From an uncultured Caldilineaceae bacterium (GTDB lineage: Bacteria; Chloroflexota; Anaerolineae; Caldilineales; Caldilineaceae): a DNA stretch of 64,000 nt. Under the pieces are notes generated by a model. The model ran no database searches, was not told where the DNA came from, and saw only the letters and a list, made by a program, of their open reading frames with translations. Positions 1 through 64,000 of this stretch are shown here, in pieces. The stretch is from assembly GCA_958295915.1 (NCBI GenBank), contig OY282381.1, forward strand, positions 2,006,722 to 2,070,721, in the 5' to 3' direction. Each line of letters begins with the position of its first letter. The first letter of the stretch is position 1. Made by a program: the position numbers and the translations under genes.

Positions 1-1545
1 GAACTACGGGTGCAGCAGGGAAATATCACCGAAGCGGATGCCGATCTGATCGTCGTCAATCTGTTCGCCGGTGTGACGACGCCCGGCGGCGCGACGGGCG
101 CCGTTGACCAGGCGCTGGGTGGCGGCATTAGCCAGCTCATTGCCCAAGGGGATTTCAGCGGCAAAGCGGAGACGACAGCGCTGCTCTATGCGTCTCTTTC
201 TAGCAGAGGCGCATTGAACACGTCCCAGAGCCGGCTGGCCGCGCCCCGGGTGCTGCTCGTCGGCCTGGGCAGACCTGATCGGTTCGGAATTGCGCAGATC
301 CGGCGGGCAGCAGCGGTGGCCGCCCAAGCCGCGGCCAAACTGGACGGTGTCAAGACTATGGCGACGATCATCCACGGCGCCGGCATTGCTGGCCATGACA
401 CCGCCGTTGCCGCGCAGGAGGTGGCGCTGGGAACTCTGTTAGCCAGCTATCGGCCCAAACAGTACCGGCGCAATAACCCCGACGACCAGTTGACAAGCTG
501 CACAGTTGTGGAGTTCAGCGCCGAAAAACTGGCCGACGCCCAACGCGGCCTGTCCAGGGGCGAGGCCATCGGCCGGGCTGTCTGCAGGGCCCGCGATCTG
601 GTGAACGAGCCGCCGAATCTCCTGACGCCCCTGGAGATGGCCGCCCGTGCCCAGTCCATGGCCGCGGATGTGGGCCTGAAAAGCGCAGTTCTGAACGAGG
701 CGGCCATGCAGGAAGTGGGGATGGGCTTTCTGCTGGCGGTGAGCAGAGGCAGCGCCAATGAGGCCCAGCTTGTCATTCTGGAACACGCGCCCGCCGGGCA
801 CGCCGAGGAAGCGCCGCTGGTTTTCGTCGGCAAAGGGATTACATTCGATACCGGCGGCATCAGCCTGAAACGTCCGGCAGATATGTGGGCGATGAAGGAC
901 GATATGGGCGGCGCGGCCGCGGTGATCGGCGCGCTGGAGGCCATCGGCCAGCTTGATCTCCCCCAACGGGTGATCGGCGTGGCGCCCTGTGTGGAAAATA
1001 TGCCCGACGGTACATCCTACCGGCCCGGCGATATCGTCACCGGCATGACAGGCAAAACCGCGGAGATCATCAGCACGGATGCGGAGGGACGGCTGGTTCT
1101 CGCTGACGCGCTGGCGTACGTGGCCCGTTTCAATCCCATCGCGGTTGTCGATCTGGCAACTCTTACCGGCGCGATCGGCACGGCGTTGGGGCTGCATGTG
1201 CGCGCGGGCCTGTTCAGCAACGATACCGCCCTGCAGGAAAAGCTGATGACGGCCGCAGATCACAGCGGCGAGCGGCTATGGCCGTTCCCGATGGATGAGG
1301 AATATGAGAAGCCGATTCAAAGCGACATGGCAGAAGTGAAGAACAGCAGCGGGCGCGCCGGCGGCCTCAGCAGCAGCGCCAAGTTTATCGAACACTTCAC
1401 CGAAGGCTACCCTTGGGCCCACCTGGACATCGCCAATATGGTGCTGGCCGACAGCCGAATCAACCCGGAGACACCGAAAGGCGCCACCGGATACGGCGTG
1501 CGGCTGCTAGTGGAGTTGGCAGAGCGCTATGCAGTACATTCGTAA
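1..1545 (+). CDS. pepA: Leucyl aminopeptidase (M17), 5' end cut by window edge
   Basis: Cytosolic leucyl aminopeptidase of family M17, a two-metal hexameric enzyme releasing N-terminal residues from peptides. The C-terminal catalytic domain is complete: VGKGITFDTGG (metal-binding Lys near residue 275 counted from base 10), the MKDDMGG stretch, and the signature STDAEGRLVLADAL. A GTG at base 10 could be read as a start, but the frame is open to base 1 (E-L-R before it) and M17 proteins normally have a few residues before QGNI, so the true start probably lies just outside the window. Residues about 61-70 (ASLSSRGALN) are encoded by a copy of dispersed repeat A, in frame, between the N-terminal domain strands and the RVLLVGLG motif. 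Function is well supported; the start is not. Confidence 0.93.
   Translation, partial: ELRVQQGNITEADADLIVVNLFAGVTTPGGATGAVDQALGGGISQLIAQGDFSGKAETTALLYASLSSRGALNTSQSRLAAPRVLLVGLGRPDRFGIAQIRRAAAVAAQAAAKLDGVKTMATIIHGAGIAGHDTAVAAQEVALGTLLASYRPKQYRRNNPDDQLTSCTVVEFSAEKLADAQRGLSRGEAIGRAVCRARDLVNEPPNLLTPLEMAARAQSMAADVGLKSAVLNEAAMQEVGMGFLLAVSRGSANEAQLVILEHAPAGHAEEAPLVFVGKGITFDTGGISLKRPADMWAMKDDMGGAAAVIGALEAIGQLDLPQRVIGVAPCVENMPDGTSYRPGDIVTGMTGKTAEIISTDAEGRLVLADALAYVARFNPIAVVDLATLTGAIGTALGLHVRAGLFSNDTALQEKLMTAADHSGERLWPFPMDEEYEKPIQSDMAEVKNSSGRAGGLSSSAKFIEHFTEGYPWAHLDIANMVLADSRINPETPKGATGYGVRLLVELAERYAVHS
190..219 (+). repeat. Repeat A copy 1, in frame inside pepA
   Basis: A 30-bp palindromic element (GCGTCTCT ... 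AGAGGCGC plus tail ATTGAAC) that begins on a codon boundary and adds exactly ten codons, read A-S-L-S-S-R-G-A-L-N, to the aminopeptidase. Confidence 0.85.
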
Positions 1546-1593
1546 GCAGTGATCAGGCGGCCACGCCGTCACGACAACAGCGGGGAGATATCT

Positions 1594-2367
1594 ATGCAGA
1601 TGAAATCGATGCGACGATTAGGCTGGCGTCGCGTCCTACAGTGGCGCGCAATACAACCCATTCTCGGCGGTTTGCTGCTGATAGGAGCATGGCCGGAGTT
1701 GGCGCTCGCTGCGGGGCTGGAGCAGACAGTGGAGCCGACAGTCACGCTAATCATGCCAGCGATGGTGCCGCTGGCCGGGGCATCCGTAGGGATCGAACGC
1801 ATACTTGAACTGATCTGGCACTATCTGGAATGGGGAGCAATGCGTTTTTTTCGCTGGCGGCCCAGTGATCTGAAGACGCCTAGCTATGTGGCGTTCAAAC
1901 GCAGCACCAGTCTCTTAGTCGGCATCTTTCTGGGCATCGTGGTCTCCAATTACAGTGGCATGCGTCTGATGGGCTATCTGAACCCGCTGGTGCCCGGTTT
2001 TCTGGATCAGATCCCCGATCTGTGGGACATCATTGTCACTGGACTGCTCATCGGAGCCGGCGCCAAACCGACCCACGACATTTTGGGCATTATCACCCAA
2101 CTGAAGCACTTGATCGGCAGCACTGCTTTGAAGCAGCGTGAGCTGGCCGGCGCGGCCCTGGCTGATAGTATCCTCAAGTTGCGTCAGGCCGATGCGCCGT
2201 CTTCCTACCGTGTGGATGTGCCAGGGATGGGCACAACCCAGGTCCCCGGCGCGTCAGCCCAGACCGCCCGCAACCGCATGCTCGACGAGACCGACCGTAC
2301 ACCCCGAGAGCGCACCATCGACCGCTACGCCAACGCCATCCACGACAACTTGTACACCGGGTCATGA
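1594..2367 (+). CDS. Hypothetical membrane protein
   Basis: Unrecognised 257-residue protein. The ATG at 1594 has a GGGGAG ribosome site at the usual distance; a GTG further upstream is less likely. It has a basic N-terminus and a hydrophobic stretch ending in a signal-peptide-like ALA-AG near residue 38. Two or three further hydrophobic segments follow (PAMVPLAGASVGIERIL, LLVGIFLGIVVSNY, LWDIIVTGLLIGAG). The C-terminal 80 residues are polar and rich in Arg, Asp and Thr, so probably extramembranous. The N-terminal residues R-R-V-L-Q-W-R-A-I-Q-P come from a dispersed repeat B copy, meaning part of the signal segment is repeat-derived. It follows pepA by 48 bp on the same strand. No function is assigned. 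Confidence 0.6.
   Translation: MQMKSMRRLGWRRVLQWRAIQPILGGLLLIGAWPELALAAGLEQTVEPTVTLIMPAMVPLAGASVGIERILELIWHYLEWGAMRFFRWRPSDLKTPSYVAFKRSTSLLVGIFLGIVVSNYSGMRLMGYLNPLVPGFLDQIPDLWDIIVTGLLIGAGAKPTHDILGIITQLKHLIGSTALKQRELAGAALADSILKLRQADAPSSYRVDVPGMGTTQVPGASAQTARNRMLDETDRTPRERTIDRYANAIHDNLYTGS
1630..1657 (+). repeat. Repeat B copy in frame in the membrane protein N-terminus
   Basis: Matches the unit of the array at 23995-24293 (CGCG-CC-CTACAGTGGCGCGCA-ATACAAC with one change). It is read in frame as R-V-L-Q-W-R-A-I-Q. Confidence 0.75.
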
Positions 2368-2438
2368 TTTGCGGACAATAGGAAGTGGTCAGCAAACAGT
2401 GTCACAATCGGCTCTGCTTACTGACCTCTATCCACCGT

Positions 2439-3176
2439 CTACCGGCCGCCGAACAGTTGATCCAGGCCGACGTTCAGACCGCCGCTCTGGCCCTTCCCGC
2501 CAACCTGGGGCATATACTGGGCGATCTTCTGCGCCAGTTTGTCCATTGGCATCGTCTGCAGATAGGCTTTCCCCGGCCCCCGCAGGGTCGCCAGAAAAAG
2601 CCCCTCGCCGCCGAGCAGAATGTTCTTGAAGCCGCGCACGATCTCCACATCGAAATCGACCGTCGGCTCGAACATCGCCACGTGGCCGGTATCCACCCGC
2701 AACAGCTCCCCTGGCTGCAGTTCTTTGGTCAGGATTTCGCCGTCGAAATTGACGAACGCTTTGCCAGGGCCGGTGAGCCGCTGCAGCATGAAGCCTTCGC
2801 CGCCAAACAGACCCGCGCCCAGCCGCTTGCGGAAGTGCAGGCCCAGATCCACTTCCTTTTCGGCGCACATGAACGCGTCTTTCTGAACGATCATCGACTG
2901 ACCGTCCGCCAGATCAAGATCGAGAATTGTGCCGGGGAACTCTGCCGAAAACGCTACCTCCCCCTCGCCCCGTTCGACGTAATAATCCACCACAAACAGA
3001 GATTCGCCGGAGAGCGCCCGCTTGAACATCTTTCCCAGACCGCCGCCGGTATTGGTATCCATTTCTACGGTCTGCGTCATCCAACTCATACCGCCGGAGG
3101 AAGAAAAGATGCGCTGGCCAGGGGTAAGAGTAATCGTGACAACCGGAAGGGTTGTGCCTTCGATTCGATATTGCAT
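2439..3176 (-). CDS. AIM24 / TIGR00266 family protein
   Basis: A 245-residue protein of the AIM24 (TIGR00266) family, a beta-rich fold related to tryptophan RNA-binding attenuator-like proteins; its bacterial role is not established. Typical features are the opening MQYRIEGTTLPVVTITL, glycine-rich repeated segments (GGEGFMLQRLTGPGKAF and GGEGLFLATLRGPGKAYLQ) and the C-terminal GGxGQSGG tail. The ATG at 3176 has GAGGAG eight bases upstream, which decides the start over an upstream ATG whose codons would come from repeat A. The gene stands alone, convergent with the preceding membrane protein, and has a repeat A copy just upstream of its ribosome site. Confidence 0.88.
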   Translation of the reverse strand: MQYRIEGTTLPVVTITLTPGQRIFSSSGGMSWMTQTVEMDTNTGGGLGKMFKRALSGESLFVVDYYVERGEGEVAFSAEFPGTILDLDLADGQSMIVQKDAFMCAEKEVDLGLHFRKRLGAGLFGGEGFMLQRLTGPGKAFVNFDGEILTKELQPGELLRVDTGHVAMFEPTVDFDVEIVRGFKNILLGGEGLFLATLRGPGKAYLQTMPMDKLAQKIAQYMPQVGGKGQSGGLNVGLDQLFGGR

Positions 3177-3190
3177 ATCATTTGCTCCTC

Positions 3191-3218
3191 GCGCCTCTTT
3201 CGAGCAGAAGCGCATTGC
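3191..3218 (+). repeat. Repeat A copy 2, 5' leader of the AIM24 gene
   Basis: GCGCCTCT-TTCGAGCAG-AAGCGCATTGC with one stem mismatch. It lies about 15 bp upstream of the AIM24 start and abuts an IS982 end at 3229. Confidence 0.8.
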
Positions 3219-3228
3219 TAGCCTGAGT

Positions 3229-3777
3229 TCGGAATTAAAGAGCGCCTTATCAAGCTGGTAGAATAGAAGTGAAGTGATGACAATCCTGATGTATTTCCAT
3301 CAGTCGCATTAGCGCGCTTTCAAAGCATACTATAAGCAACACGTGCGCAAGCATATGCGAGCTGAATTTCCCCAGGTAGTCAGCCACACGCGCTTTGTGG
3401 AGTTGATTCCCACAGCCCTGATGCCACTGTGTCTCTATCTACAGTACGCGGCAAGAGTACGATGGAATACCTCTATGGCTTCAAGCTCCATCTGCTGATC
3501 AATGACCGAGGGGAGTTGCTGTCCTGCTGTCCCCCCGCCAACGTAGATGACCGCAAGCCGCTACCACAGATGACCCGGGGTCTGTGGGGCAAGCTGTTTG
3601 GCGATCGCGGCTATCTTTCGCAAGCGCTCTTTGAGCGACTTTTCGCACGAGGGATACAATTGATCACCCCCATTCGCAAGAAGGCATCGCAGCGCAGTCA
3701 ACTTTCTTGTCAATCTCTTTGCCGGTTTGATTGCCTGCGCCTGGCAACCCCAAAAGCCTTCTATCCAGATCTCTGAC
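3229..3777 (+). pseudogene. IS982-family transposase remnant
   Basis: Relic of an IS982-type insertion sequence. The left end (ATTAAAGAGCGCCTTATCAAG from 3233) is nearly identical to the one at 32812. The transposase is decayed: bases 3277-3425 read (M)TILMYFHQSH[24 protein letters not shown] and then [11 protein letters not shown], after which the frame shifts and a central block is missing. The segment [17 protein letters not shown] ... NVDDRKP ... GDRGYLSQ ... LITPIRKK continues in another frame. A last shift leads to NFLVNLFAGLIACAWQPQKPS, the usual C-terminus. About 80 N-terminal residues and the region holding the first catalytic Asp are lost. It cannot transpose on its own. Confidence 0.85.
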
Positions 3778-3826
3778 AAGGATACGACTCTCTTACCTGC
3801 TTTGATTGAACCCCGAACTCGAGTTA

Positions 3827-4597
3827 TCAGCGCACGCCACCTTCGAATGTCCTGCCTTGGATATGAGTATAGACCGGCCCGTCGCCATCGCCTGTATATG
3901 TCGAACGGGAGGACATATAGGACAGGGCGATAGCCCGCCGCCAATCTCTTGACCGGTTCGGCGCGGTGTAGTGCAGCAGCAGAGAGTGGAAAAATAGGCC
4001 GCCGCCGGCCTTTACGGGCGCCAGACGCATATCCGCCTCGTCGTAATAGTCTGGATCCACCACATAATCGTCGGTCACATTGATGTGGGGCTGCGGCCCC
4101 CATCTGTGGCTGCCGGGGATGACCGCCATGCAGCCATTTTCCAGCGTGGCATCGTCGAAGGCGAACCAACAGGAGCACAACTCCATCGGTCTGATCGGCC
4201 AGTAGGGCGAATCTTGGTGCATCCCTTTGGCCGAACCCACTTCCGGCGGCTTCAGCAACACCGCGTTGCGGAACATTTTGATGTCCGGCCCGATGATCCG
4301 CTCCAGAATGCTGAGGATGTTTTTGTTGGTCCCCAGAGACTGGAAGCGATCGTCCGACTCCACCAATCCGTCGATTTTGCGGATACCGTCCCCCGGAACA
4401 TCCACGCGCAGCTCACCCCGCCGGACGCGCGGTTCGATCTGCACCTGAATCTTCTCTTGAGAGCGGCCCCCATGTGTATACGCGCGTAAACGAGTACGCA
4501 GTCCCTCTACCTCATCAGTCTCCAACAGCCCTTCCACCACGAGGTACCCGTTCAGCTGATAGCTGTCGAGCTGCTCTTGCGTCAGTTGCATTGACAT
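3827..4597 (-). CDS. Phytanoyl-CoA dioxygenase (PhyH) family protein
   Basis: A 256-residue Fe(II)/2-oxoglutarate-dependent oxygenase of the PhyH family. The cupin core shows the metal motif H-Q-D (GMHQDSPYW) and the distal His with the 2-oxoglutarate Arg (LHYTAPNRSRDWRRAIALSY). The N-terminal part LTQEQLDSYQLNGYLVVEGLL is the usual PhyH opening. The ATG at 4597 follows AAGGAG at good spacing. It is the last gene of the alpha-galactoside operon, 43 bp after the GH4 gene, and may hydroxylate a metabolite of that pathway, but the substrate cannot be read from sequence. Confidence 0.87.
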   Translation of the reverse strand: MSMQLTQEQLDSYQLNGYLVVEGLLETDEVEGLRTRLRAYTHGGRSQEKIQVQIEPRVRRGELRVDVPGDGIRKIDGLVESDDRFQSLGTNKNILSILERIIGPDIKMFRNAVLLKPPEVGSAKGMHQDSPYWPIRPMELCSCWFAFDDATLENGCMAVIPGSHRWGPQPHINVTDDYVVDPDYYDEADMRLAPVKAGGGLFFHSLLLHYTAPNRSRDWRRAIALSYMSSRSTYTGDGDGPVYTHIQGRTFEGGVR

Positions 4598-4615
4598 GGA
4601 TATCTCCTTGGTTCT

Positions 4616-4655
4616 GAGTTTCGGGCTTCGCACGATGCGCTCAGCCCTCACAGGC
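4616..4655 (-). repeat. Repeat D variant between GH4 and PhyH genes
   Basis: On the minus strand this reads GAGGGCTGAGCGCATCGTGC then GAAGCCCGAA, the same variant nested inside repeat A at 28949-29026 and related to the one at 16855. It fills the spacer and overlaps the GH4 stop. Confidence 0.6.
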
Positions 4656-6236
4656 TGGTTCTTTGGTCATTGCGCCCTTGTCCGCGGCCGCGACGTCAGG
4701 TTGTTGCGCGCCACTGTTGGACGCGACCGTGGCCGCGGCTCTGTCCTGCGCCATCTCGGCGACGGTCTTGGTATGCCGGCGAGCTGCCCCTTTCCAACCT
4801 TCCCGCAGACGCGCGCGGGTGTCGTTGCCTTCGGACGCTTCCAGCCGGGCTTGGGCCGCGGGGATCTGATCCTGGTACTGGGGCAACCAGCGCGCCTGGG
4901 CCACCAGCATCTCATCAGCCATCTGCCAGATCTCTTCAGGATTGCAGACAGCTGCGGTCAGAGGGTCGTGGAGCATCGCCTGCTTGAGCAGCATCACATC
5001 TCCGCGTCTGGCCGCCTCCACCGCCATCCGCTGCACCTGCACACTGGCCGCGCAGGTGGCGGCGCAGGCCAGGGGCAGGTCGCCCACAACCGGCATATTG
5101 ATGCCGCTCTTATCCACATAGCCAGGAATTTCGATACAGCAGCCATCGGGCAGATTGGGTATGTGGCCCTGATTGATGATGTTGAAATGGCCTCGGTAGA
5201 TACGCCCGGTCTCCAGCCCTTCGATGATATAGGAGCCGTGCTCCTCGCTGCGCCGGTCGTAGGCGATACGCGGCGGATCCTGTTTCAACCAGTTGGGGAA
5301 GTCGGTCTCGAACCAGTTACGCCCTTCTGTACAGACCCGTAGATAGCCGCCGGTCTCTCCGTTGATCCAGCGGGAGAGGTCGATCCAGTCATTGATCTCA
5401 TCGGGACGTTTGCGATACCAGGGCACGTATTCACTCACATGACCGTTGGATTCGGTGGTGTAGTAGCCAAAGCGACGGATCATATCGATACGCAGTTTTT
5501 CGGTGGTGGGGTACTCTGAATGGCCTTCAAACAACTCGAGCATCCGGGGAATCATATCTATCCCCCGCCATTGGACCTGAATGTACCAGGTCTGGTGATT
5601 GATGCCGGCGCAGATGATGTCCACTTCATCACGGTGAAGGGACGCATCGGCAGCGATTCGCCCCTCCCTTCTGGCCCACTCCTCGATGCAACGCGTGATC
5701 TGCCAGTGCCCGCCCTGCACCCCGTGACAGAGGCCAATTGTGCGTACGCCGCCATACTGATTGCAGGCCCAGACGTTCATCGCCATCGGATTCGAATAGT
5801 TGAGAAAAAGCGCATCCGGCTTGGCCGTCTCGCGGATGTCGGCGCAGATGTTCAGCAGCGCCGGGATCGTGCGCTGTCCGTACATGATGCCCCCGGCGCA
5901 GATCGTATCGCCAACACACTGGTCGATGCCGTACTTGAGGGGGATGTCGATATCCAGCTGGAATGCGTCGAGCCCGCCCTGGCGGATCACGGAGATCACG
6001 TAATCGGCGTCGGCAATGGCTTCACGCTGATCGGTCGTCGGGCTGATGGTGGCGGGCAGACCGTTGGCATCAATGTCCCGTTGGGCCAGTTGCGTCACCA
6101 TTTCCAGATTTCTGGCATTGATATCCATAAAGGAAAAGTGGGTATCGGCCAGCTCGGGCACAGCCAGAATGTCGTGCATCAGCTTGCGGGTGAAGCCGAT
6201 CGAACCGGACCCGATCATCGCGATTTTAATGGGCAT
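4641..6236 (-). CDS. GH4 family glycosidase, probable alpha-galactosidase/alpha-glucosidase
   Basis: A 531-residue NAD- and Mn-dependent glycosidase of family GH4, which acts by oxidation-elimination rather than by the usual acid-base pair. The Rossmann motif is KIAMIGSGSIGFTRKL at the N-terminus. NYSNPMAMN, the metal-ligand Cys in GLCHGVQGG and the Asn-His in AGINHQTWYIQ are all present, and the overall pattern is closest to MelA-type alpha-galactosidases. The ATG at 6236 places the Rossmann motif where the family has it. The last 40 residues are atypical and Ala-rich, and contain V-A-S-N-S-G-A-Q-Q-P, encoded by a repeat B copy. It sits with a GH36 alpha-galactosidase in one operon, so alpha-galactosides are the likely substrate. 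Confidence 0.9.
   Translation of the reverse strand: MPIKIAMIGSGSIGFTRKLMHDILAVPELADTHFSFMDINARNLEMVTQLAQRDIDANGLPATISPTTDQREAIADADYVISVIRQGGLDAFQLDIDIPLKYGIDQCVGDTICAGGIMYGQRTIPALLNICADIRETAKPDALFLNYSNPMAMNVWACNQYGGVRTIGLCHGVQGGHWQITRCIEEWARREGRIAADASLHRDEVDIICAGINHQTWYIQVQWRGIDMIPRMLELFEGHSEYPTTEKLRIDMIRRFGYYTTESNGHVSEYVPWYRKRPDEINDWIDLSRWINGETGGYLRVCTEGRNWFETDFPNWLKQDPPRIAYDRRSEEHGSYIIEGLETGRIYRGHFNIINQGHIPNLPDGCCIEIPGYVDKSGINMPVVGDLPLACAATCAASVQVQRMAVEAARRGDVMLLKQAMLHDPLTAAVCNPEEIWQMADEMLVAQARWLPQYQDQIPAAQARLEASEGNDTRARLREGWKGAARRHTKTVAEMAQDRAAATVASNSGAQQPDVAAADKGAMTKEPACEG
4701..4726 (-). repeat. Repeat B copy in frame at the GH4 C-terminus
   Basis: Minus strand CGCGTCCAACAGTGGCGCGC-AACAA, a divergent repeat B, read as A-S-N-S-G-A-Q-Q within the C-terminal tail of the GH4 enzyme. 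Confidence 0.65.
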
Positions 6237-6499
6237 AGGAGGGTTCTCCCTATTGGGTGGCACAATTGCCTGCTGCCTATATGACAAGTACAAGGAAGGT
6301 TCCAGAGGAGAGTCAGCCGGTCAGAGGAGTATAGCGCGAGTTTTTGTGGCATCTCCAGTCCTTGTGCATTCGTCTGCACCTTTCGCCAAGTCGCGCAACA
6401 CAGTGAATAATACTGAAAAGGATACTGCCAAGCAAATATTGAATTTACATAGCAGCCAGCAATCAGATCTCGATATGTAAGCTGTTTCCCCTCCAATCC

Positions 6500-6657
6500 C
6501 TTCGCCACTATCACCATTTGGTCGATGGTGTCCAGATTGCGGACAGTCTGCCGGCCTGCAAACTCGTTCACATAGCGATGCAGATGTTTCATCACCTCCA
6601 TCTTATGGTAAATGCCGTAGCGTCCTTGCTTCAGCAACGCCCAACACGCCCCAAATG
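6500..6657 (-). pseudogene. IS1595/ISXO2-type transposase fragment
   Basis: Minus-strand translation gives WALLKQGRYGIYHK, then HLHRYVNEFAGRQTVRNLDT and IDQM ... GLEGKQLTYRDLI. This matches the C-terminal end of ISXO2-like DDE transposases (IS1595 family). Only about 50 residues remain, with no catalytic core, wedged between the SDR and GH4 genes. The surrounding spacer (6237-6500) shows no further recognisable gene. Confidence 0.75.
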
Positions 6658-7413
6658 TCAGCGCGTAAAGATGTTGCGCCTCACGTAGCGGGCATCATCG
6701 GAGGCCAGAAAAGCCAGCAGCGCGGCGACCCCTTCGGGATCCCCCAGACGGGCGCTGACCTCAGCCGGGTCGAAGATCTCACCGCGCGCGACAGCGACCT
6801 CCCGCATCTGCGCAAGTTTCAGTTCAGTCTCAATGCTGCCAGGACAGATGACGTTGACCCGAATCCCTTTGGGCGCCAAGTGCTGCTCCAGTGTCAATCC
6901 CATTCCATTTACAGCGCCCTTGCTGGTCCCATAGGCGACCGACGAGCTGCCGCCCAGCACGCCAGCCCCCGATCCAATGAGCAGAACCACACCCTGTCCA
7001 CTGGCCTCCAGCAAGGGAAGAGCCTCCTTGACACAGAGGAATATCCCCCTGACGTTCACCGATATCACCTCATCAAAAAGCTCTATGGGGAACGCATCCG
7101 GCAACAGCATCGCTCCGTGCAGAACGCCGGCGGCGCAGATCAGGACATCGAGCCGTCCGTGGCGCGCCTCCACCTGATGGAATACCCGCTGCGCGTCGTC
7201 ATGTCTGCGCACATCTAACGGGGTGAATCGGGCTTTGCCGCCGGCCGCCCGCAAAGACGCAGCCAATTCCTCTCCAGTCCCGGATTTGATATCGGTGATG
7301 ATCACCTCTGCCCCACGCTGGGCGCATAGCTGGGCCGTCGCGCCGCCGATGCCCTGCGCGCCGCCGGTTATAAGGATGATCTTGTTGCCAAGATCCGCAG
7401 GAGTCGATTTCAT
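6658..7413 (-). CDS. SDR family NAD(P)-dependent oxidoreductase
   Basis: A 251-residue classical short-chain dehydrogenase. It has the cofactor motif TGGAQGIGGA near the N-terminus, an NAG-like CAAGV and the catalytic Tyr/Lys in YGTSKGA. Asp in ITDIKS after beta-2 suggests NAD(H) preference. It ends early in RRNIFTR and lacks the usual C-terminal DGG loop, which may be natural for its subgroup. It lies 60 bp downstream of the GH36 gene on the same strand, so it probably oxidises a sugar or sugar acid released by the glycosidases. Confidence 0.88.
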   Translation of the reverse strand: MKSTPADLGNKIILITGGAQGIGGATAQLCAQRGAEVIITDIKSGTGEELAASLRAAGGKARFTPLDVRRHDDAQRVFHQVEARHGRLDVLICAAGVLHGAMLLPDAFPIELFDEVISVNVRGIFLCVKEALPLLEASGQGVVLLIGSGAGVLGGSSSVAYGTSKGAVNGMGLTLEQHLAPKGIRVNVICPGSIETELKLAQMREVAVARGEIFDPAEVSARLGDPEGVAALLAFLASDDARYVRRNIFTR

Positions 7414-7429
7414 AGAACCTCTTTCATAG

Positions 7430-7458
7430 GGCCTCTTTCGAGCAGAGGCGTATTGAAC
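7430..7458 (+). repeat. Repeat A copy 3, GH36-SDR spacer
   Basis: GGCCTCT-TTCGAGC-AGAGGCG-TATTGAAC, filling half of the 60-bp intergenic spacer and ending about 17 bp upstream of the SDR start. Confidence 0.85.
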
Positions 7459-7473
7459 ACCTTCGGTTGCATA

Positions 7474-9321
7474 CTAAGCCATACTGAGTTTAGCGCTACC
7501 TGGGGCATCGGTATTGAACTCCATCGTGACAGAACGCCCAGCGTCACTGAAGATCACCTGCGCGTACTCGTCGGGGCCAGATGGCTGACCGGTGGGCCGC
7601 TGGTAATCACCCAACAACAACGGTCGGTAGGCTTTGAACTGTTCAACGGCAGCTCGGTAGCGCTCGAAGTCGGCCTTAGGCGCCTCCCACAGCTTCCCAC
7701 TGTAGCCAAAACCGCCCGCAGCATGGGAGAGGTAATCGTAATCAGTGAAGTTGTGGCGCTCTTGGCAGATGTTGGTGTTGGCATAGTTGCCAGGAAGGAC
7801 AGTATTTAACCCGTGTTGCAGCGCGCGCACAATCGCTGAGTGGGTCGTGTGATCATTCATCCAGAAGCTATGGCCGCGGCGCACTGTGCCCAGATCGATG
7901 CGATGTCCGCCACTGGCGCACTGTTCGATAAAGAGTTGCGGGCAAGCCTCCAATATCTCATCCAGAACCTGATAGAAGCCCTGCACATGCCGGATCTGAC
8001 GCCATCCGATATCCCCATGTCCCACGTTGTGATCCCAGTTCGAGCGCGGATCCTGGTTATAGTCCCATCGAATCCAACGCACGCCCCATTCCTCATACGC
8101 GCGCGCAATCCGCTCCAGCCACCACTGGCGCACCTCAGGCAAACCCAGATCGATCAGCGCGAATTCAGGGTTTTGGAAGAGGAAGCCAGGCCGTATCACC
8201 GACGGTGGCTCGGGTGTTTCCCAAAACCACTCAGGATGCGCACGGTACAGTTCGCTGTTCTTGTTAGCCCATTCGGGCTCAAACCAGGTGCCATACTTGA
8301 GCCCCTGGGAACGCGTATAGTCGGCGAAGGGCGCAATACCGTCCGCAAACTTTTTGGGATCCCCCTCTCCCCAATTGCCGATGCCGTCGCGAAAATCGCC
8401 GGCGAACCAGCCACCGTCTACACAGAAATATTCCAGACCGGCAGCAGCCGAGGCATCGACAGCGGGCTTCAAACTTTGGGCTGTGAAGTTGTTGGTAAAA
8501 GCGAACCAATGATTGAAGGAGGTCGGCGGCAAGACTTCCTCACCGCCCAAAGCAGGCATTACATGACAGCGTATGTGACGGCGCAACGCATTGCCGCCGT
8601 CATCCAGGTTGCCGTCGAAGGCTGTCAGGAGGACACGCGGTAAGGGCAGGGATTGGCCCGGCTGCAAATGCAGAGCTACCCCCCACAACCCCGCCTGCAA
8701 ACGCACCGGCCAATCCGTATCCGGGTCATCGGCTGCGCGCGGCTCCTGTGTCAGACCGATGCGCCACAGACCCGACCATTCCACAAAGAGGGCGAAACCC
8801 TGGCTGCGCTGCGCGTCGCACACAATGGCACAGGGCAGATGCTCGCCAGAAGAGCGCCCGCCATCCGCTGCCAGGATGGAAAAAGGGGTGTAGACTTGCG
8901 GTGTCTTCAGCAGCTGACGGTCGACAATGGCAAAGTCATGGGGTGGAAAGAAATTGGGCAGGAACTGCACGCCGTTCACCCGGCGGATCCACGGCTCTCC
9001 AAAGCCTGGCTGCAGCCGCAGATCCAGATCCCAGGTGAGGCATTCATTCAAGTTACGCAGTGGCCGGCTGCCCCGATTGGTCAGCTCTCCCCAGCACTCC
9101 ACTGCGCGGGTGTCCGCAAAGAAGCGCATATGCCACTGCACTTCAGCGCCGTCGCCTGTATGGGCCGTCAACATCCACTGCGCATCGCCGGCGCGCTGCA
9201 TGTCAGCCATACGCCATGCTTGGGATGCAATCCCCCCGATGCCAAAAGGAACAGTCGCTTCGGGCGTAGAGATGTGGGCGAATTGCAGGTGTTCACGTAG
9301 CATCTGAAACCAGTCGCTCAT
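7474..9321 (-). CDS. GH36 alpha-galactosidase
   Basis: A 615-residue retaining alpha-galactosidase of family GH36 (clan GH-D). The N-terminal beta-sandwich is followed by the TIM barrel with the nucleophile Asp in WIRWDYNQDP (about residue 420) and the acid/base Asp in FWMNDHTTH (about residue 490). Family motifs CVDGGWF, YGTWFEPEW and EQCASGGHRID are intact. No signal peptide is seen, so it acts on imported oligosaccharides. The ATG at 9321 has AAGGAG upstream. It is co-directional with the binding-protein and permease genes and a GH4 enzyme, giving a coherent alpha-galactoside uptake and hydrolysis operon. Confidence 0.94.
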   Translation of the reverse strand: MSDWFQMLREHLQFAHISTPEATVPFGIGGIASQAWRMADMQRAGDAQWMLTAHTGDGAEVQWHMRFFADTRAVECWGELTNRGSRPLRNLNECLTWDLDLRLQPGFGEPWIRRVNGVQFLPNFFPPHDFAIVDRQLLKTPQVYTPFSILAADGGRSSGEHLPCAIVCDAQRSQGFALFVEWSGLWRIGLTQEPRAADDPDTDWPVRLQAGLWGVALHLQPGQSLPLPRVLLTAFDGNLDDGGNALRRHIRCHVMPALGGEEVLPPTSFNHWFAFTNNFTAQSLKPAVDASAAAGLEYFCVDGGWFAGDFRDGIGNWGEGDPKKFADGIAPFADYTRSQGLKYGTWFEPEWANKNSELYRAHPEWFWETPEPPSVIRPGFLFQNPEFALIDLGLPEVRQWWLERIARAYEEWGVRWIRWDYNQDPRSNWDHNVGHGDIGWRQIRHVQGFYQVLDEILEACPQLFIEQCASGGHRIDLGTVRRGHSFWMNDHTTHSAIVRALQHGLNTVLPGNYANTNICQERHNFTDYDYLSHAAGGFGYSGKLWEAPKADFERYRAAVEQFKAYRPLLLGDYQRPTGQPSGPDEYAQVIFSDAGRSVTMEFNTDAPGSAKLSMA

Positions 9322-9343
9322 GTTCAACTCCTTACTGGAACGT

Positions 9344-9400
9344 CGCGCCCAACTAGTGGCGCGCAATACAAGCCGTGCCCAACAGTGGCGCGCAATACAA
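9344..9400 (+). repeat. Two tandem repeat B units
   Basis: Two degenerate copies (GCGCCCAACTAGTGGCGCGC-AATACAA and GTGCCCAACAGTGGCGCGC-AATACAA) in the spacer between the binding-protein and GH36 genes. Confidence 0.75.
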
Positions 9401-9459
9401 AATGTAATGTAGCGCCCCCGTAGCGAGCCTGGCCCGCTCCGATTAGGTCACAGAGTATA

Positions 9460-10818
9460 CTACCACTGATAACCGGTGTCCTCTCGGAAACTCCGCACCT
9501 TAGCCGTTAAGTCCTGATCCAAACGCGATGCCATATCTTCCACGCTAATGGCGCCGAGAGAGAGCTCCTCCAACGTCGGGAAGAAAATATCATCCATGGC
9601 ATATTTGCTGCCCACCGGCCCTATCCAGACCCAGTCTTGCACGGTCGCCAACGCCGGCTGCAGGAACTTCGCTTCGTCGGATGAATACCACTCATGGTCG
9701 AGCAGCGAAAAGACACAGGGCAGCGAATGCTGCGATTGCAGCCATTGGATCATGATGTCGTCATCGTTCAGGTAGTCGATAAAGTCCAACGCCTCCTCCG
9801 GCTGCTCGGTGTCAGCGTTTACGTTCAACCCCCAACCGCCTTCGCCGACAACGATGGCATCGGCGCCGTCCATGCCGGGACGCATCGTGAAACCAAAATT
9901 GCCTTCAGGGAATGCCGTTGCCGCATACGGGATGTAATCGATCCAGATGCCCCCCATGGCCATACGCCCTTCGGCCAACCCGTTAAATACGGCAGGCAGA
10001 TCGGGCGAATCGACCTCGTGGACGAAGATCGGATTGTAGAACAGTTCGGTCAGTGCGCGGATCCCTTCCGGCGTACTGATATGCCACTCCCCACTTTCTT
10101 CATCCAGATAGGTCCCCCCCTGTTCATAGATGGCGCCGCACAGATACTGGATATTGTGATAGTTGCGCATGGAGAGACCGGAAATCGTGATATTGCCGCT
10201 GTCGTCCGTTTGGGTCAGCGTCTTGGCGTCCTGCCATACATCATCCCAATGATCGTAGGTAAGGAGCGGTTCCATCCCTGCTTCTTGCCATAGGTCGAGG
10301 TTGGTAATGAAGCCGATGCCCGGCGTGTTGTTGTGCAAGGGGATGCCATATACCTCTCCCTGATAGGTATAATAGTCCATCACAGCCGAAAAGAAGCGAT
10401 CTTTGATCGTGCCCATGCCGCCGAGCATGTCGGTGAGCGGGAGCAGCTTGTTCGTGGCGATAAACGAAGCCGCCCCGGCCCCGTGGATAGAGATGAGGTC
10501 GCCGGCCGTGCCTGCGCTGAGGCCGGAAGCGTACGTGGTCAGCGGGTCCGTCTGCGGGGCAACGGTGATGGAGCGATCAGGATTGGCCTCGTTGTACTGA
10601 TCGACCAGCATGTTCCAGGCCGCGTCATGGGGCGGGTACTGCATCGACCAGAGATTCAGCTCAGTCACAGCCGCAGCCGGGGCAGCTTCTCCCTCACCGC
10701 TCGCGGCCGGCGGCGCAGATGAGGGCGCGCAGGCAGCTAACGCCGAAAGGGCCGTTGCCGTGCCGAGGCCAGCAGACCACTGGAGCACTTGGCGGCGCGT
10801 CGGTTGTCTCTTGTTCAT
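9460..10818 (-). CDS. Sugar ABC transporter substrate-binding lipoprotein
   Basis: A 452-residue extracellular solute-binding protein (family 1, MalE/UgpB-like). The N-terminus RRQVLQWSAGLGTATALSALAAC combines a twin-arginine-like signal with a lipobox ending at Cys near residue 29, followed by an Ala/Ser/Pro linker. Mature protein features include LNLWSMQYPPHD and FNGLAEGRMAMGGIW. The ATG at 10818 has GGAGAG upstream. It lies downstream of two permease genes and upstream of GH36, so an alpha-galactoside is the probable ligand. No ATPase gene is adjacent; such systems often share one MsmK/MalK-type ATPase encoded elsewhere. Confidence 0.9.
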   Translation of the reverse strand: MNKRQPTRRQVLQWSAGLGTATALSALAACAPSSAPPAASGEGEAAPAAAVTELNLWSMQYPPHDAAWNMLVDQYNEANPDRSITVAPQTDPLTTYASGLSAGTAGDLISIHGAGAASFIATNKLLPLTDMLGGMGTIKDRFFSAVMDYYTYQGEVYGIPLHNNTPGIGFITNLDLWQEAGMEPLLTYDHWDDVWQDAKTLTQTDDSGNITISGLSMRNYHNIQYLCGAIYEQGGTYLDEESGEWHISTPEGIRALTELFYNPIFVHEVDSPDLPAVFNGLAEGRMAMGGIWIDYIPYAATAFPEGNFGFTMRPGMDGADAIVVGEGGWGLNVNADTEQPEEALDFIDYLNDDDIMIQWLQSQHSLPCVFSLLDHEWYSSDEAKFLQPALATVQDWVWIGPVGSKYAMDDIFFPTLEELSLGAISVEDMASRLDQDLTAKVRSFREDTGYQW

Positions 10819-10877
10819 GATTCTCTCCTGTTCTTCAGTTGTATTGAAAGACCCTATTTCCAAAATGGCTACCATTC

Positions 10878-10986
10878 GCGCCTCTTTCGAGGCTGTGATT
10901 CACGGGATTCATATGATGGGGATGACCGTAGTTATCATCTCAATCATAATAATCATATAAATCATAGTCGCAGAGGCGCATCGAAC
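10878..10986 (+). repeat. Composite repeat: C nested in A
   Basis: Left half of A (GCGCCTCTTTCGA), about 75 bp of family C (from TTCACGGGATTCATATGATG to ATCATAGTC), then the right half of A (GCAGAGGCGCATCGAAC). It is nearly identical to the in-frame copy at 18970-19077 but lies in the spacer between permease and binding-protein genes. Confidence 0.85.
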
Positions 10987-11005
10987 CATTCCAATGACAA
11001 GCAAC

Positions 11006-11893
11006 TTAATACTTCAATCCTGTCAACGTGACCCCGCGCACAAACCGGCTCTGGAAAACCGAGTAAAAGACGATCACGGGGACCACAGTAATGACCGCGC
11101 CCGTCAAAAAGAGGTCGTAGCGTGGCCGGCTGGCCCATCCAAGTAGATGGGCTAACCCCAAGGGCAGTGTCCTCATGCTCTCGTCATAGATGATCACCAG
11201 GGGCCACAGGTAGGAATCCCAGTTCGCCAGAAAGCTGAAGATCGCCAATGCGCTCAGGGCAGAGATTGACAACGGCAGAATAAGATGGCGATATATCCAC
11301 CAGTTCGATGCGCCATCAATGCGCCCGGCATCGAGCAGTTCCGAGGGAATGCCTTCCATGAACTGGCGCACAAGAAAGATGCCAAAGGCGCTGACACAGA
11401 CCGGGATGATCAGGGCTTGGTAGGTGTCGGCCCATCCCAAATTGCTGACCAGCCGAAAGAGCGGTAGCAGCGTAACAGCTGGCGGCACCATTAAGGTGCT
11501 CAGTATAATAATGAAAATAATCTCCTTCGCCGGAAATTCGAATTTGGCAAAGACAAAGCCGGCAATGGAACTGCTGAAGAGAATGAGCAATACTGTCGGC
11601 AGAGCCACCAAAACACTGTTAAGAAAGTAGCGACCAAAGGCTTGCTCACTCAAGATATGGACATAGCTGACCAAGGAAGGCGCTGCCGGCAGAAATGTCG
11701 GCGGCATGCGGATAATCTCCGACGCCGGCTTGAAGGAGGCCAGAACCATCCAAAACATGGCCCCGAAAGCAATGAAGGCAAATAGAGCCAGAATAAGATG
11801 CGTGACGAGGGCTACCAAGAGCTCCCGCAGTCGTATCCAGGCATCAGGCCCCATCCTACCAGATCGACGGTTGGTCTCTCGACCTGTGACCAT
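11006..11893 (-). CDS. Carbohydrate ABC transporter permease (MalG/UgpE-like)
   Basis: A 295-residue inner-membrane permease with six predicted membrane segments and the EAA loop as SELLDAGRIDGASNWWIYRHLILPLS, the ATPase contact. The ATG at 11893 puts about 25 residues before the first membrane segment, usual for MalG types, with GAGAGG upstream. The frame is open further, to an ATG at 12019 overlapping the preceding permease by eight bases, but those extra residues come from repeat-like DNA. It pairs with the next permease to import the operon's sugar. Confidence 0.9.
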   Translation of the reverse strand: MVTGRETNRRSGRMGPDAWIRLRELLVALVTHLILALFAFIAFGAMFWMVLASFKPASEIIRMPPTFLPAAPSLVSYVHILSEQAFGRYFLNSVLVALPTVLLILFSSSIAGFVFAKFEFPAKEIIFIIILSTLMVPPAVTLLPLFRLVSNLGWADTYQALIIPVCVSAFGIFLVRQFMEGIPSELLDAGRIDGASNWWIYRHLILPLSISALSALAIFSFLANWDSYLWPLVIIYDESMRTLPLGLAHLLGWASRPRYDLFLTGAVITVVPVIVFYSVFQSRFVRGVTLTGLKY

Positions 11894-12011
11894 AACAAAC
11901 GCGCCTCTCACTAGAACGCTATATTGAGACGCGGGCTGGCGTCTCTTGGCAGGGTAGACGCCAGACGCCAACCCTGTCATAGATGCCCACGCGCTTTCGC
12001 CATGGGCGCAG

Positions 12012-12914
12012 TCACTCATAGAGTGAGCGGAACAAACGCAGTTGGAGTACGGTAACGGTGAGGATCACGACAAACATAAGGAACGATATGGAGCTGGCGT
12101 ACCCCATCTGATAATTATTAGCCCCCAATCCATAATCGTATACCAGAATACTGGGCATGAGCGTGCTGTCTGCCGGCCCGCCGCCGGTCATCACCTGCAC
12201 CATGGTAAAGTGCTGGACGCCGTCGATCACGATCAGGACCATGATCAGTACGAGCGCATTCTTCAACAGAGGGATGGTGACACGCAAAAAAGTTTGCAAA
12301 CGCGTAGCGCCGTCTACCTTGGCCGCCTCATAATAATCCTGGGGAATATCGAGCAGTCCGGCCAGGAAGATCACCGCGGCATACCCGTATGTCTTCCACA
12401 CGTCGGCAACAGCCACACTGTAAATGGCTTGGGAGGTGCTACGGATAAAGCTCTGGGGCGGAATATCTATCAGGCCGATCAGATAGTTGATCAGACCCAG
12501 ACGGGGATCGTAGAGCCACAGAAAGAGCATAGCGACCGCGACCTGAGAGATGACCACAGGCATAAAGATAAAGAAAAGATAGACGTTGCGTCCATGCCGC
12601 AATCGCTCCAGAAGAAGTGCCAATCCCAGCGAAAGCAGAATGTTTAAGAATCCCTTGACCGCAACGAATTTCACCACATTGCCCATGGACATCAGAAAAC
12701 GCCTATCCTCTAACAGGGAAATGTAGTTCTTGAAGCCGACAAACCTGGCCAAACTGGGATCGAGGGTGTGGGTATTGGTCAGGCTGGCCCAAAGCGCGTA
12801 GATGATGGGGCCAAATGAAAAGATAATGAACCAGAGTAAGATGGGCGTAAGGACGGCCAAAACAAAACCATACCTGTGCCGAAATCTGGCCCATTGCCTC
12901 GCACGAAGATCCAT
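12012..12914 (-). CDS. Carbohydrate ABC transporter permease (MalF/UgpA-like)
   Basis: A 300-residue permease with six membrane segments. It starts with a basic cytoplasmic tail (DLRARQWARFRHRYG) and holds the EAA motif DYYEAAKVDGATRLQTFLRVTIPLL. It is the first gene of the minus-strand alpha-galactoside operon and partner of the MalG-type permease. No strong ribosome site is seen before the ATG at 12914, so the start is a little uncertain. The operon's promoter should lie in the 470-bp spacer shared with the divergent plus-strand operon. Confidence 0.9.
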   Translation of the reverse strand: MDLRARQWARFRHRYGFVLAVLTPILLWFIIFSFGPIIYALWASLTNTHTLDPSLARFVGFKNYISLLEDRRFLMSMGNVVKFVAVKGFLNILLSLGLALLLERLRHGRNVYLFFIFMPVVISQVAVAMLFLWLYDPRLGLINYLIGLIDIPPQSFIRSTSQAIYSVAVADVWKTYGYAAVIFLAGLLDIPQDYYEAAKVDGATRLQTFLRVTIPLLKNALVLIMVLIVIDGVQHFTMVQVMTGGGPADSTLMPSILVYDYGLGANNYQMGYASSISFLMFVVILTVTVLQLRLFRSLYE

Positions 12915-13142
12915 TGCCGATATATAATTCTTTCTGTGCGCTCACAGCGCGCCAATCAGTACGGACGGCATATACGCGTGAACATCAACTGCGCTGACGG
13001 GGCGGCTACCCTGAATGCTGACTGAATCTGTGGAACTCAAACGCGTGAAGGCTTTGACCTCCCGTAGCCGGACTCGGCGCTGGGAATCTCATACGCCAAA
13101 GTGTAAAACGAAGCCTACACAAGTTGCGCGCAGTTGTCAACC

Positions 13143-13177
13143 GTCAAGGCGCCTCTTGCGAGCAGAGGCGCCTTGAC
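13143..13177. repeat. Repeat A copy 5, extended perfect palindrome
   Basis: GTCAAGGCGCCTC, a nine-base loop, then GAGGCGCCTTGAC: a perfect 13-bp stem, the most symmetric repeat A copy in the window. Confidence 0.85.
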
Positions 13178-13277
13178 TACTTTTGGTCGGGCAGGAATCT
13201 TCAACTTGAGAAGTACTGACATAGGCTATAAAGATTTGGCAACTTTCTATACCTGAAAGTAAGATATATTGTACTTC

Positions 13278-13307
13278 GCGCTTCTTGCGAGCAGAGGCGC
13301 ATTGCAA
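13278..13307 (+). repeat. Repeat A copy 6
   Basis: GCGCTTCT-TGCGAGC-AGAGGCGC-ATTGCAAC, about 80 bp upstream of the start of the binding-protein gene. Confidence 0.8.
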
Positions 13308-13386
13308 CTTTCACAGATCATACTGTTTTTGGGCTTGTCTGACTCTTACCCGACCCGAACATCATGTTAACGAAAAGAAGGAGACC

Positions 13387-14748
13387 ATGATGCAGTCTCA
13401 AAAGTTGAGCAGACGTCATTTCCTGCAACGAACGGCCTTATTCACCACTGGCGCGCTTCTGGCGTCATGCACCGGCGTACCCGGACAATCTCAGGAAGCA
13501 GCGGTTGATGAAGGAACATCACCGCCTGAAGAGCCCATCGAACTGGTGGCCTTGTACTGGTCTACGCGCCCGGAGTTCATTGAAGATCGCGAAATCCTGG
13601 CGCGACGGATGACCGAGAAGTTTCCGCAAGTACAGGCCAGCCAGAATTCGGTTCCCTCTGGTCAATACGGCGAAAAAGTGCTCACGATGATTGCAGGGGG
13701 AACGCCGCCCGATACACTTCAGTTGAATTTCCGCTGGGAGCCATTCTTTCGCGGACAAAACGCCTTGCTGGATGTTGTCCCCTTCGCTGATGTGGATGCA
13801 GACTTCAGCTTCGAGGACTTCTACCCTCTGCTCGTCGAATTGGGTACGCATGAGGGCAAGTTGTTTAATATGCCCAGAGGATGGAATCCCTTCGTGATTT
13901 ACTACAATCGGGCTCTGTTCCATGAAGCAGGGCTGGATGATCTTCCCACTACTTGGGATAATGATACCTGGACCTGGGATTCATTCCTGGAAGCCGCCCA
14001 GCTTCTTTCTGTGGATACCGATGGTGACGGCAGAATCGACCAATACGGCATGTTTTTCCCCTATTGGTACCCATTCCTGTTGCTCAACGGCGGGGATGTT
14101 CTGACAGACGACGAACAGACATCCGCCCTTGACAGTTCAGAATCATTGGAAGCGCTTCAATTCTTAGCCGATCTTCGACTAAAGCACCATGTGTCACCCA
14201 GTCCGGCGGAAATTGAAGGGCTGGGAGGCCCTCAGGATCTATTTATCGCAGGCCGCGTGGCTATGTTTACAGCTGGCGCCTGGGGCATCGGCGCGCTGAC
14301 GCGAGTTGACGGGCTTGACTGGGAAGTTGGCCCGCTTCCTCGCGTCGCTGGCAAATCACCTGTTGGCTATACTCAGTACTACGGTCATGGCATTCCGCAG
14401 GGTGTACAAAGCACAGAGTGGTCCTGGGAATATCTCAAAGTAATCAGCGATGAAGAAAGTAATCGGACCGTTGCCCAGACAATTGGTGATGTGCCGGCAA
14501 TGAAACGTATCGCCGAGAGCGAAGCCTTCGCCGGACTGCCAAAACCGCCAACGCGCCAGGTATTTATCGACAGCGCATCGTATATCAAGGTCTGGCCCAC
14601 GATTGCCCCCATTACAGAAATCATGGACGGGATCATCAGGCCTGAGCTCGATCTCGCATTCCTTGGGGAACAGACAGTTGAAGATGCAGTAGCGACGACC
14701 GGACCCAAGGTCGATATGCTCCTCGCGGAATATTGGGAGAGCCGGTAG
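13387..14748 (+). CDS. Sugar ABC transporter substrate-binding lipoprotein
   Basis: A 453-residue family 1 solute-binding protein. The signal SRRHFLQRTALFTTGALLASC has a twin-arginine-like pair and a lipobox Cys near residue 25. The body shows the typical hinge motif TWDNDTWTWDSFLEAAQLLS and a calcium-like DTDGDGRIDQYGMF loop. The ATG at 13387 follows AAGGAG. It heads an operon with two permeases, a sulfatase, a GH2 and a propeller glycosidase, so it probably binds an oligosaccharide from a sulfated polysaccharide. A hairpin-T tract after the gene may raise its level over the permeases. Confidence 0.9.
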   Translation: MMQSQKLSRRHFLQRTALFTTGALLASCTGVPGQSQEAAVDEGTSPPEEPIELVALYWSTRPEFIEDREILARRMTEKFPQVQASQNSVPSGQYGEKVLTMIAGGTPPDTLQLNFRWEPFFRGQNALLDVVPFADVDADFSFEDFYPLLVELGTHEGKLFNMPRGWNPFVIYYNRALFHEAGLDDLPTTWDNDTWTWDSFLEAAQLLSVDTDGDGRIDQYGMFFPYWYPFLLLNGGDVLTDDEQTSALDSSESLEALQFLADLRLKHHVSPSPAEIEGLGGPQDLFIAGRVAMFTAGAWGIGALTRVDGLDWEVGPLPRVAGKSPVGYTQYYGHGIPQGVQSTEWSWEYLKVISDEESNRTVAQTIGDVPAMKRIAESEAFAGLPKPPTRQVFIDSASYIKVWPTIAPITEIMDGIIRPELDLAFLGEQTVEDAVATTGPKVDMLLAEYWESR

Positions 14749-14784
14749 CGATGCGCTGAACATTCTCAAGTGACCGTGCGTATG

Positions 14785-14819
14785 AAGAGGGGAGAGGAAA
14801 CAATCCTCTCCCCTCTTTT
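14785..14819 (+). terminator. Hairpin with T tract after the binding-protein gene
   Basis: AAGAGGGGAGAGGA, loop AACAA, TCCTCTCCCCTCTTTT: a 14-bp stem ending in TTTT, inside the operon between binding protein and first permease. It may act as partial terminator or mRNA 3' stabiliser. Confidence 0.7.
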
Positions 14820-14872
14820 GGTTCGGTGAAGAGCGCGAATCTGTGTGAAGTTTATCAACGGGAAAGGTTGTG

Positions 14873-15832
14873 ATGCGCACTAGGCAAGCGGTCGGTAAGG
14901 CTATCGAAGATGCCGGCATCGGAAAACGCCGGCGGATGAGTAGTATTGCCCGTAAAGAAGCCCTTGCTGGCTACCTTGCAATTTCACCTTGGCTACTCGG
15001 ATTTCTCATCTTTCAACTCGTGCCGATACTTGCCGCGTTCTATGTTAGCTTGACCGAATGGCGTATTTTGACTACCCCGGAATTCATCGGCTTGCGCAAC
15101 TACGACAAGCTGTTGTTCGAGGACGACCTCTTCTGGCAGAGCATCAAAGTGACCGTTGTTTATGTCATCTTTCGCGTGCCGTTTTCAGCTATGCTCTCCC
15201 TTGCTCTTGCTATGCTGATGAATCAACAGCTCGCTGGACGTCGTCTTTTCCGCACAATCTATTATTTGCCTGCTGTCATTCCACTGGTAGCGGTCAGCAT
15301 GATGTGGATCTGGATTTTCAACCCGGACTACGGAGTTCTGAATTCGGGTCTCAGGCTATTTGGGATCGACGGTCCCCAGTGGATTTTTTCGTCGCGCTGG
15401 GCGTTGCCCGCGCTGATCATCATGAGCCTGTGGCAAGTAGGCGCCGGCATGGTCATCTTTTTGGCTGGACTACAAGGAATCCCCACTCATCTTTATGAGG
15501 CCGCCCTTATTGATGGGGCAACAGCCTGGCAAAAATTTCTGCGTATTACCTTGCCGATGTTATCGCCCGTCATCCTCTTTGCCCTGGTGATGAACGTCAT
15601 TGGTAGTTTCCAGGTGTTTACGCAGGCTTATATCATGACCCGCGGTGGCCCAGGGAACGCCACTCTGTTTCTTGTCCTCTACATCTACCGTAACGCCTTT
15701 GAATGGTTCCACATGGGCTATGCCTCGGCGTTGGCGTGGCTCCTCTTCCTGGTCGTTTTGGTCATTTCGCTCGCTCTGCTTAGATCTTCCGGTCGCTGGG
15801 TGCATTATGAAGGTAGAATTGGAGGCGTTTGA
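14873..15832 (+). CDS. Carbohydrate ABC transporter permease (MalF/UgpA-like)
   Basis: A 319-residue permease with six membrane segments; the first is EALAGYLAISPWLLGFLIFQLVPILAAFYVSL (residue 30 on). The EAA motif reads HLYEAALIDGATAWQKFLRITLPML. The ATG at 14873 has GGAAAGG upstream; an internal ATG at 14938 is also possible. It forms a heterodimer with the next permease. The ATPase is not encoded nearby. Confidence 0.9.
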   Translation: MRTRQAVGKAIEDAGIGKRRRMSSIARKEALAGYLAISPWLLGFLIFQLVPILAAFYVSLTEWRILTTPEFIGLRNYDKLLFEDDLFWQSIKVTVVYVIFRVPFSAMLSLALAMLMNQQLAGRRLFRTIYYLPAVIPLVAVSMMWIWIFNPDYGVLNSGLRLFGIDGPQWIFSSRWALPALIIMSLWQVGAGMVIFLAGLQGIPTHLYEAALIDGATAWQKFLRITLPMLSPVILFALVMNVIGSFQVFTQAYIMTRGGPGNATLFLVLYIYRNAFEWFHMGYASALAWLLFLVVLVISLALLRSSGRWVHYEGRIGGV

Positions 15833-15989
15833 GAGTATGAGCGCCCTAATCACATAAATCACGGGCACATGTTGAACTGGCGGGAATACCGAATTGAGGT
15901 ATGAGCGCCCTTCAGATGTTGAACTGGCGAGAATACCGAATTGAGGTATGAGCGCCCTTCAGGTGTTGAACTGGCGGGAATACCGAATT
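15833..15989 (+). repeat. Three tandem repeat D units before a permease start
   Basis: Units at 15833-15895 (with a fragment of repeat C inserted, AATCACATAAATCACGGG), 15896-15942 and 15943-15989. The last two are 47 bp, starting GAGGTATGAGCGCCCTTCAG and ending GGAATACCGAATT. The third ends exactly one base before the ATG of the following permease, and each unit contains an ATG behind GAGGT, so the repeat could itself initiate translation. Confidence 0.85.
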
Positions 15990-16856
15990 ATGAGAACCAC
16001 TATCAGTTGGCCGTCCAATCGATATCAGCTATTGAGTTGGTGGAATAAAGTTCTGATTCACATACTGGCTCTGACCGGGGCAGTTGTATTCCTGATTCCC
16101 TTCCTCTGGATGATCTCCACCTCTCTGAAACCGATCGAGAAGATCTTTCACTACCCACCGCAGTGGATTCCTGACCCGATATTGTGGCGGAACTATACAG
16201 AGGCGCTAACGGTTGCGCCGTTTGCTCTATACTTTCGCAATTCGGTGCTTGTGACCACTTTGAGCGTAGTCGGACAGATTGCGTCCTCCGCCATTGTTGC
16301 CTATGGATTTGCACGCCTGCGCTTTCCAGGACGAGACATCCTCTTTATCGTGTTGCTGGCTACCATGATGCTGCCCTGGCAGGTGACCATGATTCCACTC
16401 TTCATTCTGTATCGAAATCTGGACTGGATCAACACCTACTATCCATTGGTGGTCCCCAACTACCTGGGTGGCAACCCCTTTTTCATCTTTTTGCTGCGTC
16501 AGTTTTTCCTGACGCTACCACTTGAACTGGACGAAGCAGCCAAGCTTGACGGCTGTGGACCATTCCGGATCTTCTGGCAAATTCTGCTGCCGCTTACAAT
16601 TCCGGGTTTGACGACTGTTGCGATCTTCTCCTTTCTCTGGAACTGGAATGAGTTCCTCTGGCCATTGATCGTTCTTAACGATATAGACACTTGGACAATC
16701 CCTCTGGGCCTGAACGGGTTTCGCGACCAATACGGCACCGACTGGAACCATCTCATGGCAGCATCCTTTGTCGCCTCTCTGCCTGTCATTCTCATTTTCT
16801 TCATTTTCCAAGGCTACTTCATTCAAGGAATCGCCACGACCGGCGCCAAGGGGTGA
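15990..16856 (+). CDS. Carbohydrate ABC transporter permease (MalG/UgpE-like)
   Basis: A 288-residue permease with six membrane segments (LIHILALTGAVVFLIPFLWMIS first) and the EAA loop ELDEAAKLDGCGPFRIFWQILLPLT. The frame is open upstream through a repeat D unit, so translation could begin at 15948 inside the repeat and add M-S-A-L-Q-V-L-N-W-R-E-Y-R-I. I chose 15990 because the repeat lies outside the conserved protein. The stop TGA is itself the start of another repeat D unit. Confidence 0.88.
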   Translation: MRTTISWPSNRYQLLSWWNKVLIHILALTGAVVFLIPFLWMISTSLKPIEKIFHYPPQWIPDPILWRNYTEALTVAPFALYFRNSVLVTTLSVVGQIASSAIVAYGFARLRFPGRDILFIVLLATMMLPWQVTMIPLFILYRNLDWINTYYPLVVPNYLGGNPFFIFLLRQFFLTLPLELDEAAKLDGCGPFRIFWQILLPLTIPGLTTVAIFSFLWNWNEFLWPLIVLNDIDTWTIPLGLNGFRDQYGTDWNHLMAASFVASLPVILIFFIFQGYFIQGIATTGAKG

Positions 16857-16949
16857 GGTATGAGCGCACCGCCGGGGGTGCGCATCGTGCGAATACCGAA
16901 TTGAGGTATGAGCGCCCTTCAGGTGTTGAACTGGAGGGAATACCGAATT
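16855..16949 (+). repeat. Two tandem repeat D units after the permease
   Basis: 16855-16902 is a variant (GAGGTATGAGCGCACCGCCG ... GTGCGAATACCGAATT); 16903-16949 is a standard 47-bp unit. The first overlaps the permease stop codon. Confidence 0.85.
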
Positions 16950-17020
16950 AACGCCATCTGGATAGTGGTCACATGAGCTACCCCAAACTGAAGTATTGGG
17001 TTTTACGGTCTGTTTCTATT

Positions 17021-17050
17021 GCGCCTCTGCTCGAAAGAGGCGCATTGAAC
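17021..17050 (+). repeat. Repeat A copy 12, leader of the sulfatase gene
   Basis: GCGCCTCT-GCTCGAA-AGAGGCGC-ATTGAAC: the loop is reversed relative to the tail, as if the hairpin had inverted. It lies 27 bp upstream of the sulfatase start. Confidence 0.85.
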
Positions 17051-17076
17051 ACCACCTCTAAGGAGACTTTGTTTCC

Positions 17077-18582
17077 ATGCGCCCCAAGAATATTCTATTT
17101 ATCCTGACCGACCAATGGCCGGCATGGGCCTTCAGTTTTCGCGGGGCCGATATCCCCACCCCTAATATCGACCGCTTAGCGGCTGAAGGGACGGTTTTCA
17201 GCAACGCCTTTACCACCTGCCCGCTCTGTACACCGGCTCGAGGAACCCTGCTTACGGGGCGCTGGCCCCACCGCACAGGCGTAACCGACAACTACGCGGT
17301 CGGATATTCGCAGCAGCCTTCGATGCCCCTGGCAGAGCGTACCTGGATCGACGAGGCCGTTCGTCTCGGCTATCATGTCGGCTACTTTGGCAAATGGCAT
17401 CTCGGGCCGATCAACCCGGAAGCGCGTGATGCCCATCGCTTTGACCCCCAAGTAGACGTGCGGCGCCAGCCCTATGATCCACAGACGAGCGCCTTCTCCT
17501 ACCAGGTCGCTAAGGAAGGCTACGATCGACAGACGCGCGAAGATCTCATCCGAGGCCGCGCCCCCTTTTGGGGTGAGGTCGCGCAGTCAAAAGAGCAATG
17601 CCCGCCCACGCCTCTTTCGAGCAGAGACGCATTCAACGCTTTTCCGGTGATGAACAACGGCGTCCAATTTCTCGAAACATGGGCCGCGGGAGATCGAAGT
17701 AAACCCTTTTTTCTGACGGTCTCCTCGGCAGAACCACATTTCCCGCACCATCTACCCAAAACATACGCCAGAATTGCGCAACAACGCAAGCCCAGGGCCG
17801 AACTCCCCGCCAATCTGCGGGATAACTGCGCCGGCAGGCCCTGGTTCCATGCTGTGCCTTGGTGGCCCTGCATGGATACGGCTGTGCTGGATGAAGACGA
17901 ATGGCGTACGGTCATCGCCTACTCTCAGGCGCATCTTATGCTTGTCGATGAAGCTATCGGACACGTTCTCAAGGCACTGGATCGACTGGGGCTGCGGGCG
18001 TCCACCACCGTAGTCTTCACCGCCGACCACGGCGATATGGAAGGCGCGCACAACCGCTTCGACAAAGGCCCCTATTTCTATGAAGAAGTTTGGCGCATTC
18101 CGCTCATCATACACACGCCAGATACGGCGCCGGCAACCCAAGATGCCTTTGTCTCGCTTATTGATGTGGGCGAAACGCTCTTCAGTCTCATCAACGCCGC
18201 AACAACCGCTGAACGACCGCGTGCCGGGCGAGATCTGCTGCCGCTGGTGGGCGCCGCCACGCGTCCCGCCCATTGGCCGCAGACCGCATATGGCGTCTAC
18301 AATCTCTACAACGGCATGAGTTTCGCTGTACGCGCCATCCGCAACGAGCGCTACAAGTACGTCTGGAATCCGCAGGCCATAGACGAACTCTACGATCTAC
18401 AGACCGACCCACACGAAATGGAGAATTTGGTAGGACACTCGGGGCAGGCCGCTGCTGCCGAATCCGAACTCCATCATCAGCTTATGGCCTGGCTGGCGGA
18501 CATTGGCGACGACCTCCCGAGCCGGGTCGAACTGCTGCCCCCGGCTGGTACGATTATGGCCACAGGTGAATTGGGGCCGTAA
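17077..18582 (+). CDS. Sulfatase (Cys-type, alkaline phosphatase superfamily)
   Basis: A 501-residue type I sulfatase. The formylglycine motif C-T-P-A-R has its Cys at residue 51 (TTCPLCTPARGTLLTGRWPH). Metal ligands are NILFILTDQ at the start and FTADHGDM in the second half; GKWHLG is also conserved. There is no signal peptide, so a cytoplasmic role on imported sulfated oligosaccharides is likely; activation needs a formylglycine-generating enzyme not seen here. The ATG at 17077 has AAGGAG upstream. Residues 178-187 (TPLSSRDAFN) are encoded by repeat A, in frame. It shares an operon with the sugar importer and GH2. Confidence 0.93.
   Translation: MRPKNILFILTDQWPAWAFSFRGADIPTPNIDRLAAEGTVFSNAFTTCPLCTPARGTLLTGRWPHRTGVTDNYAVGYSQQPSMPLAERTWIDEAVRLGYHVGYFGKWHLGPINPEARDAHRFDPQVDVRRQPYDPQTSAFSYQVAKEGYDRQTREDLIRGRAPFWGEVAQSKEQCPPTPLSSRDAFNAFPVMNNGVQFLETWAAGDRSKPFFLTVSSAEPHFPHHLPKTYARIAQQRKPRAELPANLRDNCAGRPWFHAVPWWPCMDTAVLDEDEWRTVIAYSQAHLMLVDEAIGHVLKALDRLGLRASTTVVFTADHGDMEGAHNRFDKGPYFYEEVWRIPLIIHTPDTAPATQDAFVSLIDVGETLFSLINAATTAERPRAGRDLLPLVGAATRPAHWPQTAYGVYNLYNGMSFAVRAIRNERYKYVWNPQAIDELYDLQTDPHEMENLVGHSGQAAAAESELHHQLMAWLADIGDDLPSRVELLPPAGTIMATGELGP
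17608..17637 (+). repeat. Repeat A copy 7, in frame inside the sulfatase
   Basis: Thirty bases starting exactly on a codon boundary, read T-P-L-S-S-R-D-A-F-N, in the same phase as the pepA copy. Confidence 0.85.
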
Positions 18583-18630
18583 AGACTTGATGTCAGGCAC
18601 GCCCATGACAGAGTAAGGAATACCCCAACC

Positions 18631-21615
18631 ATGAACCGCACATTTTCACTCGATGGAAGCTGGCAGGTCATTTTCGATCACGACAACAAAGGCCGTACCT
18701 TACACTGGCAGCATCGGGAAAATTTCCACAGCTACCACAATATTGAACAAATTACTGTTCCTGCCTGCCTCGAAGAGTTCAAACAGGACTACGAGGGCGT
18801 GGCCTGGTATGGCAAAACCTTCAGCCTGCCTGCGGATTGGAACGGCAAGACCATCCGCCTTCACTTCGAGGCGGTCAACTACCGGGCAGAAATCTGGATC
18901 AATGGCCAAGCCGCCGGCGCGCACGAAGGGGGCTATACTGGGTTCGACCTGGAGATCGATGATCTTCTAGCGCCTCTTTCGGACCGTGGTTCACGGGATT
19001 CATATGATGGGGATGACCGTAGTTATCATCTCAATCACAATAATCATATAAATCATAGTCGCAGAGGCGCATTGAACGCGTACACGGACACAGAGAACTT
19101 CATCGCCGTGCGGGTCATTACCCCACTGATCACCCGCGATGTCGTGATCGATGGCCTGGGTCGGGATGATATGCCCCATTGGCGCGGCGCAATCACAGGC
19201 GGGATCTGGCAGTCCGTTTCACTCATTGCCACGGACGCTGTCTATATTGAAAATGTATTTGTAACAACCGACATTGAAGTCGGCGATGTCTCGGTGGAGA
19301 TGGAGATCCGCAACACCAGTCTCAAAAATCAAAAAGCCGAACTGAGGTGGCAGATCGCGCCCTATGCAGACGATACGCCCGCAACCTCGGACTCTGAACA
19401 ACGCACCCTGAGACCGGGAGCCAACACCGTGGTGACGGAACTGAATGTCGCCGATTTCAAACTCTGGCAGCTCGATGACCCCTACCTCTATTTGCTGACA
19501 TCCAGCGTCGCGCTGCAGGATGCGGTTTCAGACCAGGTGGAAACGCGTTTCGGTTTTCGCGAGTTCACCGCAAAGGGCAAAAGCTTCTATCTCAACGACG
19601 AAAAGATCATCCTGAAAACAACCTTCAATGAAGCCTTCTACCCCCATTCACTGGCCTATCCCAGAGATCTGGATCTGCTCAAGAAAGAGTTCAAGCTGAT
19701 CAAAGAAGGCAACATCAACATGATTCGACCCTGGCGCAAGCCCCAACCGCCGGTCGTCTACGATTTGGCGGACGAGATGGGCGTGCTGTTCGTTGGCGCC
19801 CTGCCGGTTGAGTGTATGTCGAATTGGCCCCAGATCACCCCCTATACCCAACAACGGATCGAGAATGAAGTGACCGAGATGGTCCTGCGCGATCGCAACC
19901 ATCCATCGATCGTCATCTGGGAGATGTTCAACGAAATCATGCGGCCTGGTCTCAAACGACTGCGCCATAAGACTTCGCTGAAAGCCCGCGCCCTGGATTC
20001 TACACGGCTCATCATCGATGAAGCCGGCGGCTTTGCCGGCGTGTGCAGCCTCTATCTGCCGGGTTCATACGAGCCTACGCTGATCAACGATGTCCACGAT
20101 TACCCAGGCACGCCCCTCGATCAGGAAAGCTACGATAGGCTGCTGATGCTAGGCAAGACAGAAGCTGAACTCAAGGCCATGGGGCGAGAAGCGTTGGGCC
20201 AGCATCGGCGTAGCTATATCGCGCCCGGCCTGTTGACCAATATCTCTGAATTGGGCTATGGCAGCATCCCCGACTTGGAGGCCAATCTGGCCCAATATCG
20301 GCGCGAGGGCAATCCCATCACCCCAGATTATCGGATTCATGCGCGTCTGCATGATTCCTACCAGGCGATCTACAAGCAGGCAGGGCTGGACCAAATTTTT
20401 CCAACCTTCCACGACTTTATGGTCGCCTGCCAGGAAATTCACTACACGGGCAACAAACTGATGGCCGAAGCCTGTCGCATCAACCCCGATATTGCCGGCA
20501 TCGGCATCCATGCTCTCAACGACGGCGACTGGATTGTGGGGGCGGGTCTCATCGACAACTTCCGCAACCCCAAGCGAGCCTATTACGCTATCCAGGAAGT
20601 CTTCGCCGACCGCTATATCGCCATCCGCCCAAGCCATCAGAATCTCTATGCAGAGCAGGATGTGCAGATCGCGCTCACATCGGTCAACGACAAAGAACCT
20701 CTGTCCGGCCCCCTCTCGATTCGGGCGACGGCCAGCGACGGGCAATGTCTGCTCGATATCAACGAAGACATCACTTTGCCGACGGGCATCGTCGAGCTGG
20801 GCGAGTACGCCATCGCCACGGTCGGTCTCGCGGGACGCTGCCTGGTTGAGGTCGCCTTCAGCAGCGGTGCATCCAATTTGCTGGAAAACCGCGTCAGTTT
20901 CTATGTTCTGGAGCGGGAGAAATCGGCTCTGCCCCGGCAAAATGTCTCGATGATCGATCTCGACGGCGCACTCGGCGAGTACCTGTTAGCCCGTGACTTG
21001 GATTTTGCGCCATTTTCAGCAGGGACAGCGCGCCATCAACCGACCCTGATAAATTTGAATGGCTGGGATGGAGAACCGCAATCGATTTTTACTGAGCTGG
21101 AGAACTGGGTCAAAGAAGGCGGGACGGCTGTCTTCCTCAACGCGCCGCCCGAGGTTGTATTGAAAAACAATGGCAAGAGCCATTTATGGCGATTTCTGGA
21201 GAAGGACATCCTCTTGCCGTTCGCCGTCTCTTATTTCACTGGCAAGGGCTTGTGGACGCCCTGTAGCCATGTCGTCAGGAATCATCCAGTCTACGATGGC
21301 CTTCCATCGGCTTGTCTGATGGGGCAGGAATACCGCAATGTCGTCCCGCGGTGGTCGATGGTGACGCCGGAAACAGACTGGATCAGCGGCAATATCAGCT
21401 ATGGCTGGTATGCTGGCCTGAAACATAAACAGAATTACACCGGTGTGACCGCCGCCCTGCACGGCGCTGATGTAACGCAGGTTCCCTATGGAGAAGGTAG
21501 GTACATCCTGTGCACACACCGAATCGTTGAAAATCTCGGCAAAGATCCCTTGGCGGAACGCCTGTTCAGCAATCTGCTACGATGGGTTGTCGCAGAGCGA
21601 CATGAGGTTGTTTGA
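18631..21615 (+). CDS. GH2 family glycosidase (beta-galactosidase/beta-glucuronidase type)
   Basis: A 994-residue GH2 enzyme. The N-terminal jelly-roll sugar-binding domain (FSLDGSWQV ... AEIWINGQAAGAHEGGYTGFDLEIDDLL) is followed by an immunoglobulin-like domain and a TIM barrel, with acid/base Glu435 in IVIWEMFNEIM. The last third is a long extra region with beta domains (SFYVLEREKSALPRQN on). No signal peptide is seen. Residues 114-149 are an in-frame composite of repeats A and C (A-P-L-S-D-R ... NHNNHINHSRRGALN) placed in the loop before TENFIAVRV of the jelly roll, where homologues have a short turn. Glycan specificity is unresolved; the neighbouring sulfatase suggests a sulfated substrate. 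Confidence 0.9.
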   Translation: MNRTFSLDGSWQVIFDHDNKGRTLHWQHRENFHSYHNIEQITVPACLEEFKQDYEGVAWYGKTFSLPADWNGKTIRLHFEAVNYRAEIWINGQAAGAHEGGYTGFDLEIDDLLAPLSDRGSRDSYDGDDRSYHLNHNNHINHSRRGALNAYTDTENFIAVRVITPLITRDVVIDGLGRDDMPHWRGAITGGIWQSVSLIATDAVYIENVFVTTDIEVGDVSVEMEIRNTSLKNQKAELRWQIAPYADDTPATSDSEQRTLRPGANTVVTELNVADFKLWQLDDPYLYLLTSSVALQDAVSDQVETRFGFREFTAKGKSFYLNDEKIILKTTFNEAFYPHSLAYPRDLDLLKKEFKLIKEGNINMIRPWRKPQPPVVYDLADEMGVLFVGALPVECMSNWPQITPYTQQRIENEVTEMVLRDRNHPSIVIWEMFNEIMRPGLKRLRHKTSLKARALDSTRLIIDEAGGFAGVCSLYLPGSYEPTLINDVHDYPGTPLDQESYDRLLMLGKTEAELKAMGREALGQHRRSYIAPGLLTNISELGYGSIPDLEANLAQYRREGNPITPDYRIHARLHDSYQAIYKQAGLDQIFPTFHDFMVACQEIHYTGNKLMAEACRINPDIAGIGIHALNDGDWIVGAGLIDNFRNPKRAYYAIQEVFADRYIAIRPSHQNLYAEQDVQIALTSVNDKEPLSGPLSIRATASDGQCLLDINEDITLPTGIVELGEYAIATVGLAGRCLVEVAFSSGASNLLENRVSFYVLEREKSALPRQNVSMIDLDGALGEYLLARDLDFAPFSAGTARHQPTLINLNGWDGEPQSIFTELENWVKEGGTAVFLNAPPEVVLKNNGKSHLWRFLEKDILLPFAVSYFTGKGLWTPCSHVVRNHPVYDGLPSACLMGQEYRNVVPRWSMVTPETDWISGNISYGWYAGLKHKQNYTGVTAALHGADVTQVPYGEGRYILCTHRIVENLGKDPLAERLFSNLLRWVVAERHEVV
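18970..19077 (+). repeat. Composite repeat C-in-A, in frame inside the GH2 gene
   Basis: 108 bp starting on a codon boundary: A left half, C core (TATGATGGGGATGACCGTAG ... AATCATATAAATCATAGTC), A right half ending ATTGAAC. It adds exactly 36 codons with no stop and is almost identical to the intergenic copy at 10878-10986. Confidence 0.9.
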
Positions 21616-21643
21616 CATCGCCAAACAGATTCGGGAGGACGAT

Positions 21644-22624
21644 ATGGACAGATTCACAGAAGGCAAAGTGTTGCAATGCGCCTCTGCTCGAGAGAGGCGC
21701 GAATGCATACCGTTCGACGTATTCGCGAGGTTTAAGCGAATCCCGAACAGAAATCCGATATTTGCCTGTGAACCGCCCGAATGGGCGGCCGCAGCCCATG
21801 CCATCGTTGTGGACGACACCATTCATTACCTGTGGGGCAGACGCAAGAGAGGCAACTATTGGGTGCTGATGCACAGCGCCGCTCCCACGAGCGACCCCAC
21901 AACGATTACGCACGATCCGCGCAATCCTGTCCTCTTGCCCTCCCAGGAAGGGTTTGACGATTTCACCATCGAATACCCTTTCCCCTTTTGGAATCCTGCC
22001 GACCACAGGTTCTATGTTTATTATCTCGGCAGGCAAAAAGGCCCTCCCAAGCAGACAGGCCTGTTGGTAGGGAACGGAGATTTCGGCACATGGACGCGCG
22101 TTCGCCAGACGCCCGTTATTGCCGCAGATTCCGAATACGAGCGCAAAGGCTCGTCGCATCCCTCTGTTGCTATCGTAGATGACACCATCCACATCATCTA
22201 CACAGGGGAGTCGGCGGGACAACCGGTTATTTGTCACGCGACCGCGCCGACCACCGACCCCGCGGTCGTCACCAAAAACCCTGCCAATCCTATATTCAAA
22301 GGCAGCGGTCAACGGTGGGACAGCCATGGCGTCCGCGAGGCGGAAATCTTCAAAGGACCACAGTATTTCCATATCTTATACGGCGGGTACGATAGCAGAG
22401 CCTGGCGGATCGGGCATGTCCGCACCCGCGATTTCCGCAACTTCGAGCCCAATCCGCACAACCCCATCTTCACGCCATCCGCCGATCGCGGGATGTGGGA
22501 CTGTGACGGCATCCTCACGCCCCAGGTCTTCGAGATCGGAGCGTTCTACTACATGCTCTATGCAGGCCAGAAAGGTAAAGAATGGCAAACTGGCCTTGCC
22601 AGAACATGCAAATCAGACCCTTGA
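21644..22624 (+). CDS. Five-bladed beta-propeller glycosidase-like protein (GH43/GH130-like)
   Basis: A 326-residue protein with the repeating propeller pattern of GH43/GH117/GH130-like enzymes: AHAIVVDDTIHYLWGRR, FDDFTIEYPFPFWNPADHRFYVYYLG, SSHPSVAIVDDTIHIIYTGE, DSHGVREAEIFKGPQYFHILYGG and MWDCDGILTPQVFEIGAFYYMLYAG. Acidic residues at blade starts are candidates for catalysis, but the exact family cannot be fixed by eye. The ATG at 21644 has GGGAGGA upstream. Residues 10-19 (LQCASARERR) come from repeat A read in its reverse orientation. It is the last gene of the sulfatase/GH2 operon. Confidence 0.8.
   Translation: MDRFTEGKVLQCASARERRECIPFDVFARFKRIPNRNPIFACEPPEWAAAAHAIVVDDTIHYLWGRRKRGNYWVLMHSAAPTSDPTTITHDPRNPVLLPSQEGFDDFTIEYPFPFWNPADHRFYVYYLGRQKGPPKQTGLLVGNGDFGTWTRVRQTPVIAADSEYERKGSSHPSVAIVDDTIHIIYTGESAGQPVICHATAPTTDPAVVTKNPANPIFKGSGQRWDSHGVREAEIFKGPQYFHILYGGYDSRAWRIGHVRTRDFRNFEPNPHNPIFTPSADRGMWDCDGILTPQVFEIGAFYYMLYAGQKGKEWQTGLARTCKSDP
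21671..21700 (-). repeat. Repeat A copy 13, in frame near the N-terminus of the propeller glycosidase
   Basis: TTGCAATGCGCCTCT-GCTCGAG-AGAGGCGC starts on a codon boundary and is read L-Q-C-A-S-A-R-E-R-R, the same phase as the thrS copy. Confidence 0.85.
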
Positions 22625-22695
22625 TTTATTTGATTCTTATGATGATGAACTGCAGTTATCAAGACAATCAGATGAATCATAAAAATCAGTGGTCC
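22618..22695 (+). repeat. Repeat C copy 3
   Basis: CCCTTGATTTATTTGATTC ... GATGATGAACTGCAGTTATC ... AATCATAAAAATCAGTGGTC. It overlaps the stop codon of the propeller glycosidase gene. Confidence 0.8.
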
Positions 22696-22770
22696 ATCAT
22701 GGCGCCAGACATGCAGGGCCGGATTGTCACCCCAGATTCTGCAGCCGGCGCCTACGAACGACAACGGTGT

Positions 22771-22801
22771 AAAGCAAAAATGCAGAGCGTTCGCTCTGCA
22801 T
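22771..22801 (-). terminator. Rho-independent terminator of tRNA-Lys
   Basis: On the minus strand ATGCAGAGC-GAAC-GCTCTGCAT followed by TTTTTGCTTT: a nine-bp stem with a T tract 15 bp after the tRNA. Confidence 0.88.
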
Positions 22802-22815
22802 TCCCTCCTCCTCAA

Positions 22816-22888
22816 TGAGCCCCCTGGGACTCGAACCCAGAACCCACGGCTTAAAAGGCCGTTGCTCTACCAATTGAGCTAGGGACCC
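22816..22888 (-). tRNA. tRNA-Lys (anticodon TTT)
   Basis: A 73-base cloverleaf: acceptor GGGTCCC/GGGGCTC, D arm GCTC-AATTGGTA-GAGC, anticodon arm ACGGC-CTTTTAA-GCCGT with anticodon TTT, T arm CTGGG-TTCGAGT-CCCAG, discriminator A. CCA is not encoded. It has its own promoter and terminator. Confidence 0.95.
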
Positions 22889-22904
22889 GCAGCAACAGGT
22901 ATCT

Positions 22905-22933
22905 ATTCTAGCTTACGGGGCCGATCGAAGCAA
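22905..22933 (-). promoter_or_regulatory. Sigma70-like promoter for tRNA-Lys
   Basis: On the minus strand TTGCTT, 17-base spacer, TAGAAT, ending 16 bp upstream of the tRNA 5' end. Confidence 0.65.
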
Positions 22934-23115
22934 ATTTTGGTGTTGAACCCAGACCACCATCTCGGACGACAGGGACGCTGCCGATATGAGCGAATCTTCA
23001 TGGCAGCGCCAAGGTGTCCGACTGCCGAATCCTCTCCCCAGGAACGCGCAGGAAGCGAGGCGACAGGGCAATACACTGCGCCCTTTGCCCAACCAACCCT
23101 GCGCGTCCGCTTCCC

Positions 23116-23862
23116 CTAAATGATCGGCGGGTCATCAGGATAGGCTTCGTCGCGCAGGACATCCGCCTGGGCAATCCAACTGGCAAAGTTGAGTTCATCA
23201 CCCGTCAGGTGGGCAGGGATGATCCGCGCCAGTTCGTCCGGCGCTCGCTCCGCCAACTGCCTGAACGTGAAGATCCCCGCGGCGTAGAGTTCGTCTTCGT
23301 ACACCTGATCGATACCGTCAATGCGGGTCAGAGCGTCGGGGAGAGGCCCATCATAGACGGCGCCCACCCGACTGTTTGCCATTGCCAATTCCCGAGCCTG
23401 ATTGATCCAGGCCCGGGGGTTGCTGCTAGGCAGGGCTTTGGTGATCTGCTGTAGGGTTTCGGCATCGATTCGGGAAATTTGATGCCAGGTAAAGATGCCG
23501 ACCTGATACAGTCGCTGCTCGTAGAGATCACCGATGCCACGAATGGCCGTGAGATCATCCGGGCGGTTTGCGACAGCCGGCTCCGAGGCGCGCCCTGTCT
23601 GCGCGCTGTCATCTCCCTCGACCTGCTGCCGCGCGTCCTGCGAGGGCTCTCGCTCTTCTGTCGGCAAATCCTGATCGCCATCGGTCTGGGCTGAAGGCTC
23701 ATCATGCAGCAGTGGGGATGCAGCCATGCCGGACGACAACGATGTCAAATCCACACGACTGCGCCGGAACCGAAACCACAGCCATTCAACAAGAGTCGAG
23801 CTTATCCAGCCAAGCAGAAAACCAGCGAAAACATTCCAGAGCAAATCTCTCGTCAGTGCCAT
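23116..23862 (-). CDS. Membrane-anchored protein with two helix-hairpin-helix domains
   Basis: A 248-residue protein with one N-terminal membrane segment (LLWNVFAGFLLGWISSTLVEWLWF), an acidic, Gln- and Glu-rich linker of about 65 residues, and two helix-hairpin-helix units of the flap-endonuclease-like COG3743 type: DDLTAIRGIGDLYEQRLYQVGIFTWHQIS and DALTRIDGIDQVYEDELYAAGIFTFRQLA. Such units bind DNA or act as protein interaction modules; no nuclease domain is present. The ATG at 23862 has GGGGGAAG upstream. Its role is unknown; it may tether DNA or a partner at the membrane. A repeat A copy lies 25 bp upstream. Confidence 0.82.
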   Translation of the reverse strand: MALTRDLLWNVFAGFLLGWISSTLVEWLWFRFRRSRVDLTSLSSGMAASPLLHDEPSAQTDGDQDLPTEEREPSQDARQQVEGDDSAQTGRASEPAVANRPDDLTAIRGIGDLYEQRLYQVGIFTWHQISRIDAETLQQITKALPSSNPRAWINQARELAMANSRVGAVYDGPLPDALTRIDGIDQVYEDELYAAGIFTFRQLAERAPDELARIIPAHLTGDELNFASWIAQADVLRDEAYPDDPPII

Positions 23863-23887
23863 GCATGCTTCCCCCTTGCGTGATATA

Positions 23888-23917
23888 GTTGAATGCGTCT
23901 CTGCTCGAAAGAGGCGC
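23888..23917 (-). repeat. Repeat A copy 14, leader of the HhH gene
   Basis: GTTGAATGCGTCTCT-GCTCGAA-AGAGGCGC, 30 bp, about 25 bp upstream of the HhH-protein start. Confidence 0.85.
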
Positions 23918-23994
23918 GTTGAAGAGACGCGAGTTCAGGTTGAAGTGTAGCCTTCAGGCAATCGGATGTCAAAGATTTCTGCCGTGGGCAATGT

Positions 23995-24293
23995 CGCGCC
24001 CTACAGTGGCGCGCACAACCCTTATCGCGCCCTACAGTGGCGCGCACAACCCTTATCGCGCCCTACAGTGGCGCGCACAACCCTTATCGCGCCCTACAGT
24101 GGCGCGCATACAACTCTTGCCGCGCCTTACAGTGGCGCGCATACAACTCTTGCCGCGCCCTACAGTGGCGCGCATACAACTCTTGCCGCGCCTTACAGTG
24201 GCGCGCATACAACTCTTGCCGCGCCTTACAGTGGCGCGCATACAACTCTTGCTGCGCCCTACAGTGGCGCGCATACAACCCTTATCGCGCCCT
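23995..24293 (+). repeat. Nine-unit tandem array of repeat B
   Basis: Units 1-3 are 31 bp (core CTACAGTGGCGCGCACAACC), units 4-9 are 33 bp (core TACAGTGGCGCGCATACAAC), followed by a partial tenth. Each unit holds the inverted repeat GCGCC-N6-GGCGC. Change is by unit type and single bases (CTACAG/TTACAG), so the array grew by recent duplication. Thirty-three bases equal 11 codons and all three plus-strand frames stay open across much of it, but nothing supports translation. The 3' end reaches the stop codon of the TrmH-type gene. Confidence 0.93.
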
Positions 24294-25073
24294 CCTCTTT
24301 GACAGCCTACGCTGCCGCGCCGCCTCGAAGAGAATAATAGCGCCGGCCGCGGCGACATTGAGGGATTCGGTCATGGCGGCCATTGGAATCGCTACAGTCG
24401 TGCCTTTTTCCCGGATCTGTGAACTCGACCCATGCGCCTCGTTTCCCAATACCAGAACAGATGGCTTGCCCCAATCCACATCATCATACAGGACTCTACC
24501 CTCTGCGCATGCCACATAAAGCGTCTGCTCGGCGGAGAGAATCTCCCAAACTGCCTGCCACTGCGCCAACACACGAATCGGGAGCCGAAAGTGGGCGCCC
24601 ATCGCCGCCCGTATCACTTTACTGTTGAACGGGTCGACACAGCCTGGCCCAAACAGCGCCTGATCGACGCCAGCTGCGGCTGCTGTGCGCAGGAGAGTCC
24701 CACCGTTGCCTGGATCCTGCACGCCATCCAGGACGAGGGACAGAGCGCCGACAGGAGGCAGGGACAGAGCCGGCATGGCGGCAACCGCCACAATGCTCTG
24801 AGGCGATACCGTCTCGCTAATTTTGTTGAGAATTTCTCCGGCCACCAAATAGACCGGGCACATCCGCTCGATCTGGGCGACGAGATCCGGCTGCGCGTCC
24901 GCGGCGGCTACAGTGATAAAACAGGTGCGAAAGACTGCATCCATTGTTAGCGCATCCTGCACCAAACGCATCCCCTCCAACAGGCACAGACCATGGGCTT
25001 GCCGATGACGCCGCCGGCGCAGCTTGCCCGCCAGTTTGATCTGTGGATTGCTGGAACTGGTGATCTCTTTCAT
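24282..25073 (-). CDS. TrmH/SpoU family RNA 2'-O-methyltransferase
   Basis: A 263-residue SPOUT methyltransferase with the N-terminal substrate-binding domain (SSSNPQIKLAGKLRRRRHRQAHGLCLLEG) and the knotted C-terminal domain. Its three motifs are LVLDGVQDPGNGGTLLRTAAAAG (catalytic Arg), SVLVLGNEAHG and IPMAAMTESLNVAAAGAIILFEAARQR. It probably methylates rRNA or tRNA with S-adenosylmethionine; the target cannot be read from sequence. The last residues (S-K-R-R-A-R) and the TAA stop lie in the end of the repeat B array, so the array has shaped the gene's 3' end. It follows rplT, with a terminator between them. Confidence 0.9.
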   Translation of the reverse strand: MKEITSSSNPQIKLAGKLRRRRHRQAHGLCLLEGMRLVQDALTMDAVFRTCFITVAAADAQPDLVAQIERMCPVYLVAGEILNKISETVSPQSIVAVAAMPALSLPPVGALSLVLDGVQDPGNGGTLLRTAAAAGVDQALFGPGCVDPFNSKVIRAAMGAHFRLPIRVLAQWQAVWEILSAEQTLYVACAEGRVLYDDVDWGKPSVLVLGNEAHGSSSQIREKGTTVAIPMAAMTESLNVAAAGAIILFEAARQRRLSKRRAR

Positions 25074-25110
25074 GCAGCATGTTCGCTGGATCGATTCAAA
25101 TCCGCCTGGG

Positions 25111-25140
25111 CAAAGAAAAAGCAGAGACGTTTGCCTCTGC
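25111..25140 (-). terminator. Terminator of the infC-rpmI-rplT operon
   Basis: On the minus strand GCAGAGG-CAAACG-TCTCTGC followed by TTTTTCTTTG, 40 bp after the rplT stop. Confidence 0.85.
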
Positions 25141-25180
25141 CGTCTGCGCTCTGAATTGTCCGACGGATCGATAGACGTAT

Positions 25181-25537
25181 CTAGTTCAAATGGCTCTTGG
25201 CCAAATCGGCCAGTGCGCTGAATGTAGCTGCGTCGCGCGCGGCGAGGTCGGCCAGCACTTTGCGATCCACCTGCACATCAGCCTGTTTAAGTCCGTAGGT
25301 CAGGTGGCTGTAGTTGAGGCCATTGAGCCGGGCAGCTGCATTGATGCGGGTAATCCACAGCCGGCGAAAATCACGTTTGCGATTGCGGCGATCCCGATAG
25401 GCATAGGAAAGAGATTTGAGCATCGCCTCGTTGGCGCGCTTGAATAGTTTGGAGCGGCTACCAAATTGCCCCTTTGTGAACTTAAGCACCTTCTTATGGC
25501 GCCTGTGCGCATACACCTTCGGTCTGGAACGTGGCAT
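25181..25537 (-). CDS. rplT: 50S ribosomal protein L20
   Basis: A 118-residue bL20: [19 protein letters not shown], then [20 protein letters not shown] and [23 protein letters not shown], with the C-terminal [25 protein letters not shown]. It binds 23S rRNA early in 50S assembly and in many bacteria represses its own operon. The start at 25537 has GAGGATC upstream; the frame extends further only through repeat A sequence. Third gene of infC-rpmI-rplT. Confidence 0.97.
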
Positions 25538-25566
25538 GACTTTGATCCTCTGTGTTTGGCGATAGA

Positions 25567-25596
25567 GTTGAATGCGCCTCTGCTCGAAAGAGGCGC
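25567..25596 (-). repeat. Repeat A copy 15, rpmI-rplT spacer
   Basis: GTTGAATGCGCCTCT-GCTCGAA-AGAGGCGC, 30 bp, 30 bp upstream of the rplT start and so in the transcribed spacer of a ribosomal operon. Confidence 0.87.
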
Positions 25597-25725
25597 GCGG
25601 GGTCTGACGATACGGTCGAGCGCACGAACAAGACCGCCGGGCCGTCAAAGAGGGCGGACATTGCGATCAGCAGCTGTCACTTTCGGGCTGGTCACATATT
25701 GGAAATAGATATCTCTCTGACCCCT

Positions 25726-25914
25726 CTAGGAGACAAGCTTTTTGACCAGCTTAGCCTGACCGCTGTTCTTGCTTGTAATCTTATGGCGATATTCGCTGAC
25801 CTTGCGTTTCTTGCGACGCAGGTGGTTTCCACCCTGTTTCAGGCGCAGCAACTTACCGTTCTTCGTCACCCGGAAGCGCTTTTGCGCGCCTTTATGGCTT
25901 TTCATCTTTGGCAT
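25726..25914 (-). CDS. rpmI: 50S ribosomal protein L35
   Basis: A 62-residue bL35: MPKMKSHKGAQKRFRVTKNG ... LRRKKRKVSEYRHKITSKNSGQAKLVKKLVS, the normal length. The start at 25914 has a GAGAAG site. It lies between infC and rplT in the conserved order, but with unusually long repeat-bearing spacers on both sides (177 and 188 bp). Confidence 0.97.
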   Translation of the reverse strand: MPKMKSHKGAQKRFRVTKNGKLLRLKQGGNHLRRKKRKVSEYRHKITSKNSGQAKLVKKLVS

Positions 25915-26042
25915 GGTTCTTCTCAGTTCTTCTTTATGGCGTGCACGGTTGAACTGACATCGACGCCCATCCGCGCTGACGTATAGAGAGCGTATGCAAG
26001 CCATAGACGGTAACACAGCCTGCGGCGAAAGGCAAAATGTTG

Positions 26043-26066
26043 TTTGCGCGCCACTGTAGGGCGCGA
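26043..26066 (-). repeat. Single repeat B copy, infC-rpmI spacer
   Basis: Minus strand CGCGCCCTACAGTGGCGCGC, the unit core of the array at 23995, placed between infC and rpmI. Confidence 0.8.
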
Positions 26067-26091
26067 CTCTGACAGGAGACTATGTGATCGA

Positions 26092-26604
26092 CTACGCGGC
26101 TGGGGCGAGAAGCATCACCATACTGCGGCCCTCAAAACCAGGGCGAGATTCGACGACCGCCTCTTCCGCCAGTTCTTCGGTCACCCGTGTCATCAGATCC
26201 AGAGCAATATCCCGATGGACGATCTCCCGTCCACGGAAACGGATGCGCACCCGCACTTTGGCGCCGTCCTTCAGAAACTTTCTCGTTTTGTTGAGAACGA
26301 CCTGAATATCATGTTCGCCTGTCTTGGGCCGCAGGCGTACTTCTTTGATCTCAATTTGCTTCTGGGCCTTGCGCGATTCCCGCTCCCGTTTCTGCTTTTC
26401 GTAGAGGTACTTGCCGTAATCCATCATCCGACAGACCGGCGGATTGGCATTGGGCGCGACCTCTACCAGATCCAAATCTCTCTCCTCGGCAGCCTGCAGG
26501 GCGTCCTGAACATTCATAATGCCGAGTTGCGCCCCGATTTCGTCGATGACCCGCACCTCGCGCGTGCGAATCCGGTGATTGATACGTGTGGTGTTCCTGC
26601 TGAT
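26092..26604 (-). CDS. infC: Translation initiation factor IF-3, probable ATC start
   Basis: A 170-residue IF-3: NTTRINHRIRTREVRVIDE, LGIMNVQDALQAAEERDLDLVEVAPNANPPVCRMMDYGKYLYE and the C-terminal domain IRFRGREIVHRDIALDLMTRV. It binds the 30S subunit and rejects non-standard start codons. There is no ATG, GTG or TTG at the right place; ATC at 26604 lies seven bases after AAAAGGAG and gives a normal-length protein. A rare start codon is the known basis of IF-3 autoregulation in other bacteria (AUU in E. coli; AUC also reported). The upstream ATG at 26667 would add 21 unlikely residues. Confidence 0.93.
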   Translation of the reverse strand: MSRNTTRINHRIRTREVRVIDEIGAQLGIMNVQDALQAAEERDLDLVEVAPNANPPVCRMMDYGKYLYEKQKRERESRKAQKQIEIKEVRLRPKTGEHDIQVVLNKTRKFLKDGAKVRVRIRFRGREIVHRDIALDLMTRVTEELAEEAVVESRPGFEGRSMVMLLAPAA

Positions 26605-26752
26605 GCCTGCTCTCCTTTTGAATGTATTGCCTGCACGGCAACAAAACTGTAAATGCTCATCTCCCATTCTGGGCAGTGAAACGATCTATTCGGAAGAGGG
26701 ATTGCTGCCAGAGTACATCTGTGGTAGATAAGCGAACTGTAAATCCATCAAA

Positions 26753-26781
26753 AGTATAGCACTACAAGGGTACAACGTCAA
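26753..26781 (-). promoter_or_regulatory. Strong sigma70-like promoter of infC-rpmI-rplT
   Basis: On the minus strand TTGACG, 17-base spacer, TATACT: one mismatch in each hexamer. It lies about 145 bp upstream of the infC start, leaving a long leader. The rest of 26605-26920 shows no gene. Confidence 0.72.
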
Positions 26782-26920
26782 TAGTGGTACAAGGACAGTC
26801 GAGCCATAAAAAATGGTGGATTACATAGTCGTATCGCGCCGTATCGCCCCACTTCTCTCTTGTGGCCGATCGTAGCGCATCCATACAGCGCGCCTCCCCG
26901 GCGCAATTGGTGTGGGGCGC

Positions 26921-28783
26921 CTATACCGTCTTGGCGCGGTTGGCGACGCGTTCCGAGATAAGCGCCACGAACCCCTCTATCGGCATCCCGTTTTGACGGC
27001 TACCGTCCCGCCGGCGCAGAGAAACAGTGTTCTCTTCCACTTCTCGATCTCCCACGACCAGCATATACGGAACCTTCATGCGCTGGGCCTGACGGATTTT
27101 GTTGTTCATGCGATCGTTGCTCAGATCAGCAGCCACCCGCGACCCGGCGTCTGTAAGGCGTTCTTCAATCTGCAACGCGTATTCATTGTGCGATGCCGTA
27201 ACCGGGATCACCCGCACCTGTTCTGGCGACAGCCAGACAGGGAAGTTGCCGCCGTAATGCTCGATGAGGAAGCCGATCATGCGCTCGTGTGTGCTGAGCG
27301 GCGCCCGGTGAATGCACAGAGGTATCTCCTTCTCTCCGTTGGCGTTGATATACGACAGATCCAAGCGCTCCGGCTGCGCAAAGTCCACCTGATTCGTCGC
27401 CAGCGTAAACTCTCGGCTAATGGCGCTCCATATCTGCACGTCGATCTTAGGGCCATAGAACGCGGCCTCGTCGGGTTCCTCCACAAACGGCACATTGCCC
27501 TCTGTCATCGCCCGGCGCACCATCTCCTCTGTTTTTTGCCAGAGGGGTAGATTGTCGATGTACTTTTCCCCCAATTTCTTCGGGTGATGCGTACTCAGGC
27601 GCATAACAAAGCGCTCGATTTCGAACAGCTCGAAATAATATTTGTACAGATCGACCACCCGCATAAACTCCTCGGTAAACTGCTCCTGCGTGCAATAGAT
27701 GTGAGCGTCGTTCATCTGCATAGAACGGACCCGCATCAACCCGAAAAGTTCGCCGCTCTGTTCATAGCGGTAGCAGGCGCCGTACTCGGCCAGCCGCACA
27801 GGCAGTTCCCGATAACTGCGTAATTTCGAGCCAAAAATTTTGTGGTGCATCGGGCAGTTCATAGGTTTTACATAATACGTAACACCTTCCATCTCCATCG
27901 GCGGGTACATGCTGTCTTTGTAAAAGGCCAGATGCCCGCTGCGAATGAAGAGGTCCTCTTTCGTCAGATGGGGCGTGCGCACGCGCTGATAGCCAGCCGC
28001 TTCTTCCGTCTCTTTGGCCAGGCGTTCCAGTTCTTCGATAATGATAGCGCCCCGCGGCAGCCACAGAGGCAGACCAGGCCCGATCTCCTCTTCGAAGATA
28101 AAGATTTCCAGCTCTCGGCCCAGCTTACGATGATCCCGCTTCTTGGCCTCCGCCACCTGAGCCAGATACGTTTTCAACCCCTTGCGATTGCGCCAAGCCG
28201 TGCCATAGATGCGTTGCAGCATGGGATTGTTTTCGTCGCCCCTCCAGTAGGCTCCGGCCACGCTCAGAAGTTGAAACCCGTCCGCGATGATTTTGCCCGT
28301 ATGCTCCACATGCGGGCCCCGGCATAGATCCTCGAATGTATCGTGCTTGTAAGCGCTAATGGCTGGCTTCTCAGCCACTTCGTTGCCGTATTCATCGATT
28401 TCACCCTCATCCAGCCCATCGATCAGCTCCAATTTGTAAGGCTGCTCAGCGAAAAGTTGCCGGGCCTCGGCCGCGCTCAGCTCGCGATAGACGAACTCGT
28501 GCTTGCCGCTGATAATCTGGCGCATTCGTTTTTCGATCGCGTTCAGATCTTCCGGACGGAACGTGCGCGGAGAGCCGTCTTCATCCAGCCCCAGATCAAA
28601 ATCGTAGTAAAAGCCGTTCTCAATCGGCGGCCCGATGGCGATCTTGGCCTCGGGATAGAGCTCCAACACCGCCTGCGCCATTACGTGGGCTGCGCTATGT
28701 CGAATTTTGTACAGCTCATCCATGTCGCGCCTCTTTCGAGCAGAGGCGTATTCAACCTTCTTTCCTGCATTGTCGTTAGCCAT
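26921..28783 (-). CDS. thrS: Threonyl-tRNA synthetase lacking the TGS domain
   Basis: A 620-residue class II synthetase charging tRNA-Thr. It begins almost directly with the editing domain (MDELYKIRHSAAHVMAQAVLELYP, and the later YKLELIDGL), so the usual N-terminal TGS domain of about 60 residues is absent. The catalytic core has the zinc Cys in MNCPMHHKIF, YRYEQSGELFGLMRVRSMQMNDAHIY (motif 2), the zinc His in IHRAPLSTHERM and motif 3 around that Arg. The anticodon domain closes the protein. The first 20 residues (MANDNAGKK-VEYASARKRR-D) include repeat A in frame; ATG 28723 right after the repeat is an alternative start, with the repeat's own GAGG as ribosome site. Confidence 0.95.
   Translation of the reverse strand: MANDNAGKKVEYASARKRRDMDELYKIRHSAAHVMAQAVLELYPEAKIAIGPPIENGFYYDFDLGLDEDGSPRTFRPEDLNAIEKRMRQIISGKHEFVYRELSAAEARQLFAEQPYKLELIDGLDEGEIDEYGNEVAEKPAISAYKHDTFEDLCRGPHVEHTGKIIADGFQLLSVAGAYWRGDENNPMLQRIYGTAWRNRKGLKTYLAQVAEAKKRDHRKLGRELEIFIFEEEIGPGLPLWLPRGAIIIEELERLAKETEEAAGYQRVRTPHLTKEDLFIRSGHLAFYKDSMYPPMEMEGVTYYVKPMNCPMHHKIFGSKLRSYRELPVRLAEYGACYRYEQSGELFGLMRVRSMQMNDAHIYCTQEQFTEEFMRVVDLYKYYFELFEIERFVMRLSTHHPKKLGEKYIDNLPLWQKTEEMVRRAMTEGNVPFVEEPDEAAFYGPKIDVQIWSAISREFTLATNQVDFAQPERLDLSYINANGEKEIPLCIHRAPLSTHERMIGFLIEHYGGNFPVWLSPEQVRVIPVTASHNEYALQIEERLTDAGSRVAADLSNDRMNNKIRQAQRMKVPYMLVVGDREVEENTVSLRRRDGSRQNGMPIEGFVALISERVANRAKTV
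28727..28756 (+). repeat. Repeat A copy 9, in frame at the thrS N-terminus
   Basis: GCGCCTCT-TTCGAGC-AGAGGCG-TATTCAAC on the plus strand; in thrS it is read on a codon boundary as V-E-Y-A-S-A-R-K-R-R, or it supplies the leader if translation starts at 28723. Confidence 0.87.
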
Positions 28784-28845
28784 CTTGTCGCTCCCGGGAA
28801 AACAGTGCCTGGTACCCTATTGCGTGGTATCCGAATGCCGATTGT

Positions 28846-28947
28846 CGCGCCCTAACAGTGGCGCGTAATACAACCTTTTCGCGCCCTAACAGTGGCGCGT
28901 AATACAACCTTTTCGCGCCCTAACAGTGGCGCGTAATACAACCTTTT
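28846..28947 (+). repeat. Three tandem repeat B units
   Basis: Three identical 34-bp units (core CCTAACAGTGGCGCGTAATA then CAACCTTTT) upstream of thrS, running directly into the composite repeat A at 28949. Confidence 0.92.
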
Positions 28948-28948
28948 C

Positions 28949-29026
28949 GCGCCTCTTTCGAGCAGTGAGGGCTGAGCGCACCGCAGGTTTTGCGCATCGT
29001 GCGAAGCCCGAAGTGGCGCATTCAAC
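28949..29026 (+). repeat. Composite repeat: D variant nested in A
   Basis: GCGCCTCTTTCGAGCA, then a D variant (GTGAGGGCTGAGCGCACCGC ... CGTGCGAAGCCCGAA), then the A end GGCGCATTCAAC. Another case of an element placed in the loop of A; it touches the stop codon of the M20 peptidase. Confidence 0.8.
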
Positions 29027-30227
29027 CTTTCCTTCCCATAGTCAACCACGCAGCGCTCCACCACGTAAGGTAGAGCAACTGCTGCATCCCCTTTACCAGC
29101 GGCAACGGATCGATCCATTCACTCAAACGGTGGGCGTCTCCGCCTTCTGTAAGGCCGAGACAGACGGCTGGAATATGACGGCTGAGGGGCACATTGGCAT
29201 CTGTGCTGCTGATGCGCGCATCGCCGCGCTCCTGTATGCCGACTTCCTGCAGAATAGTGAAAGCAGCCTGTGCCAGTGGATGCTGAAAAGAGATAGCGCC
29301 TGGCGGGCGATGGCCGATCTGTTCGCTGCGCAAAGACAAGCCGTCGCCGCGCGCGCGATGCGCGCGCGCGTGACGCTCGACGATCCGTCGGGTCTGCTCA
29401 TCCAGCCAGACCAGCGTCTCCACTGAGGCGCTGCGCAGATCCAGCTCCAACCATGCGTCTTGGGCGATGGTGTTGACGGACGTGCCCCCACCGATGCGGC
29501 CGATATTGAATGTCGTGCGCGGTGTCTGTGGAACTTGCAATTTCACAATATCCTCCGCCATCGATACCAGGCCGTGAATCGCGCTGGCGGCGCCAAAATC
29601 CCCCCAACTATGCCCCCCGGGCGCAGTGGCAGAGACGCGATGGCGGCGGGCGCCCAACGCCTGGTGGACGACCCGACCCAAGCCCATCCCTTCCAGCACA
29701 ATCACCGCGCCCAGCGCCTTCTCCAGCCGGTCCACGGCCCGGCGCATGCCTCTCAGATCACCCACCCCCTCTTCCATCGAATTGGCGACCAACCAGATGT
29801 CCACTGGCGGTGATACGAGTTGTACCAGCGTCTCGGCCAAAGTGAGCAGACCGGCGACGCCGGTGGCATTGTCGCCGATTCCCGGACCGCAGATCAGCCC
29901 ATTGTTTAGGCAGCGCAATCGCAGGTCCGTTTCAATCGGAAAGACCGTATCCGTATGGGCCGACACCAGCAGAGCGGGTTTGGTCTGCGCGCCGGGAACG
30001 CGGCCATAGACATTGCCCAGTTCGTCCCGCGCCACATCGGCCAGACCAATGGCCCGCAAGCGGTTTTCCACCCACGCGGCCCGGTCGGCCTCCGCGCCGG
30101 TGGGCGCGGGGATCTGCTGTATGGCGATGCACAGATCGATCAGCTGTTCCAGCTTGCCAGTATAGGCTGCGCCGGCGGCCCGCACGTCATTCGCATAGGG
30201 GAGTCGGTCGATCGACATAGGAGGCAT
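29022..30227 (-). CDS. M20 family metallopeptidase
   Basis: A 401-residue M20/M28-type dizinc hydrolase. Metal and catalytic motifs are SAHTDTVFP, CGPGIGDNATGVAG, NSMEEGVGDLRG (catalytic Glu and metal Glu) and, near the end, SSTDANVP and GGDAHRLSEW. The lid/dimerisation domain (GGHSWGDFGAAS ... GGTSVNTIAQDAW) lies between. It probably cleaves small peptides or amide-linked substrates in the cytosol. The start at 30227 has AAGG upstream; ATG 30218 is possible. The C-terminus (LTMGRKG) ends inside a composite repeat, so the last few residues may be repeat-derived. Confidence 0.9.
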   Translation of the reverse strand: MPPMSIDRLPYANDVRAAGAAYTGKLEQLIDLCIAIQQIPAPTGAEADRAAWVENRLRAIGLADVARDELGNVYGRVPGAQTKPALLVSAHTDTVFPIETDLRLRCLNNGLICGPGIGDNATGVAGLLTLAETLVQLVSPPVDIWLVANSMEEGVGDLRGMRRAVDRLEKALGAVIVLEGMGLGRVVHQALGARRHRVSATAPGGHSWGDFGAASAIHGLVSMAEDIVKLQVPQTPRTTFNIGRIGGGTSVNTIAQDAWLELDLRSASVETLVWLDEQTRRIVERHARAHRARGDGLSLRSEQIGHRPPGAISFQHPLAQAAFTILQEVGIQERGDARISSTDANVPLSRHIPAVCLGLTEGGDAHRLSEWIDPLPLVKGMQQLLYLTWWSAAWLTMGRKG

Positions 30228-30324
30228 GAGCGCCTTACCTAACCGTTTTCAGCGCCATGGCGCGAGGACGCAAGGAAAACTCGGAAAAATCATTGCCTCT
30301 CTGCATCTTTGCCTTATATTTTTA

Positions 30325-30364
30325 ACAAAAGAAAAATGCCCCGTCCACTGTCAGGGACGAGGCA
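30325..30364 (-). terminator. Terminator after tRNA-Val
   Basis: On the minus strand TGCCTCGTCCC, loop TGACAGT, GGACGGGGCA then TTTTTCTTTT. Confidence 0.82.
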
Positions 30365-30399
30365 ACTTCGCGCTTCCACCCAATTTGCCTGCAATTCTG

Positions 30400-30468
30400 A
30401 ACTGCAGTTTTTAGTTGTCAATTTCCAGTAGTCAGCAAACTGCAGTTACTCGGAACTGAAAACGTAAA
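30400..30468. repeat. Repeat E copy 1
   Basis: Two copies of the palindrome AACTGCAGTT (30400, 30438) around TTTCCAGTAGTCAG, then GGAACTGAAAAC. The same layout occurs at 35832-35905. Confidence 0.65.
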
Positions 30469-30473
30469 ACTAT

Positions 30474-30812
<339 letters not shown>

Positions 30813-32714
30813 CTATCTCCCACTTCCGAATCGCCCCACCGGGAACTCCACTCTCCAGACCTGGCCTTCCCTCGGTGTGAACTGGCCTGTCCTGACGCCG
30901 ATGATGGCGTAGGCCGGCAGGGCGCGCTGCGCTATACATTTCTCGTCGAACCTCAGCCTGTAATTGGCGAAGTCAAAGTCAAGATTGTTAAAGCCGTACT
31001 GCTTGCGGTGTTCAGGCAAGTCGTCCTCGTCGGCGGGAATCAGGTGCAAAAAGAAGGGCGCTTCCGTGTCCGCCGGCACGCACGGCGCCTTGACGTAGGT
31101 CAGCGTGTTTTCTCTGAGATACACATCGAAGTAGGAGCGGATTACCTGCTCCCTCAACCCGACTTTTTTGAAGTTCGTAACCAGATAGAGACCGACGCGT
31201 CCATCAGCAATGACCTGATCAATTGAAGCTTGCTCCGTCCACTTTCCCAATTCTTCCTGTATCAGTTGGACCAGCCAGATTCTATTTGCGCTATTGTCCT
31301 TCGAGGCGGCTAAAGCGATCGTTTCCTGAATTCTGGAACATTCTTCGGGACTCCAACAAGGTTCAAGATAGTGGTAATTGCCCGGTTTTTCCTCTTCATA
31401 AAACATCATAGCCGGGACTGCTTGGCCGGATATATAAACCATGTCCTCTGCTTGCGCCTGTTCTTCCAGAATGGCGAGAACGTCCTTGATGCCCTGAGAC
31501 ACCTGGTATGGATTATTCTGCCGCATGGCGTCTACCCCGATAAACACGATTGCGCCGGCGAACATAATGAACAATGCCGGCGACAGCCAGACCCGGCGCG
31601 TGAGCGAGGACAGATTCTCAGCCATCGAATCAAAGACGAGGCCGGTGGTCAGGAAAAGGATCGGCCCCAAGTAGATGTTTTGGCGAATTCCTCCAAGAGG
31701 ATATACTACCAGCATAGCAGCGCCAATGGCGATTGCAATGCAAAACAGGAACAGGACTATGATGGCATTGCCGTGAAACTTTATCTCACCCTCGCCATTC
31801 CCGCGAAAGCGGGAATCCAGATGTTTCATACTAGCTGAGAGCAGGAGAAGCGCGAACGCCCCAACCGCCAGTATCACAATACCTTGCGGCAGATGATAGT
31901 CCAGGAGATCCTGGGTTCGCGAAGCTGCAAATTCAAAGAGCCGGCCTACATCTAACCCTCCTTGATAGTAGTAGATGTCGTAGCCGGTCCACCCCTCCCC
32001 CCTCCACTGAGACTGTAAAGTAACCACATAACTGATGACGCTTCCCGCCAGGAAGAACGCGACCGGCCAGAGCAAATCTATGCGCTGCTTCAGCCAGCTC
32101 CAAAGCCGGCTTTGGTATGACAGCCATCCTTGACCGGCGCGAGTCGGGAGCAAAACCAGCGCGGCGCCGATTACGGCGGCGCCGAAAAGAACCAGGCCAT
32201 ACTGGAGCAGCGGGGCAACGAACAGGGACGCGCAGAGCAACGCTTTCTTGCCGTCTCTCAGATACCATAACAGACCTGCTATCATAAACGCCGCCACCAG
32301 CGCGTCAACAGAGTATTCCCTTACATCCTGAGCGTGCCGTATTGCCGCGACGGAAAAAACGGCCAAGATGGCCGCCAGAAAGGCAGCCCACCGGCTGAAC
32401 CCGGCGCGAGGCAGTAGAAAGAGCATTACAGCGATGGTGAGAACGCTGGCCACAGCCGGCACTACGCGAACGCTGAAGCGCGTGCTTTCTACTTTCTGGA
32501 CCGCGTATAAGACAACGGGATAGAGTATCGGAGAGGAATTAAAGTGACGGGTATTGGATATGACTTCCGAAAACGTGCCTTTCGAATTATTGGCCGCTAT
32601 CATTTCGTCATACCGTAGCGAGTCTTCCGGCAGGTCATAAAAACGCAGCGCCACGGCCACGATAAGCAGGCAGACGCAAGCTACATAGTAAGGGCGTCCT
32701 TCATAGGCGCTCAC
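30813..32714 (-). CDS. Membrane glycosyltransferase (GT39/ArnT-like, GT-C fold)
   Basis: A 633-residue polytopic protein with about ten to twelve membrane segments. The first periplasmic loop carries acidic residues (DSLRYDEMIAANN) as in GT-C enzymes using polyprenyl-phosphate sugars, and the R-R/H-A-Q-D-V-R-E-Y segment after segment 3 is typical. The C-terminal 200 residues are soluble. GTG at 32714 is the likely start. An in-frame LDSRFRGN segment near residue 302 comes from a widespread palindromic repeat and lies in a loop between membrane segments. Donor and acceptor are unknown. Confidence 0.8.
   Translation of the reverse strand: MSAYEGRPYYVACVCLLIVAVALRFYDLPEDSLRYDEMIAANNSKGTFSEVISNTRHFNSSPILYPVVLYAVQKVESTRFSVRVVPAVASVLTIAVMLFLLPRAGFSRWAAFLAAILAVFSVAAIRHAQDVREYSVDALVAAFMIAGLLWYLRDGKKALLCASLFVAPLLQYGLVLFGAAVIGAALVLLPTRAGQGWLSYQSRLWSWLKQRIDLLWPVAFFLAGSVISYVVTLQSQWRGEGWTGYDIYYYQGGLDVGRLFEFAASRTQDLLDYHLPQGIVILAVGAFALLLLSASMKHLDSRFRGNGEGEIKFHGNAIIVLFLFCIAIAIGAAMLVVYPLGGIRQNIYLGPILFLTTGLVFDSMAENLSSLTRRVWLSPALFIMFAGAIVFIGVDAMRQNNPYQVSQGIKDVLAILEEQAQAEDMVYISGQAVPAMMFYEEEKPGNYHYLEPCWSPEECSRIQETIALAASKDNSANRIWLVQLIQEELGKWTEQASIDQVIADGRVGLYLVTNFKKVGLREQVIRSYFDVYLRENTLTYVKAPCVPADTEAPFFLHLIPADEDDLPEHRKQYGFNNLDFDFANYRLRFDEKCIAQRALPAYAIIGVRTGQFTPREGQVWRVEFPVGRFGSGR
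31794..31820. repeat. Repeat F, in frame in the glycosyltransferase
   Basis: CCATTCCCGC-GAAA-GCGGGAATCCAG, a nine-bp inverted repeat read on the minus strand as L-D-S-R-F-R-G-N. The same peptide is known from dispersed repeats in many bacterial genomes. Confidence 0.75.
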
Positions 32715-32811
32715 AAGGGACGCCCCCTACGCTGTCAAGAACGAGCGTTTGCGCTTCTTGATCGTCATATTTCAGTCTATTCCTTTCGGAAGTTTTCAGT
32801 AGTCACCTGAA

Positions 32812-32950
32812 TTCGGATTAAAGAGCGCCTTATCAAGCGAGTAGAATAGAGTGGATTTCAACACAAATCACTGGCAAGGAAAGGCACCCACGATGAGCAT
32901 ACTCGAACTGTTCTGTGATGTCAATGATTTCTGTCAATTGCCGTTTGTGT
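32812..32950 (+). mobile_element. IS982 left-end fragment
   Basis: The end sequence ATTAAAGAGCGCCTTATCAA matches 3233 on. It is followed by the transposase start from ATG 32893: MSILELFCDVNDFC, the normal IS982 N-terminus. The match ends after about 15 codons. This copy retains the part deleted from the copy at 3229. The remaining spacer to 33080 holds no recognised gene. Confidence 0.7.
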
Positions 32951-33085
32951 ATATGCTCGCCTCCGTCATTTTGGTGTATAATGACATTCAGCGCATAACC
33001 GTTGTTCATAAGAGACGCCACCGCCATCTGCGCCGCCATTGCAGAACCGTGCGACAAGCCTTTCGATTGGCCATATCAACCTCTT

Positions 33086-33175
33086 TGACCTTTGATTCGC
33101 TTGATTTATGTGATGGGGATGATGAACTGCTGTTATCACGGCAATCATACAAATCATACAAATCTGTGGTCAGCA
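33086..33175 (+). repeat. Repeat C copy 4
   Basis: GACCTTTGATTCGCTTGATT ... TGCTGTTATCACGGCAATCA ... AAATCTGTGGTCAG. The central TGCTGTTATCACGGCA forms a hairpin. It lies directly upstream of the dehydrogenase ribosome site. Confidence 0.85.
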
Positions 33176-33191
33176 CATGATGGAGAGTACC

Positions 33192-34142
33192 ATGAAAGTT
33201 CTCATCACAGCGCGCTGGGTCGAGCGCTTTGCGAATGTCTTTCGCCAGGAGTTTCCGCAGGTGGAGTTTGTGTTCGCCGAAACAGCAGAAGAGATCGCGA
33301 CGCAGGCAGCCGACGCGGAAATCGCCTTCGGCCCGCTGAACAGTAGCCAATTACAATCTGCGCCCAACTTGCGTTGGATCCAAGCCGCCAGCGCAGGCGT
33401 GGAATGGATGCGTCACGCGCCTGCGCTGGCGGACCGGGATATTACGGTATGCAACACCCGGGGCGCGCACGCTACGACGATTGCAGAGCATACCATAGGC
33501 ATGCTCGTCTTCATCGCTCGCCGCTTCGATGCGCTCTACGAAGCGCAGAAACGACACGAATGGAACAACCCTCCTATATCCCCGCTCATCGGTCTCGTCG
33601 GCCTGAAGATGGGCATCATTGGCTTGGGGAATATCGGCCTCCAGATCGCCAAGCGAGCTGTCGCTTTCGAGTTAGATGTCATCGCGGTGGACGCCCATCC
33701 AGTGGAGAAGCCCGCCTATGTCTCCGATCTGCAATTATTGGACGGGATGCCGGCGCTGTTGCGGGAATCGGATGTGGTCGTTGTGACCGTTCCCATTACC
33801 CCGGAGACCCGAGGCATGCTGGGACCAGACGAACTGGCCCTGCTGAAACCGAGCGCCTTTTTCCTCGTCGTCTCCCGTGGCGGCATCATCGATGAGCCAA
33901 CGCTGATTCAGATGTTGAAAGAGGGCCGACTGGCCGGCGCAGCCCTGGATGTGGCGGCGACAGAACCTCTGCCAGCGAATGATCCCCTGTGGGACGCGCC
34001 AAATCTGTTCATCACGCCCCACTGCTCCCCCACATCCGCCCAAACCAGCGCCAATGTCGCGCGCATTCTCAAAGAAAATCTGAAGCGTTACCTGAACAGC
34101 GAACCGTTGCAGAATACAGTGAACGTTAAACTCGGCTATTGA
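33192..34142 (+). CDS. D-isomer-specific 2-hydroxyacid dehydrogenase
   Basis: A 316-residue NAD(P)-dependent dehydrogenase. Cofactor motif GIIGLGNIGLQIAKRA, catalytic Arg in VSRGGIIDE, Glu in ATEPLPA and His in ITPHCSPTS give the complete Arg-Glu-His triad. The start at 33192 has GGAGAG upstream; the in-frame ATG at 33180 is closer to the repeat. It probably interconverts a 2-keto acid and D-hydroxy acid in the catabolic cluster with the following TPP enzyme and oxidoreductase. Confidence 0.92.
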   Translation: MKVLITARWVERFANVFRQEFPQVEFVFAETAEEIATQAADAEIAFGPLNSSQLQSAPNLRWIQAASAGVEWMRHAPALADRDITVCNTRGAHATTIAEHTIGMLVFIARRFDALYEAQKRHEWNNPPISPLIGLVGLKMGIIGLGNIGLQIAKRAVAFELDVIAVDAHPVEKPAYVSDLQLLDGMPALLRESDVVVVTVPITPETRGMLGPDELALLKPSAFFLVVSRGGIIDEPTLIQMLKEGRLAGAALDVAATEPLPANDPLWDAPNLFITPHCSPTSAQTSANVARILKENLKRYLNSEPLQNTVNVKLGY

Positions 34143-34194
34143 CTGCAGCGCCACTGACCACAAATCATCGACCACATGGTGTAAGGAGAAGCCC

Positions 34195-35829
34195 GTGCAA
34201 GTCGTCGACGCTATCGCTCACTGCCTGAAAAAAGAGGGCACCGAACTTCTTTTCGCCTATCCGGTGAACTTTCTCATCGAAGCTGCCGCCAAACTGGACA
34301 TCCGCACCATTATTGTGCGTCAGGAGCGCATCGGTCTGCACATGGCCGACGCCATCAGCCGCCTGAGTTCCGGCGAGAAGATCGGCGTCTTCTGCATGCA
34401 GTCCGGCCCCGGTGCAGAAAACGCTTTCGGCGGCGTTGCCCAGGCCTTCGGCGATTCCGCGCCGATCGTCGTCCTGCCCGGCGGCTATCCTCGAGCGATC
34501 AACCAGGTGCAGCCCAACTTCAACTCGTCCCAAAGCTATGCTTCCGTTACAAAATCCAGCGAACAGTTGACGACGCCAGAGATGACGCCGGACGCCATGC
34601 GGCGAGCTTTCGCAGCCGTGCGCAATGGCCGGCCCCGTCCAGCATTGGTGGAGATCCCCGCGGATATATCCTCTGCCGACGTGCCAGAGTTCGACTACCA
34701 ACCGGTGGAACGAGTGCGCTATGGCCCGGATCCGGCGGATGTGCAGCGTGTGGCGAAGGCACTGGTGGAAGCGGAACGCCCGGTGATCTACGCCGGCCAA
34801 GGGGTGCATTATGCCAAAGCCTGGGATGCGCTGAAAGAGTTGGCAGAACTGCTGGAAGCGCCGGTCACCACCAGCCTGAACGGCAAGAGCGCCTTCCCCG
34901 AGACGCACCCCCTGAGCCTTGGATCGACCAACCGTTCCCACACCCAAGCGGTCGCTATGTTCCTCAACAACGCTGATGTAATCTTCGGCATCGGCTGTAG
35001 TTTCAGCTTCACCAATTTTGGCGTGCGCATGCCCGCCGGCAAGACGATCATTCACGCTACCCTGGATCCAGCCGACGTCAACAAAGATGTGGCTTCCCAA
35101 CATGCTCTCATCGGTGACGCCGAGCTTACCCTGCGCGCGCTGCTGGCAGCTGTGTCCGCCGCGCTGGGAGGACAACCCCGGGGTCGCCAGGCCGGCATCG
35201 CGGCCGAGATCGCAGACATCAATGGCAAGTGGGAGTCCGAATGGGCAGCCAAGCTCCACAGCGATGACACACCCCTCTCCCCGTACCGGGTGATTCGCGA
35301 CCTCTATGAGACCGTTGATGTGGTCAATACCATCATCACCCACGATGCCGGCAGCCCTCGGGATCAGCTTGCGCCCTTCTGGAAATCGGTAACGCCTCTC
35401 TCCTATATCGGCTGGGGCAAGACGACACAGTTGGGCTACGGCCTGGGCTTGGCGATGGGGGCCAAACTGGCATGCCCGGACAAACTCTGTATCAACGTGT
35501 GGGGCGACGCGGCCATTGGTTTCACCGGTATGGATTTCGAAACAGCAGCGCGGGAGCGCATCCCGATCCTGTCGGTCCTGTTCAACAATTTCTCGATGGC
35601 GATTGAGATTCCGATCATGCCGGTCTCTACGCAGAAATATCGAGCCACCGATATCTCCGGCAACTACGCAAAGATGGCCGAAGCGTTCGGCGGCTACGGC
35701 GAGAGAATCGTAACACCGGATCAAATCGTCCCGGCGATTCAGCGGGGCATTCAGAAAACGCAGGAAGGCGTGCCGGCATTGCTGGAATTCATTACCGCGC
35801 AAGAGACGGAGATCTCACAGCATATGTAA
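34195..35829 (+). CDS. Thiamine-pyrophosphate-dependent enzyme (acetolactate synthase/decarboxylase-like)
   Basis: A 544-residue TPP enzyme with three domains: the N-terminal Pyr domain with the catalytic Glu in IIVRQERIGLHMADA, the central TPP_enzyme_M domain, and the PP domain with the cofactor motif GDAAIGFTGMDFETAARERIPILSVLFNN. GTG at 34195 follows AAGGAG. The product could be a decarboxylase, carboligase or dione hydrolase; sequence alone does not decide. It lies between a hydroxyacid dehydrogenase and a Gfo/Idh/MocA oxidoreductase, so a sugar-acid or cyclitol breakdown pathway is likely. Confidence 0.88.
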   Translation: MQVVDAIAHCLKKEGTELLFAYPVNFLIEAAAKLDIRTIIVRQERIGLHMADAISRLSSGEKIGVFCMQSGPGAENAFGGVAQAFGDSAPIVVLPGGYPRAINQVQPNFNSSQSYASVTKSSEQLTTPEMTPDAMRRAFAAVRNGRPRPALVEIPADISSADVPEFDYQPVERVRYGPDPADVQRVAKALVEAERPVIYAGQGVHYAKAWDALKELAELLEAPVTTSLNGKSAFPETHPLSLGSTNRSHTQAVAMFLNNADVIFGIGCSFSFTNFGVRMPAGKTIIHATLDPADVNKDVASQHALIGDAELTLRALLAAVSAALGGQPRGRQAGIAAEIADINGKWESEWAAKLHSDDTPLSPYRVIRDLYETVDVVNTIITHDAGSPRDQLAPFWKSVTPLSYIGWGKTTQLGYGLGLAMGAKLACPDKLCINVWGDAAIGFTGMDFETAARERIPILSVLFNNFSMAIEIPIMPVSTQKYRATDISGNYAKMAEAFGGYGERIVTPDQIVPAIQRGIQKTQEGVPALLEFITAQETEISQHM

Positions 35830-35831
35830 CA

Positions 35832-35905
35832 AACTGCAGTTTCTGGTTTTTAGTCTTTAGTTTCGAGTAACTGCAGTTCACTGACTACTGGAAACTGAAA
35901 ACTGC
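35832..35905. repeat. Repeat E copy 2
   Basis: Two AACTGCAGTT palindromes (35832, 35869), then CACTGACTACTGGAAACTGA, arranged as at 30400. It fills the spacer between the TPP enzyme and oxidoreductase genes. Confidence 0.65.
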
Positions 35906-35939
35906 TGAAAAAGACTAAGAGAACGACGGAGACGCAGAG

Positions 35940-37211
35940 ATGAGCCAGACCCATGAACGGGTTCCCATCTGTGTGGTCGGTTGCGGTGGCATGGGCCATC
36001 GCCACACAATCGCCTACCACACTTTGGAAGAGAGCGGCCTGTCAAATATGGAGCTGATGGCCGTTTGCGACATCCGCCGCGAGAATGCCGAGCGAGTCGC
36101 GGGCGAGGTGGAGCGTCTGTTCGGTCGCGCGCCGCTGATCTTCACCGATTTAGAGCGGATGCTGGCCCACCCGGATATTGTCGCGGTCGATATAGTCACC
36201 GACGGCTCCAGCCACCATGAGATCGCGACGGCCGCGCTGGCGGCCGGCAAACATGCCCTGGTGGAGAAGCCCCTGGGCATCACCATGCGGGCCTGTCGCC
36301 AGATTATCGACGCGGCTGAACACAGCCACACAGTGCTGGCGACCGCGGAGAACTACCGGCGGGATCCGGTCAACCGTCTGGCCCGGGCGGTGATCGACGC
36401 CGGACTGCTGGGGGATCCGTTCCTGATGATACAGACGTCGCTTGGCGGCAACGATGTGATGGCCGCCACACCCTGGCGGCATCTGAAGGAAAAAGGAGCC
36501 ATCGGCCTGGATATGGGCGTCCACTACGCCGATATCATCCGTTATTATCTGGGCGAATACCAGCGCATCTTTGGACGAGGCCTGATTGTGGAGCCACTCC
36601 GCCGCCGTCCGGTCCTCGAAGACCACCCGCTGATCTCCTATCGGGAACAGACACGCATGTACCCAGAGACGATCGAAGCCACAGGCGAGGATTCAGTCCT
36701 CGCCCAGTACGCGATGCGGTCCGGCGCGACAGTGCAATTCACCCATATAGGCGGGGGCAGAGAGAGCAGACGCTTTGAGCGCAGTGTTCATGGCCGCTGG
36801 GGCGCGCTGGACGTGCCCCGGGATCGCACCGGCGAGCCGGCGCGGCTGCGACTGGAGGGACGGGAACTGTTCGGCAAAGAGATCCGTGCCCTACTCCCCG
36901 ACTTCTACCTGAACGAAATCACCACCCGGCTGTTCGGCGCAGATGGCGTCGTGTATGAGCGCCCGAATGTGCCCCATGCCGAGTTCGCGCTGGACGCCAG
37001 GCTGCTGGCGATTGAATATCACGACTTCGGCGAGGCAATTCTGCAGGGCCGCCCGCCGGAGGTCGACGGACATGACGGCATGATCGCAGTAGCGGCGATT
37101 CTGGGCGCGTACGAATCCGCGGCCATCGGACGCGCAGTCGAGATAGAGGAGCTGTTGTCGGGCACAGTGCGGACGTATCAAGAGGAGATCGACGACGCGC
37201 TAGGGCTGTAG
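35940..37211 (+). CDS. Gfo/Idh/MocA family oxidoreductase
   Basis: A 423-residue NAD(P)-dependent sugar or cyclitol oxidoreductase. It has the Rossmann motif VVGCGGMGHRH, the catalytic-region EKP in HALVEKPLGITM and a C-terminal alpha/beta domain (KGAIGLDMGVHYADIIRYYLGE, with the Asp and His usual at the active site). The start at 35940 has GGAG upstream. It is co-directional with the TPP enzyme and dehydrogenase; the substrate is unknown. Confidence 0.9.
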   Translation: MSQTHERVPICVVGCGGMGHRHTIAYHTLEESGLSNMELMAVCDIRRENAERVAGEVERLFGRAPLIFTDLERMLAHPDIVAVDIVTDGSSHHEIATAALAAGKHALVEKPLGITMRACRQIIDAAEHSHTVLATAENYRRDPVNRLARAVIDAGLLGDPFLMIQTSLGGNDVMAATPWRHLKEKGAIGLDMGVHYADIIRYYLGEYQRIFGRGLIVEPLRRRPVLEDHPLISYREQTRMYPETIEATGEDSVLAQYAMRSGATVQFTHIGGGRESRRFERSVHGRWGALDVPRDRTGEPARLRLEGRELFGKEIRALLPDFYLNEITTRLFGADGVVYERPNVPHAEFALDARLLAIEYHDFGEAILQGRPPEVDGHDGMIAVAAILGAYESAAIGRAVEIEELLSGTVRTYQEEIDDALGL

Positions 37212-37250
37212 GTAGGGCAACCCTTTAGCCCAGGACATCCTCTCACCAAT

Positions 37251-37368
37251 GCGCCTCTTTGACCTTGGATTCGCTTGATTTATGTGATAGGGATGATGAA
37301 CTGCCGTTATCACGGCAATCATACAAATCACATAAATCAAATCACATAAATCAGTGGTCAGAGACGCC
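37251..37368 (+). repeat. Composite repeat: C nested in A
   Basis: GCGCCTCTTT, then a full C element (GACCTTGGATTCGCTTGATT ... CTGCCGTTATCACGGCAATC) with a duplicated AAATCACATAAATC, then GTGGTCA-GAGACGCC, the closing arm of A. Confidence 0.82.
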
Positions 37369-37375
37369 TTCAGCC

Positions 37376-38188
37376 TCACGGCTGCTGTTCGCTCTGCGCC
37401 GGCAGAGGCGGATGCGGTACAATAGCCAGACGATTTGGATCCCCTGGAATGTCCACCAACCAAGCAGCTACCCATCCTGTGTTTTCGTCGGCGCCAGGGG
37501 ACGGTACAAACGATATAAAAAACCAACCGCTGTCTGTAGTGCGACCGAGTAGCTGCAACCGTTCCCCGACGGGAATGAGCCGCAGCACCGGATATTGTGT
37601 GCTAGGGCCACGACGAAGATTCAACACGACGGAGGATTGGCCGAACACGGAGGCAGATTCGTCGGGAACAGGTTCTGTTTCATCGGGAACTGGTTCTGTC
37701 TCGGCGTGGTCAGTCAGTGGGCTACTTGTCGGTTCGACTGCTTCAGACTCGGTCGCCGTCGGCTGTGGAGGCCGGGCAGACCACTCCTCCGTTAAGCGCA
37801 AGGCAACCGGCGCATCGACAGTTGCCTCCAACGAGGCGGTGGCCGTGCCTTGAGGCCGGGCAGATCGATCTGCCGTCAAACGCAAGGCAACCAGCGCATC
37901 GACAGTTGCCTCCAACGAGACAGTGGCTGCGCCTTGAGTCCGAATTGTCAGCGCCGAGATCGCAATCAAGACGATGACGAGAAGGGCTACCCCCGCGCCC
38001 AGCCAGGCAAATCGTCGGCGCCTGCTGGACGGAGGAGGAATCTCGATGATGACTTCCGGCTTCAGCGCAGGCATCTGTTGCAAGGGGGGGGCGAGAACGG
38101 TATGTTCACCGCCGGCTTCAGGAGCGTTCCCATCAGCGCCGGAAGAGGAAACCCTCTGGTCAGTGGAGGAAGAAGAACGGTGGCTCAT
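37376..38188 (-). CDS. Membrane-anchored SH3-domain protein
   Basis: A 270-residue protein: a Ser-rich cytoplasmic tail of about 70 residues, one membrane segment (FAWLGAGVALLVIVLIAISALTI), two 28-residue repeats (SLEATVDALVALRLTADRSARP and a near copy), a Pro/Thr/Glu linker with duplicated EPVPDE, and a C-terminal bacterial SH3 domain (VVLNLRRGPSTQYPVLRLIPVGERLQLLG ... GWVAAWLVD). The topology places the SH3 domain outside, probably at the cell wall or glycan surface. ATG 38188 is chosen because the upstream residues look non-coding. Confidence 0.78.
   Translation of the reverse strand: MSHRSSSSTDQRVSSSGADGNAPEAGGEHTVLAPPLQQMPALKPEVIIEIPPPSSRRRRFAWLGAGVALLVIVLIAISALTIRTQGAATVSLEATVDALVALRLTADRSARPQGTATASLEATVDAPVALRLTEEWSARPPQPTATESEAVEPTSSPLTDHAETEPVPDETEPVPDESASVFGQSSVVLNLRRGPSTQYPVLRLIPVGERLQLLGRTTDSGWFFISFVPSPGADENTGWVAAWLVDIPGDPNRLAIVPHPPLPAQSEQQP
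37770..37937 (-). repeat. 84-bp tandem duplication in the SH3-protein gene
   Basis: Two units of 84 bp (28 codons), starting GGCCGGGCAG at 37770 and 37854 on the plus strand, encode the repeated segment after the membrane helix. Confidence 0.8.
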
Positions 38189-38503
38189 GGCTTCGGAACA
38201 GAGATAGTAATGAACAAGATAGCGGGCCACATGAGTATAACACGAAGTCGCGCTCTGCGACATCCACGCGATGCGATGACGAGGGCATGCCAGATAGGGA
38301 ATCAGTAGTGGTTGCCCATAGGGAATGAAGATTGGATGCAGAATGCCGCAGATCCATGTCATCCATATCCACTATATTACGGGGGATTGCCGAGGCTGGT
38401 ATACTACTCCAGCATGGTCGATCGCGCAACATCGTTCTGACCATGAGCCCGCTGGGATCGCGGGCGTCTCGCCCGCCAAGCCGATTGTCTTAAAGGAGTT
38501 CCG
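38189..38503. other. Divergent intergenic region
   Basis: No gene is evident. A TATACT at about 38399 could be the -10 box for the downstream plus-strand gene. A hairpin GCGGGCG-TCT-CGCCCGC lies at about 38460. Confidence 0.4.
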
Positions 38504-39316
38504 ATGAAAATCTCAATTCAGGAAAACCTGTTGCCAGGAGAAACTCTGGACGAGAAGCTCGATTGCGCCGAGGCGTTGCAAATCGAAGGTGTAGAAGTTC
38601 AAGGCCGATCGAGACTCTATGCGCGTATTGACGAGTACGAGGCAGCCTTCCGAAATCGCACAGTGCGTATTTCATCCGTTTGCGGCCAATCGACATTCGA
38701 CTGGCTGGATCCGGACCCGACCAAACGTCAGGCCAGCATCGACGAATCCAAACATAACTTAGAAGCCTGTGGCTACTTCGGCGCGGTCGGCCAGATTGTG
38801 CCGCCGATCTTCGGCCCACCCCGGCTGCCAGACCTCTCGCCGCTGAAGGATGCGGTGTCGCTGGAAAAGGAGCTGCTGATCGAAATCACACGGGATCTGG
38901 CCGCGTTCGCTCACAGTCATGGCGCCCTGTTGCTGTTGGAGCCTCTCAACCGCTATGAGCAGCATCTGCTCCGACAGCAGGAGGACGGCGTGGAAATCAT
39001 CCAAAAGGCGGGCAGCCCTCCGGGCGTGGCCCTGCTGACCGATTTTTTCCACATGCACATCGAGGAGATCGACACACCGGCGACGATCCGAAAGGTTGGC
39101 CCATACATCGGCCACATTCATGTGGCCGACAATACCCGCGTGCAGCCGGGCGTAGGTGACATCGACTGGCAGGCCGGCATTCAGGCCCTGGCAGATATCG
39201 GCTTTGATGGCTATTTGACCTATGAGTGTCGCATCGCCGGTGAACCGAGAGAGGCTCTTAGCCAGTCGGTTGCGTTCTTGCGGGAAATTATCGCTACCGT
39301 GCAGGTAGCTGATTGA
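38504..39316 (+). CDS. Sugar phosphate isomerase/epimerase (xylose isomerase-like TIM barrel)
   Basis: A 270-residue AP-endonuclease-2-like barrel. Typical metal residues appear in LLLEPLNRYEQH (Glu), LLTDFFHMHIEE (Asp, His), IGHIHVADNTRVQPGVGDIDW (His, Asp) and YLTYECRI (Glu). The start at 38504 follows AAAGGAG. Relatives include hydroxypyruvate isomerase, IolE-like dehydratases and sugar epimerases. It is just downstream of the dehydrogenase/TPP/Gfo cluster, though with its own promoter region. Confidence 0.87.
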   Translation: MKISIQENLLPGETLDEKLDCAEALQIEGVEVQGRSRLYARIDEYEAAFRNRTVRISSVCGQSTFDWLDPDPTKRQASIDESKHNLEACGYFGAVGQIVPPIFGPPRLPDLSPLKDAVSLEKELLIEITRDLAAFAHSHGALLLLEPLNRYEQHLLRQQEDGVEIIQKAGSPPGVALLTDFFHMHIEEIDTPATIRKVGPYIGHIHVADNTRVQPGVGDIDWQAGIQALADIGFDGYLTYECRIAGEPREALSQSVAFLREIIATVQVAD

Positions 39317-39579
39317 AAGCGAAAGAATCGATCTCTGCATAGCATAGCGCATCAACGCTTGCATTTTTTATCCCCTTCCCCCTGAGATCAAAGCATTTTG
39401 TGGCACGGTGTTGTCGTCGCTACTCCACAAAAACATCCTCTCCAATTTCTCTAGCCCATCTCCAGAATTTTTTCAGATTTTAGCGATACACTGTAGAGAG
39501 TCAAGATGATGGATTGCAGTGCCTCCGTCATCTCACCCGATCTGCGTCTCATCGCTTTATCAATTCAGGAGACAGATAT

Positions 39580-40416
39580 ATGACCACCTCTTCAGCGCTG
39601 ATAGACATGCAAAACGCAACCAAAATCTATCAGATGGGTGAGACGAACGTACTCGCCCTGAACAATGTTTCCCTTTCAATCGCCCAGGGCGAGTACATAG
39701 CGATCATCGGTACCAGTGGATCCGGCAAAAGCACACTGATGAATATCATCGGCCTGCTAGACCGACCCACAGACGGTGTTTATCGCATCCGCGGACAGAA
39801 TGCAGGCGACCTGACAGATAGCCAACTGGCGGACCTGCGCAACAAGGAGATCGGGTTCGTATTCCAACAATTTAACCTGTTGGCACGCGCATCCGCCTGG
39901 CGGCAAGCGGAACTGCCGCTCTTCTACGCCAACGTTTCTCGCAGTGAGTCTCGCCGGCGGGCTTTGGACGCGCTCGCACAGGTGGGTCTGGCTGAACGCG
40001 CAGACCACAAGCCGGAGGAACTGTCCGGTGGACAGCAACAGCGGGTGGCCATCGCCCGCGCGCTCGTCAACCGGCCCAGCTTGCTGCTGGCGGATGAACC
40101 AACTGGCGCGCTCGACACCCAAACCGGCGAAGAGGTGATGGCTCTCTTTGAGAAGTTGCACCAGGAAGGATTGACACTTGTGATCGTTACCCACGACCGG
40201 GAGATCGCCGAACGGGCCCGCCGCGTGCTTACCATGCGGGACGGCGCGATCATCTCTGATACGCGCCAAGCGGCGGCACAAACTATCGAACTGCCCCCCG
40301 CGTCGCAAGCTGCCGCGAACGGACGATTCAACGGGCTAAGCCAGCCTGCGCTTACACCGCTCCCGCAGCCTGGCGCCATAGCGAAAGTCGAGGAGGATAT
40401 CTATGAAACTGCTTAG
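39580..40416 (+). CDS. ABC transporter ATP-binding protein (MacB/LolD-like)
   Basis: A 278-residue ATPase: Walker A GTSGSGKST, Q-loop VFQQFNLLARASAW, signature LSGGQQQRVAIARAL, Walker B LLLADEPTGALD and H-loop VTHD. It is close to the type VII (MacB/LolD/FtsE) ATPases. The start at 39580 has AGGAG upstream. A C-terminal tail of about 50 residues is disordered. It overlaps the next permease gene by 14 bases, so the two are translationally coupled. Confidence 0.93.
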   Translation: MTTSSALIDMQNATKIYQMGETNVLALNNVSLSIAQGEYIAIIGTSGSGKSTLMNIIGLLDRPTDGVYRIRGQNAGDLTDSQLADLRNKEIGFVFQQFNLLARASAWRQAELPLFYANVSRSESRRRALDALAQVGLAERADHKPEELSGGQQQRVAIARALVNRPSLLLADEPTGALDTQTGEEVMALFEKLHQEGLTLVIVTHDREIAERARRVLTMRDGAIISDTRQAAAQTIELPPASQAAANGRFNGLSQPALTPLPQPGAIAKVEEDIYETA

Positions 40417-41647
40417 ATACTTTCGGGTTGCCGTCGATAGCATCGCTTCCCATAAGATGCGGTCGGGCCTGACGATGCTGGGCATTGTCATTGGCGTGGC
40501 CGCCGTACTCACAATATTAGGTATCGGACGCGGCGCGTCAGCTAACATCCTGAGCGAAGTTTCCAGCCAAGGCACAACACGCCTGACGGTCAGCCCCGGC
40601 TCAGTGAGCAGCGACGGCGTTGCCGGCGCCGGCGGCTCTGTCCAGACGCTGACCATGGGCGATGTGGCGATTCTCTCCAACCCCGACCTGCACTCAGATG
40701 TAACGCAGGTCGTGCCCCAATACGGCGGCAACACCCAACTGGTCGCCGGCAGCAACAACACGCAGATTCGGATGACAGGAACGACTGCCGCCTATGCCGA
40801 TGTCCACAACCTGAAACTGGCCGAGGGTCGCTTTCTGACGGAGGACGAGATCAGCCAAAGAAGCAGTGTAATCGTCATCGGGACGACTGTGGCAACAGAT
40901 CTGTTCGGACGCCCGCAGGTGGTAGGCGAGAGCGTGCGCATCAATGGCGAGCCGTTCACCGTCGTCGGTGTGCTAAAAAAGAGCGGCAACGCCGAGTTCG
41001 GCAGCAATGACAACAGTGGCTTCATCCCCATCGGCGTGGCCCAGGGGCGCATCTTCGACGCCCCCCGCTATCGGGGTGAATATACTGTTACATCGATCTC
41101 CGCCGACGCGGCGAGTGAAGAGCGGGTGGACGCAGCCGAACGGCAGATCGAACAGACCCTACGTCTGCGTCACGGCCTAGCCGCAGACGACGACAACGAC
41201 TTTACCATCAGCACCCAGGCCAGTTTGCTGGAAACGATCAACACCATCACCAGTACACTGACGCTGCTCCTGGGTAGTATCGCCGCCATCAGCCTGCTGG
41301 TGGGCGGCATCGGCATTATGAATATTATGCTTGTATCCGTGACGGAGCGCACCAAGGAGATCGGCCTACGCAAAGCCCTGGGGGCGCACAATAGCGACGT
41401 GCTGCTACAGTTTCTCATTGAGTCCCTGGTGCTGACGCTACTGGGAGGCCTGATTGGAATCGGCATCAGCTACGGCGTGGCCCTGCTGGTGCAAAGTATC
41501 CCTAACTTCAATTTCAGCCTTCTAATTGAGAATGACGCCCTGGCCATGGCTTTGGGTGTCAGCGCCGGCTGTGGGCTTCTCTTCGGACTGTATCCGGCCA
41601 TTCGGGCGACCCAGCTGGATCCGATCGAGGCGCTACGATACGAGTAA
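40403..41647 (+). CDS. MacB-like ABC transporter permease
   Basis: A 414-residue permease of the MacB/FtsX class: one N-terminal membrane segment (MRSGLTMLGIVIGVAAVLTILGIG), a large extracytoplasmic MacB_PCD domain, and three C-terminal segments (LLLGSIAAISLLVGGIGIMNIMLVSVTERTKEIGLRKALGA, SLVLTLLGGLIGIGISY, and the last near SAGCGLLFGLYPAIRATQLDPIEALRYE). It works as a mechanotransmission pump with the preceding ATPase and following adaptor, for peptides, antibiotics or lipoproteins. Confidence 0.93.
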   Translation: MKLLRYFRVAVDSIASHKMRSGLTMLGIVIGVAAVLTILGIGRGASANILSEVSSQGTTRLTVSPGSVSSDGVAGAGGSVQTLTMGDVAILSNPDLHSDVTQVVPQYGGNTQLVAGSNNTQIRMTGTTAAYADVHNLKLAEGRFLTEDEISQRSSVIVIGTTVATDLFGRPQVVGESVRINGEPFTVVGVLKKSGNAEFGSNDNSGFIPIGVAQGRIFDAPRYRGEYTVTSISADAASEERVDAAERQIEQTLRLRHGLAADDDNDFTISTQASLLETINTITSTLTLLLGSIAAISLLVGGIGIMNIMLVSVTERTKEIGLRKALGAHNSDVLLQFLIESLVLTLLGGLIGIGISYGVALLVQSIPNFNFSLLIENDALAMALGVSAGCGLLFGLYPAIRATQLDPIEALRYE

Positions 41648-41791
41648 TGCGTAGGTAGAGGAAAAACGCGAATGGGCGGCAACAAAAATTGCCGGCTGAA
41701 AGCAGGATAGGTTCACATGCGTTCACGCATCAAGTTTAGCGGATCTCGAAACAAACGACAGACTACTTCATCTATTCAGGAGGAGCATCCA

Positions 41792-43390
41792 ATGAACGGG
41801 AAATATATCGTACGCATTCTGAGCGTTCTGTTGGTTGTGGCTGTGCTCGGCGCCGGGTATGTGCGTCTCTTCGGCTCAGCTGAGGCAGAACAGACCGGAG
41901 GCATAGCGGCTGTGGCAGCCAGCGTCGAATCCACGCTCATCCGCTCGGCAGACACGGCCGTCGACCGGGTAACCGCAGCCGGCAATATCGAACTCGTGGA
42001 CACAACGCAGGTGGTAGCGCAGGTCAATGGCTACGTAAAAGATGTGCTGGTCGAAGTTGGCGACGTGATCAGCAGCGGCGATCTGCTGGTGGCGCTGGAT
42101 CGGGACGATCTGCGCCGTGCAGTGGACCAGGCCCGCATCAGTCTGACGACAGCTCAACTGCAGCTCGAAAATCTGTTGGCCGCCTCCAGCGCAGCCGAGC
42201 TCGCTGCGGCGGAAGCAGACCTGAAATCGGCCCAGGAAAATTTGGCCGAGGTGCAGAACGGCGCCAGAGACAGGGAACTGGCCGCAGCCCAAAGCAATGC
42301 CACTTCCGCTTGGGCCAGATACAATAGCCTTCTGGATGGACCCAGCGAGAATAAACGGATCCAACTGGCCGCAGCAGTGGAAAAGGCGCGCGTAACCATG
42401 CAGGAAGCCCAGACCGGGTATGATAGAGTGGCCTGGCGCAACGATGTGGGTATGACTCAGCAGGCAGCCCAACTGCAGCAGACGACAATTGCCTATGAGT
42501 CCGCATTGGCCACCTACGAGGAAGCAGTTGCGCCCGCCTCCAAATCGGATTTGCACTCGGCGCTGAGCCAGGCCCAAACCGCTCAGGACCAGCTAGATGC
42601 TCTGTTGGCCGGCCCGACAGCCGCTAACCTGGCTGCTGCTGAAGCGCAGGCCGCCTCTGCCCAATCCAAACTGAACACCCTGTTGAGCGGCGCGAATGAA
42701 ACGGATGTCGAATTGGCGCAGTTGAAGATCGAACAGGCGCAGCTGACCCTGCAAGAAGCAATGAGCAACCTGATAAACACACAGTTGGTCGCCCCATCTA
42801 AGGGTACCATCCTGCGGGTCAATGTGGACGAAAGCGACCGGATTTCAGCGGGGACTGTCGCCATCACCCTGGCCGACCTGAGCCAACTGCAACTAACAGT
42901 GAATGTCGCCGAAGTCGATATTCCCAAGATCAACGTCGGCCAGCTGGCCGACGTGACGATCGATGCCTTCCCCAACACGGTATTTGCAGGGATGATCAGC
43001 AACATCGAGCCATCCAGCAGCCCCCAACAGGGGGTCATCAACTACCCAGTGACGGTGCGTCTGATCGATGAATCCTTGACCAGCGTGCTACCCGGCATGA
43101 CGGCCGTTGCCACCCTGCGGAGCGAAATGGCAGACGCCCGCTGGCTGGTTCCCACGCCTGCCATTCAGGAAAACAACGGCGAGACGGCGGTGATTGTGAC
43201 GAGCGGCGAACAGCCGCTACCGGTCACTGTAACGGTGGAGGGCGTTCAGGGCGAATGGACTGTTGTTCGTTCAACGCAGTTGCAGAGCGGCGATGAAGTA
43301 ATGGGCGCCACCACTTTCGTCAGGCAGGACGACGAATGGACTATCTTCTCCGAAGGGCCACCTCCTGGCGCCGTCGGCCCGGACAATTAG
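41792..43390 (+). CDS. HlyD/MacA-like periplasmic adaptor protein
   Basis: A 532-residue membrane fusion protein. It has an N-terminal anchor (IVRILSVLLVVAVLGAGYVRLFG), split biotinyl-lipoyl halves (VNGYVKDVLVEVGDVISSGDLLVALD and VAPSKGTILRVNVDESDRISAGTVAITLADLSQL), and between them an alpha-helical hairpin of about 230 residues rich in Ala, Gln and Leu with internally repeated LLAG/LLSG-P/A blocks. Beta-barrel and membrane-proximal domains follow. ATG 41792 has AGGAGGAG upstream. It completes a MacAB-like tripartite set, though no outer-membrane TolC gene is present. Confidence 0.9.
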   Translation: MNGKYIVRILSVLLVVAVLGAGYVRLFGSAEAEQTGGIAAVAASVESTLIRSADTAVDRVTAAGNIELVDTTQVVAQVNGYVKDVLVEVGDVISSGDLLVALDRDDLRRAVDQARISLTTAQLQLENLLAASSAAELAAAEADLKSAQENLAEVQNGARDRELAAAQSNATSAWARYNSLLDGPSENKRIQLAAAVEKARVTMQEAQTGYDRVAWRNDVGMTQQAAQLQQTTIAYESALATYEEAVAPASKSDLHSALSQAQTAQDQLDALLAGPTAANLAAAEAQAASAQSKLNTLLSGANETDVELAQLKIEQAQLTLQEAMSNLINTQLVAPSKGTILRVNVDESDRISAGTVAITLADLSQLQLTVNVAEVDIPKINVGQLADVTIDAFPNTVFAGMISNIEPSSSPQQGVINYPVTVRLIDESLTSVLPGMTAVATLRSEMADARWLVPTPAIQENNGETAVIVTSGEQPLPVTVTVEGVQGEWTVVRSTQLQSGDEVMGATTFVRQDDEWTIFSEGPPPGAVGPDN

Positions 43391-43451
43391 GTCTATATCT
43401 ATAGACCTCGAAAGGATGTGCAGTGTACATGTAAACCAGAATGAACACTAC

Positions 43452-43512
43452 AGTTTTAACGCAAAGGCGCAAAGAAACGCTAAACTGGTTTTCCTTTGCG
43501 CCTCTGCGTTCT
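43452..43512. repeat. Inverted repeat G
   Basis: AACGCAAAGGCGCAAAGAAACGC, about 18 bases, then CCTTTGCGCCTCTGCGTT: a long imperfect palindrome in the leader of the response-regulator gene. Similar AACGC-AAAGGCGC elements are common in several phyla. Confidence 0.65.
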
Positions 43513-43643
43513 GGCGTCATCATGTTGGATTCCGAAACCGTTGGTTTCAAATTGCTACAAGTTTAGGACACGGGTTGCAATGGATGCATTATGGATCGAA
43601 TCCTGAAAACCTGAACCATCCGTATCCAAAGGAACCCGCCCTC

Positions 43644-44396
43644 ATGCCGATTGAACAACTTGCCATTGCTGCAGAAACCAAGTATAACGGGTCTATGCTG
43701 GAAGAACGCATTCTGATTGTTGACGACGACCGCGAGATCGTGCGCCTGCTCCAGAGCTACTTACAGCGGGAACGGTACGCTGTGTCAGTGGCCTATGACG
43801 GCGCAAGCGCGCTCCATGCGCTGCGGCGGGAGTCACCGGCGCTGGTGCTGCTGGATCTGATGCTGCCGGACAAGGACGGTTGGGAGATCACCCGCACAGT
43901 CCGCGGCGACGAGAAGCTGGCCAATACGCTCATTATTATGCTGACAGCACGGGTAGAGGATACGGACAAGATCATCGGCCTGGAACTGGGTGCGGACGAT
44001 TACGTCACCAAGCCGTTCAATCCCCGAGAAGTGGTCGCGCGGGTGCGGGCGCTCCTACGACGCACCCAGCGGGCCACCCCTCACGCGCCGGCGTTGATCG
44101 TTGGCGACCTACAGATGGATGTAGAGCGCCGGTACGTGCAGGTGCGGGGCGCAACCACGGAACTGACACCCACTGAGTTCAGTCTGCTACAGACGCTTAT
44201 GGAGAATCCAGGCTATGTCTTCACCCGTACAGAACTGATGGATAAGGCCTTGGGCTATAACTACGACGGGGTCGATCGGATGCTAGACAGCCACATTAAA
44301 AATCTGCGCCGCAAGATCGAGGCAGATCCTCGGAAACCGGAGTTCGTCCAAACGGTTTACGGCATCGGCTACCGGCTGGCCAGAGAGCAAGGATGA
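43644..44396 (+). CDS. OmpR/PhoB-family response regulator
   Basis: A 250-residue two-domain regulator. The receiver domain has the acidic pair in ILIVDDDREIV, the phospho-acceptor Asp71 in LVLLDLMLPDKDG, and the Thr and Lys in LTARVED and YVTKPF. The C-terminal winged helix (LTPTEFSLLQTLMENPGYVFTRTELMDKALGYNYDG ... VDRMLDSHIKNLRRKIEADP) binds DNA. ATG 43644 has AAAGGA upstream; ATG 43695 would give a shorter, also complete protein. It overlaps the kinase gene by four bases and lies behind the MacAB-like exporter, which it may control. Confidence 0.93.
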   Translation: MPIEQLAIAAETKYNGSMLEERILIVDDDREIVRLLQSYLQRERYAVSVAYDGASALHALRRESPALVLLDLMLPDKDGWEITRTVRGDEKLANTLIIMLTARVEDTDKIIGLELGADDYVTKPFNPREVVARVRALLRRTQRATPHAPALIVGDLQMDVERRYVQVRGATTELTPTEFSLLQTLMENPGYVFTRTELMDKALGYNYDGVDRMLDSHIKNLRRKIEADPRKPEFVQTVYGIGYRLAREQG

Positions 44397-45841
44397 ACCG
44401 GCTATGGGTGCGGCTAAGTCTGGCGTTCGCGGCGATCGTCGTCGTCAGCTTCGGGACAATTTCCTTCACAGCGCGACGCTATTTCAGCGATACGAACCTC
44501 CGTTCTCTGGTTCTCTCCCAGTTGACCTCGCCGGCTGGCCTACGCGATCAATTAACAGAATATTATACTAGCCACGATGGTTGGCAGGGCGTAGAAATAT
44601 TGATGAGGGGCGCCGATTCCACTCTGTTTCTCGATGACACATACAGGATCATCCTCATACTGACCGACCCGGAGGGAGGGGTTCTCTACGCGACCGCCGG
44701 CGCAGATAGGCCAGACCGCCTGGCAGCGTCCCAATTGCGCCAGGCCCTGCCCATAGAAGTCGCCGGCCGTATCGTCGGCTTTCTCGATCTGGGCTCCGGC
44801 GAACGATCTCCCAGATGGCCCTTTCCTCCGTCATCACCGGACGACATTCCACCAGGTTTTGTGGAACAGGTCAGCGGATTTCTGTTGCAGGTTCTCCTCA
44901 TCGCCGGCGGATTGGCGATCGTTTTCGGTATGCTGGTCAGCCGTTGGCTCTCCGCGCCGCTCACCCATCTGGTAGACGGGACGCAGGCCATCGCCAAGCG
45001 CGACCTCAGCTTTCGGGTGGCCGAACAGGGCAGTGCCGAAATGCGGAAGGTGGCAAATTCCTTCAATGAGATGGCTTCCACGTTAGAAGGCGCGGAGACG
45101 CTGCGCCGCAACCTGTTGACCGATGTTGCTCACGAACTACGCACGCCCCTTACCGTTCTGGAAGGGAATCTGCGGGCAATTCTAGATAACGTCTATCCCC
45201 TCGAGAAAACGGAAATCGCCCGCCTATATGACCAGACCCGCCATTTGCACCGGCTGGTGAACGACTTGCGGCTATTGGCTCAGGCGGAGGCCCGCCAGTT
45301 GCCTCTGCACCGCAGCCCCAGTGATCTGGTGGTTTTGCTGGAGGAAACGGCAGAGCTTTTCGCTCCGTTGGCGGAAGAAAAGGGTATCTCTCTCCATACG
45401 AGTCTGCCGCCGTCATCTGTTTCTGCCACCGTCGATCGCATGCGGTTAGCCCAAGCCCTGCAAAATCTCCTAACGAACGCTTTGCAACACACACCGACCG
45501 GTGGGGCCATTTCCCTTTCGTTGCGGGCGGCAGGAAAGACGGCCACGATTGCTGTAGTAGATAACGGTGACGGCATCGCGCCAGAAGACATTGCTTTTAT
45601 TTTTGATCGCTTCTATCGGGTCGATGAAGCCCGAACCCGTAACACCGGTGGCGTTGGACTGGGATTGGCCATCGCACAGGCGCTGGTCGAATCCCACGAC
45701 GGAGAGATTGACGTAGCCAGTGCCGGGATAGGGCAGGGCAGCGCATTCACCATACGGCTGCCATTGGAGCAGGTGAAACATCCCGCCCCCACCCAAGGGC
45801 GAGCAGTGGACATTCCTTTGATGAGGATAGATCAGCATTGA
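44393..45841 (+). CDS. Sensor histidine kinase (HAMP, HisKA, HATPase)
   Basis: A 482-residue membrane kinase: N-terminal membrane segment (VRLSLAFAAIVVVSFGTISFTA), extracytoplasmic sensor of about 130 residues, second segment (FLLQVLLIAGGLAIVFGMLVSRWL), HAMP, then the phospho-acceptor His247 in DVAHELRTPLTVLEGN. The ATPase domain shows N (NLLTNALQHTPTGG), G1 (DNGDGIAPED), F (FDRFYRVDE) and G2 (GGVGLGLAIAQALVE) boxes. ATG overlaps the regulator stop (ATGA), so the two form an operon. The signal is unknown; proximity to the exporter suggests envelope or antibiotic stress. Confidence 0.94.
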   Translation: MNRLWVRLSLAFAAIVVVSFGTISFTARRYFSDTNLRSLVLSQLTSPAGLRDQLTEYYTSHDGWQGVEILMRGADSTLFLDDTYRIILILTDPEGGVLYATAGADRPDRLAASQLRQALPIEVAGRIVGFLDLGSGERSPRWPFPPSSPDDIPPGFVEQVSGFLLQVLLIAGGLAIVFGMLVSRWLSAPLTHLVDGTQAIAKRDLSFRVAEQGSAEMRKVANSFNEMASTLEGAETLRRNLLTDVAHELRTPLTVLEGNLRAILDNVYPLEKTEIARLYDQTRHLHRLVNDLRLLAQAEARQLPLHRSPSDLVVLLEETAELFAPLAEEKGISLHTSLPPSSVSATVDRMRLAQALQNLLTNALQHTPTGGAISLSLRAAGKTATIAVVDNGDGIAPEDIAFIFDRFYRVDEARTRNTGGVGLGLAIAQALVESHDGEIDVASAGIGQGSAFTIRLPLEQVKHPAPTQGRAVDIPLMRIDQH

Positions 45842-45870
45842 CTTTTCTCTTGTCGATTCTTATAATCTGA

Positions 45871-46152
<282 letters not shown>

Positions 46153-46160
46153 CGCTATTC

Positions 46161-46190
46161 GCGCCTCTGCTCGAAAGAGGCGCATTCAAC
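46161..46190 (+). repeat. Repeat A copy 16, leader of fabF
   Basis: GCGCCTCT-GCTCGAA-AGAGGCGC-ATTCAAC, 34 bp upstream of the fabF start, between the carbamoyltransferase relic and fabF. Confidence 0.85.
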
Positions 46191-46223
46191 TCTATCTCTG
46201 AACAACACGGAATGTATTGAACT

Positions 46224-47492
46224 ATGAACGGAAACCAGCCATTTGCCGTCCCACGCGTCGTCATCACCGGCATCGGGCTGGTGACGCCCCTGGGCCACGA
46301 CTTGGAAAGCTCCTGGGCCGGGTTGATCGCCGGAAAGTCCGGCACCGGGCGCATCATCCACTGGGACGCGACGGGCTTCCCAACGCAGATCACCGCCAGA
46401 GTGAACGATTGGGACCCGAAGGCCTATATGGATCGCAAAGACGTCCGCCGCACCAGCCGAGGCGCCCAATTGGCGTGGAAGGCGACACAAGAGGCACTGA
46501 CCCTCTCCGGTTTGGACCTATCCCAAGAGGACCGTTCCCGCATCGGCGTGGAGATGGGGCTGGCCTTCGGTGGCTGGGATATTGTCGAGGAGGCAGGCCG
46601 CAAGTTGGAGGAAGACGGCCCCCGACGTTTCAATCCGGCTAACGCCACTGCCGCGCTCATTAGCGGCGCGCCCACATTTATCGCTATCAAATGTGGCATT
46701 ACGGGCCCGACCAACAGCCAGGTGACGGCCTGCGCCACGGGTATCACCGCCATCGGCGAAGCGGCGCGTCGCATCCAGCGCGGGGATGCGGATGTGATGC
46801 TGGCCGGCGGGGCCGAGGGATATCTGACCAAAATGGCGATTTCCACCTTCAGCCGTCTGGGCGCCGCCAGCACCCGCAACGATGAGCCAGAAAGCGCCTG
46901 TCGTCCCTTCAGCGGTGACAGAGACGGGATGGTCGTCGGCGAAGGCGCGGCCGCATTTGTGCTGGAAACATTGGAACATGCGCAGGCGCGGGGCGCACAA
47001 ATTCTGGCTGAGTTCGCTGGCTACGGGCTGAGTGAAGATGCCTTCGACCTGGTGGCGCCGGAGCCAAGCGGCCAGGGCGCAACCCAATGTATGCGGTTGG
47101 CCCTGCGTGAAAGCGGCCTCGGAGTTGGCAACATCGACTGGATTGTCGCCCACGGCACCGGCACAATTTTGAACGACAAAGCGGAGACCGCTGCCATCAA
47201 ACGCATCTTCGGCAAGAGCGCCTATGACATACCCATTACCAGCATCAAGAGCAGCATCGGTCACGCAATGGGCGCGGCCGGGGCCCAGAGCGCGGCCGTG
47301 ATCGTAAAGGCAATGCAGGCGCACCGCATCCCACCGACGATCAACTACAATGAACTGGATCCAGACTGCGACCTCGACTACGTGCCCAACGTCAGCCGCG
47401 CCCATCAGGTCGATGCTGGCCTGTGCAACGGCTTCGGAATCGGCGGCCAGAACGCATCCCTGATTCTCAAACGCTTTAAGGAGACGGCATAA
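46224..47492 (+). CDS. fabF: Beta-ketoacyl-ACP synthase II
   Basis: A 422-residue condensing enzyme of type II fatty acid synthesis. The catalytic triad is Cys170 ([14 protein letters not shown]), His310 ([15 protein letters not shown]) and His347 ([12 protein letters not shown]); the GGxN-like [13 protein letters not shown] closes the protein. Length and motifs fit FabF rather than FabB. No acyl carrier protein or other fab gene is nearby, so it may serve a special pathway. Its stop codon overlaps the next start by one base. Confidence 0.93.
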
Positions 47493-48118
47493 TGCGCATC
47501 GAAAATCCCTTCCGCAAAGTCGAACGGCTGAAACGGGTCAAGAACGTACCCATGAATCCCCAAGGAGAACGAGTACCGCCGGGGCAGTTTGTGACCGAAC
47601 GTTTTCCTGTGTTGACCTACGGCCAGACAGTTCACTATTCTTCCTTGGAGGATTGGGATCTGCGCGTCTTCGGATTGGCCCAGGAAAAGCGCTTCTCCTG
47701 GAAGGAGCTGCTGGCGCTGCCGACCAAAACCCAGACTGTTGACATTCACTGCGTCACCCGTTGGAGCAAACTGGACACTACATGGAGCGGCGTGTCCTGG
47801 CGGGAATTTCTGCGCCACATCCAAGTCGATCCCGCGGCCACCCACGTGATGGCCCACTGCGACGGCGACTACACCACAAATATCGCCCTGAACGTGTTGG
47901 ACGACGACGATACAATGCTGGCTTACCTCTACCAAGGCAAATCTATCGAACCGGATCACGGATATCCACTGCGCATGCTGGCGCCGAAGAAATATTTCTG
48001 GAAGAGCGCCAAATGGCTGCGGGGGCTGGAGTTTATGCGCAGCGACCGTCCCGGCTTCTGGGAACGCTACGGCTACCACATGCAGGGAGATCCGTGGCTG
48101 GAGGAACGATTCAGCTAA
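47492..48118 (+). CDS. Sulfite-oxidase-like molybdopterin oxidoreductase
   Basis: A 208-residue protein of the sulfite oxidase-like Mo-cofactor family, single-domain and without the dimerisation domain. The Mo-ligand Cys is at position 87 in [20 protein letters not shown]; pterin-binding regions [12 protein letters not shown] and [20 protein letters not shown] follow. It has no signal peptide, so unlike MsrP it should act in the cytosol. It is coupled to fabF by a one-base overlap; the functional link is unknown. Confidence 0.88.
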
Positions 48119-48226
48119 GGTGGACCAAAGCCCATGTGACCTCGGTCTCGGCTTCCCCCCAAGACAAACTCTTTTCTCGTTGTTTCTCACTTCTCTCTCA
48201 TCTTCCTTCTTTTCGCGCGGTAGCGG

Positions 48227-49669
48227 ATGTCGGACATACCTGTTGCTCAATCCTCTGATCGCAAAAGCGGCTGTACTCACCATCGATCGCAATTGGCGGT
48301 GAAACGCACCGTCTCTGCCCGCATTCCCACAGCGGACGGCACGTTTTGCCTGCACCATTTTCAAAGCGACTGGGAAGAAAAGAAGCACCTTGCCCTGGTG
48401 ATAGGCGATGCGCAGGGTGAAGACGCGCTCGTCCGCATTCATTCAGAATGTTTCACCGGAGATGTGCTCGGCTCCCAACGTTGTGACTGCGGCGAACAGC
48501 TGACCCGCGCCATACAGGCCATCGCCGCGGAAGGACGAGGCGCGCTCATCTATCTGCGGCAGGAAGGGCGGGGCATCGGGTTGGAGGAGAAGCTGCGGGC
48601 CTACAATTTGCAGGATCAGGGCTACGATACCGTTGATGCCAACCTGCTGCTGGGCCATCAAGTTGACGAGCGGGACTACACTGCCGCCGTCTTGATCCTG
48701 CAGGATCTGGGCATTCAATCCGTCCGACTGCTGACGAACAATCCAGCGAAGATTGAGGGGCTGGCGGCATTGGGCATGCCGGTGCGGGAACGGATCCCCC
48801 TGCAAATGCCATCAAATCCGGAGAGGCGCGCCTATCTGGAGGCAAAGGTCGCCCGGATGCGCCACATCATCCATAATCAGCCATCCGGGCGGCAACAACC
48901 CGAGCCGGCGGAAGCATATCGACCACAGTTCGATGGGCTGCAGGCGCGCATACAAGCCCATTCACTGAGGTATGAGCGCCCTTCAGGTGTTGAACTGACG
49001 GGAATACCGAACAGGGCAGCTCGGCCATTCGTCACCCTCAGCTATGCCCAGAGCCTTGATGGCTGTCTCACCACCCGTCAAGGCATGTCTTTCCCCATCA
49101 GCGCCCCTGCCACCCTGGCGATGACCCACACACTGCGGGCTGCTCACAGAGCCATTCTGGTCGGCATTGAAACAGTGCTGGCCGACGACCCCGCATTGAC
49201 AGTGCGCCTGGTTCCAGGTGATAGTCCTCAGCCAGTGATCGTCGACTCCCGTCTGCGGGCGCCGCCCAATGCCCGTCTCCTGCACGGGGAAACACCGGTC
49301 TGGATCGCCACCACCGAACAGGCGGACCCAACCCGCAGGCAGCGCCTGGAACAGGCCGGCGCGCATATCTTCAATTTGCCCACAGATGAAAATGGCCGGG
49401 TGGACCTGGCCGCTCTTCTCACTTGCCTGAATGCTGAGGGCATCCGGTCGCTGATGGTCGAGGGGGGCGCACGAATTCTGACCAGCTTTTTGGCGGAGCG
49501 CCTGGCAGACTATGCAGTTATTACTGTTGCGCCTGTCTTTCTGGGCGGGTATCATGTAATCCAATCCGCGCGTGGAAAGGACGAATTCACATCTGTACTG
49601 CCACGTCTGCAGAATGTGCAACAGGTGCAGATAATGACGGATACAGTTCTGTGGGGAGAGGTCGTGTGA
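48227..49669 (+). CDS. Fused GTP cyclohydrolase II and RibD-type reductase
   Basis: A 480-residue fusion. Residues 25-215 are GTP cyclohydrolase II (RibA): zinc Cys75, Cys86 and Cys88 in HSECFTGDVLGSQRCDCGEQL, ALIYLRQEGRGIGLEEKLRAYNLQD and LLTNNPAKIEGL. Residues from about 265 are the RibD C-terminal reductase: FVTLSYAQSLDGCLTT, AHRAILVGIETVLADDPALTVR and LMVEGGARILTSFLAERLAD. The RibD deaminase domain is missing. The linker contains a repeat D copy in frame (R-Y-E-R-P-S-G-V-E-L-T-G-I-P-N). The start could also be GTG 48299. It heads a run of pterin-like genes and is not in a normal riboflavin operon. Confidence 0.88.
   Translation: MSDIPVAQSSDRKSGCTHHRSQLAVKRTVSARIPTADGTFCLHHFQSDWEEKKHLALVIGDAQGEDALVRIHSECFTGDVLGSQRCDCGEQLTRAIQAIAAEGRGALIYLRQEGRGIGLEEKLRAYNLQDQGYDTVDANLLLGHQVDERDYTAAVLILQDLGIQSVRLLTNNPAKIEGLAALGMPVRERIPLQMPSNPERRAYLEAKVARMRHIIHNQPSGRQQPEPAEAYRPQFDGLQARIQAHSLRYERPSGVELTGIPNRAARPFVTLSYAQSLDGCLTTRQGMSFPISAPATLAMTHTLRAAHRAILVGIETVLADDPALTVRLVPGDSPQPVIVDSRLRAPPNARLLHGETPVWIATTEQADPTRRQRLEQAGAHIFNLPTDENGRVDLAALLTCLNAEGIRSLMVEGGARILTSFLAERLADYAVITVAPVFLGGYHVIQSARGKDEFTSVLPRLQNVQQVQIMTDTVLWGEVV
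48967..49012 (+). repeat. Repeat D copy in the RibA-RibD linker
   Basis: GAGGTATGAGCGCCCTTCAG ... GACGGGAATACCGAAC, 46 bp, open in the gene's frame and placed exactly between the two enzyme domains. Confidence 0.88.
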
Positions 49670-49671
49670 AC

Positions 49672-50706
49672 ATGCGCTGTCAACGGCGCGCAGTGCTGTT
49701 CGCTGCGCCCGGCGTAGTAGAAGTGCGCAGCGAAGGGATGGCCCCGCCGGAAGCGGGTGAACTGCTGATTGAAACGATCGTCTCCGCCATCAGCGCGGGC
49801 ACGGAAATGCTCTTTTACCGCGGACAGGTTCCCGCTGGCATGGCTGTCGACATATCGATCGCTGGGCTGACCGACGCGGTAGACTACCCGCTGAAATACG
49901 GTTACGCCTGCGTGGGGCGGGTCTGCGACACAGGCGCCGCGATCTCCGAAACCTGGCGCGACCGGCTTATATTCGCCTTTCATCCCCACGAAAGCTATTT
50001 CTGCGCAACTCCGCAGACGCTCCTGCCCGTTCCCGAGGCCATTCCGCCGCCGCAGGCAGCGCTGTTGCCCAACGCCGAGACAGCTGTCAATTTGGTGATG
50101 GATGGCGCGCCGCTTGTGGGCGAGCGGGTGATGGTAATGGGGTTGGGCATCGTCGGGCTGCTCACGACAGCTCTGCTGGCGCAGTTTCCTCTGGCGGCGC
50201 TGGTCGCTGTGGACCCCCTGCCACACCGCAGACGCGCGGCCCTGCAACTGGGCGCAAGCCAAACCATCGACCCCAGCGGGCCAGACGGACCTGAACTGCT
50301 GCAAGAGACGCTGGCGGATGCGGGAGATCGACGCGGGGTCGATCTGGTTTACGAACTATCTGGTCAGCCTACAGCCCTGGACAGCGCCGTCTCGCTGGCC
50401 GGATTCAGCAGCCGCATCGTCGTCGGCTCCTGGTACGGGACAAAGCCGGCGACCCTTCAACTGGGCGGCTCTTTTCACCGCAACCGCATCCGGCTGATCA
50501 GTAGCCAGGTGAGCGCAATTGCTCCCCACCTGAGCGGCCGCTGGACCAAAGCCCGCCGCATGGAGAACGCCTGGCAGTTGCTTGCGAACCTACCTGTAAA
50601 TGAACTGATCTCCCACCAGTTCCCATTGGAGCAGGCTGCCGCGGCCTACGCGCTCATCGACAACCACCCGGAGCAGACTTTGCAGGTACTCCTGAACTAC
50701 CAATGA
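49672..50706 (+). CDS. Alcohol dehydrogenase-like (MDR family) oxidoreductase
   Basis: A 344-residue medium-chain dehydrogenase/reductase. The N-terminal GroES-like domain (SAISAGTEMLFYRGQVP) lacks the Cys-His zinc ligands of classical alcohol dehydrogenases; the Rossmann motif is VMVMGLGIVGLLTTALLAQ, with Asp at the end of beta-2 (VAVDPLPHRR), suggesting NAD. ATG 49672 has GGGGAGAGG upstream; the RibA-RibD stop overlaps a possible GTG start at 49666. Similar proteins occur in tailoring and pterin-like clusters; the substrate is unknown. Confidence 0.87.
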   Translation: MRCQRRAVLFAAPGVVEVRSEGMAPPEAGELLIETIVSAISAGTEMLFYRGQVPAGMAVDISIAGLTDAVDYPLKYGYACVGRVCDTGAAISETWRDRLIFAFHPHESYFCATPQTLLPVPEAIPPPQAALLPNAETAVNLVMDGAPLVGERVMVMGLGIVGLLTTALLAQFPLAALVAVDPLPHRRRAALQLGASQTIDPSGPDGPELLQETLADAGDRRGVDLVYELSGQPTALDSAVSLAGFSSRIVVGSWYGTKPATLQLGGSFHRNRIRLISSQVSAIAPHLSGRWTKARRMENAWQLLANLPVNELISHQFPLEQAAAAYALIDNHPEQTLQVLLNYQ

Positions 50707-50766
50707 ACCGCAGTTGCCAGTTTCCACTAACCACCGCAGTGCGCGACAGACGAAAGGATTCATGCG

Positions 50767-51144
50767 ATGTATACACTGGCAGTACAACGAGATTTTGTAG
50801 CCCAGCATTTCCTCATCGGCGGCGATTGGGGCCCGGAAAATCAGTGGCACTCCCATCACTACCGTCTGGAATTTCAATTGGAAGGCGCGGATCTGGACCA
50901 GCACGGCTATCTGGTGGATATTGTGCACGTGGAAGAGCTGGTAGAAGCATTGGCGCGCCGCTATCGCGATAAGACTCTCAACGAACTGCCAGAATTCGAC
51001 GGCCTGAACCCGAGCATCGAGCATTTCTGCCGCATCGTCGCCAACAGCTTCTCCAGTGGGTTGCACGCGGCCAATATCAGCGCGGTCACTGCCCGCATTT
51101 GGGAGAACGAAATTGCCTGGGCCTCCTACCGGCTGGAGCGCTAA
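50767..51144 (+). CDS. 6-pyruvoyl-tetrahydropterin synthase / QueD homologue with altered active site
   Basis: A 125-residue COG0720 protein. The zinc ligands are kept (His14, and His28/His30 in WHSHH). At the place of the QueD catalytic Cys (four residues before the HxH) there is Glu24, and the Asp-His pair is Asp68-Lys69, so two of the catalytic residues of QueD and mammalian PTPS are changed. Glu in place of Cys is known from PTPS-III, which makes 6-hydroxymethyl-dihydropterin, though the local spacing differs. It lies next to the RibA-RibD fusion, suggesting a side-branch pterin or pyrimidine pathway. Confidence 0.85.
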   Translation: MYTLAVQRDFVAQHFLIGGDWGPENQWHSHHYRLEFQLEGADLDQHGYLVDIVHVEELVEALARRYRDKTLNELPEFDGLNPSIEHFCRIVANSFSSGLHAANISAVTARIWENEIAWASYRLER

Positions 51145-51149
51145 CCGCC

Positions 51150-52433
51150 ATGCCCGTGCGCATCGGCCTGCTCATCTACGGCTCTCTGGATACCCTCTCC
51201 GGCGGCTATCTCTACGACCGCAAACTGGTCGAGTATCTGCGCCAGGCCGGAGATTCTGTCGAAATTATATCGATCCCCTGGCGCAGCTATCCAGCGCGCC
51301 TGGCCGACAATCTTTCGTCGCGCCTATACCAGCGACTCCGATCTCTGGACGTGGACATTCTGTTGCAGGATGAGTTGAATCATCCATCGCTGGTGCTCGT
51401 CAATCAGCAGTTGCGGCGTAGGCCAAAGGACGCCCCGCCCCGGCCCTATTCATTGATCAGTATCGTTCATCATCTACGCAGTAGCGAACAGCATCCGCGC
51501 TGGCTGCTACCTGTATACCGCGCTGTCGAGCGCTCCTACCTGCGCACCCTCGACGGTTTCGTTTTCAACAGCCACACGACCCGGCAGAGCGTGGCGACAC
51601 TACTGGCCAATCCCGCCAGTGCGAGTAGTGAGAAGCGAAAAAAGAAAAGTGAGAGGCGCTCTCTCTCCTCTCCCCTCTTCCCTCTCTCCTCACCTTTCGG
51701 GCGCTCATACCTCACTGTTTCAGGAAGCGAAGCGCTGTCCGGCATCGTCGCCTACCCGGCAGCGGATCACCTGCCCGTACCAGACGCCGATGCTGCGCAA
51801 CAGTTAATCAGAGCCAGACAGCGCCGCCCTGGCCCGCTACGCATCCTGTCCGTCGGCAATCTCATCCCACGCAAAGGGCTGCACCATCTGATAGCCGCTC
51901 TTTCACGTCTGCCGCCGACCGATTGGCAACTGGACATCGTCGGCGCCCATACGGTCGATCGCGGCTATACTACAGCGCTGCGGAGGCAGATAACTGCAGC
52001 CGGATTGGAAGCGAACATCCGCTTGCGGGGGCGCGTATCCGACAGAGAATTGGCGCAACGATACAGCCACGCGCACCTGCTGGCCGCACTGTCTTACGAG
52101 GGGTTCGGCATCGTCTATCTGGAGGCAATGGCTTTCGGACTGCCGGCGCTGGCGAGTGTTCACGGAGCCGCCAGCGAAATCATCAGCCATGGCATCAATG
52201 GTTTTCTGGTCGAGCCTGCGGACGCCCACACCATCGCCGCGCATCTGTCTGCCCTGGCCAGGGACAGACAGCGGTTGGCGACAGTAGGCCAAAACGCCCG
52301 CCAGCGTTTTGCTCTCCATCCACGTTGGGCTGACTCAACTGCTGCGATTCGCAACTATTTTGTCGCTGTTTCGAACCGTGATTCTCCTGATTCAGATGAT
52401 GGACAGAATAAAATCATGGTCGATCCTGGATAA
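51150..52433 (+). CDS. GT4 family glycosyltransferase
   Basis: A 427-residue GT-B glycosyltransferase: N-terminal acceptor half (RIGLLIYGSLDTLSGGYLYDRKLVEYLRQAG) and donor half with LRILSVGNLIPRKGLHHLIAAL and the EX7E motif EGFGIVYLEAMAFGLPALA. Residues about 158-195 are an unusual basic/Ser-rich stretch (SSEKRKKKSERRSLSSP ...) inserted between the two halves, and the last 18 residues (RDSPDSDDGQNKIMVDPG) come from a repeat C copy. It begins five bases after the PTPS-like gene, so it may glycosylate the product of that cluster. Confidence 0.88.
   Translation: MPVRIGLLIYGSLDTLSGGYLYDRKLVEYLRQAGDSVEIISIPWRSYPARLADNLSSRLYQRLRSLDVDILLQDELNHPSLVLVNQQLRRRPKDAPPRPYSLISIVHHLRSSEQHPRWLLPVYRAVERSYLRTLDGFVFNSHTTRQSVATLLANPASASSEKRKKKSERRSLSSPLFPLSSPFGRSYLTVSGSEALSGIVAYPAADHLPVPDADAAQQLIRARQRRPGPLRILSVGNLIPRKGLHHLIAALSRLPPTDWQLDIVGAHTVDRGYTTALRRQITAAGLEANIRLRGRVSDRELAQRYSHAHLLAALSYEGFGIVYLEAMAFGLPALASVHGAASEIISHGINGFLVEPADAHTIAAHLSALARDRQRLATVGQNARQRFALHPRWADSTAAIRNYFVAVSNRDSPDSDDGQNKIMVDPG
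51622..51716. repeat. Low-complexity insert with half elements of A and D inside the GT4 gene
   Basis: Read on the minus strand: GTGAGGTATGAGCGCCCGAA (start of D), a purine-rich tract, then GCGCCTCTCACTTTTC (A-like arm). It encodes the basic/Ser-rich insert and keeps the frame. Confidence 0.55.
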
Positions 52434-52450
52434 TCACACGAATCATAGTC
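52371..52450 (+). repeat. Repeat C copy 6 at the end of the GT4 gene
   Basis: TTCGAACCGTGATTCTCCTG, ATTCAGATGATGGACAG and AATCACACGAATCATAGTC match the composite elements at 10878 and 18970. It supplies the C-terminal codons and stop of the glycosyltransferase. Confidence 0.75.
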
Positions 52451-52490
52451 AGGTCGTACCTACGGGCGCCCGTCCTATAGGAACAGAGCG

Positions 52491-53447
52491 ATGACAACCT
52501 CATTCGATCCGGATGTAAGGATTGACAGGAAGATGCAGGATATACCCTGCCTTGATTCCTGCAAATCCAATAATCCTGATTTCGATTTCACCCGCTATCT
52601 GGACTCCAAACGCAGTGTGGACGATCGGGCACTCAACCGGCGCGTCTGGCAGACGTTAGCGGATGCAGTGCGCGCCGAGCTGCCGCCAGACCGTCCCCTA
52701 CGGGTATTAGAAGTGGGTGCAGGCATCGGCACAATGATTGAACGCTGCATCGATTGGGGTCTGTTTGCGACCGCGGACTACATTGCTATCGACAGTGAAG
52801 AAATGAATATCCATGTCGCCCAGCAACGGCTGGCCCACCTGACGTCAGGTAGCGAATCGGGGCCGCGCGTACAGCTGCAGACGGCCAATCTGTATGATTT
52901 CGCCGCCCGTCGGGAAAATCAGCGCCGGTTCGATCTGATCATCGCCCACGCGCTGCTGGATCTGCTCCACCTACCGACGGCTCTGCCCCGCTTGTTGCAG
53001 ATGCTGCGCCCCGCCGGCTTGTACTATTTCACCATCAATTTCGACGGAGCCACCCTCTTTCTGCCGGAGATCGAACCGGCGCTGGAGCGCCAGATCGAAG
53101 CCCTCTATCATCAGTCGATGGACACGCGCATCACGGATGGGCAGCCCTCCGGTGACAGCCGCACCGGACGCAGACTTTTTCACGCCTTGCAGAAGATAGG
53201 AGCACAGGTGCTGGCAGCCGGCAGCTCCGATTGGGTCGTCCATCCGGTCGCCGGAGCCTACCCCCGGAACGAAGCCGATTTCCTCACGTGCATCCTGCAT
53301 TTTGTCGAATCGACTTTACGCGATCATCCGCAATTAAACGCCAGCGAGTTTGAAAACTGGCTCGACATCCGCCGCCAGCAGATCGCTCGCGGCGAGTTGC
53401 TTTACATCGCTCATCAATTGGACTACTGCGGCCGAGCGCCTGGTTGA
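52491..53447 (+). CDS. Class I SAM-dependent methyltransferase
   Basis: A 318-residue methyltransferase. Motif I is LRVLEVGAGIGTMIERCI, the acidic residue after beta-2 is in YIAIDSEEMN, motif II lies near LQTANLYDF and motif IV is FDLIIAHALLDLLHLP. A C-terminal region of 120 residues follows the Rossmann core. It is the fifth gene in the RibA-RibD to methyltransferase run and probably a tailoring enzyme; the substrate is not readable. The ribosome site before ATG 52491 is weak. Confidence 0.86.
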   Translation: MTTSFDPDVRIDRKMQDIPCLDSCKSNNPDFDFTRYLDSKRSVDDRALNRRVWQTLADAVRAELPPDRPLRVLEVGAGIGTMIERCIDWGLFATADYIAIDSEEMNIHVAQQRLAHLTSGSESGPRVQLQTANLYDFAARRENQRRFDLIIAHALLDLLHLPTALPRLLQMLRPAGLYYFTINFDGATLFLPEIEPALERQIEALYHQSMDTRITDGQPSGDSRTGRRLFHALQKIGAQVLAAGSSDWVVHPVAGAYPRNEADFLTCILHFVESTLRDHPQLNASEFENWLDIRRQQIARGELLYIAHQLDYCGRAPG

Positions 53448-53603
53448 CCGGTCCAGTTTAGAATCCAGTGGTCAGTGATCAACTAGAAACTTCCCGTAAT
53501 CCTTTCTCCATTGAACAATTCGTAATTGAAGACGCCCACGTTCCCAGGGCTTCGACAGATACAGTGGCCCAGAACAAACTTCAGCCGCAGGAGAGTTCGG
53601 AAG

Positions 53604-54707
53604 ATGAAGATCAAACGCATTTCCGCCTATCAGGTCGATCTGCCTCTGCGCGAGGGACGCTACGCCTGGTCCGGCGGCAAGTCGGTTTCCGTCTTCGACA
53701 GCACAATTGTCCAGGTTGAAACCAACACTGGCCTTGTCGGCCACGGCGAAGTCTGTCCTCTTGGTCCTTTTTACCTGCCGGCCTACGCCGCGGGGGTGCG
53801 CGCCGGCCTGGCCGAGTTGGCGCCTCATCTCATTGGGCTAGACCCGTTGCAGCTGGCTATTTTGAACGATCAGATGGATCGAGCGCTGAAGGGCCACGCC
53901 TACGTGAAATCCGGCATCGACATCGCCTGCTGGGATATTCTGGGCCAGGTGGCCGAGCAGCCGGTCTGTGTACTGTTGGGCGGGCGCTATGGTGATGATT
54001 TTGTCTTATATCGAGCCATCTCCCAGCGCTCGCCGGCCGACATGGCGGCCTCCGTGGCCAGATATCGCGCCGAGGGGTATCGGCGCTTCCAACTGAAGGT
54101 GGGCGGTGACCCGCACACGGACATCGAACGGATTCGGGCCGTGGCGGATGTGCTGGCCCCCGGGGACATACTAGTGGCTGATGCCAATACCGGCTGGTTG
54201 GCGCACGAAGCCGCGCGCGTGGTGCGCGGGGTGGATGATGTGGATGTCTATATCGAGCAGCCCTGCCTCAGCTACGAGTCGTGCCTTTCGATTCGCCAGC
54301 GCACGACACATCCCTTTGTGCTGGATGAAACCATCGACAGTATTGATGCGCTGTTGGGCGCATATGGGGATAGTGCAATGGATGTTGTGAACATAAAAAT
54401 CAGCAAGTTCGGGGGCCTGACCAGAGCGAAGCAGGCTCGGGATCTGTGTGTTTCTCTGGGCATCGCCATGACCATCGAGGACAGTTGGGGCGGTGACATC
54501 ACCACGGCGGCCATCGCGCATCTGGCCCACAGCACGCCAGCGGAGTTTCTGTTTACAGCCACGGATTTCAACAGTTATGTGACCGTCAGCACGGCAGAAG
54601 GCGCGCCCCAGCGTCACAATGGACGCATGGCTGCTTCCGCGGCGGCGGGGCTGGGCATTGCGCCCCGCTGGGAAGCGCTGGGCGAGCCGGCGCTGGCGAT
54701 CGGATGA
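53604..54707 (+). CDS. Mandelate racemase/muconate lactonizing enzyme family protein
   Basis: A 367-residue enolase-superfamily enzyme with capping domain and barrel. Catalytic Lys in [11 protein letters not shown], metal Asp in LVADANTGW, Glu in VYIEQPC, Asp/Glu in VLDETID and the second Lys in [14 protein letters not shown] are present; [17 protein letters not shown] resembles hydroxyproline dehydratases and proline-betaine epimerases. ATG 53604 has CAGGAGAG upstream. It may form the end of the preceding cluster or be independent; a 156-bp gap separates it. Confidence 0.9.
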
Positions 54708-54712
54708 AATCG

Positions 54713-54798
54713 GACCTTTGATTTGCTTGATCCATGTGATGGGGATGATGAACTGCCGTTATCATGGTAATCATACAAATCACATACATCCGTGGTCG
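54713..54798 (+). repeat. Repeat C copy 7
   Basis: GACCTTTGATTTGCTTGATC ... TGCCGTTATCATGGTAATCA ... ACATACATCCGTGGTCG, immediately after the enolase-superfamily gene. Confidence 0.85.
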
Positions 54799-54904
54799 AT
54801 CAGTAGGCGATGGCAACCCTCTCCCGCTATTGTTGCCACCCATCGGCAACTATCCTAGCGCCTTTACAACGCCGTCATGACCTGCGTTTCCCGTAAAACG
54901 ACCG

Positions 54905-56827
54905 CTAAAACGCACTGTTCAACTCCTTATCCTCCTCTCTGACGCCAAAATCTTCGTCGTCTATCTCCGAAAGGTTGACATAGAGCTGATTCTTGTTCAG
55001 CAGTTCCGCCAGCAGTTTCTTCTGTTTGTCCAGCCCCTTTTCGGTTTGACCAATTGCGATAAAGTCATCGACCGCATCGTCCGGCATTTCCGGGTTGACG
55101 TACCAATTGAGGAAGGAGTGTTCGGCAATGTCCCGCCAGAGGTCCACAAGCTCTGCGGAGGAATGCGCAGCCTGGATCTTGTCCATGTAGGCTTGGTTGT
55201 ATTGCATCAACTCGCAGTAGATGAAGTCGCCGCCGCCCCGCCAGTTGACGGATTCGGAGACGCCGCCGCTGTCGTATTCGATCTCTTCGAGTAGCCTCCC
55301 TGCTTTTTTGACTTTTTTGCCAACAACCTTCTTCAGCCGTTCAAGCGTGATGGTTTCTGCATAGTCCATCTGTTCAACCGTAATCCATTGGCGGTTCATT
55401 TTGTGGGCGACTGCGGCGGTGGTGGCGGAACCAGCGAAGAAGTCGAGAACAAAATCGTTTTGCTGCGTAGATATGTGGATAATCCTTTCAAGCAAACGTT
55501 CCGGCTTTGAAGTCGAAAACACGTTTTTGCTCTCAAATAATTTCATCAAGCCCTTTGTTGCTTCGGTTGCAGTGCCAACGTCAGCCCAGATTGTGAACGG
55601 ATTCGTGCCCTTCTCTTGAGCTTCAAACAAGAATCGTTTGTATTGAGGCTTAGATTGCCCCGTTTTCCCAAAAACGATTCTGTTGTCTTTGAGAGCGTCT
55701 TCGTATTTCTCCTCGGAAAAACGCCAGCATCTTCCTTCAGGCGGCCAGTATTCCTTTTCCGTGTTCGGGTTGACAATCGGATAGGTTAGATTTGGTCGAA
55801 TGTTAGGCGCATCGAAGGGATCGGCCACCCATGGTCCTCTTGGGTCATTATCGGGATTAGAAAATTTGCTGTTATCTGCCTGCAATGGATTGAGTGTCAA
55901 GAGCCTTCTATCTTTCGCATAAGACAAGAGATAATTGTGTGACAATGATACATCTATGTCATTCTGGCTTGACTTACGATGATTCCAGATGAAATTGGCA
56001 ACAAAATTCTCTTGATTAAATATCTCGTCAAGCAACAAGCTTATGTATGCCTGTTCATTATCATCACAATTCACAAAAATCGCCCCGTCATCCCTCAACA
56101 ACTTTCTTGCTACTTCCAGCCGGTTCTTCATAAACGTCAGCCAGCTTGAATGATTGAAGCTATCGTTGTAACCGAACGAATCATTTCCCGTGTTATACGG
56201 CGGATCAATGTAAATCAGCTTCACCTTGCCCCGGAACTGCTTCTTGAGCGTATGTAACGCCAGCAGGTTGTTGCCCTTAATGATCAGATTCTCCCGAATC
56301 GTGCCGCGTCCGTCCCGCCTGATCTCCGTCACCTCCTCTTCGCCGTCAACCGTATAGCGTTGCCAGTTGGTCAGCGCCTTGGGGTCAAACAGGCGGTCGA
56401 TCTCGTCCTGCGCCAGAATTTCATTAAAGAATATCTCTTTGCGCTTCTCTTCCTCTTTGGTCTGCCCGCCTTCCAGCACGCAATCCTTATAGGGCCAGAC
56501 AAGGGACACCTCGCCCCGTTCACGCAGAAATTTGCCGTCGATGTTCAGTCCGATTCTGTTGCGAAAGCGGGTATAGGAATCAGAGAGAAAGTTTTTGTCG
56601 GAGACGTATTCGATAAAGGTGTTGAGATTGAAGATCCAGTGCCCGGCGATCTCATCAAAGAATTTCGCCTTGATGTCAGGCTCGCCGAGCAGCAGCCTGA
56701 CAAGGGCGTGGTCGATTTTCCAGGCGCGGTCAATCACCGCCGCTTTGACCAGTTCGCCTTCATCATCGACGAAACGGGCATCAGTTTTGAGCAGTTCCGT
56801 CAGTTTTTCGTGAAAACGTTTTGGCAC
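54905..56827 (-). CDS. Type III-like DNA methyltransferase (Mod), orphan
   Basis: A 640-residue adenine or cytosine-N4 methyltransferase of the beta class. The catalytic motif DPPYNTGND (near residue 208) comes before the SAM-binding FFAGSATTAAVAHKMN (near 464), as in type III Mod subunits. The N-terminal 180 residues and the long insert between the motifs (target recognition) fit Mod length. The likely start is GTG 56827, just after the ruvB stop; the open frame upstream only mirrors ruvB. No Res helicase-nuclease gene is in the window, so it is either an orphan methylase or a remnant of a system. Confidence 0.88.
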   Translation of the reverse strand: MPKRFHEKLTELLKTDARFVDDEGELVKAAVIDRAWKIDHALVRLLLGEPDIKAKFFDEIAGHWIFNLNTFIEYVSDKNFLSDSYTRFRNRIGLNIDGKFLRERGEVSLVWPYKDCVLEGGQTKEEEKRKEIFFNEILAQDEIDRLFDPKALTNWQRYTVDGEEEVTEIRRDGRGTIRENLIIKGNNLLALHTLKKQFRGKVKLIYIDPPYNTGNDSFGYNDSFNHSSWLTFMKNRLEVARKLLRDDGAIFVNCDDNEQAYISLLLDEIFNQENFVANFIWNHRKSSQNDIDVSLSHNYLLSYAKDRRLLTLNPLQADNSKFSNPDNDPRGPWVADPFDAPNIRPNLTYPIVNPNTEKEYWPPEGRCWRFSEEKYEDALKDNRIVFGKTGQSKPQYKRFLFEAQEKGTNPFTIWADVGTATEATKGLMKLFESKNVFSTSKPERLLERIIHISTQQNDFVLDFFAGSATTAAVAHKMNRQWITVEQMDYAETITLERLKKVVGKKVKKAGRLLEEIEYDSGGVSESVNWRGGGDFIYCELMQYNQAYMDKIQAAHSSAELVDLWRDIAEHSFLNWYVNPEMPDDAVDDFIAIGQTEKGLDKQKKLLAELLNKNQLYVNLSEIDDEDFGVREEDKELNSAF

Positions 56828-56843
56828 GTTTATTCTATTCTGA

Positions 56844-57935
56844 TTATCCTCTGAATAAATTCCCCTGTCCCGACGTCTCCGGGTAGTCCGCGCCGATATG
56901 CGCGTACGCCGGCCTGGTGGCCATACGCCCGCGAGGGGTGCGATCCAGAAAGCCCAGTTGCAGCAGATATGGTTCGACCACATCCATAATCGTATCGCCT
57001 TCTTCACTGATGCTGGCCGCGAGGGTATCGAGCCCGACAGGGCCGCCGCTGAACTTGCTGACAATGGCATCCAGCACCCGCCGGTCCAGATCATCCAGGC
57101 CCAAATGGTCGATCTCGTGCATGGCCAGGGCCTCAGCGGCCAGTTCAACAGTAATGCTGCCGTCGGCCCGAACCTGAGCATAATCGCGCACCCGGCGCAG
57201 CAGCCGCAAAGCCACCCGCGGCGTTCCCCTGGAACGGAAGGCGATTTCAGCCGCGCCGGCGCTGTCAATGGGCGTGTCCAGCATCGCCGCGGCCCGGATG
57301 ATGATCGTCTCCAGAGCGTCCTGGCTGTAGAAATCGAAGCGCTCGACGACGCCGAAGCGGGCGCGCAAAGGCGCGGTCATGAGCGCCAGACGCGTGGTAG
57401 CGCCGATGACGGTGAACCGGGGCAGCTTTAAGCGAATGCTGCGTGCGCTGGGGCCGCTGCCGACGGTAATATCGAGAACAAAATCCTCCATCGCTGGGTA
57501 GAGAATCTCCTCTACCACGCGGCCCAAGCGGTGGATTTCGTCAATGAAAAGGATGTCGCCCTTGCGCAGGTTTGTGAGGATGGCGGCCAGATCGCCGGCC
57601 TTTTCGATCGCCGGTCCGGCCGTAGGTTTGAGATTGCCCTGCATTTCGTGGGCAAGGATATGGCTGAGAGTGGTTTTGCCCAGACCCGGAGGACCGTATA
57701 GGAGCACATGATCGAGCGCCTCGCCGCGCTGACGAGCAGCCTGCACCAAAATGCGCATTTTTTCACGCATTCGCTCCTGGCCAATCATTTCATCCAGGCT
57801 TTTGGGCCGCAGCGCATAATCGATGCGGCCATCCTCTGCCTGTCTTTCGCCAGATACGTCCCGACTGTTCGACTCTGAGCGTTGCCGGACGTTGCTGCGC
57901 ACCACACTGCGATCGTCAGTCATCTTTGCATCCAT
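56844..57935 (-). CDS. ruvB: Holliday junction branch migration helicase RuvB
   Basis: A 363-residue AAA+ motor: Walker A in [14 protein letters not shown], Walker B in [24 protein letters not shown], sensor 1 [19 protein letters not shown] and arginine [19 protein letters not shown], with the winged-helix end [21 protein letters not shown]. About 35 variable residues precede the family core [17 protein letters not shown]. RuvB drives branch migration with RuvA, which is not here. A TATACT near 57970 may be its -10 box. Confidence 0.96.
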
Positions 57936-57968
57936 CCGGGAGTCACTACGAACGATTGTGCTACATGT

Positions 57969-57997
57969 AGTATACCAGAGAGTAATCGGGAGTAAAA
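57969..57997 (-). promoter_or_regulatory. Possible ruvB promoter
   Basis: On the minus strand TTTTAC, 17 bases, TATACT, overlapping the palindrome CTACATGTAG at 57961. Confidence 0.4.
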
Positions 57998-58006
57998 TAT
58001 AGGAAT

Positions 58007-58770
58007 TATATACTTAACTGCACAAGTATATCTTTCTCAGCCAGCTTTCGGCTGTGCGGGCTATTCCCACCCGCGTTCCTGAATATTTTTAGCGGCGTTC
58101 ACATCCCGGTCAACTGTCAGGATACGCCCGTGCATACCAATCCGCAAGGCCTTCAACTGGCTACTAGCTGGCAATTCACGATTGGGCCATATTCTGATAG
58201 CGGGCAATCCTTTCACCTTAATACGATTGCCCTTCACCATGCCCGCTGTAACCTCTGACAGTTCGATGCACTGATAGCGACTTAGTGGTTTGAAGCGTGG
58301 ATAACCAGGCTTTTCCCCAGCTTTTACCCTACGAAAGAAAGCCTTGAATGCCCTGTCTACACCTACCAGGACTCCGCGAGAAACTGTTATCCCTATATCA
58401 CGCCAGAACTGTTGTTCCTTTCGTAGCCGGGTTAGTCCCTTCATCTGCGTATACAGAGTCATACCCTTGCCACAGGCGCGGTATATGTCTCGTCTCTGTT
58501 CAAGGGCGCGATTGTATAGCCAGCGACAGGCGCGCAATACCTCACGGATGCGGGCATAGCCAGCGCGCGAACAGTAGCCTCGTTCTTGATATGTCTTGTG
58601 AATTGTGGTAAGCTGGGGCGTATCCATAAGCTATCGCCTTGTGGATCATAGCCCGTAGTGTTAGCGCACTGACGGGCTTCTCTCTTTGAAGTATCCTCAA
58701 AGTATACCACATGTTCACACTCAACGCAATCTTAACACACAGAAATCTTATTTGTGTAGTTAAGTATATA
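58007..58770. mobile_element. tnpB-derived element with terminal inverted repeats
   Basis: A 764-bp element bounded by near-perfect 19-bp inverted repeats (TATATACTTAACTGCACAA at 58007; TATATACTTAACTACACAA on the other strand at 58770). It contains a shortened tnpB on the minus strand and a subterminal hairpin (AGCCCG...CGGGCT, 58650-58677). IS200/IS605 elements usually lack inverted ends, so this looks like a non-autonomous derivative. Confidence 0.75.
58061..58627 (-). pseudogene. Internally deleted TnpB (IS200/IS605 OrfB)
   Basis: A continuous 188-residue frame with the N-terminal part of TnpB (LRACRWLYNRALEQRRDIY, the first wedge/REC region, then FKAFFRRVKAGEKPGYPRFKP and IRIWPNRELP). 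It jumps directly to LKALRIGMHGRILTVDRDVNAAKNIQERGWE, the family C-terminus with the last RuvC Asp. About 180-200 residues, including RuvC motifs I and II and the zinc finger, are missing, so it has no nuclease activity. The open frame across the deletion is notable. Confidence 0.85.
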
Positions 58771-58886
58771 GCTCCCTAAAATAGCGCATGATATCCGTTG
58801 CGCGCATCCACTTTGACGGAACGAACAAAAGCTGCTATAACATCTCTCACATTTCTTGCTATGCGGTGTGAATGAGAGGAATTGCT

Positions 58887-59264
58887 ATGGCCAAAAAGCC
58901 GAAAACGGAACGGAAACGATTGCTGACCCGCCTGAAACAGGTGAACGATGAGTTGAAACATCTGCGCAATCTGATGCAAGGTGAGGTGGATGTTGAGTTG
59001 GGCGAAGGCGACACGGAAATCGCCGAACGCGAGAAAACCGCCGCGCTGATCGCGGTGCTGGAGCGTCGTCAGCAGGACATCGAACACGCGCTGCGCGTGA
59101 TCGATCTGGGGCAATACGGCATCTGTGAACGCTGCGGCGAGCGGATCATGCCGGCGCGCCTGGAAGTCAAACCTGATGCAACGCTATGTATGAACTGCCA
59201 GCGGGAGGTCGAATCCATAAACCGGCGCAACCGGGTCCCGCGCGCCACGCCGGATCGCTGGTAA
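58887..59264 (+). CDS. TraR/DksA-type zinc-finger protein
   Basis: A 125-residue protein with a coiled-coil N-terminal region ([21 protein letters not shown] ... [26 protein letters not shown]) and a four-Cys zinc finger at the C-terminus ([29 protein letters not shown]). Such proteins can enter the RNA polymerase secondary channel; the acidic coiled-coil tip typical of DksA is not clear. ATG 58887 has GAGAGGA upstream. It is 19 bp before upp and may be co-transcribed. Confidence 0.9.
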
Positions 59265-59283
59265 ACCAGACCCAGGAAACGCC

Positions 59284-59940
59284 ATGGCCAACAATCTGTT
59301 TGTGTCCGGGCACCCTCTGGTGGAGCACAAAATTACGCAATTGCGGGATGTGACGACCGACTTCCGCCAGTTCCGTTCGATCGTCGCTGAACTGGCAATG
59401 ATTCTGGCCTACGAAGCCACAGCGGATCTGGCCACCCAGCCGGTGGAGGTGCTGACACCGCTTACCACTACCGCGGGCAGCAAATTCGACGCACGGGTTG
59501 GTCTGGCGCCGATCCTACGGGCTGGCCTGGGCATGGTAGACGGAATGCTCAGCCTCATCCCCCAGGCGGAAGTCTGGCATTTGGGCTTCTACCGGGACGA
59601 GCAAACCCTACAGCCGGTCATCTATTACAATAAACTGCCCAAGGACCTGTCCACCCACACCTGTTTCGTGCTGGATCCGATGCTGGCGACCGGTGGCTCT
59701 GCCCTGGCCGCTGTCGACATCCTCAAACGGCGAGGCGTCATCCGCATCAAGTTTGTCGGCCTTCTGGCCGCGCCCGAAGGGATTGCCGCGCTTCATGGAA
59801 CACACCCGGATGTTGCCGTGCATGTGGCTGCTGTCGATGAACGGCTGACAACCGCAGCGGATACGGCGGACGGCTTTCCACCCGGTTTCATCTGGCCTGG
59901 CCTCGGGGATGCCGGCGATCGGCAGTTCGGAACCAGGTAG
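59284..59940 (+). CDS. upp: Uracil phosphoribosyltransferase
   Basis: A 218-residue enzyme converting uracil and PRPP to UMP in pyrimidine salvage. Motifs are [38 protein letters not shown] and the PRPP loop [25 protein letters not shown]; the C-terminal uracil-binding region [19 protein letters not shown] is complete. ATG 59284 has AGGAAA upstream. It pairs with the DksA-like gene. Confidence 0.95.
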
Positions 59941-59945
59941 ACAGC

Positions 59946-60160
59946 TCAGGAAAGCGAGATCATCGTAGCCGCGTCGTCCGGCGCTTTGGCCGGGCCGGCG
60001 ATGATCAGTGTGCCGTCCCTGTCGTTGCCCTGTAACATTTCTCCTCCAGCCAGCAGCCGGGCACGCCGAACAGACGCCCCTTCGACCCGAATCTGTCCAT
60101 TGCCCATGCCCAGAGCGGCGGAGATACTCTCCCCAGTTGTAGCGGCAACAAGAACTCACA
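59946..60160 (-). pseudogene. Possible C-terminal relic of an alpha-L-fucosidase-like gene
   Basis: On the minus strand one frame reads NWGEYLRRSGHGQW and another continues VRRARLLAGGEMLQG, DRDGTLIIAGPAKAPDDAAT and MISLS-stop, resembling the C-terminal beta domain of GH29 enzymes with a frameshift. The match is by pattern only and weak. Confidence 0.3.
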
Positions 60161-60175
60161 ACGAAAGGACCTGCA

Positions 60176-61234
60176 ATGAGTATACTGAAAGTTGGCCTCG
60201 TCGGTGTCGGCGGTATCTCCCGCCTGCACATGCCCGGTTGGGCCGCGTCGGAAGCGGCAGAGGTTGCCGCCGGCAGCGATATCAATGGCGAAGTGCTGGA
60301 ACAGTGGGGCGCGCTCCACAATATCTCCAAGCTGACGAGGAACGCCGACGAGCTGTTCTCAGACCCGAATATCGATATCATCGATCTGTGTGTGCCCAAT
60401 ATGTACCACGCGCCTCTCGCCATCGCCGCGCTGGAAGCAGGTAAACATGTCATTTGCGAGAAACCCCTGGCCCCGACACCCCAGGAGATCAAACGGATGA
60501 TTGCGGCTCGCGACAAAGCCGGAACACTGCTGATGACCGCGCAGCATTTCCGCTTTGCGGGCGTATCCAAGGCAATGAAGGCGGAGATCGACACAGGGGC
60601 GCTAGGTGATGTCTACCACGCCCGAGGCTGGATGTTACGGCGCAACGGCCTGATCCCTACCTCTACATTTATCGAGAAAAAACACAGTGGCGGCGGCCCC
60701 TGCATTGATATCGGGGTGCACATCCTCGACCTGACCCTGTGGCTGATGGGCAATCCCCGGCCGGTGGCGGTCTCTGGTGTAGCCGCTGCCCGGCTGGCCC
60801 ACCATCCAGGCGCGTTCGCCACTTGGCGAGAGGGGCCGATCCCCAGCAGCTTCGATGTGGAGGACTACGCCGTGGCCTTTGTGCGCTTTGAGACCGGCGC
60901 TACGCTCGTGCTGGAGGTGAGTTGGCTTCTGCATCACGACGTAAGAGGGGAGGATATACAGGCCTGGATTTACGGCGATGAGGGCGGCTGCCACTGGCCG
61001 TCGGCCCAGTTTCTGGACACGAACTACGCCACCCGCCAGTTCAACAACCGTACCCTCCAGCTCATCCAAGACAAAATGGAACCCCACGCGCTCGAATGTG
61101 TGGAGTTTGCCACAGCCGCCGCCGCCGGCGCGCCGTCACCGGTCCCCGCAGAACAGTCCCTACAGGTGCTGGCGATCCTCGATGGAATCTACCGCAGCCA
61201 GGCTGAAGGGCGCGAAGTAACGATTGAACTGTGA
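60176..61234 (+). CDS. Gfo/Idh/MocA family oxidoreductase
   Basis: A 352-residue oxidoreductase: Rossmann motif VGLVGVGGISRLHMPGW, EKP in HVICEKPLAPTPQEI, and the domain 2 motif GGGPCIDIGVHILDLTLWLMG with the usual Asp and His. ATG 60176 follows AAAGGA. A sugar or cyclitol substrate is likely. It is followed 120 bp later by a second family member, so they may catalyse successive steps. Confidence 0.9.
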   Translation: MSILKVGLVGVGGISRLHMPGWAASEAAEVAAGSDINGEVLEQWGALHNISKLTRNADELFSDPNIDIIDLCVPNMYHAPLAIAALEAGKHVICEKPLAPTPQEIKRMIAARDKAGTLLMTAQHFRFAGVSKAMKAEIDTGALGDVYHARGWMLRRNGLIPTSTFIEKKHSGGGPCIDIGVHILDLTLWLMGNPRPVAVSGVAAARLAHHPGAFATWREGPIPSSFDVEDYAVAFVRFETGATLVLEVSWLLHHDVRGEDIQAWIYGDEGGCHWPSAQFLDTNYATRQFNNRTLQLIQDKMEPHALECVEFATAAAAGAPSPVPAEQSLQVLAILDGIYRSQAEGREVTIEL

Positions 61235-61354
61235 AGGACGCCAACCCAGACTCGCTCAGGCTTCAATTTTCAACAGGGAATACGCATCCTCTCACAACCA
61301 AAAATTCAGGATTTCGTACTTCTGCATAGCTTGACTTTCCAAGGAGACACAATA

Positions 61355-62512
61355 TTGACTACATCGAAAGAGGCTGATAGAGACTCAGATGCGGATGCCG
61401 GAGTTCGCCAGTGTGTTTCTGAAGCCTTCGACAAGCGCTCAGACTCTGCCAACTATCGAGTCGGCATTATTGGCTGTGGACGCCCACGCAAGACAGAAGG
61501 GGCGACCGGCTTTGGCATGGCCCACCGGCATGCTATGGGGTACGCCGCGTCTCCCCACACAGAGATTGTGGCCCTTGCCGATATCAGTCTGGACAATGCT
61601 CGGGCCTTTCAGGAGCGGCACGGCGGCGACATGCTCTATGAAGACTATCGCCAGATGATAGCCGAAGAAGATTTGGACATTGTGTCCGTCTGTGTCTGGC
61701 CCCATCTGCACGCAGAGATGGTGCTGACCGCGGCGGAAGCAGGCCTGCAAGCCATTCACTGCGAGAAGCCTATTGCGCCCACATTCGGCGAAGCCCGGCG
61801 CATGGTGGCAACCTGTGAACGGAACCGCGTCCAATTGACCTTCAACCACCAACGCCGGTTTGCATCGCCCTTTCGCACGGCCCGCACCCTGTTAAAGGAG
61901 GGGGCAATCGGCGCGTTGCAGAGCATCGAAGGTCGTTGCCCGGACATGAATGACTGGGGCTCCCACTGGTTCGACATGATGCATTTTTACAACGATGAGA
62001 CGCCTGCTGAGTGGGTGCTGGGCCAGATCGACACCACACAGATCCGGGAGATCTTCGGCATGGCTCACGAAACCCAGGGCATCAGTCATATCCGGTTTCA
62101 GAACGGTGTAGACGGACTGCTGATCACCAGCATTGAGCCATCGGCTTCACCGGCCAACCGGTTGCTAGGCAGCGAGGGCGTTATTGAAGTGGGTGTCAGC
62201 CAGGAGACGCCTATACGCATGTGCACTGCGCAAACCGTCGGCTGGCAGAATGTCGACCCGAACGGTTCGATTCACGATTTGGATGCAGTGCAAAAGGGTA
62301 TTGTGGATCTGGTAGAGGCGCTGAGGGACAAAAGAGAGCCAGAACTATCCGGGCAGCGGGCTTTGCGGGCCGCCGAACTGACATTCGCCACCTATGAATC
62401 CAGTCGCCGCCGGGGTCGGGTGCGCCTGCCCCTGGAGATCGATGATTCGCCCCTGTTGGCGCTGTTGAACAGCGCTACGCACAGGGCGCCGACAACAAAA
62501 AGTTGCCAGTAG
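61355..62512 (+). CDS. Gfo/Idh/MocA family oxidoreductase, TTG start
   Basis: A 385-residue oxidoreductase: GIIGCGRPRKTEGATGFGMAHRHAMGY (Rossmann motif with an insertion), HCEKPIAPTFGEARRM and FNHQRRF; domain 2 shows DWGSHWFDMMHFY. TTG 61355 lies eight bases after AAGGAG and is the probable start; the first 35 residues are acidic and outside the family core. It is distinct from the preceding paralogue. Confidence 0.87.
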   Translation: MTTSKEADRDSDADAGVRQCVSEAFDKRSDSANYRVGIIGCGRPRKTEGATGFGMAHRHAMGYAASPHTEIVALADISLDNARAFQERHGGDMLYEDYRQMIAEEDLDIVSVCVWPHLHAEMVLTAAEAGLQAIHCEKPIAPTFGEARRMVATCERNRVQLTFNHQRRFASPFRTARTLLKEGAIGALQSIEGRCPDMNDWGSHWFDMMHFYNDETPAEWVLGQIDTTQIREIFGMAHETQGISHIRFQNGVDGLLITSIEPSASPANRLLGSEGVIEVGVSQETPIRMCTAQTVGWQNVDPNGSIHDLDAVQKGIVDLVEALRDKREPELSGQRALRAAELTFATYESSRRRGRVRLPLEIDDSPLLALLNSATHRAPTTKSCQ

Positions 62513-62813
62513 TCAGTTTCAAATGAAGGTGCATCCTTAAAATGGGAGCGCGTTTCTCGCGAAATGATCAACGAGCTCGGAAGAGTGGTGAATCTCCCCA
62601 TCATCCAGCAACTCCAATATTGGCAACGTGAGGGACAACATAGTGGGTATCGGCATTCTTACCCTCCAGGGCTTCGAAGTGATTCTCTTTCAGTACGCGG
62701 TATTTTCCTGGGATACAACCACCTTGGCATCAGAGACATCGAACTCCTTCTCTAACGGGCAACCACAAGGGTTGCCCCGACAAAGATCTGTCCCTATGGG
62801 CCCGACAGGATAG
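62513..62813. other. Intergenic region, nothing recognised
   Basis: Short open frames exist but match no family I know. The beginning carries repeat E-like fragments (AGTTGCCAGTAGTCAGTTTC) and the end a GGGCAACC-ACAA-GGGTTGCCC hairpin at about 62758, which could end transcription. Confidence 0.4.
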
Positions 62814-63842
62814 TCAGCCGAGAGCGGCAACGGGGGCAAAAATTTCTTCGCTTAAATCTAACTCCTCGGCAAAGTGACAACGTACCCAATGCCCGTCTCC
62901 CATATCGCGCAGGGCTGGTTCTTCCGCCGAACATCGTTCCTGCGCGAAGGGACAGCGAGTGGAAAAGTGACAACCACTGGGTGGATTGATCGGGCTAGGC
63001 ACCTCACCTTCGAGGACATAGCCCTCATCACGACGCGTCGGGTCGGGGATAAGCGCAGAAGCCAACAGAGCCTTCGTATATGGATGCCGGTACTGCTCAA
63101 ATACCTGACGTGTTGTGCCGAGTTCTACCAACTGCCCCAAATACATGACAGCAATGCGATGGCTGATGTGTTTCACGATGCTCAGGTCATGGGCGATAAA
63201 AATGTAAGTCAGATTCATCTGACTTTGCAGATCCAGCAAAAGGTTGATGATCTGAGAGCGGACAGACACATCCAAGGCGGAGACAGGCTCATCGGCAACC
63301 ACGAGCGGCGGCGACACGATAAGAGCGCGGGCAATGCTGACGCGCTGGCGTTCGCCGCCACTCAACTCATGCGGGAAACGGTCAGCAAAGTGCGCCCCCA
63401 GCCCCACCGTCGGCAATAGTTCGAGCACCCGTCTGGCAGCCTCCGCCCGACCGATTCTCTGGGCAATCAGCGGTTCAGCAACGACATCTGTCACGCGCCA
63501 GCGCGGGTCAAGAGAGGAAAACGGGTCTTGGAAAATAATCTGCATCTGACGACGCACGTCCAGCATCTCTTTACGCGAGGCCGACACGATATCGAGGGCT
63601 TGTTGTTCCCCGTGCAGTACGATGCGACCCTTATCGGGTTCTACTAAGCGCAGGAGACAGCGCGCCAGCGTCGTCTTGCCGCAACCACTCTCGCCCACAA
63701 GCCCCAGACATTCACCTTTGTGGACGGTAAACGTCACATCGTCTACCGCCTTGACATGGGCCACCGTCTTGCGGAACAAACCGCGCTGCACCGGGAAATA
63801 TTTGCTCAGGTGTTCGACCTGCAGGATAGGTGTGTCGCTCAT
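62814..63842 (-). CDS. Oligopeptide/dipeptide ABC transporter ATP-binding protein (OppF/DppF-like)
   Basis: A 342-residue ATPase: Walker A GESGCGKTT, Q-loop IIFQDPFSSLDPR, signature LSGGERQRVSIARAL, Walker B LVVADEPVSALD and H-loop IAHDLS. The C-terminal oligopeptide-type extension (PYTKALLASALIPDP ... PPSGCHFSTRCPFAQERC) with Cys residues is of the kind that binds an iron-sulfur cluster in some relatives. It is preceded by a second ATPase gene at the window edge, the usual pair of a peptide importer. Confidence 0.93.
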   Translation of the reverse strand: MSDTPILQVEHLSKYFPVQRGLFRKTVAHVKAVDDVTFTVHKGECLGLVGESGCGKTTLARCLLRLVEPDKGRIVLHGEQQALDIVSASRKEMLDVRRQMQIIFQDPFSSLDPRWRVTDVVAEPLIAQRIGRAEAARRVLELLPTVGLGAHFADRFPHELSGGERQRVSIARALIVSPPLVVADEPVSALDVSVRSQIINLLLDLQSQMNLTYIFIAHDLSIVKHISHRIAVMYLGQLVELGTTRQVFEQYRHPYTKALLASALIPDPTRRDEGYVLEGEVPSPINPPSGCHFSTRCPFAQERCSAEEPALRDMGDGHWVRCHFAEELDLSEEIFAPVAALG

Positions 63843-63911
63843 TATCGTTGTTCGTTGCTGGTTGCTGATCTTTCGTGGCTAGTGGGCGCCCACAAGGAGC
63901 GCCCCTGAAAA

Positions 63912-64000
63912 CTAACTACGAAAAACTGCAGTTTCTGTTCCCGTTTCTTCATCGACATAGAGCCAGCAAGTGGCCGTATGCCGTGGCCCAAACGTCACAA
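63912..64000 (-). CDS. C-terminal end of a second ABC ATPase (OppD/DppD-like), cut by window
   Basis: Only the last 29 codons are present: TFGPRHTATCWLYVDEETGTE then TAVFRS-stop. H-x-x-x-C-W near the end fits the C-terminus of OppD-type ATPases, and the OppF-type gene follows. The last residues come from a repeat E palindrome (AACTGCAGTTT). Confidence 0.6.
   Translation of the reverse strand, partial: VTFGPRHTATCWLYVDEETGTETAVFRS

Follow-up and report, generated by a model that had tools for sequence, protein, structure and literature searches.

The GH2 glycosidase gene of an uncultured Caldilineaceae bacterium carries, in frame, one palindromic repeat lodged in the hairpin loop of another, and the two repeats, termed here A and C, are very probably short, non-autonomous, mobile families whose nested pair in this enzyme is read as a tolerated, disordered loop. 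The window analysed is a stretch of 64,000 nucleotides (2006722-2070721) from a genome of 5.06 Mb in one contig, whose closest named relatives are Caldilineaceae bins; the positions of the features are collected in Table 1. The two families would have spread through this genome with their mobility supplied in trans by another enzyme. A (net 33 bp) and C (GAC...GTC ends, net 78 bp) would preserve the reading frame, being multiples of three in net length, and in most copies one frame or more, rich in small or polar residues, appears to stay open, so that copies in the right phase in surface loops could be translated and persist. In the GH2 enzyme, A with C in its loop would fall in a beta-turn of the beta-sandwich at the N-terminus, where it would be translated as a disordered loop of 37 residues, and the gene would still be maintained despite the added loop.

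Table 1. Positions of the GH2 gene, the parts of its composite insert and other copies of repeats A and C in the window
Feature	Position	Strand	Basis or remark
GH2 glycosidase gene	18631..21615	+	994 aa, intact, in-frame 111-bp net insert; orthologs known
Repeat A, 5' arm and loop start, GCGCCTCTTTCG	18970..18981	+	sequence
Repeat C, subfamily C1, 79-nt imperfect palindrome GAC...GTC, within the A loop	18982..19060	+	sequence
Repeat A, loop end, 3' arm and tail, GCAGAGGCGCATTGAAC	19061..19077	+	sequence
Extra codon GCG, included in the 111-bp net difference	19078..19080	+	ortholog alignment
Sister composite, intergenic, 109 nt	10878..10986	+	sister of the GH2 copy in the C tree (support 98/84)
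Repeat C, subfamily C2, outside A	33080..33176	+	sequence
Repeat C, subfamily C2, in an A (GCGCCTCTTT/GACC), not in the GH2 gene	37254..37350	+	sequence
Repeat C, subfamily C2, outside A	54706..54802	+	sequence
Repeat A alone, 33-bp (11-codon) net insert in sulfatase gene 17077-18582	17608..17640	+	in frame
Repeat A read as ASLSSRGALN in M17 aminopeptidase gene 10-1545	190..219	+	in frame

The composite (18970-19077, 108 bp) is a copy of A with a copy of C in its loop, and it has no stop; the C copy begins GACCGTGG and ends ATAGTC (79 nt). An earlier note on this DNA had given these coordinates and this layout correctly, and was equally right about a near-identical intergenic composite, which lies exactly at 10878-10986 (109 nt, 94% identical), and about the stop-free reading of the GH2 copy, whose peptide is the one it quoted. 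The intergenic copy is 1 nt longer than that in the GH2 gene and therefore stands in another frame with respect to the A arms. The whole GH2 composite, folded as RNA, forms a single long hairpin (-36.6 kcal/mol, z -3.94). The gene adjoins the sulfatase gene at 17077-18582, and its 994-residue product contains all of the Pfam domains GH2_N, GH2 and GH2_C. The gain was first put at 36 codons, a figure that has to be raised to 37, since the net difference from the orthologs is 111 bp; the additional GCG codon may be the edge of A or else a target-site change.

The insert is absent from all 22 distinct orthologous GH2 sequences, which come from bins of Caldilineaceae, Latescibacterota and Paenibacillaceae. 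They read DLL-DAGA-ENF or similar across the site, where the window protein has 37 residues more, and the loop that the earlier note expected to be missing from homologues is indeed missing from all of them. In one relative whose genome is collinear with the window (G015), the net difference at the GH2 site is exactly 111 bp. The relatives are just ~75-80% identical at the DNA level, so none of them stands for a recent ancestral state, and part of the difference could stem from replacement or recombination. The earlier note had added that homologues with the same loop in unrelated DNA would count against its reading; what the orthologs of two relatives (L010 = G016 and L011 = G006) carry in this loop is an insert of unrelated DNA that is shorter, at 12 codons, and of other sequence (AESSRSYGEAVAREH), so that it does not count against that reading. 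This unrelated insert indicates that the site is permissive, and the turn that holds the composite looks like an insertion hotspot.

The net lengths of the two repeats are additive. A alone accounts for +33 bp in sulfatase 1 and sulfatase 2 (11 codons) and in HisC, where the site measures 138 nt with A versus 105 nt in the comparison sequence, and C alone accounts for +78 bp in a radical SAM gene, for which nine of nine aligned orthologs have a clean empty site; 33 + 78 gives the 111 bp of the GH2 gene, and both numbers are multiples of three. No target-site duplication is visible where the insertions in GH2, in the sulfatase and in the radical SAM gene are aligned with orthologs. The HisC site of another relative (L183, from G014) has an independent and longer insert where the window genome carries A.

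In-frame insertion is thus found in several unrelated conserved genes whose orthologs lack the repeat. A or C also lies in frame, with Pfam support, in genes for an M17 aminopeptidase, an OppC permease, an APH-family kinase (three copies), a glutamate-cysteine ligase, an ArsP permease, an FtsX-like permease, PMT_2 transferases, a molybdopterin oxidoreductase and a DUF4037 protein; most of these cases rest on the reading frame and not on ortholog alignment, so net insertion may not hold for every one. At the A site of the M17 aminopeptidase, the ortholog holds another sequence of about the same length, hence no net insert there; an MFS transporter gene has both C and A in frame, at a place where loop length is variable. 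The three A copies of the APH-family phosphotransferase gene (L082 1324-2700) share one reading frame. The frame APL-xx-RGA is used in 11 of 17 intragenic A copies (p 0.008 against one third, in a post hoc count from a list that was partly hand-checked), which is a weak indication that A has a preferred reading frame.

Repeat A is a hairpin, put at 23 or at 30 nt, with a 7-nt tail; in the simple form, the hairpin GCGCCTCT-TTCGAGC-AGAGGCGC precedes a tail that reads ATTGAAC or ATTCAAC. Across 70 copies the tails are ATTGAAC, ATTCAAC or ATTGCAA, the first two reading GTTCAAT and GTTGAAT on the other strand. The 7-nt loop occurs in both orientations with respect to the tail (TTCGAGC or GCTCGAA; compare window positions 17021 and 46161 with 7429 and 28727), as though the two varied independently. 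Perfect-stem copies of A number 181 in this genome, versus 0 for a reversed-pattern control, and perfect A hairpins amount to 0-1 per genome in 60 relatives. C has 44 matches in this genome, and elsewhere gave weak partial matches in just 2 of 150 genomes. Many dispersed palindromic copies of both families are therefore present in a single genome, on counts from genome searches together with 432 kb of fetched stretches. In a sample of the phylum, none of the 399 further genomes matched the composite; C was not found on plasmids, nor the exact A hairpin in viral contigs, and Rfam had no match over the repeat, its sole match being a tRNA at 22816-22888. One relative (G012) has C-like half palindromes arrayed with a period of ~117-135 bp (C7:38199-38917, C24:9019-9457 and C39:63508-64053).

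Other repeats share the window with A and C. A glycosyltransferase-like ORF (51099-52433) has, at 51604-51733, a 105-bp net in-frame insert relative to G015 that contains GCGCTCATACCTCAC, which represents a third repeat family (compare 15884, 15931, 16891 and 48955); G015 carries a short insert of its own at the same spot. A tandem array with a 31-33-bp unit, GCGCATACAACTCTTGCCGCGCCTTACAGTGGC, occupies 23995-24301, and related copies are dispersed at 1630, 9374 and 28847.

The nesting of C in A is far more frequent than random insertion would produce: C lies clearly in an A loop in at least 13 of 52 copies examined, against an expectation of 0.08, and four further copies of the 52 adjoin a damaged A. 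There are two main junction types, TTTCG/GAC...GTC/GCAGAGG and CTCTTT/GACC...GGTC/AGAGG (slashes mark the junctions), and the A tail is on one constant side of C in nearly all nested copies. Judging from these sequences, there were probably several separate entries of C into A loops, most of them with C in the same orientation.

For the origin of the GH2 composite two routes have to be weighed, arrival in one piece or arrival of A and later of C. Movement of the composite as a unit, as proposed earlier, is somewhat less likely than not, given that A alone and C alone both occur and several lineages of C lie in A loops. Nevertheless, a composite that is itself a mobile unit, with A and its C copied whole into the GH2 gene, for example from or with the copy at 10878, is a serious contender that falls not far short of an even chance. 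The copies in the GH2 gene and at 10878 group as sisters (98/84), although their flanks are unrelated, and they have in common GACCGTAG, which is absent from other C1 copies; moreover, three C2 composites have in common an extra AAATCTGTGGTC beside the A arm. However, the markers shared by the GH2 and 10878 copies sit in C and not in A, so that the copying of C between existing A loops would explain them just as the copying of a whole composite would. The nested copies are also scattered over the C tree, on which nesting takes 13 changes versus a mean of 14.5 in shuffles, although this tree is poorly resolved, and each repeat is frequent without the other. It can also be entertained, if only tentatively, that C preferentially integrates into A hairpin loops in one orientation, the A copies serving as landing pads that lengthen proteins stepwise; if so, proteins would grow by steps divisible by three (+33 bp first, +78 bp next) with their function kept.

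By either route, the composite is probably translated and tolerated in the GH2 enzyme. Only one of its six frames is open, and this is the frame of the GH2 gene. The dN/dS of the gene versus five orthologs is 0.14-0.17, compared with 0.135 between two orthologs; this measure, although blind to a recent loss of function, places the gene under purifying selection, at a dN/dS of about 0.15. AlphaFold gave a poor model of the full-length protein (pLDDT 50.6), and the N-terminal 310 residues were folded instead with a more diverse alignment, giving a model with a mean pLDDT of 81.6 and a fold that matches GH2 structures. In this model the insert (residues 119-149) is predicted to be disordered (pLDDT about 32-40) and to form a loop between two strands of the N-terminal beta-sandwich, flanked by the confident strands 105-108 and 151-163. 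The 37 added residues probably make up a floppy surface loop. The earlier suggestion of an insert tolerated in a loop agrees with the intact ORF, the low dN/dS and this structural prediction.

A different explanation would be that the gene has recently become a pseudogene, or that the region is untranslated, and that the open frame is due to luck. One in six frames of a 108-bp palindrome might be open by chance, but 994 codons are undisrupted, dN/dS is as it is among the orthologs, and the same elements lie in frame in many other conserved genes, which makes this explanation improbable.

The earlier note also raised the idea that a loop rich in His and Asn might bind metal. The peptide has the string NHNNHINH, which the AATCAT-rich arm of C encodes, and the same Asn/His string is open in the intergenic sister copy; because the DNA of C accounts for this composition, the idea of a metal-binding loop is unsupported and was rejected. 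That the His/Asn/Asp-rich loop is functional in a broader sense, binding metal or substrate and kept by selection, is very improbable: its composition and the use of the sole open frame of the composite would be in keeping with such a role, but the string is dictated by the palindrome, the loop is predicted to be disordered, its occurrence as a single copy means that conservation gives no handle, and the gene evolves like orthologs without the loop. An assembly artefact or a chance similarity can be set aside almost entirely, for although the analysis worked from a single-contig public assembly and not from its reads, there are hundreds of copies with unrelated flanks and a consistent structure, and the orthologs have precise empty sites.

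Palindromic repeats that code for protein have been described mostly in Rickettsia and Wolbachia. The RPEs of Rickettsia are in-frame palindromic repeats in protein genes, with further examples in Wolbachia (WPE) and M. jannaschii (PMC2229807, PMC10969869), and in the guanylate kinase of Rickettsia the palindromic insert is translated and the enzyme is still active (PMC2229807). A and C resemble these coding palindromes in being short and in lying both between genes and in frame within conserved genes (PMC2229807, PMC10969869). They differ from RPEs in belonging to another phylum, in their net lengths (33 and 78 bp versus about 105-150 bp) and in the nesting of one family in the loop of the other. 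In functional terms, A and C are protein-coding palindromic elements that appear to work like RPEs. In-frame palindromic elements are a known phenomenon, and what sets A and C apart is the nesting and the host group; a search of the literature on palindromic repeats in Caldilineaceae found nothing relevant.

Each family also recalls other systems. The GTAG/CGTC-tagged REPs are hairpins of 20-40 bp with a short conserved end tag and a high copy number, some of them in genes, and are associated with RAYT transposases (PMC3733652). A is similar in its hairpin, its short conserved tag at one end and its many copies, some of them intragenic. However, its tail is ATTGAAC or ATTCAAC and not GTAG or CGTC, and a transposase search covering the Y1 family found no Y1_Tnp/RAYT gene in this genome (control matches in 5 of 14 genomes). 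The tail in 70 copies and the absence of Y1_Tnp rule out a GTAG/CGTC REP with its RAYT, and a Y1 transposase or RAYT was likewise rejected as the mover. Bacterial MITEs (Correia/NEMIS, ERIC, RUP and QMITE) are non-autonomous inverted repeats that sometimes give in-frame fusions (PMC2229807, PMC10969869). C is like them in its terminal inverted repeats (GACC...GGTC or GAC...GTC), whereas no target-site duplication is visible at the aligned coding insertions, the transposase search, which covered the Y1 family, gave no parent IS, and C is strongly enriched in A loops. A and C are also reminiscent, in size and nesting and by description rather than by sequence, of the small dispersed repeats of cyanobacteria, which are very small and inserted in other repeats; we know of no in-frame coding role for these.

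The presence of two nested in-frame families in a Chloroflexota-type bacterium indicates that proteins can gain peptides by this route outside reduced intracellular genomes as well. The sulfatases, HisC, the radical SAM protein and the GH2 enzyme, together with their empty-site orthologs, are natural experiments on loops derived from selfish DNA.
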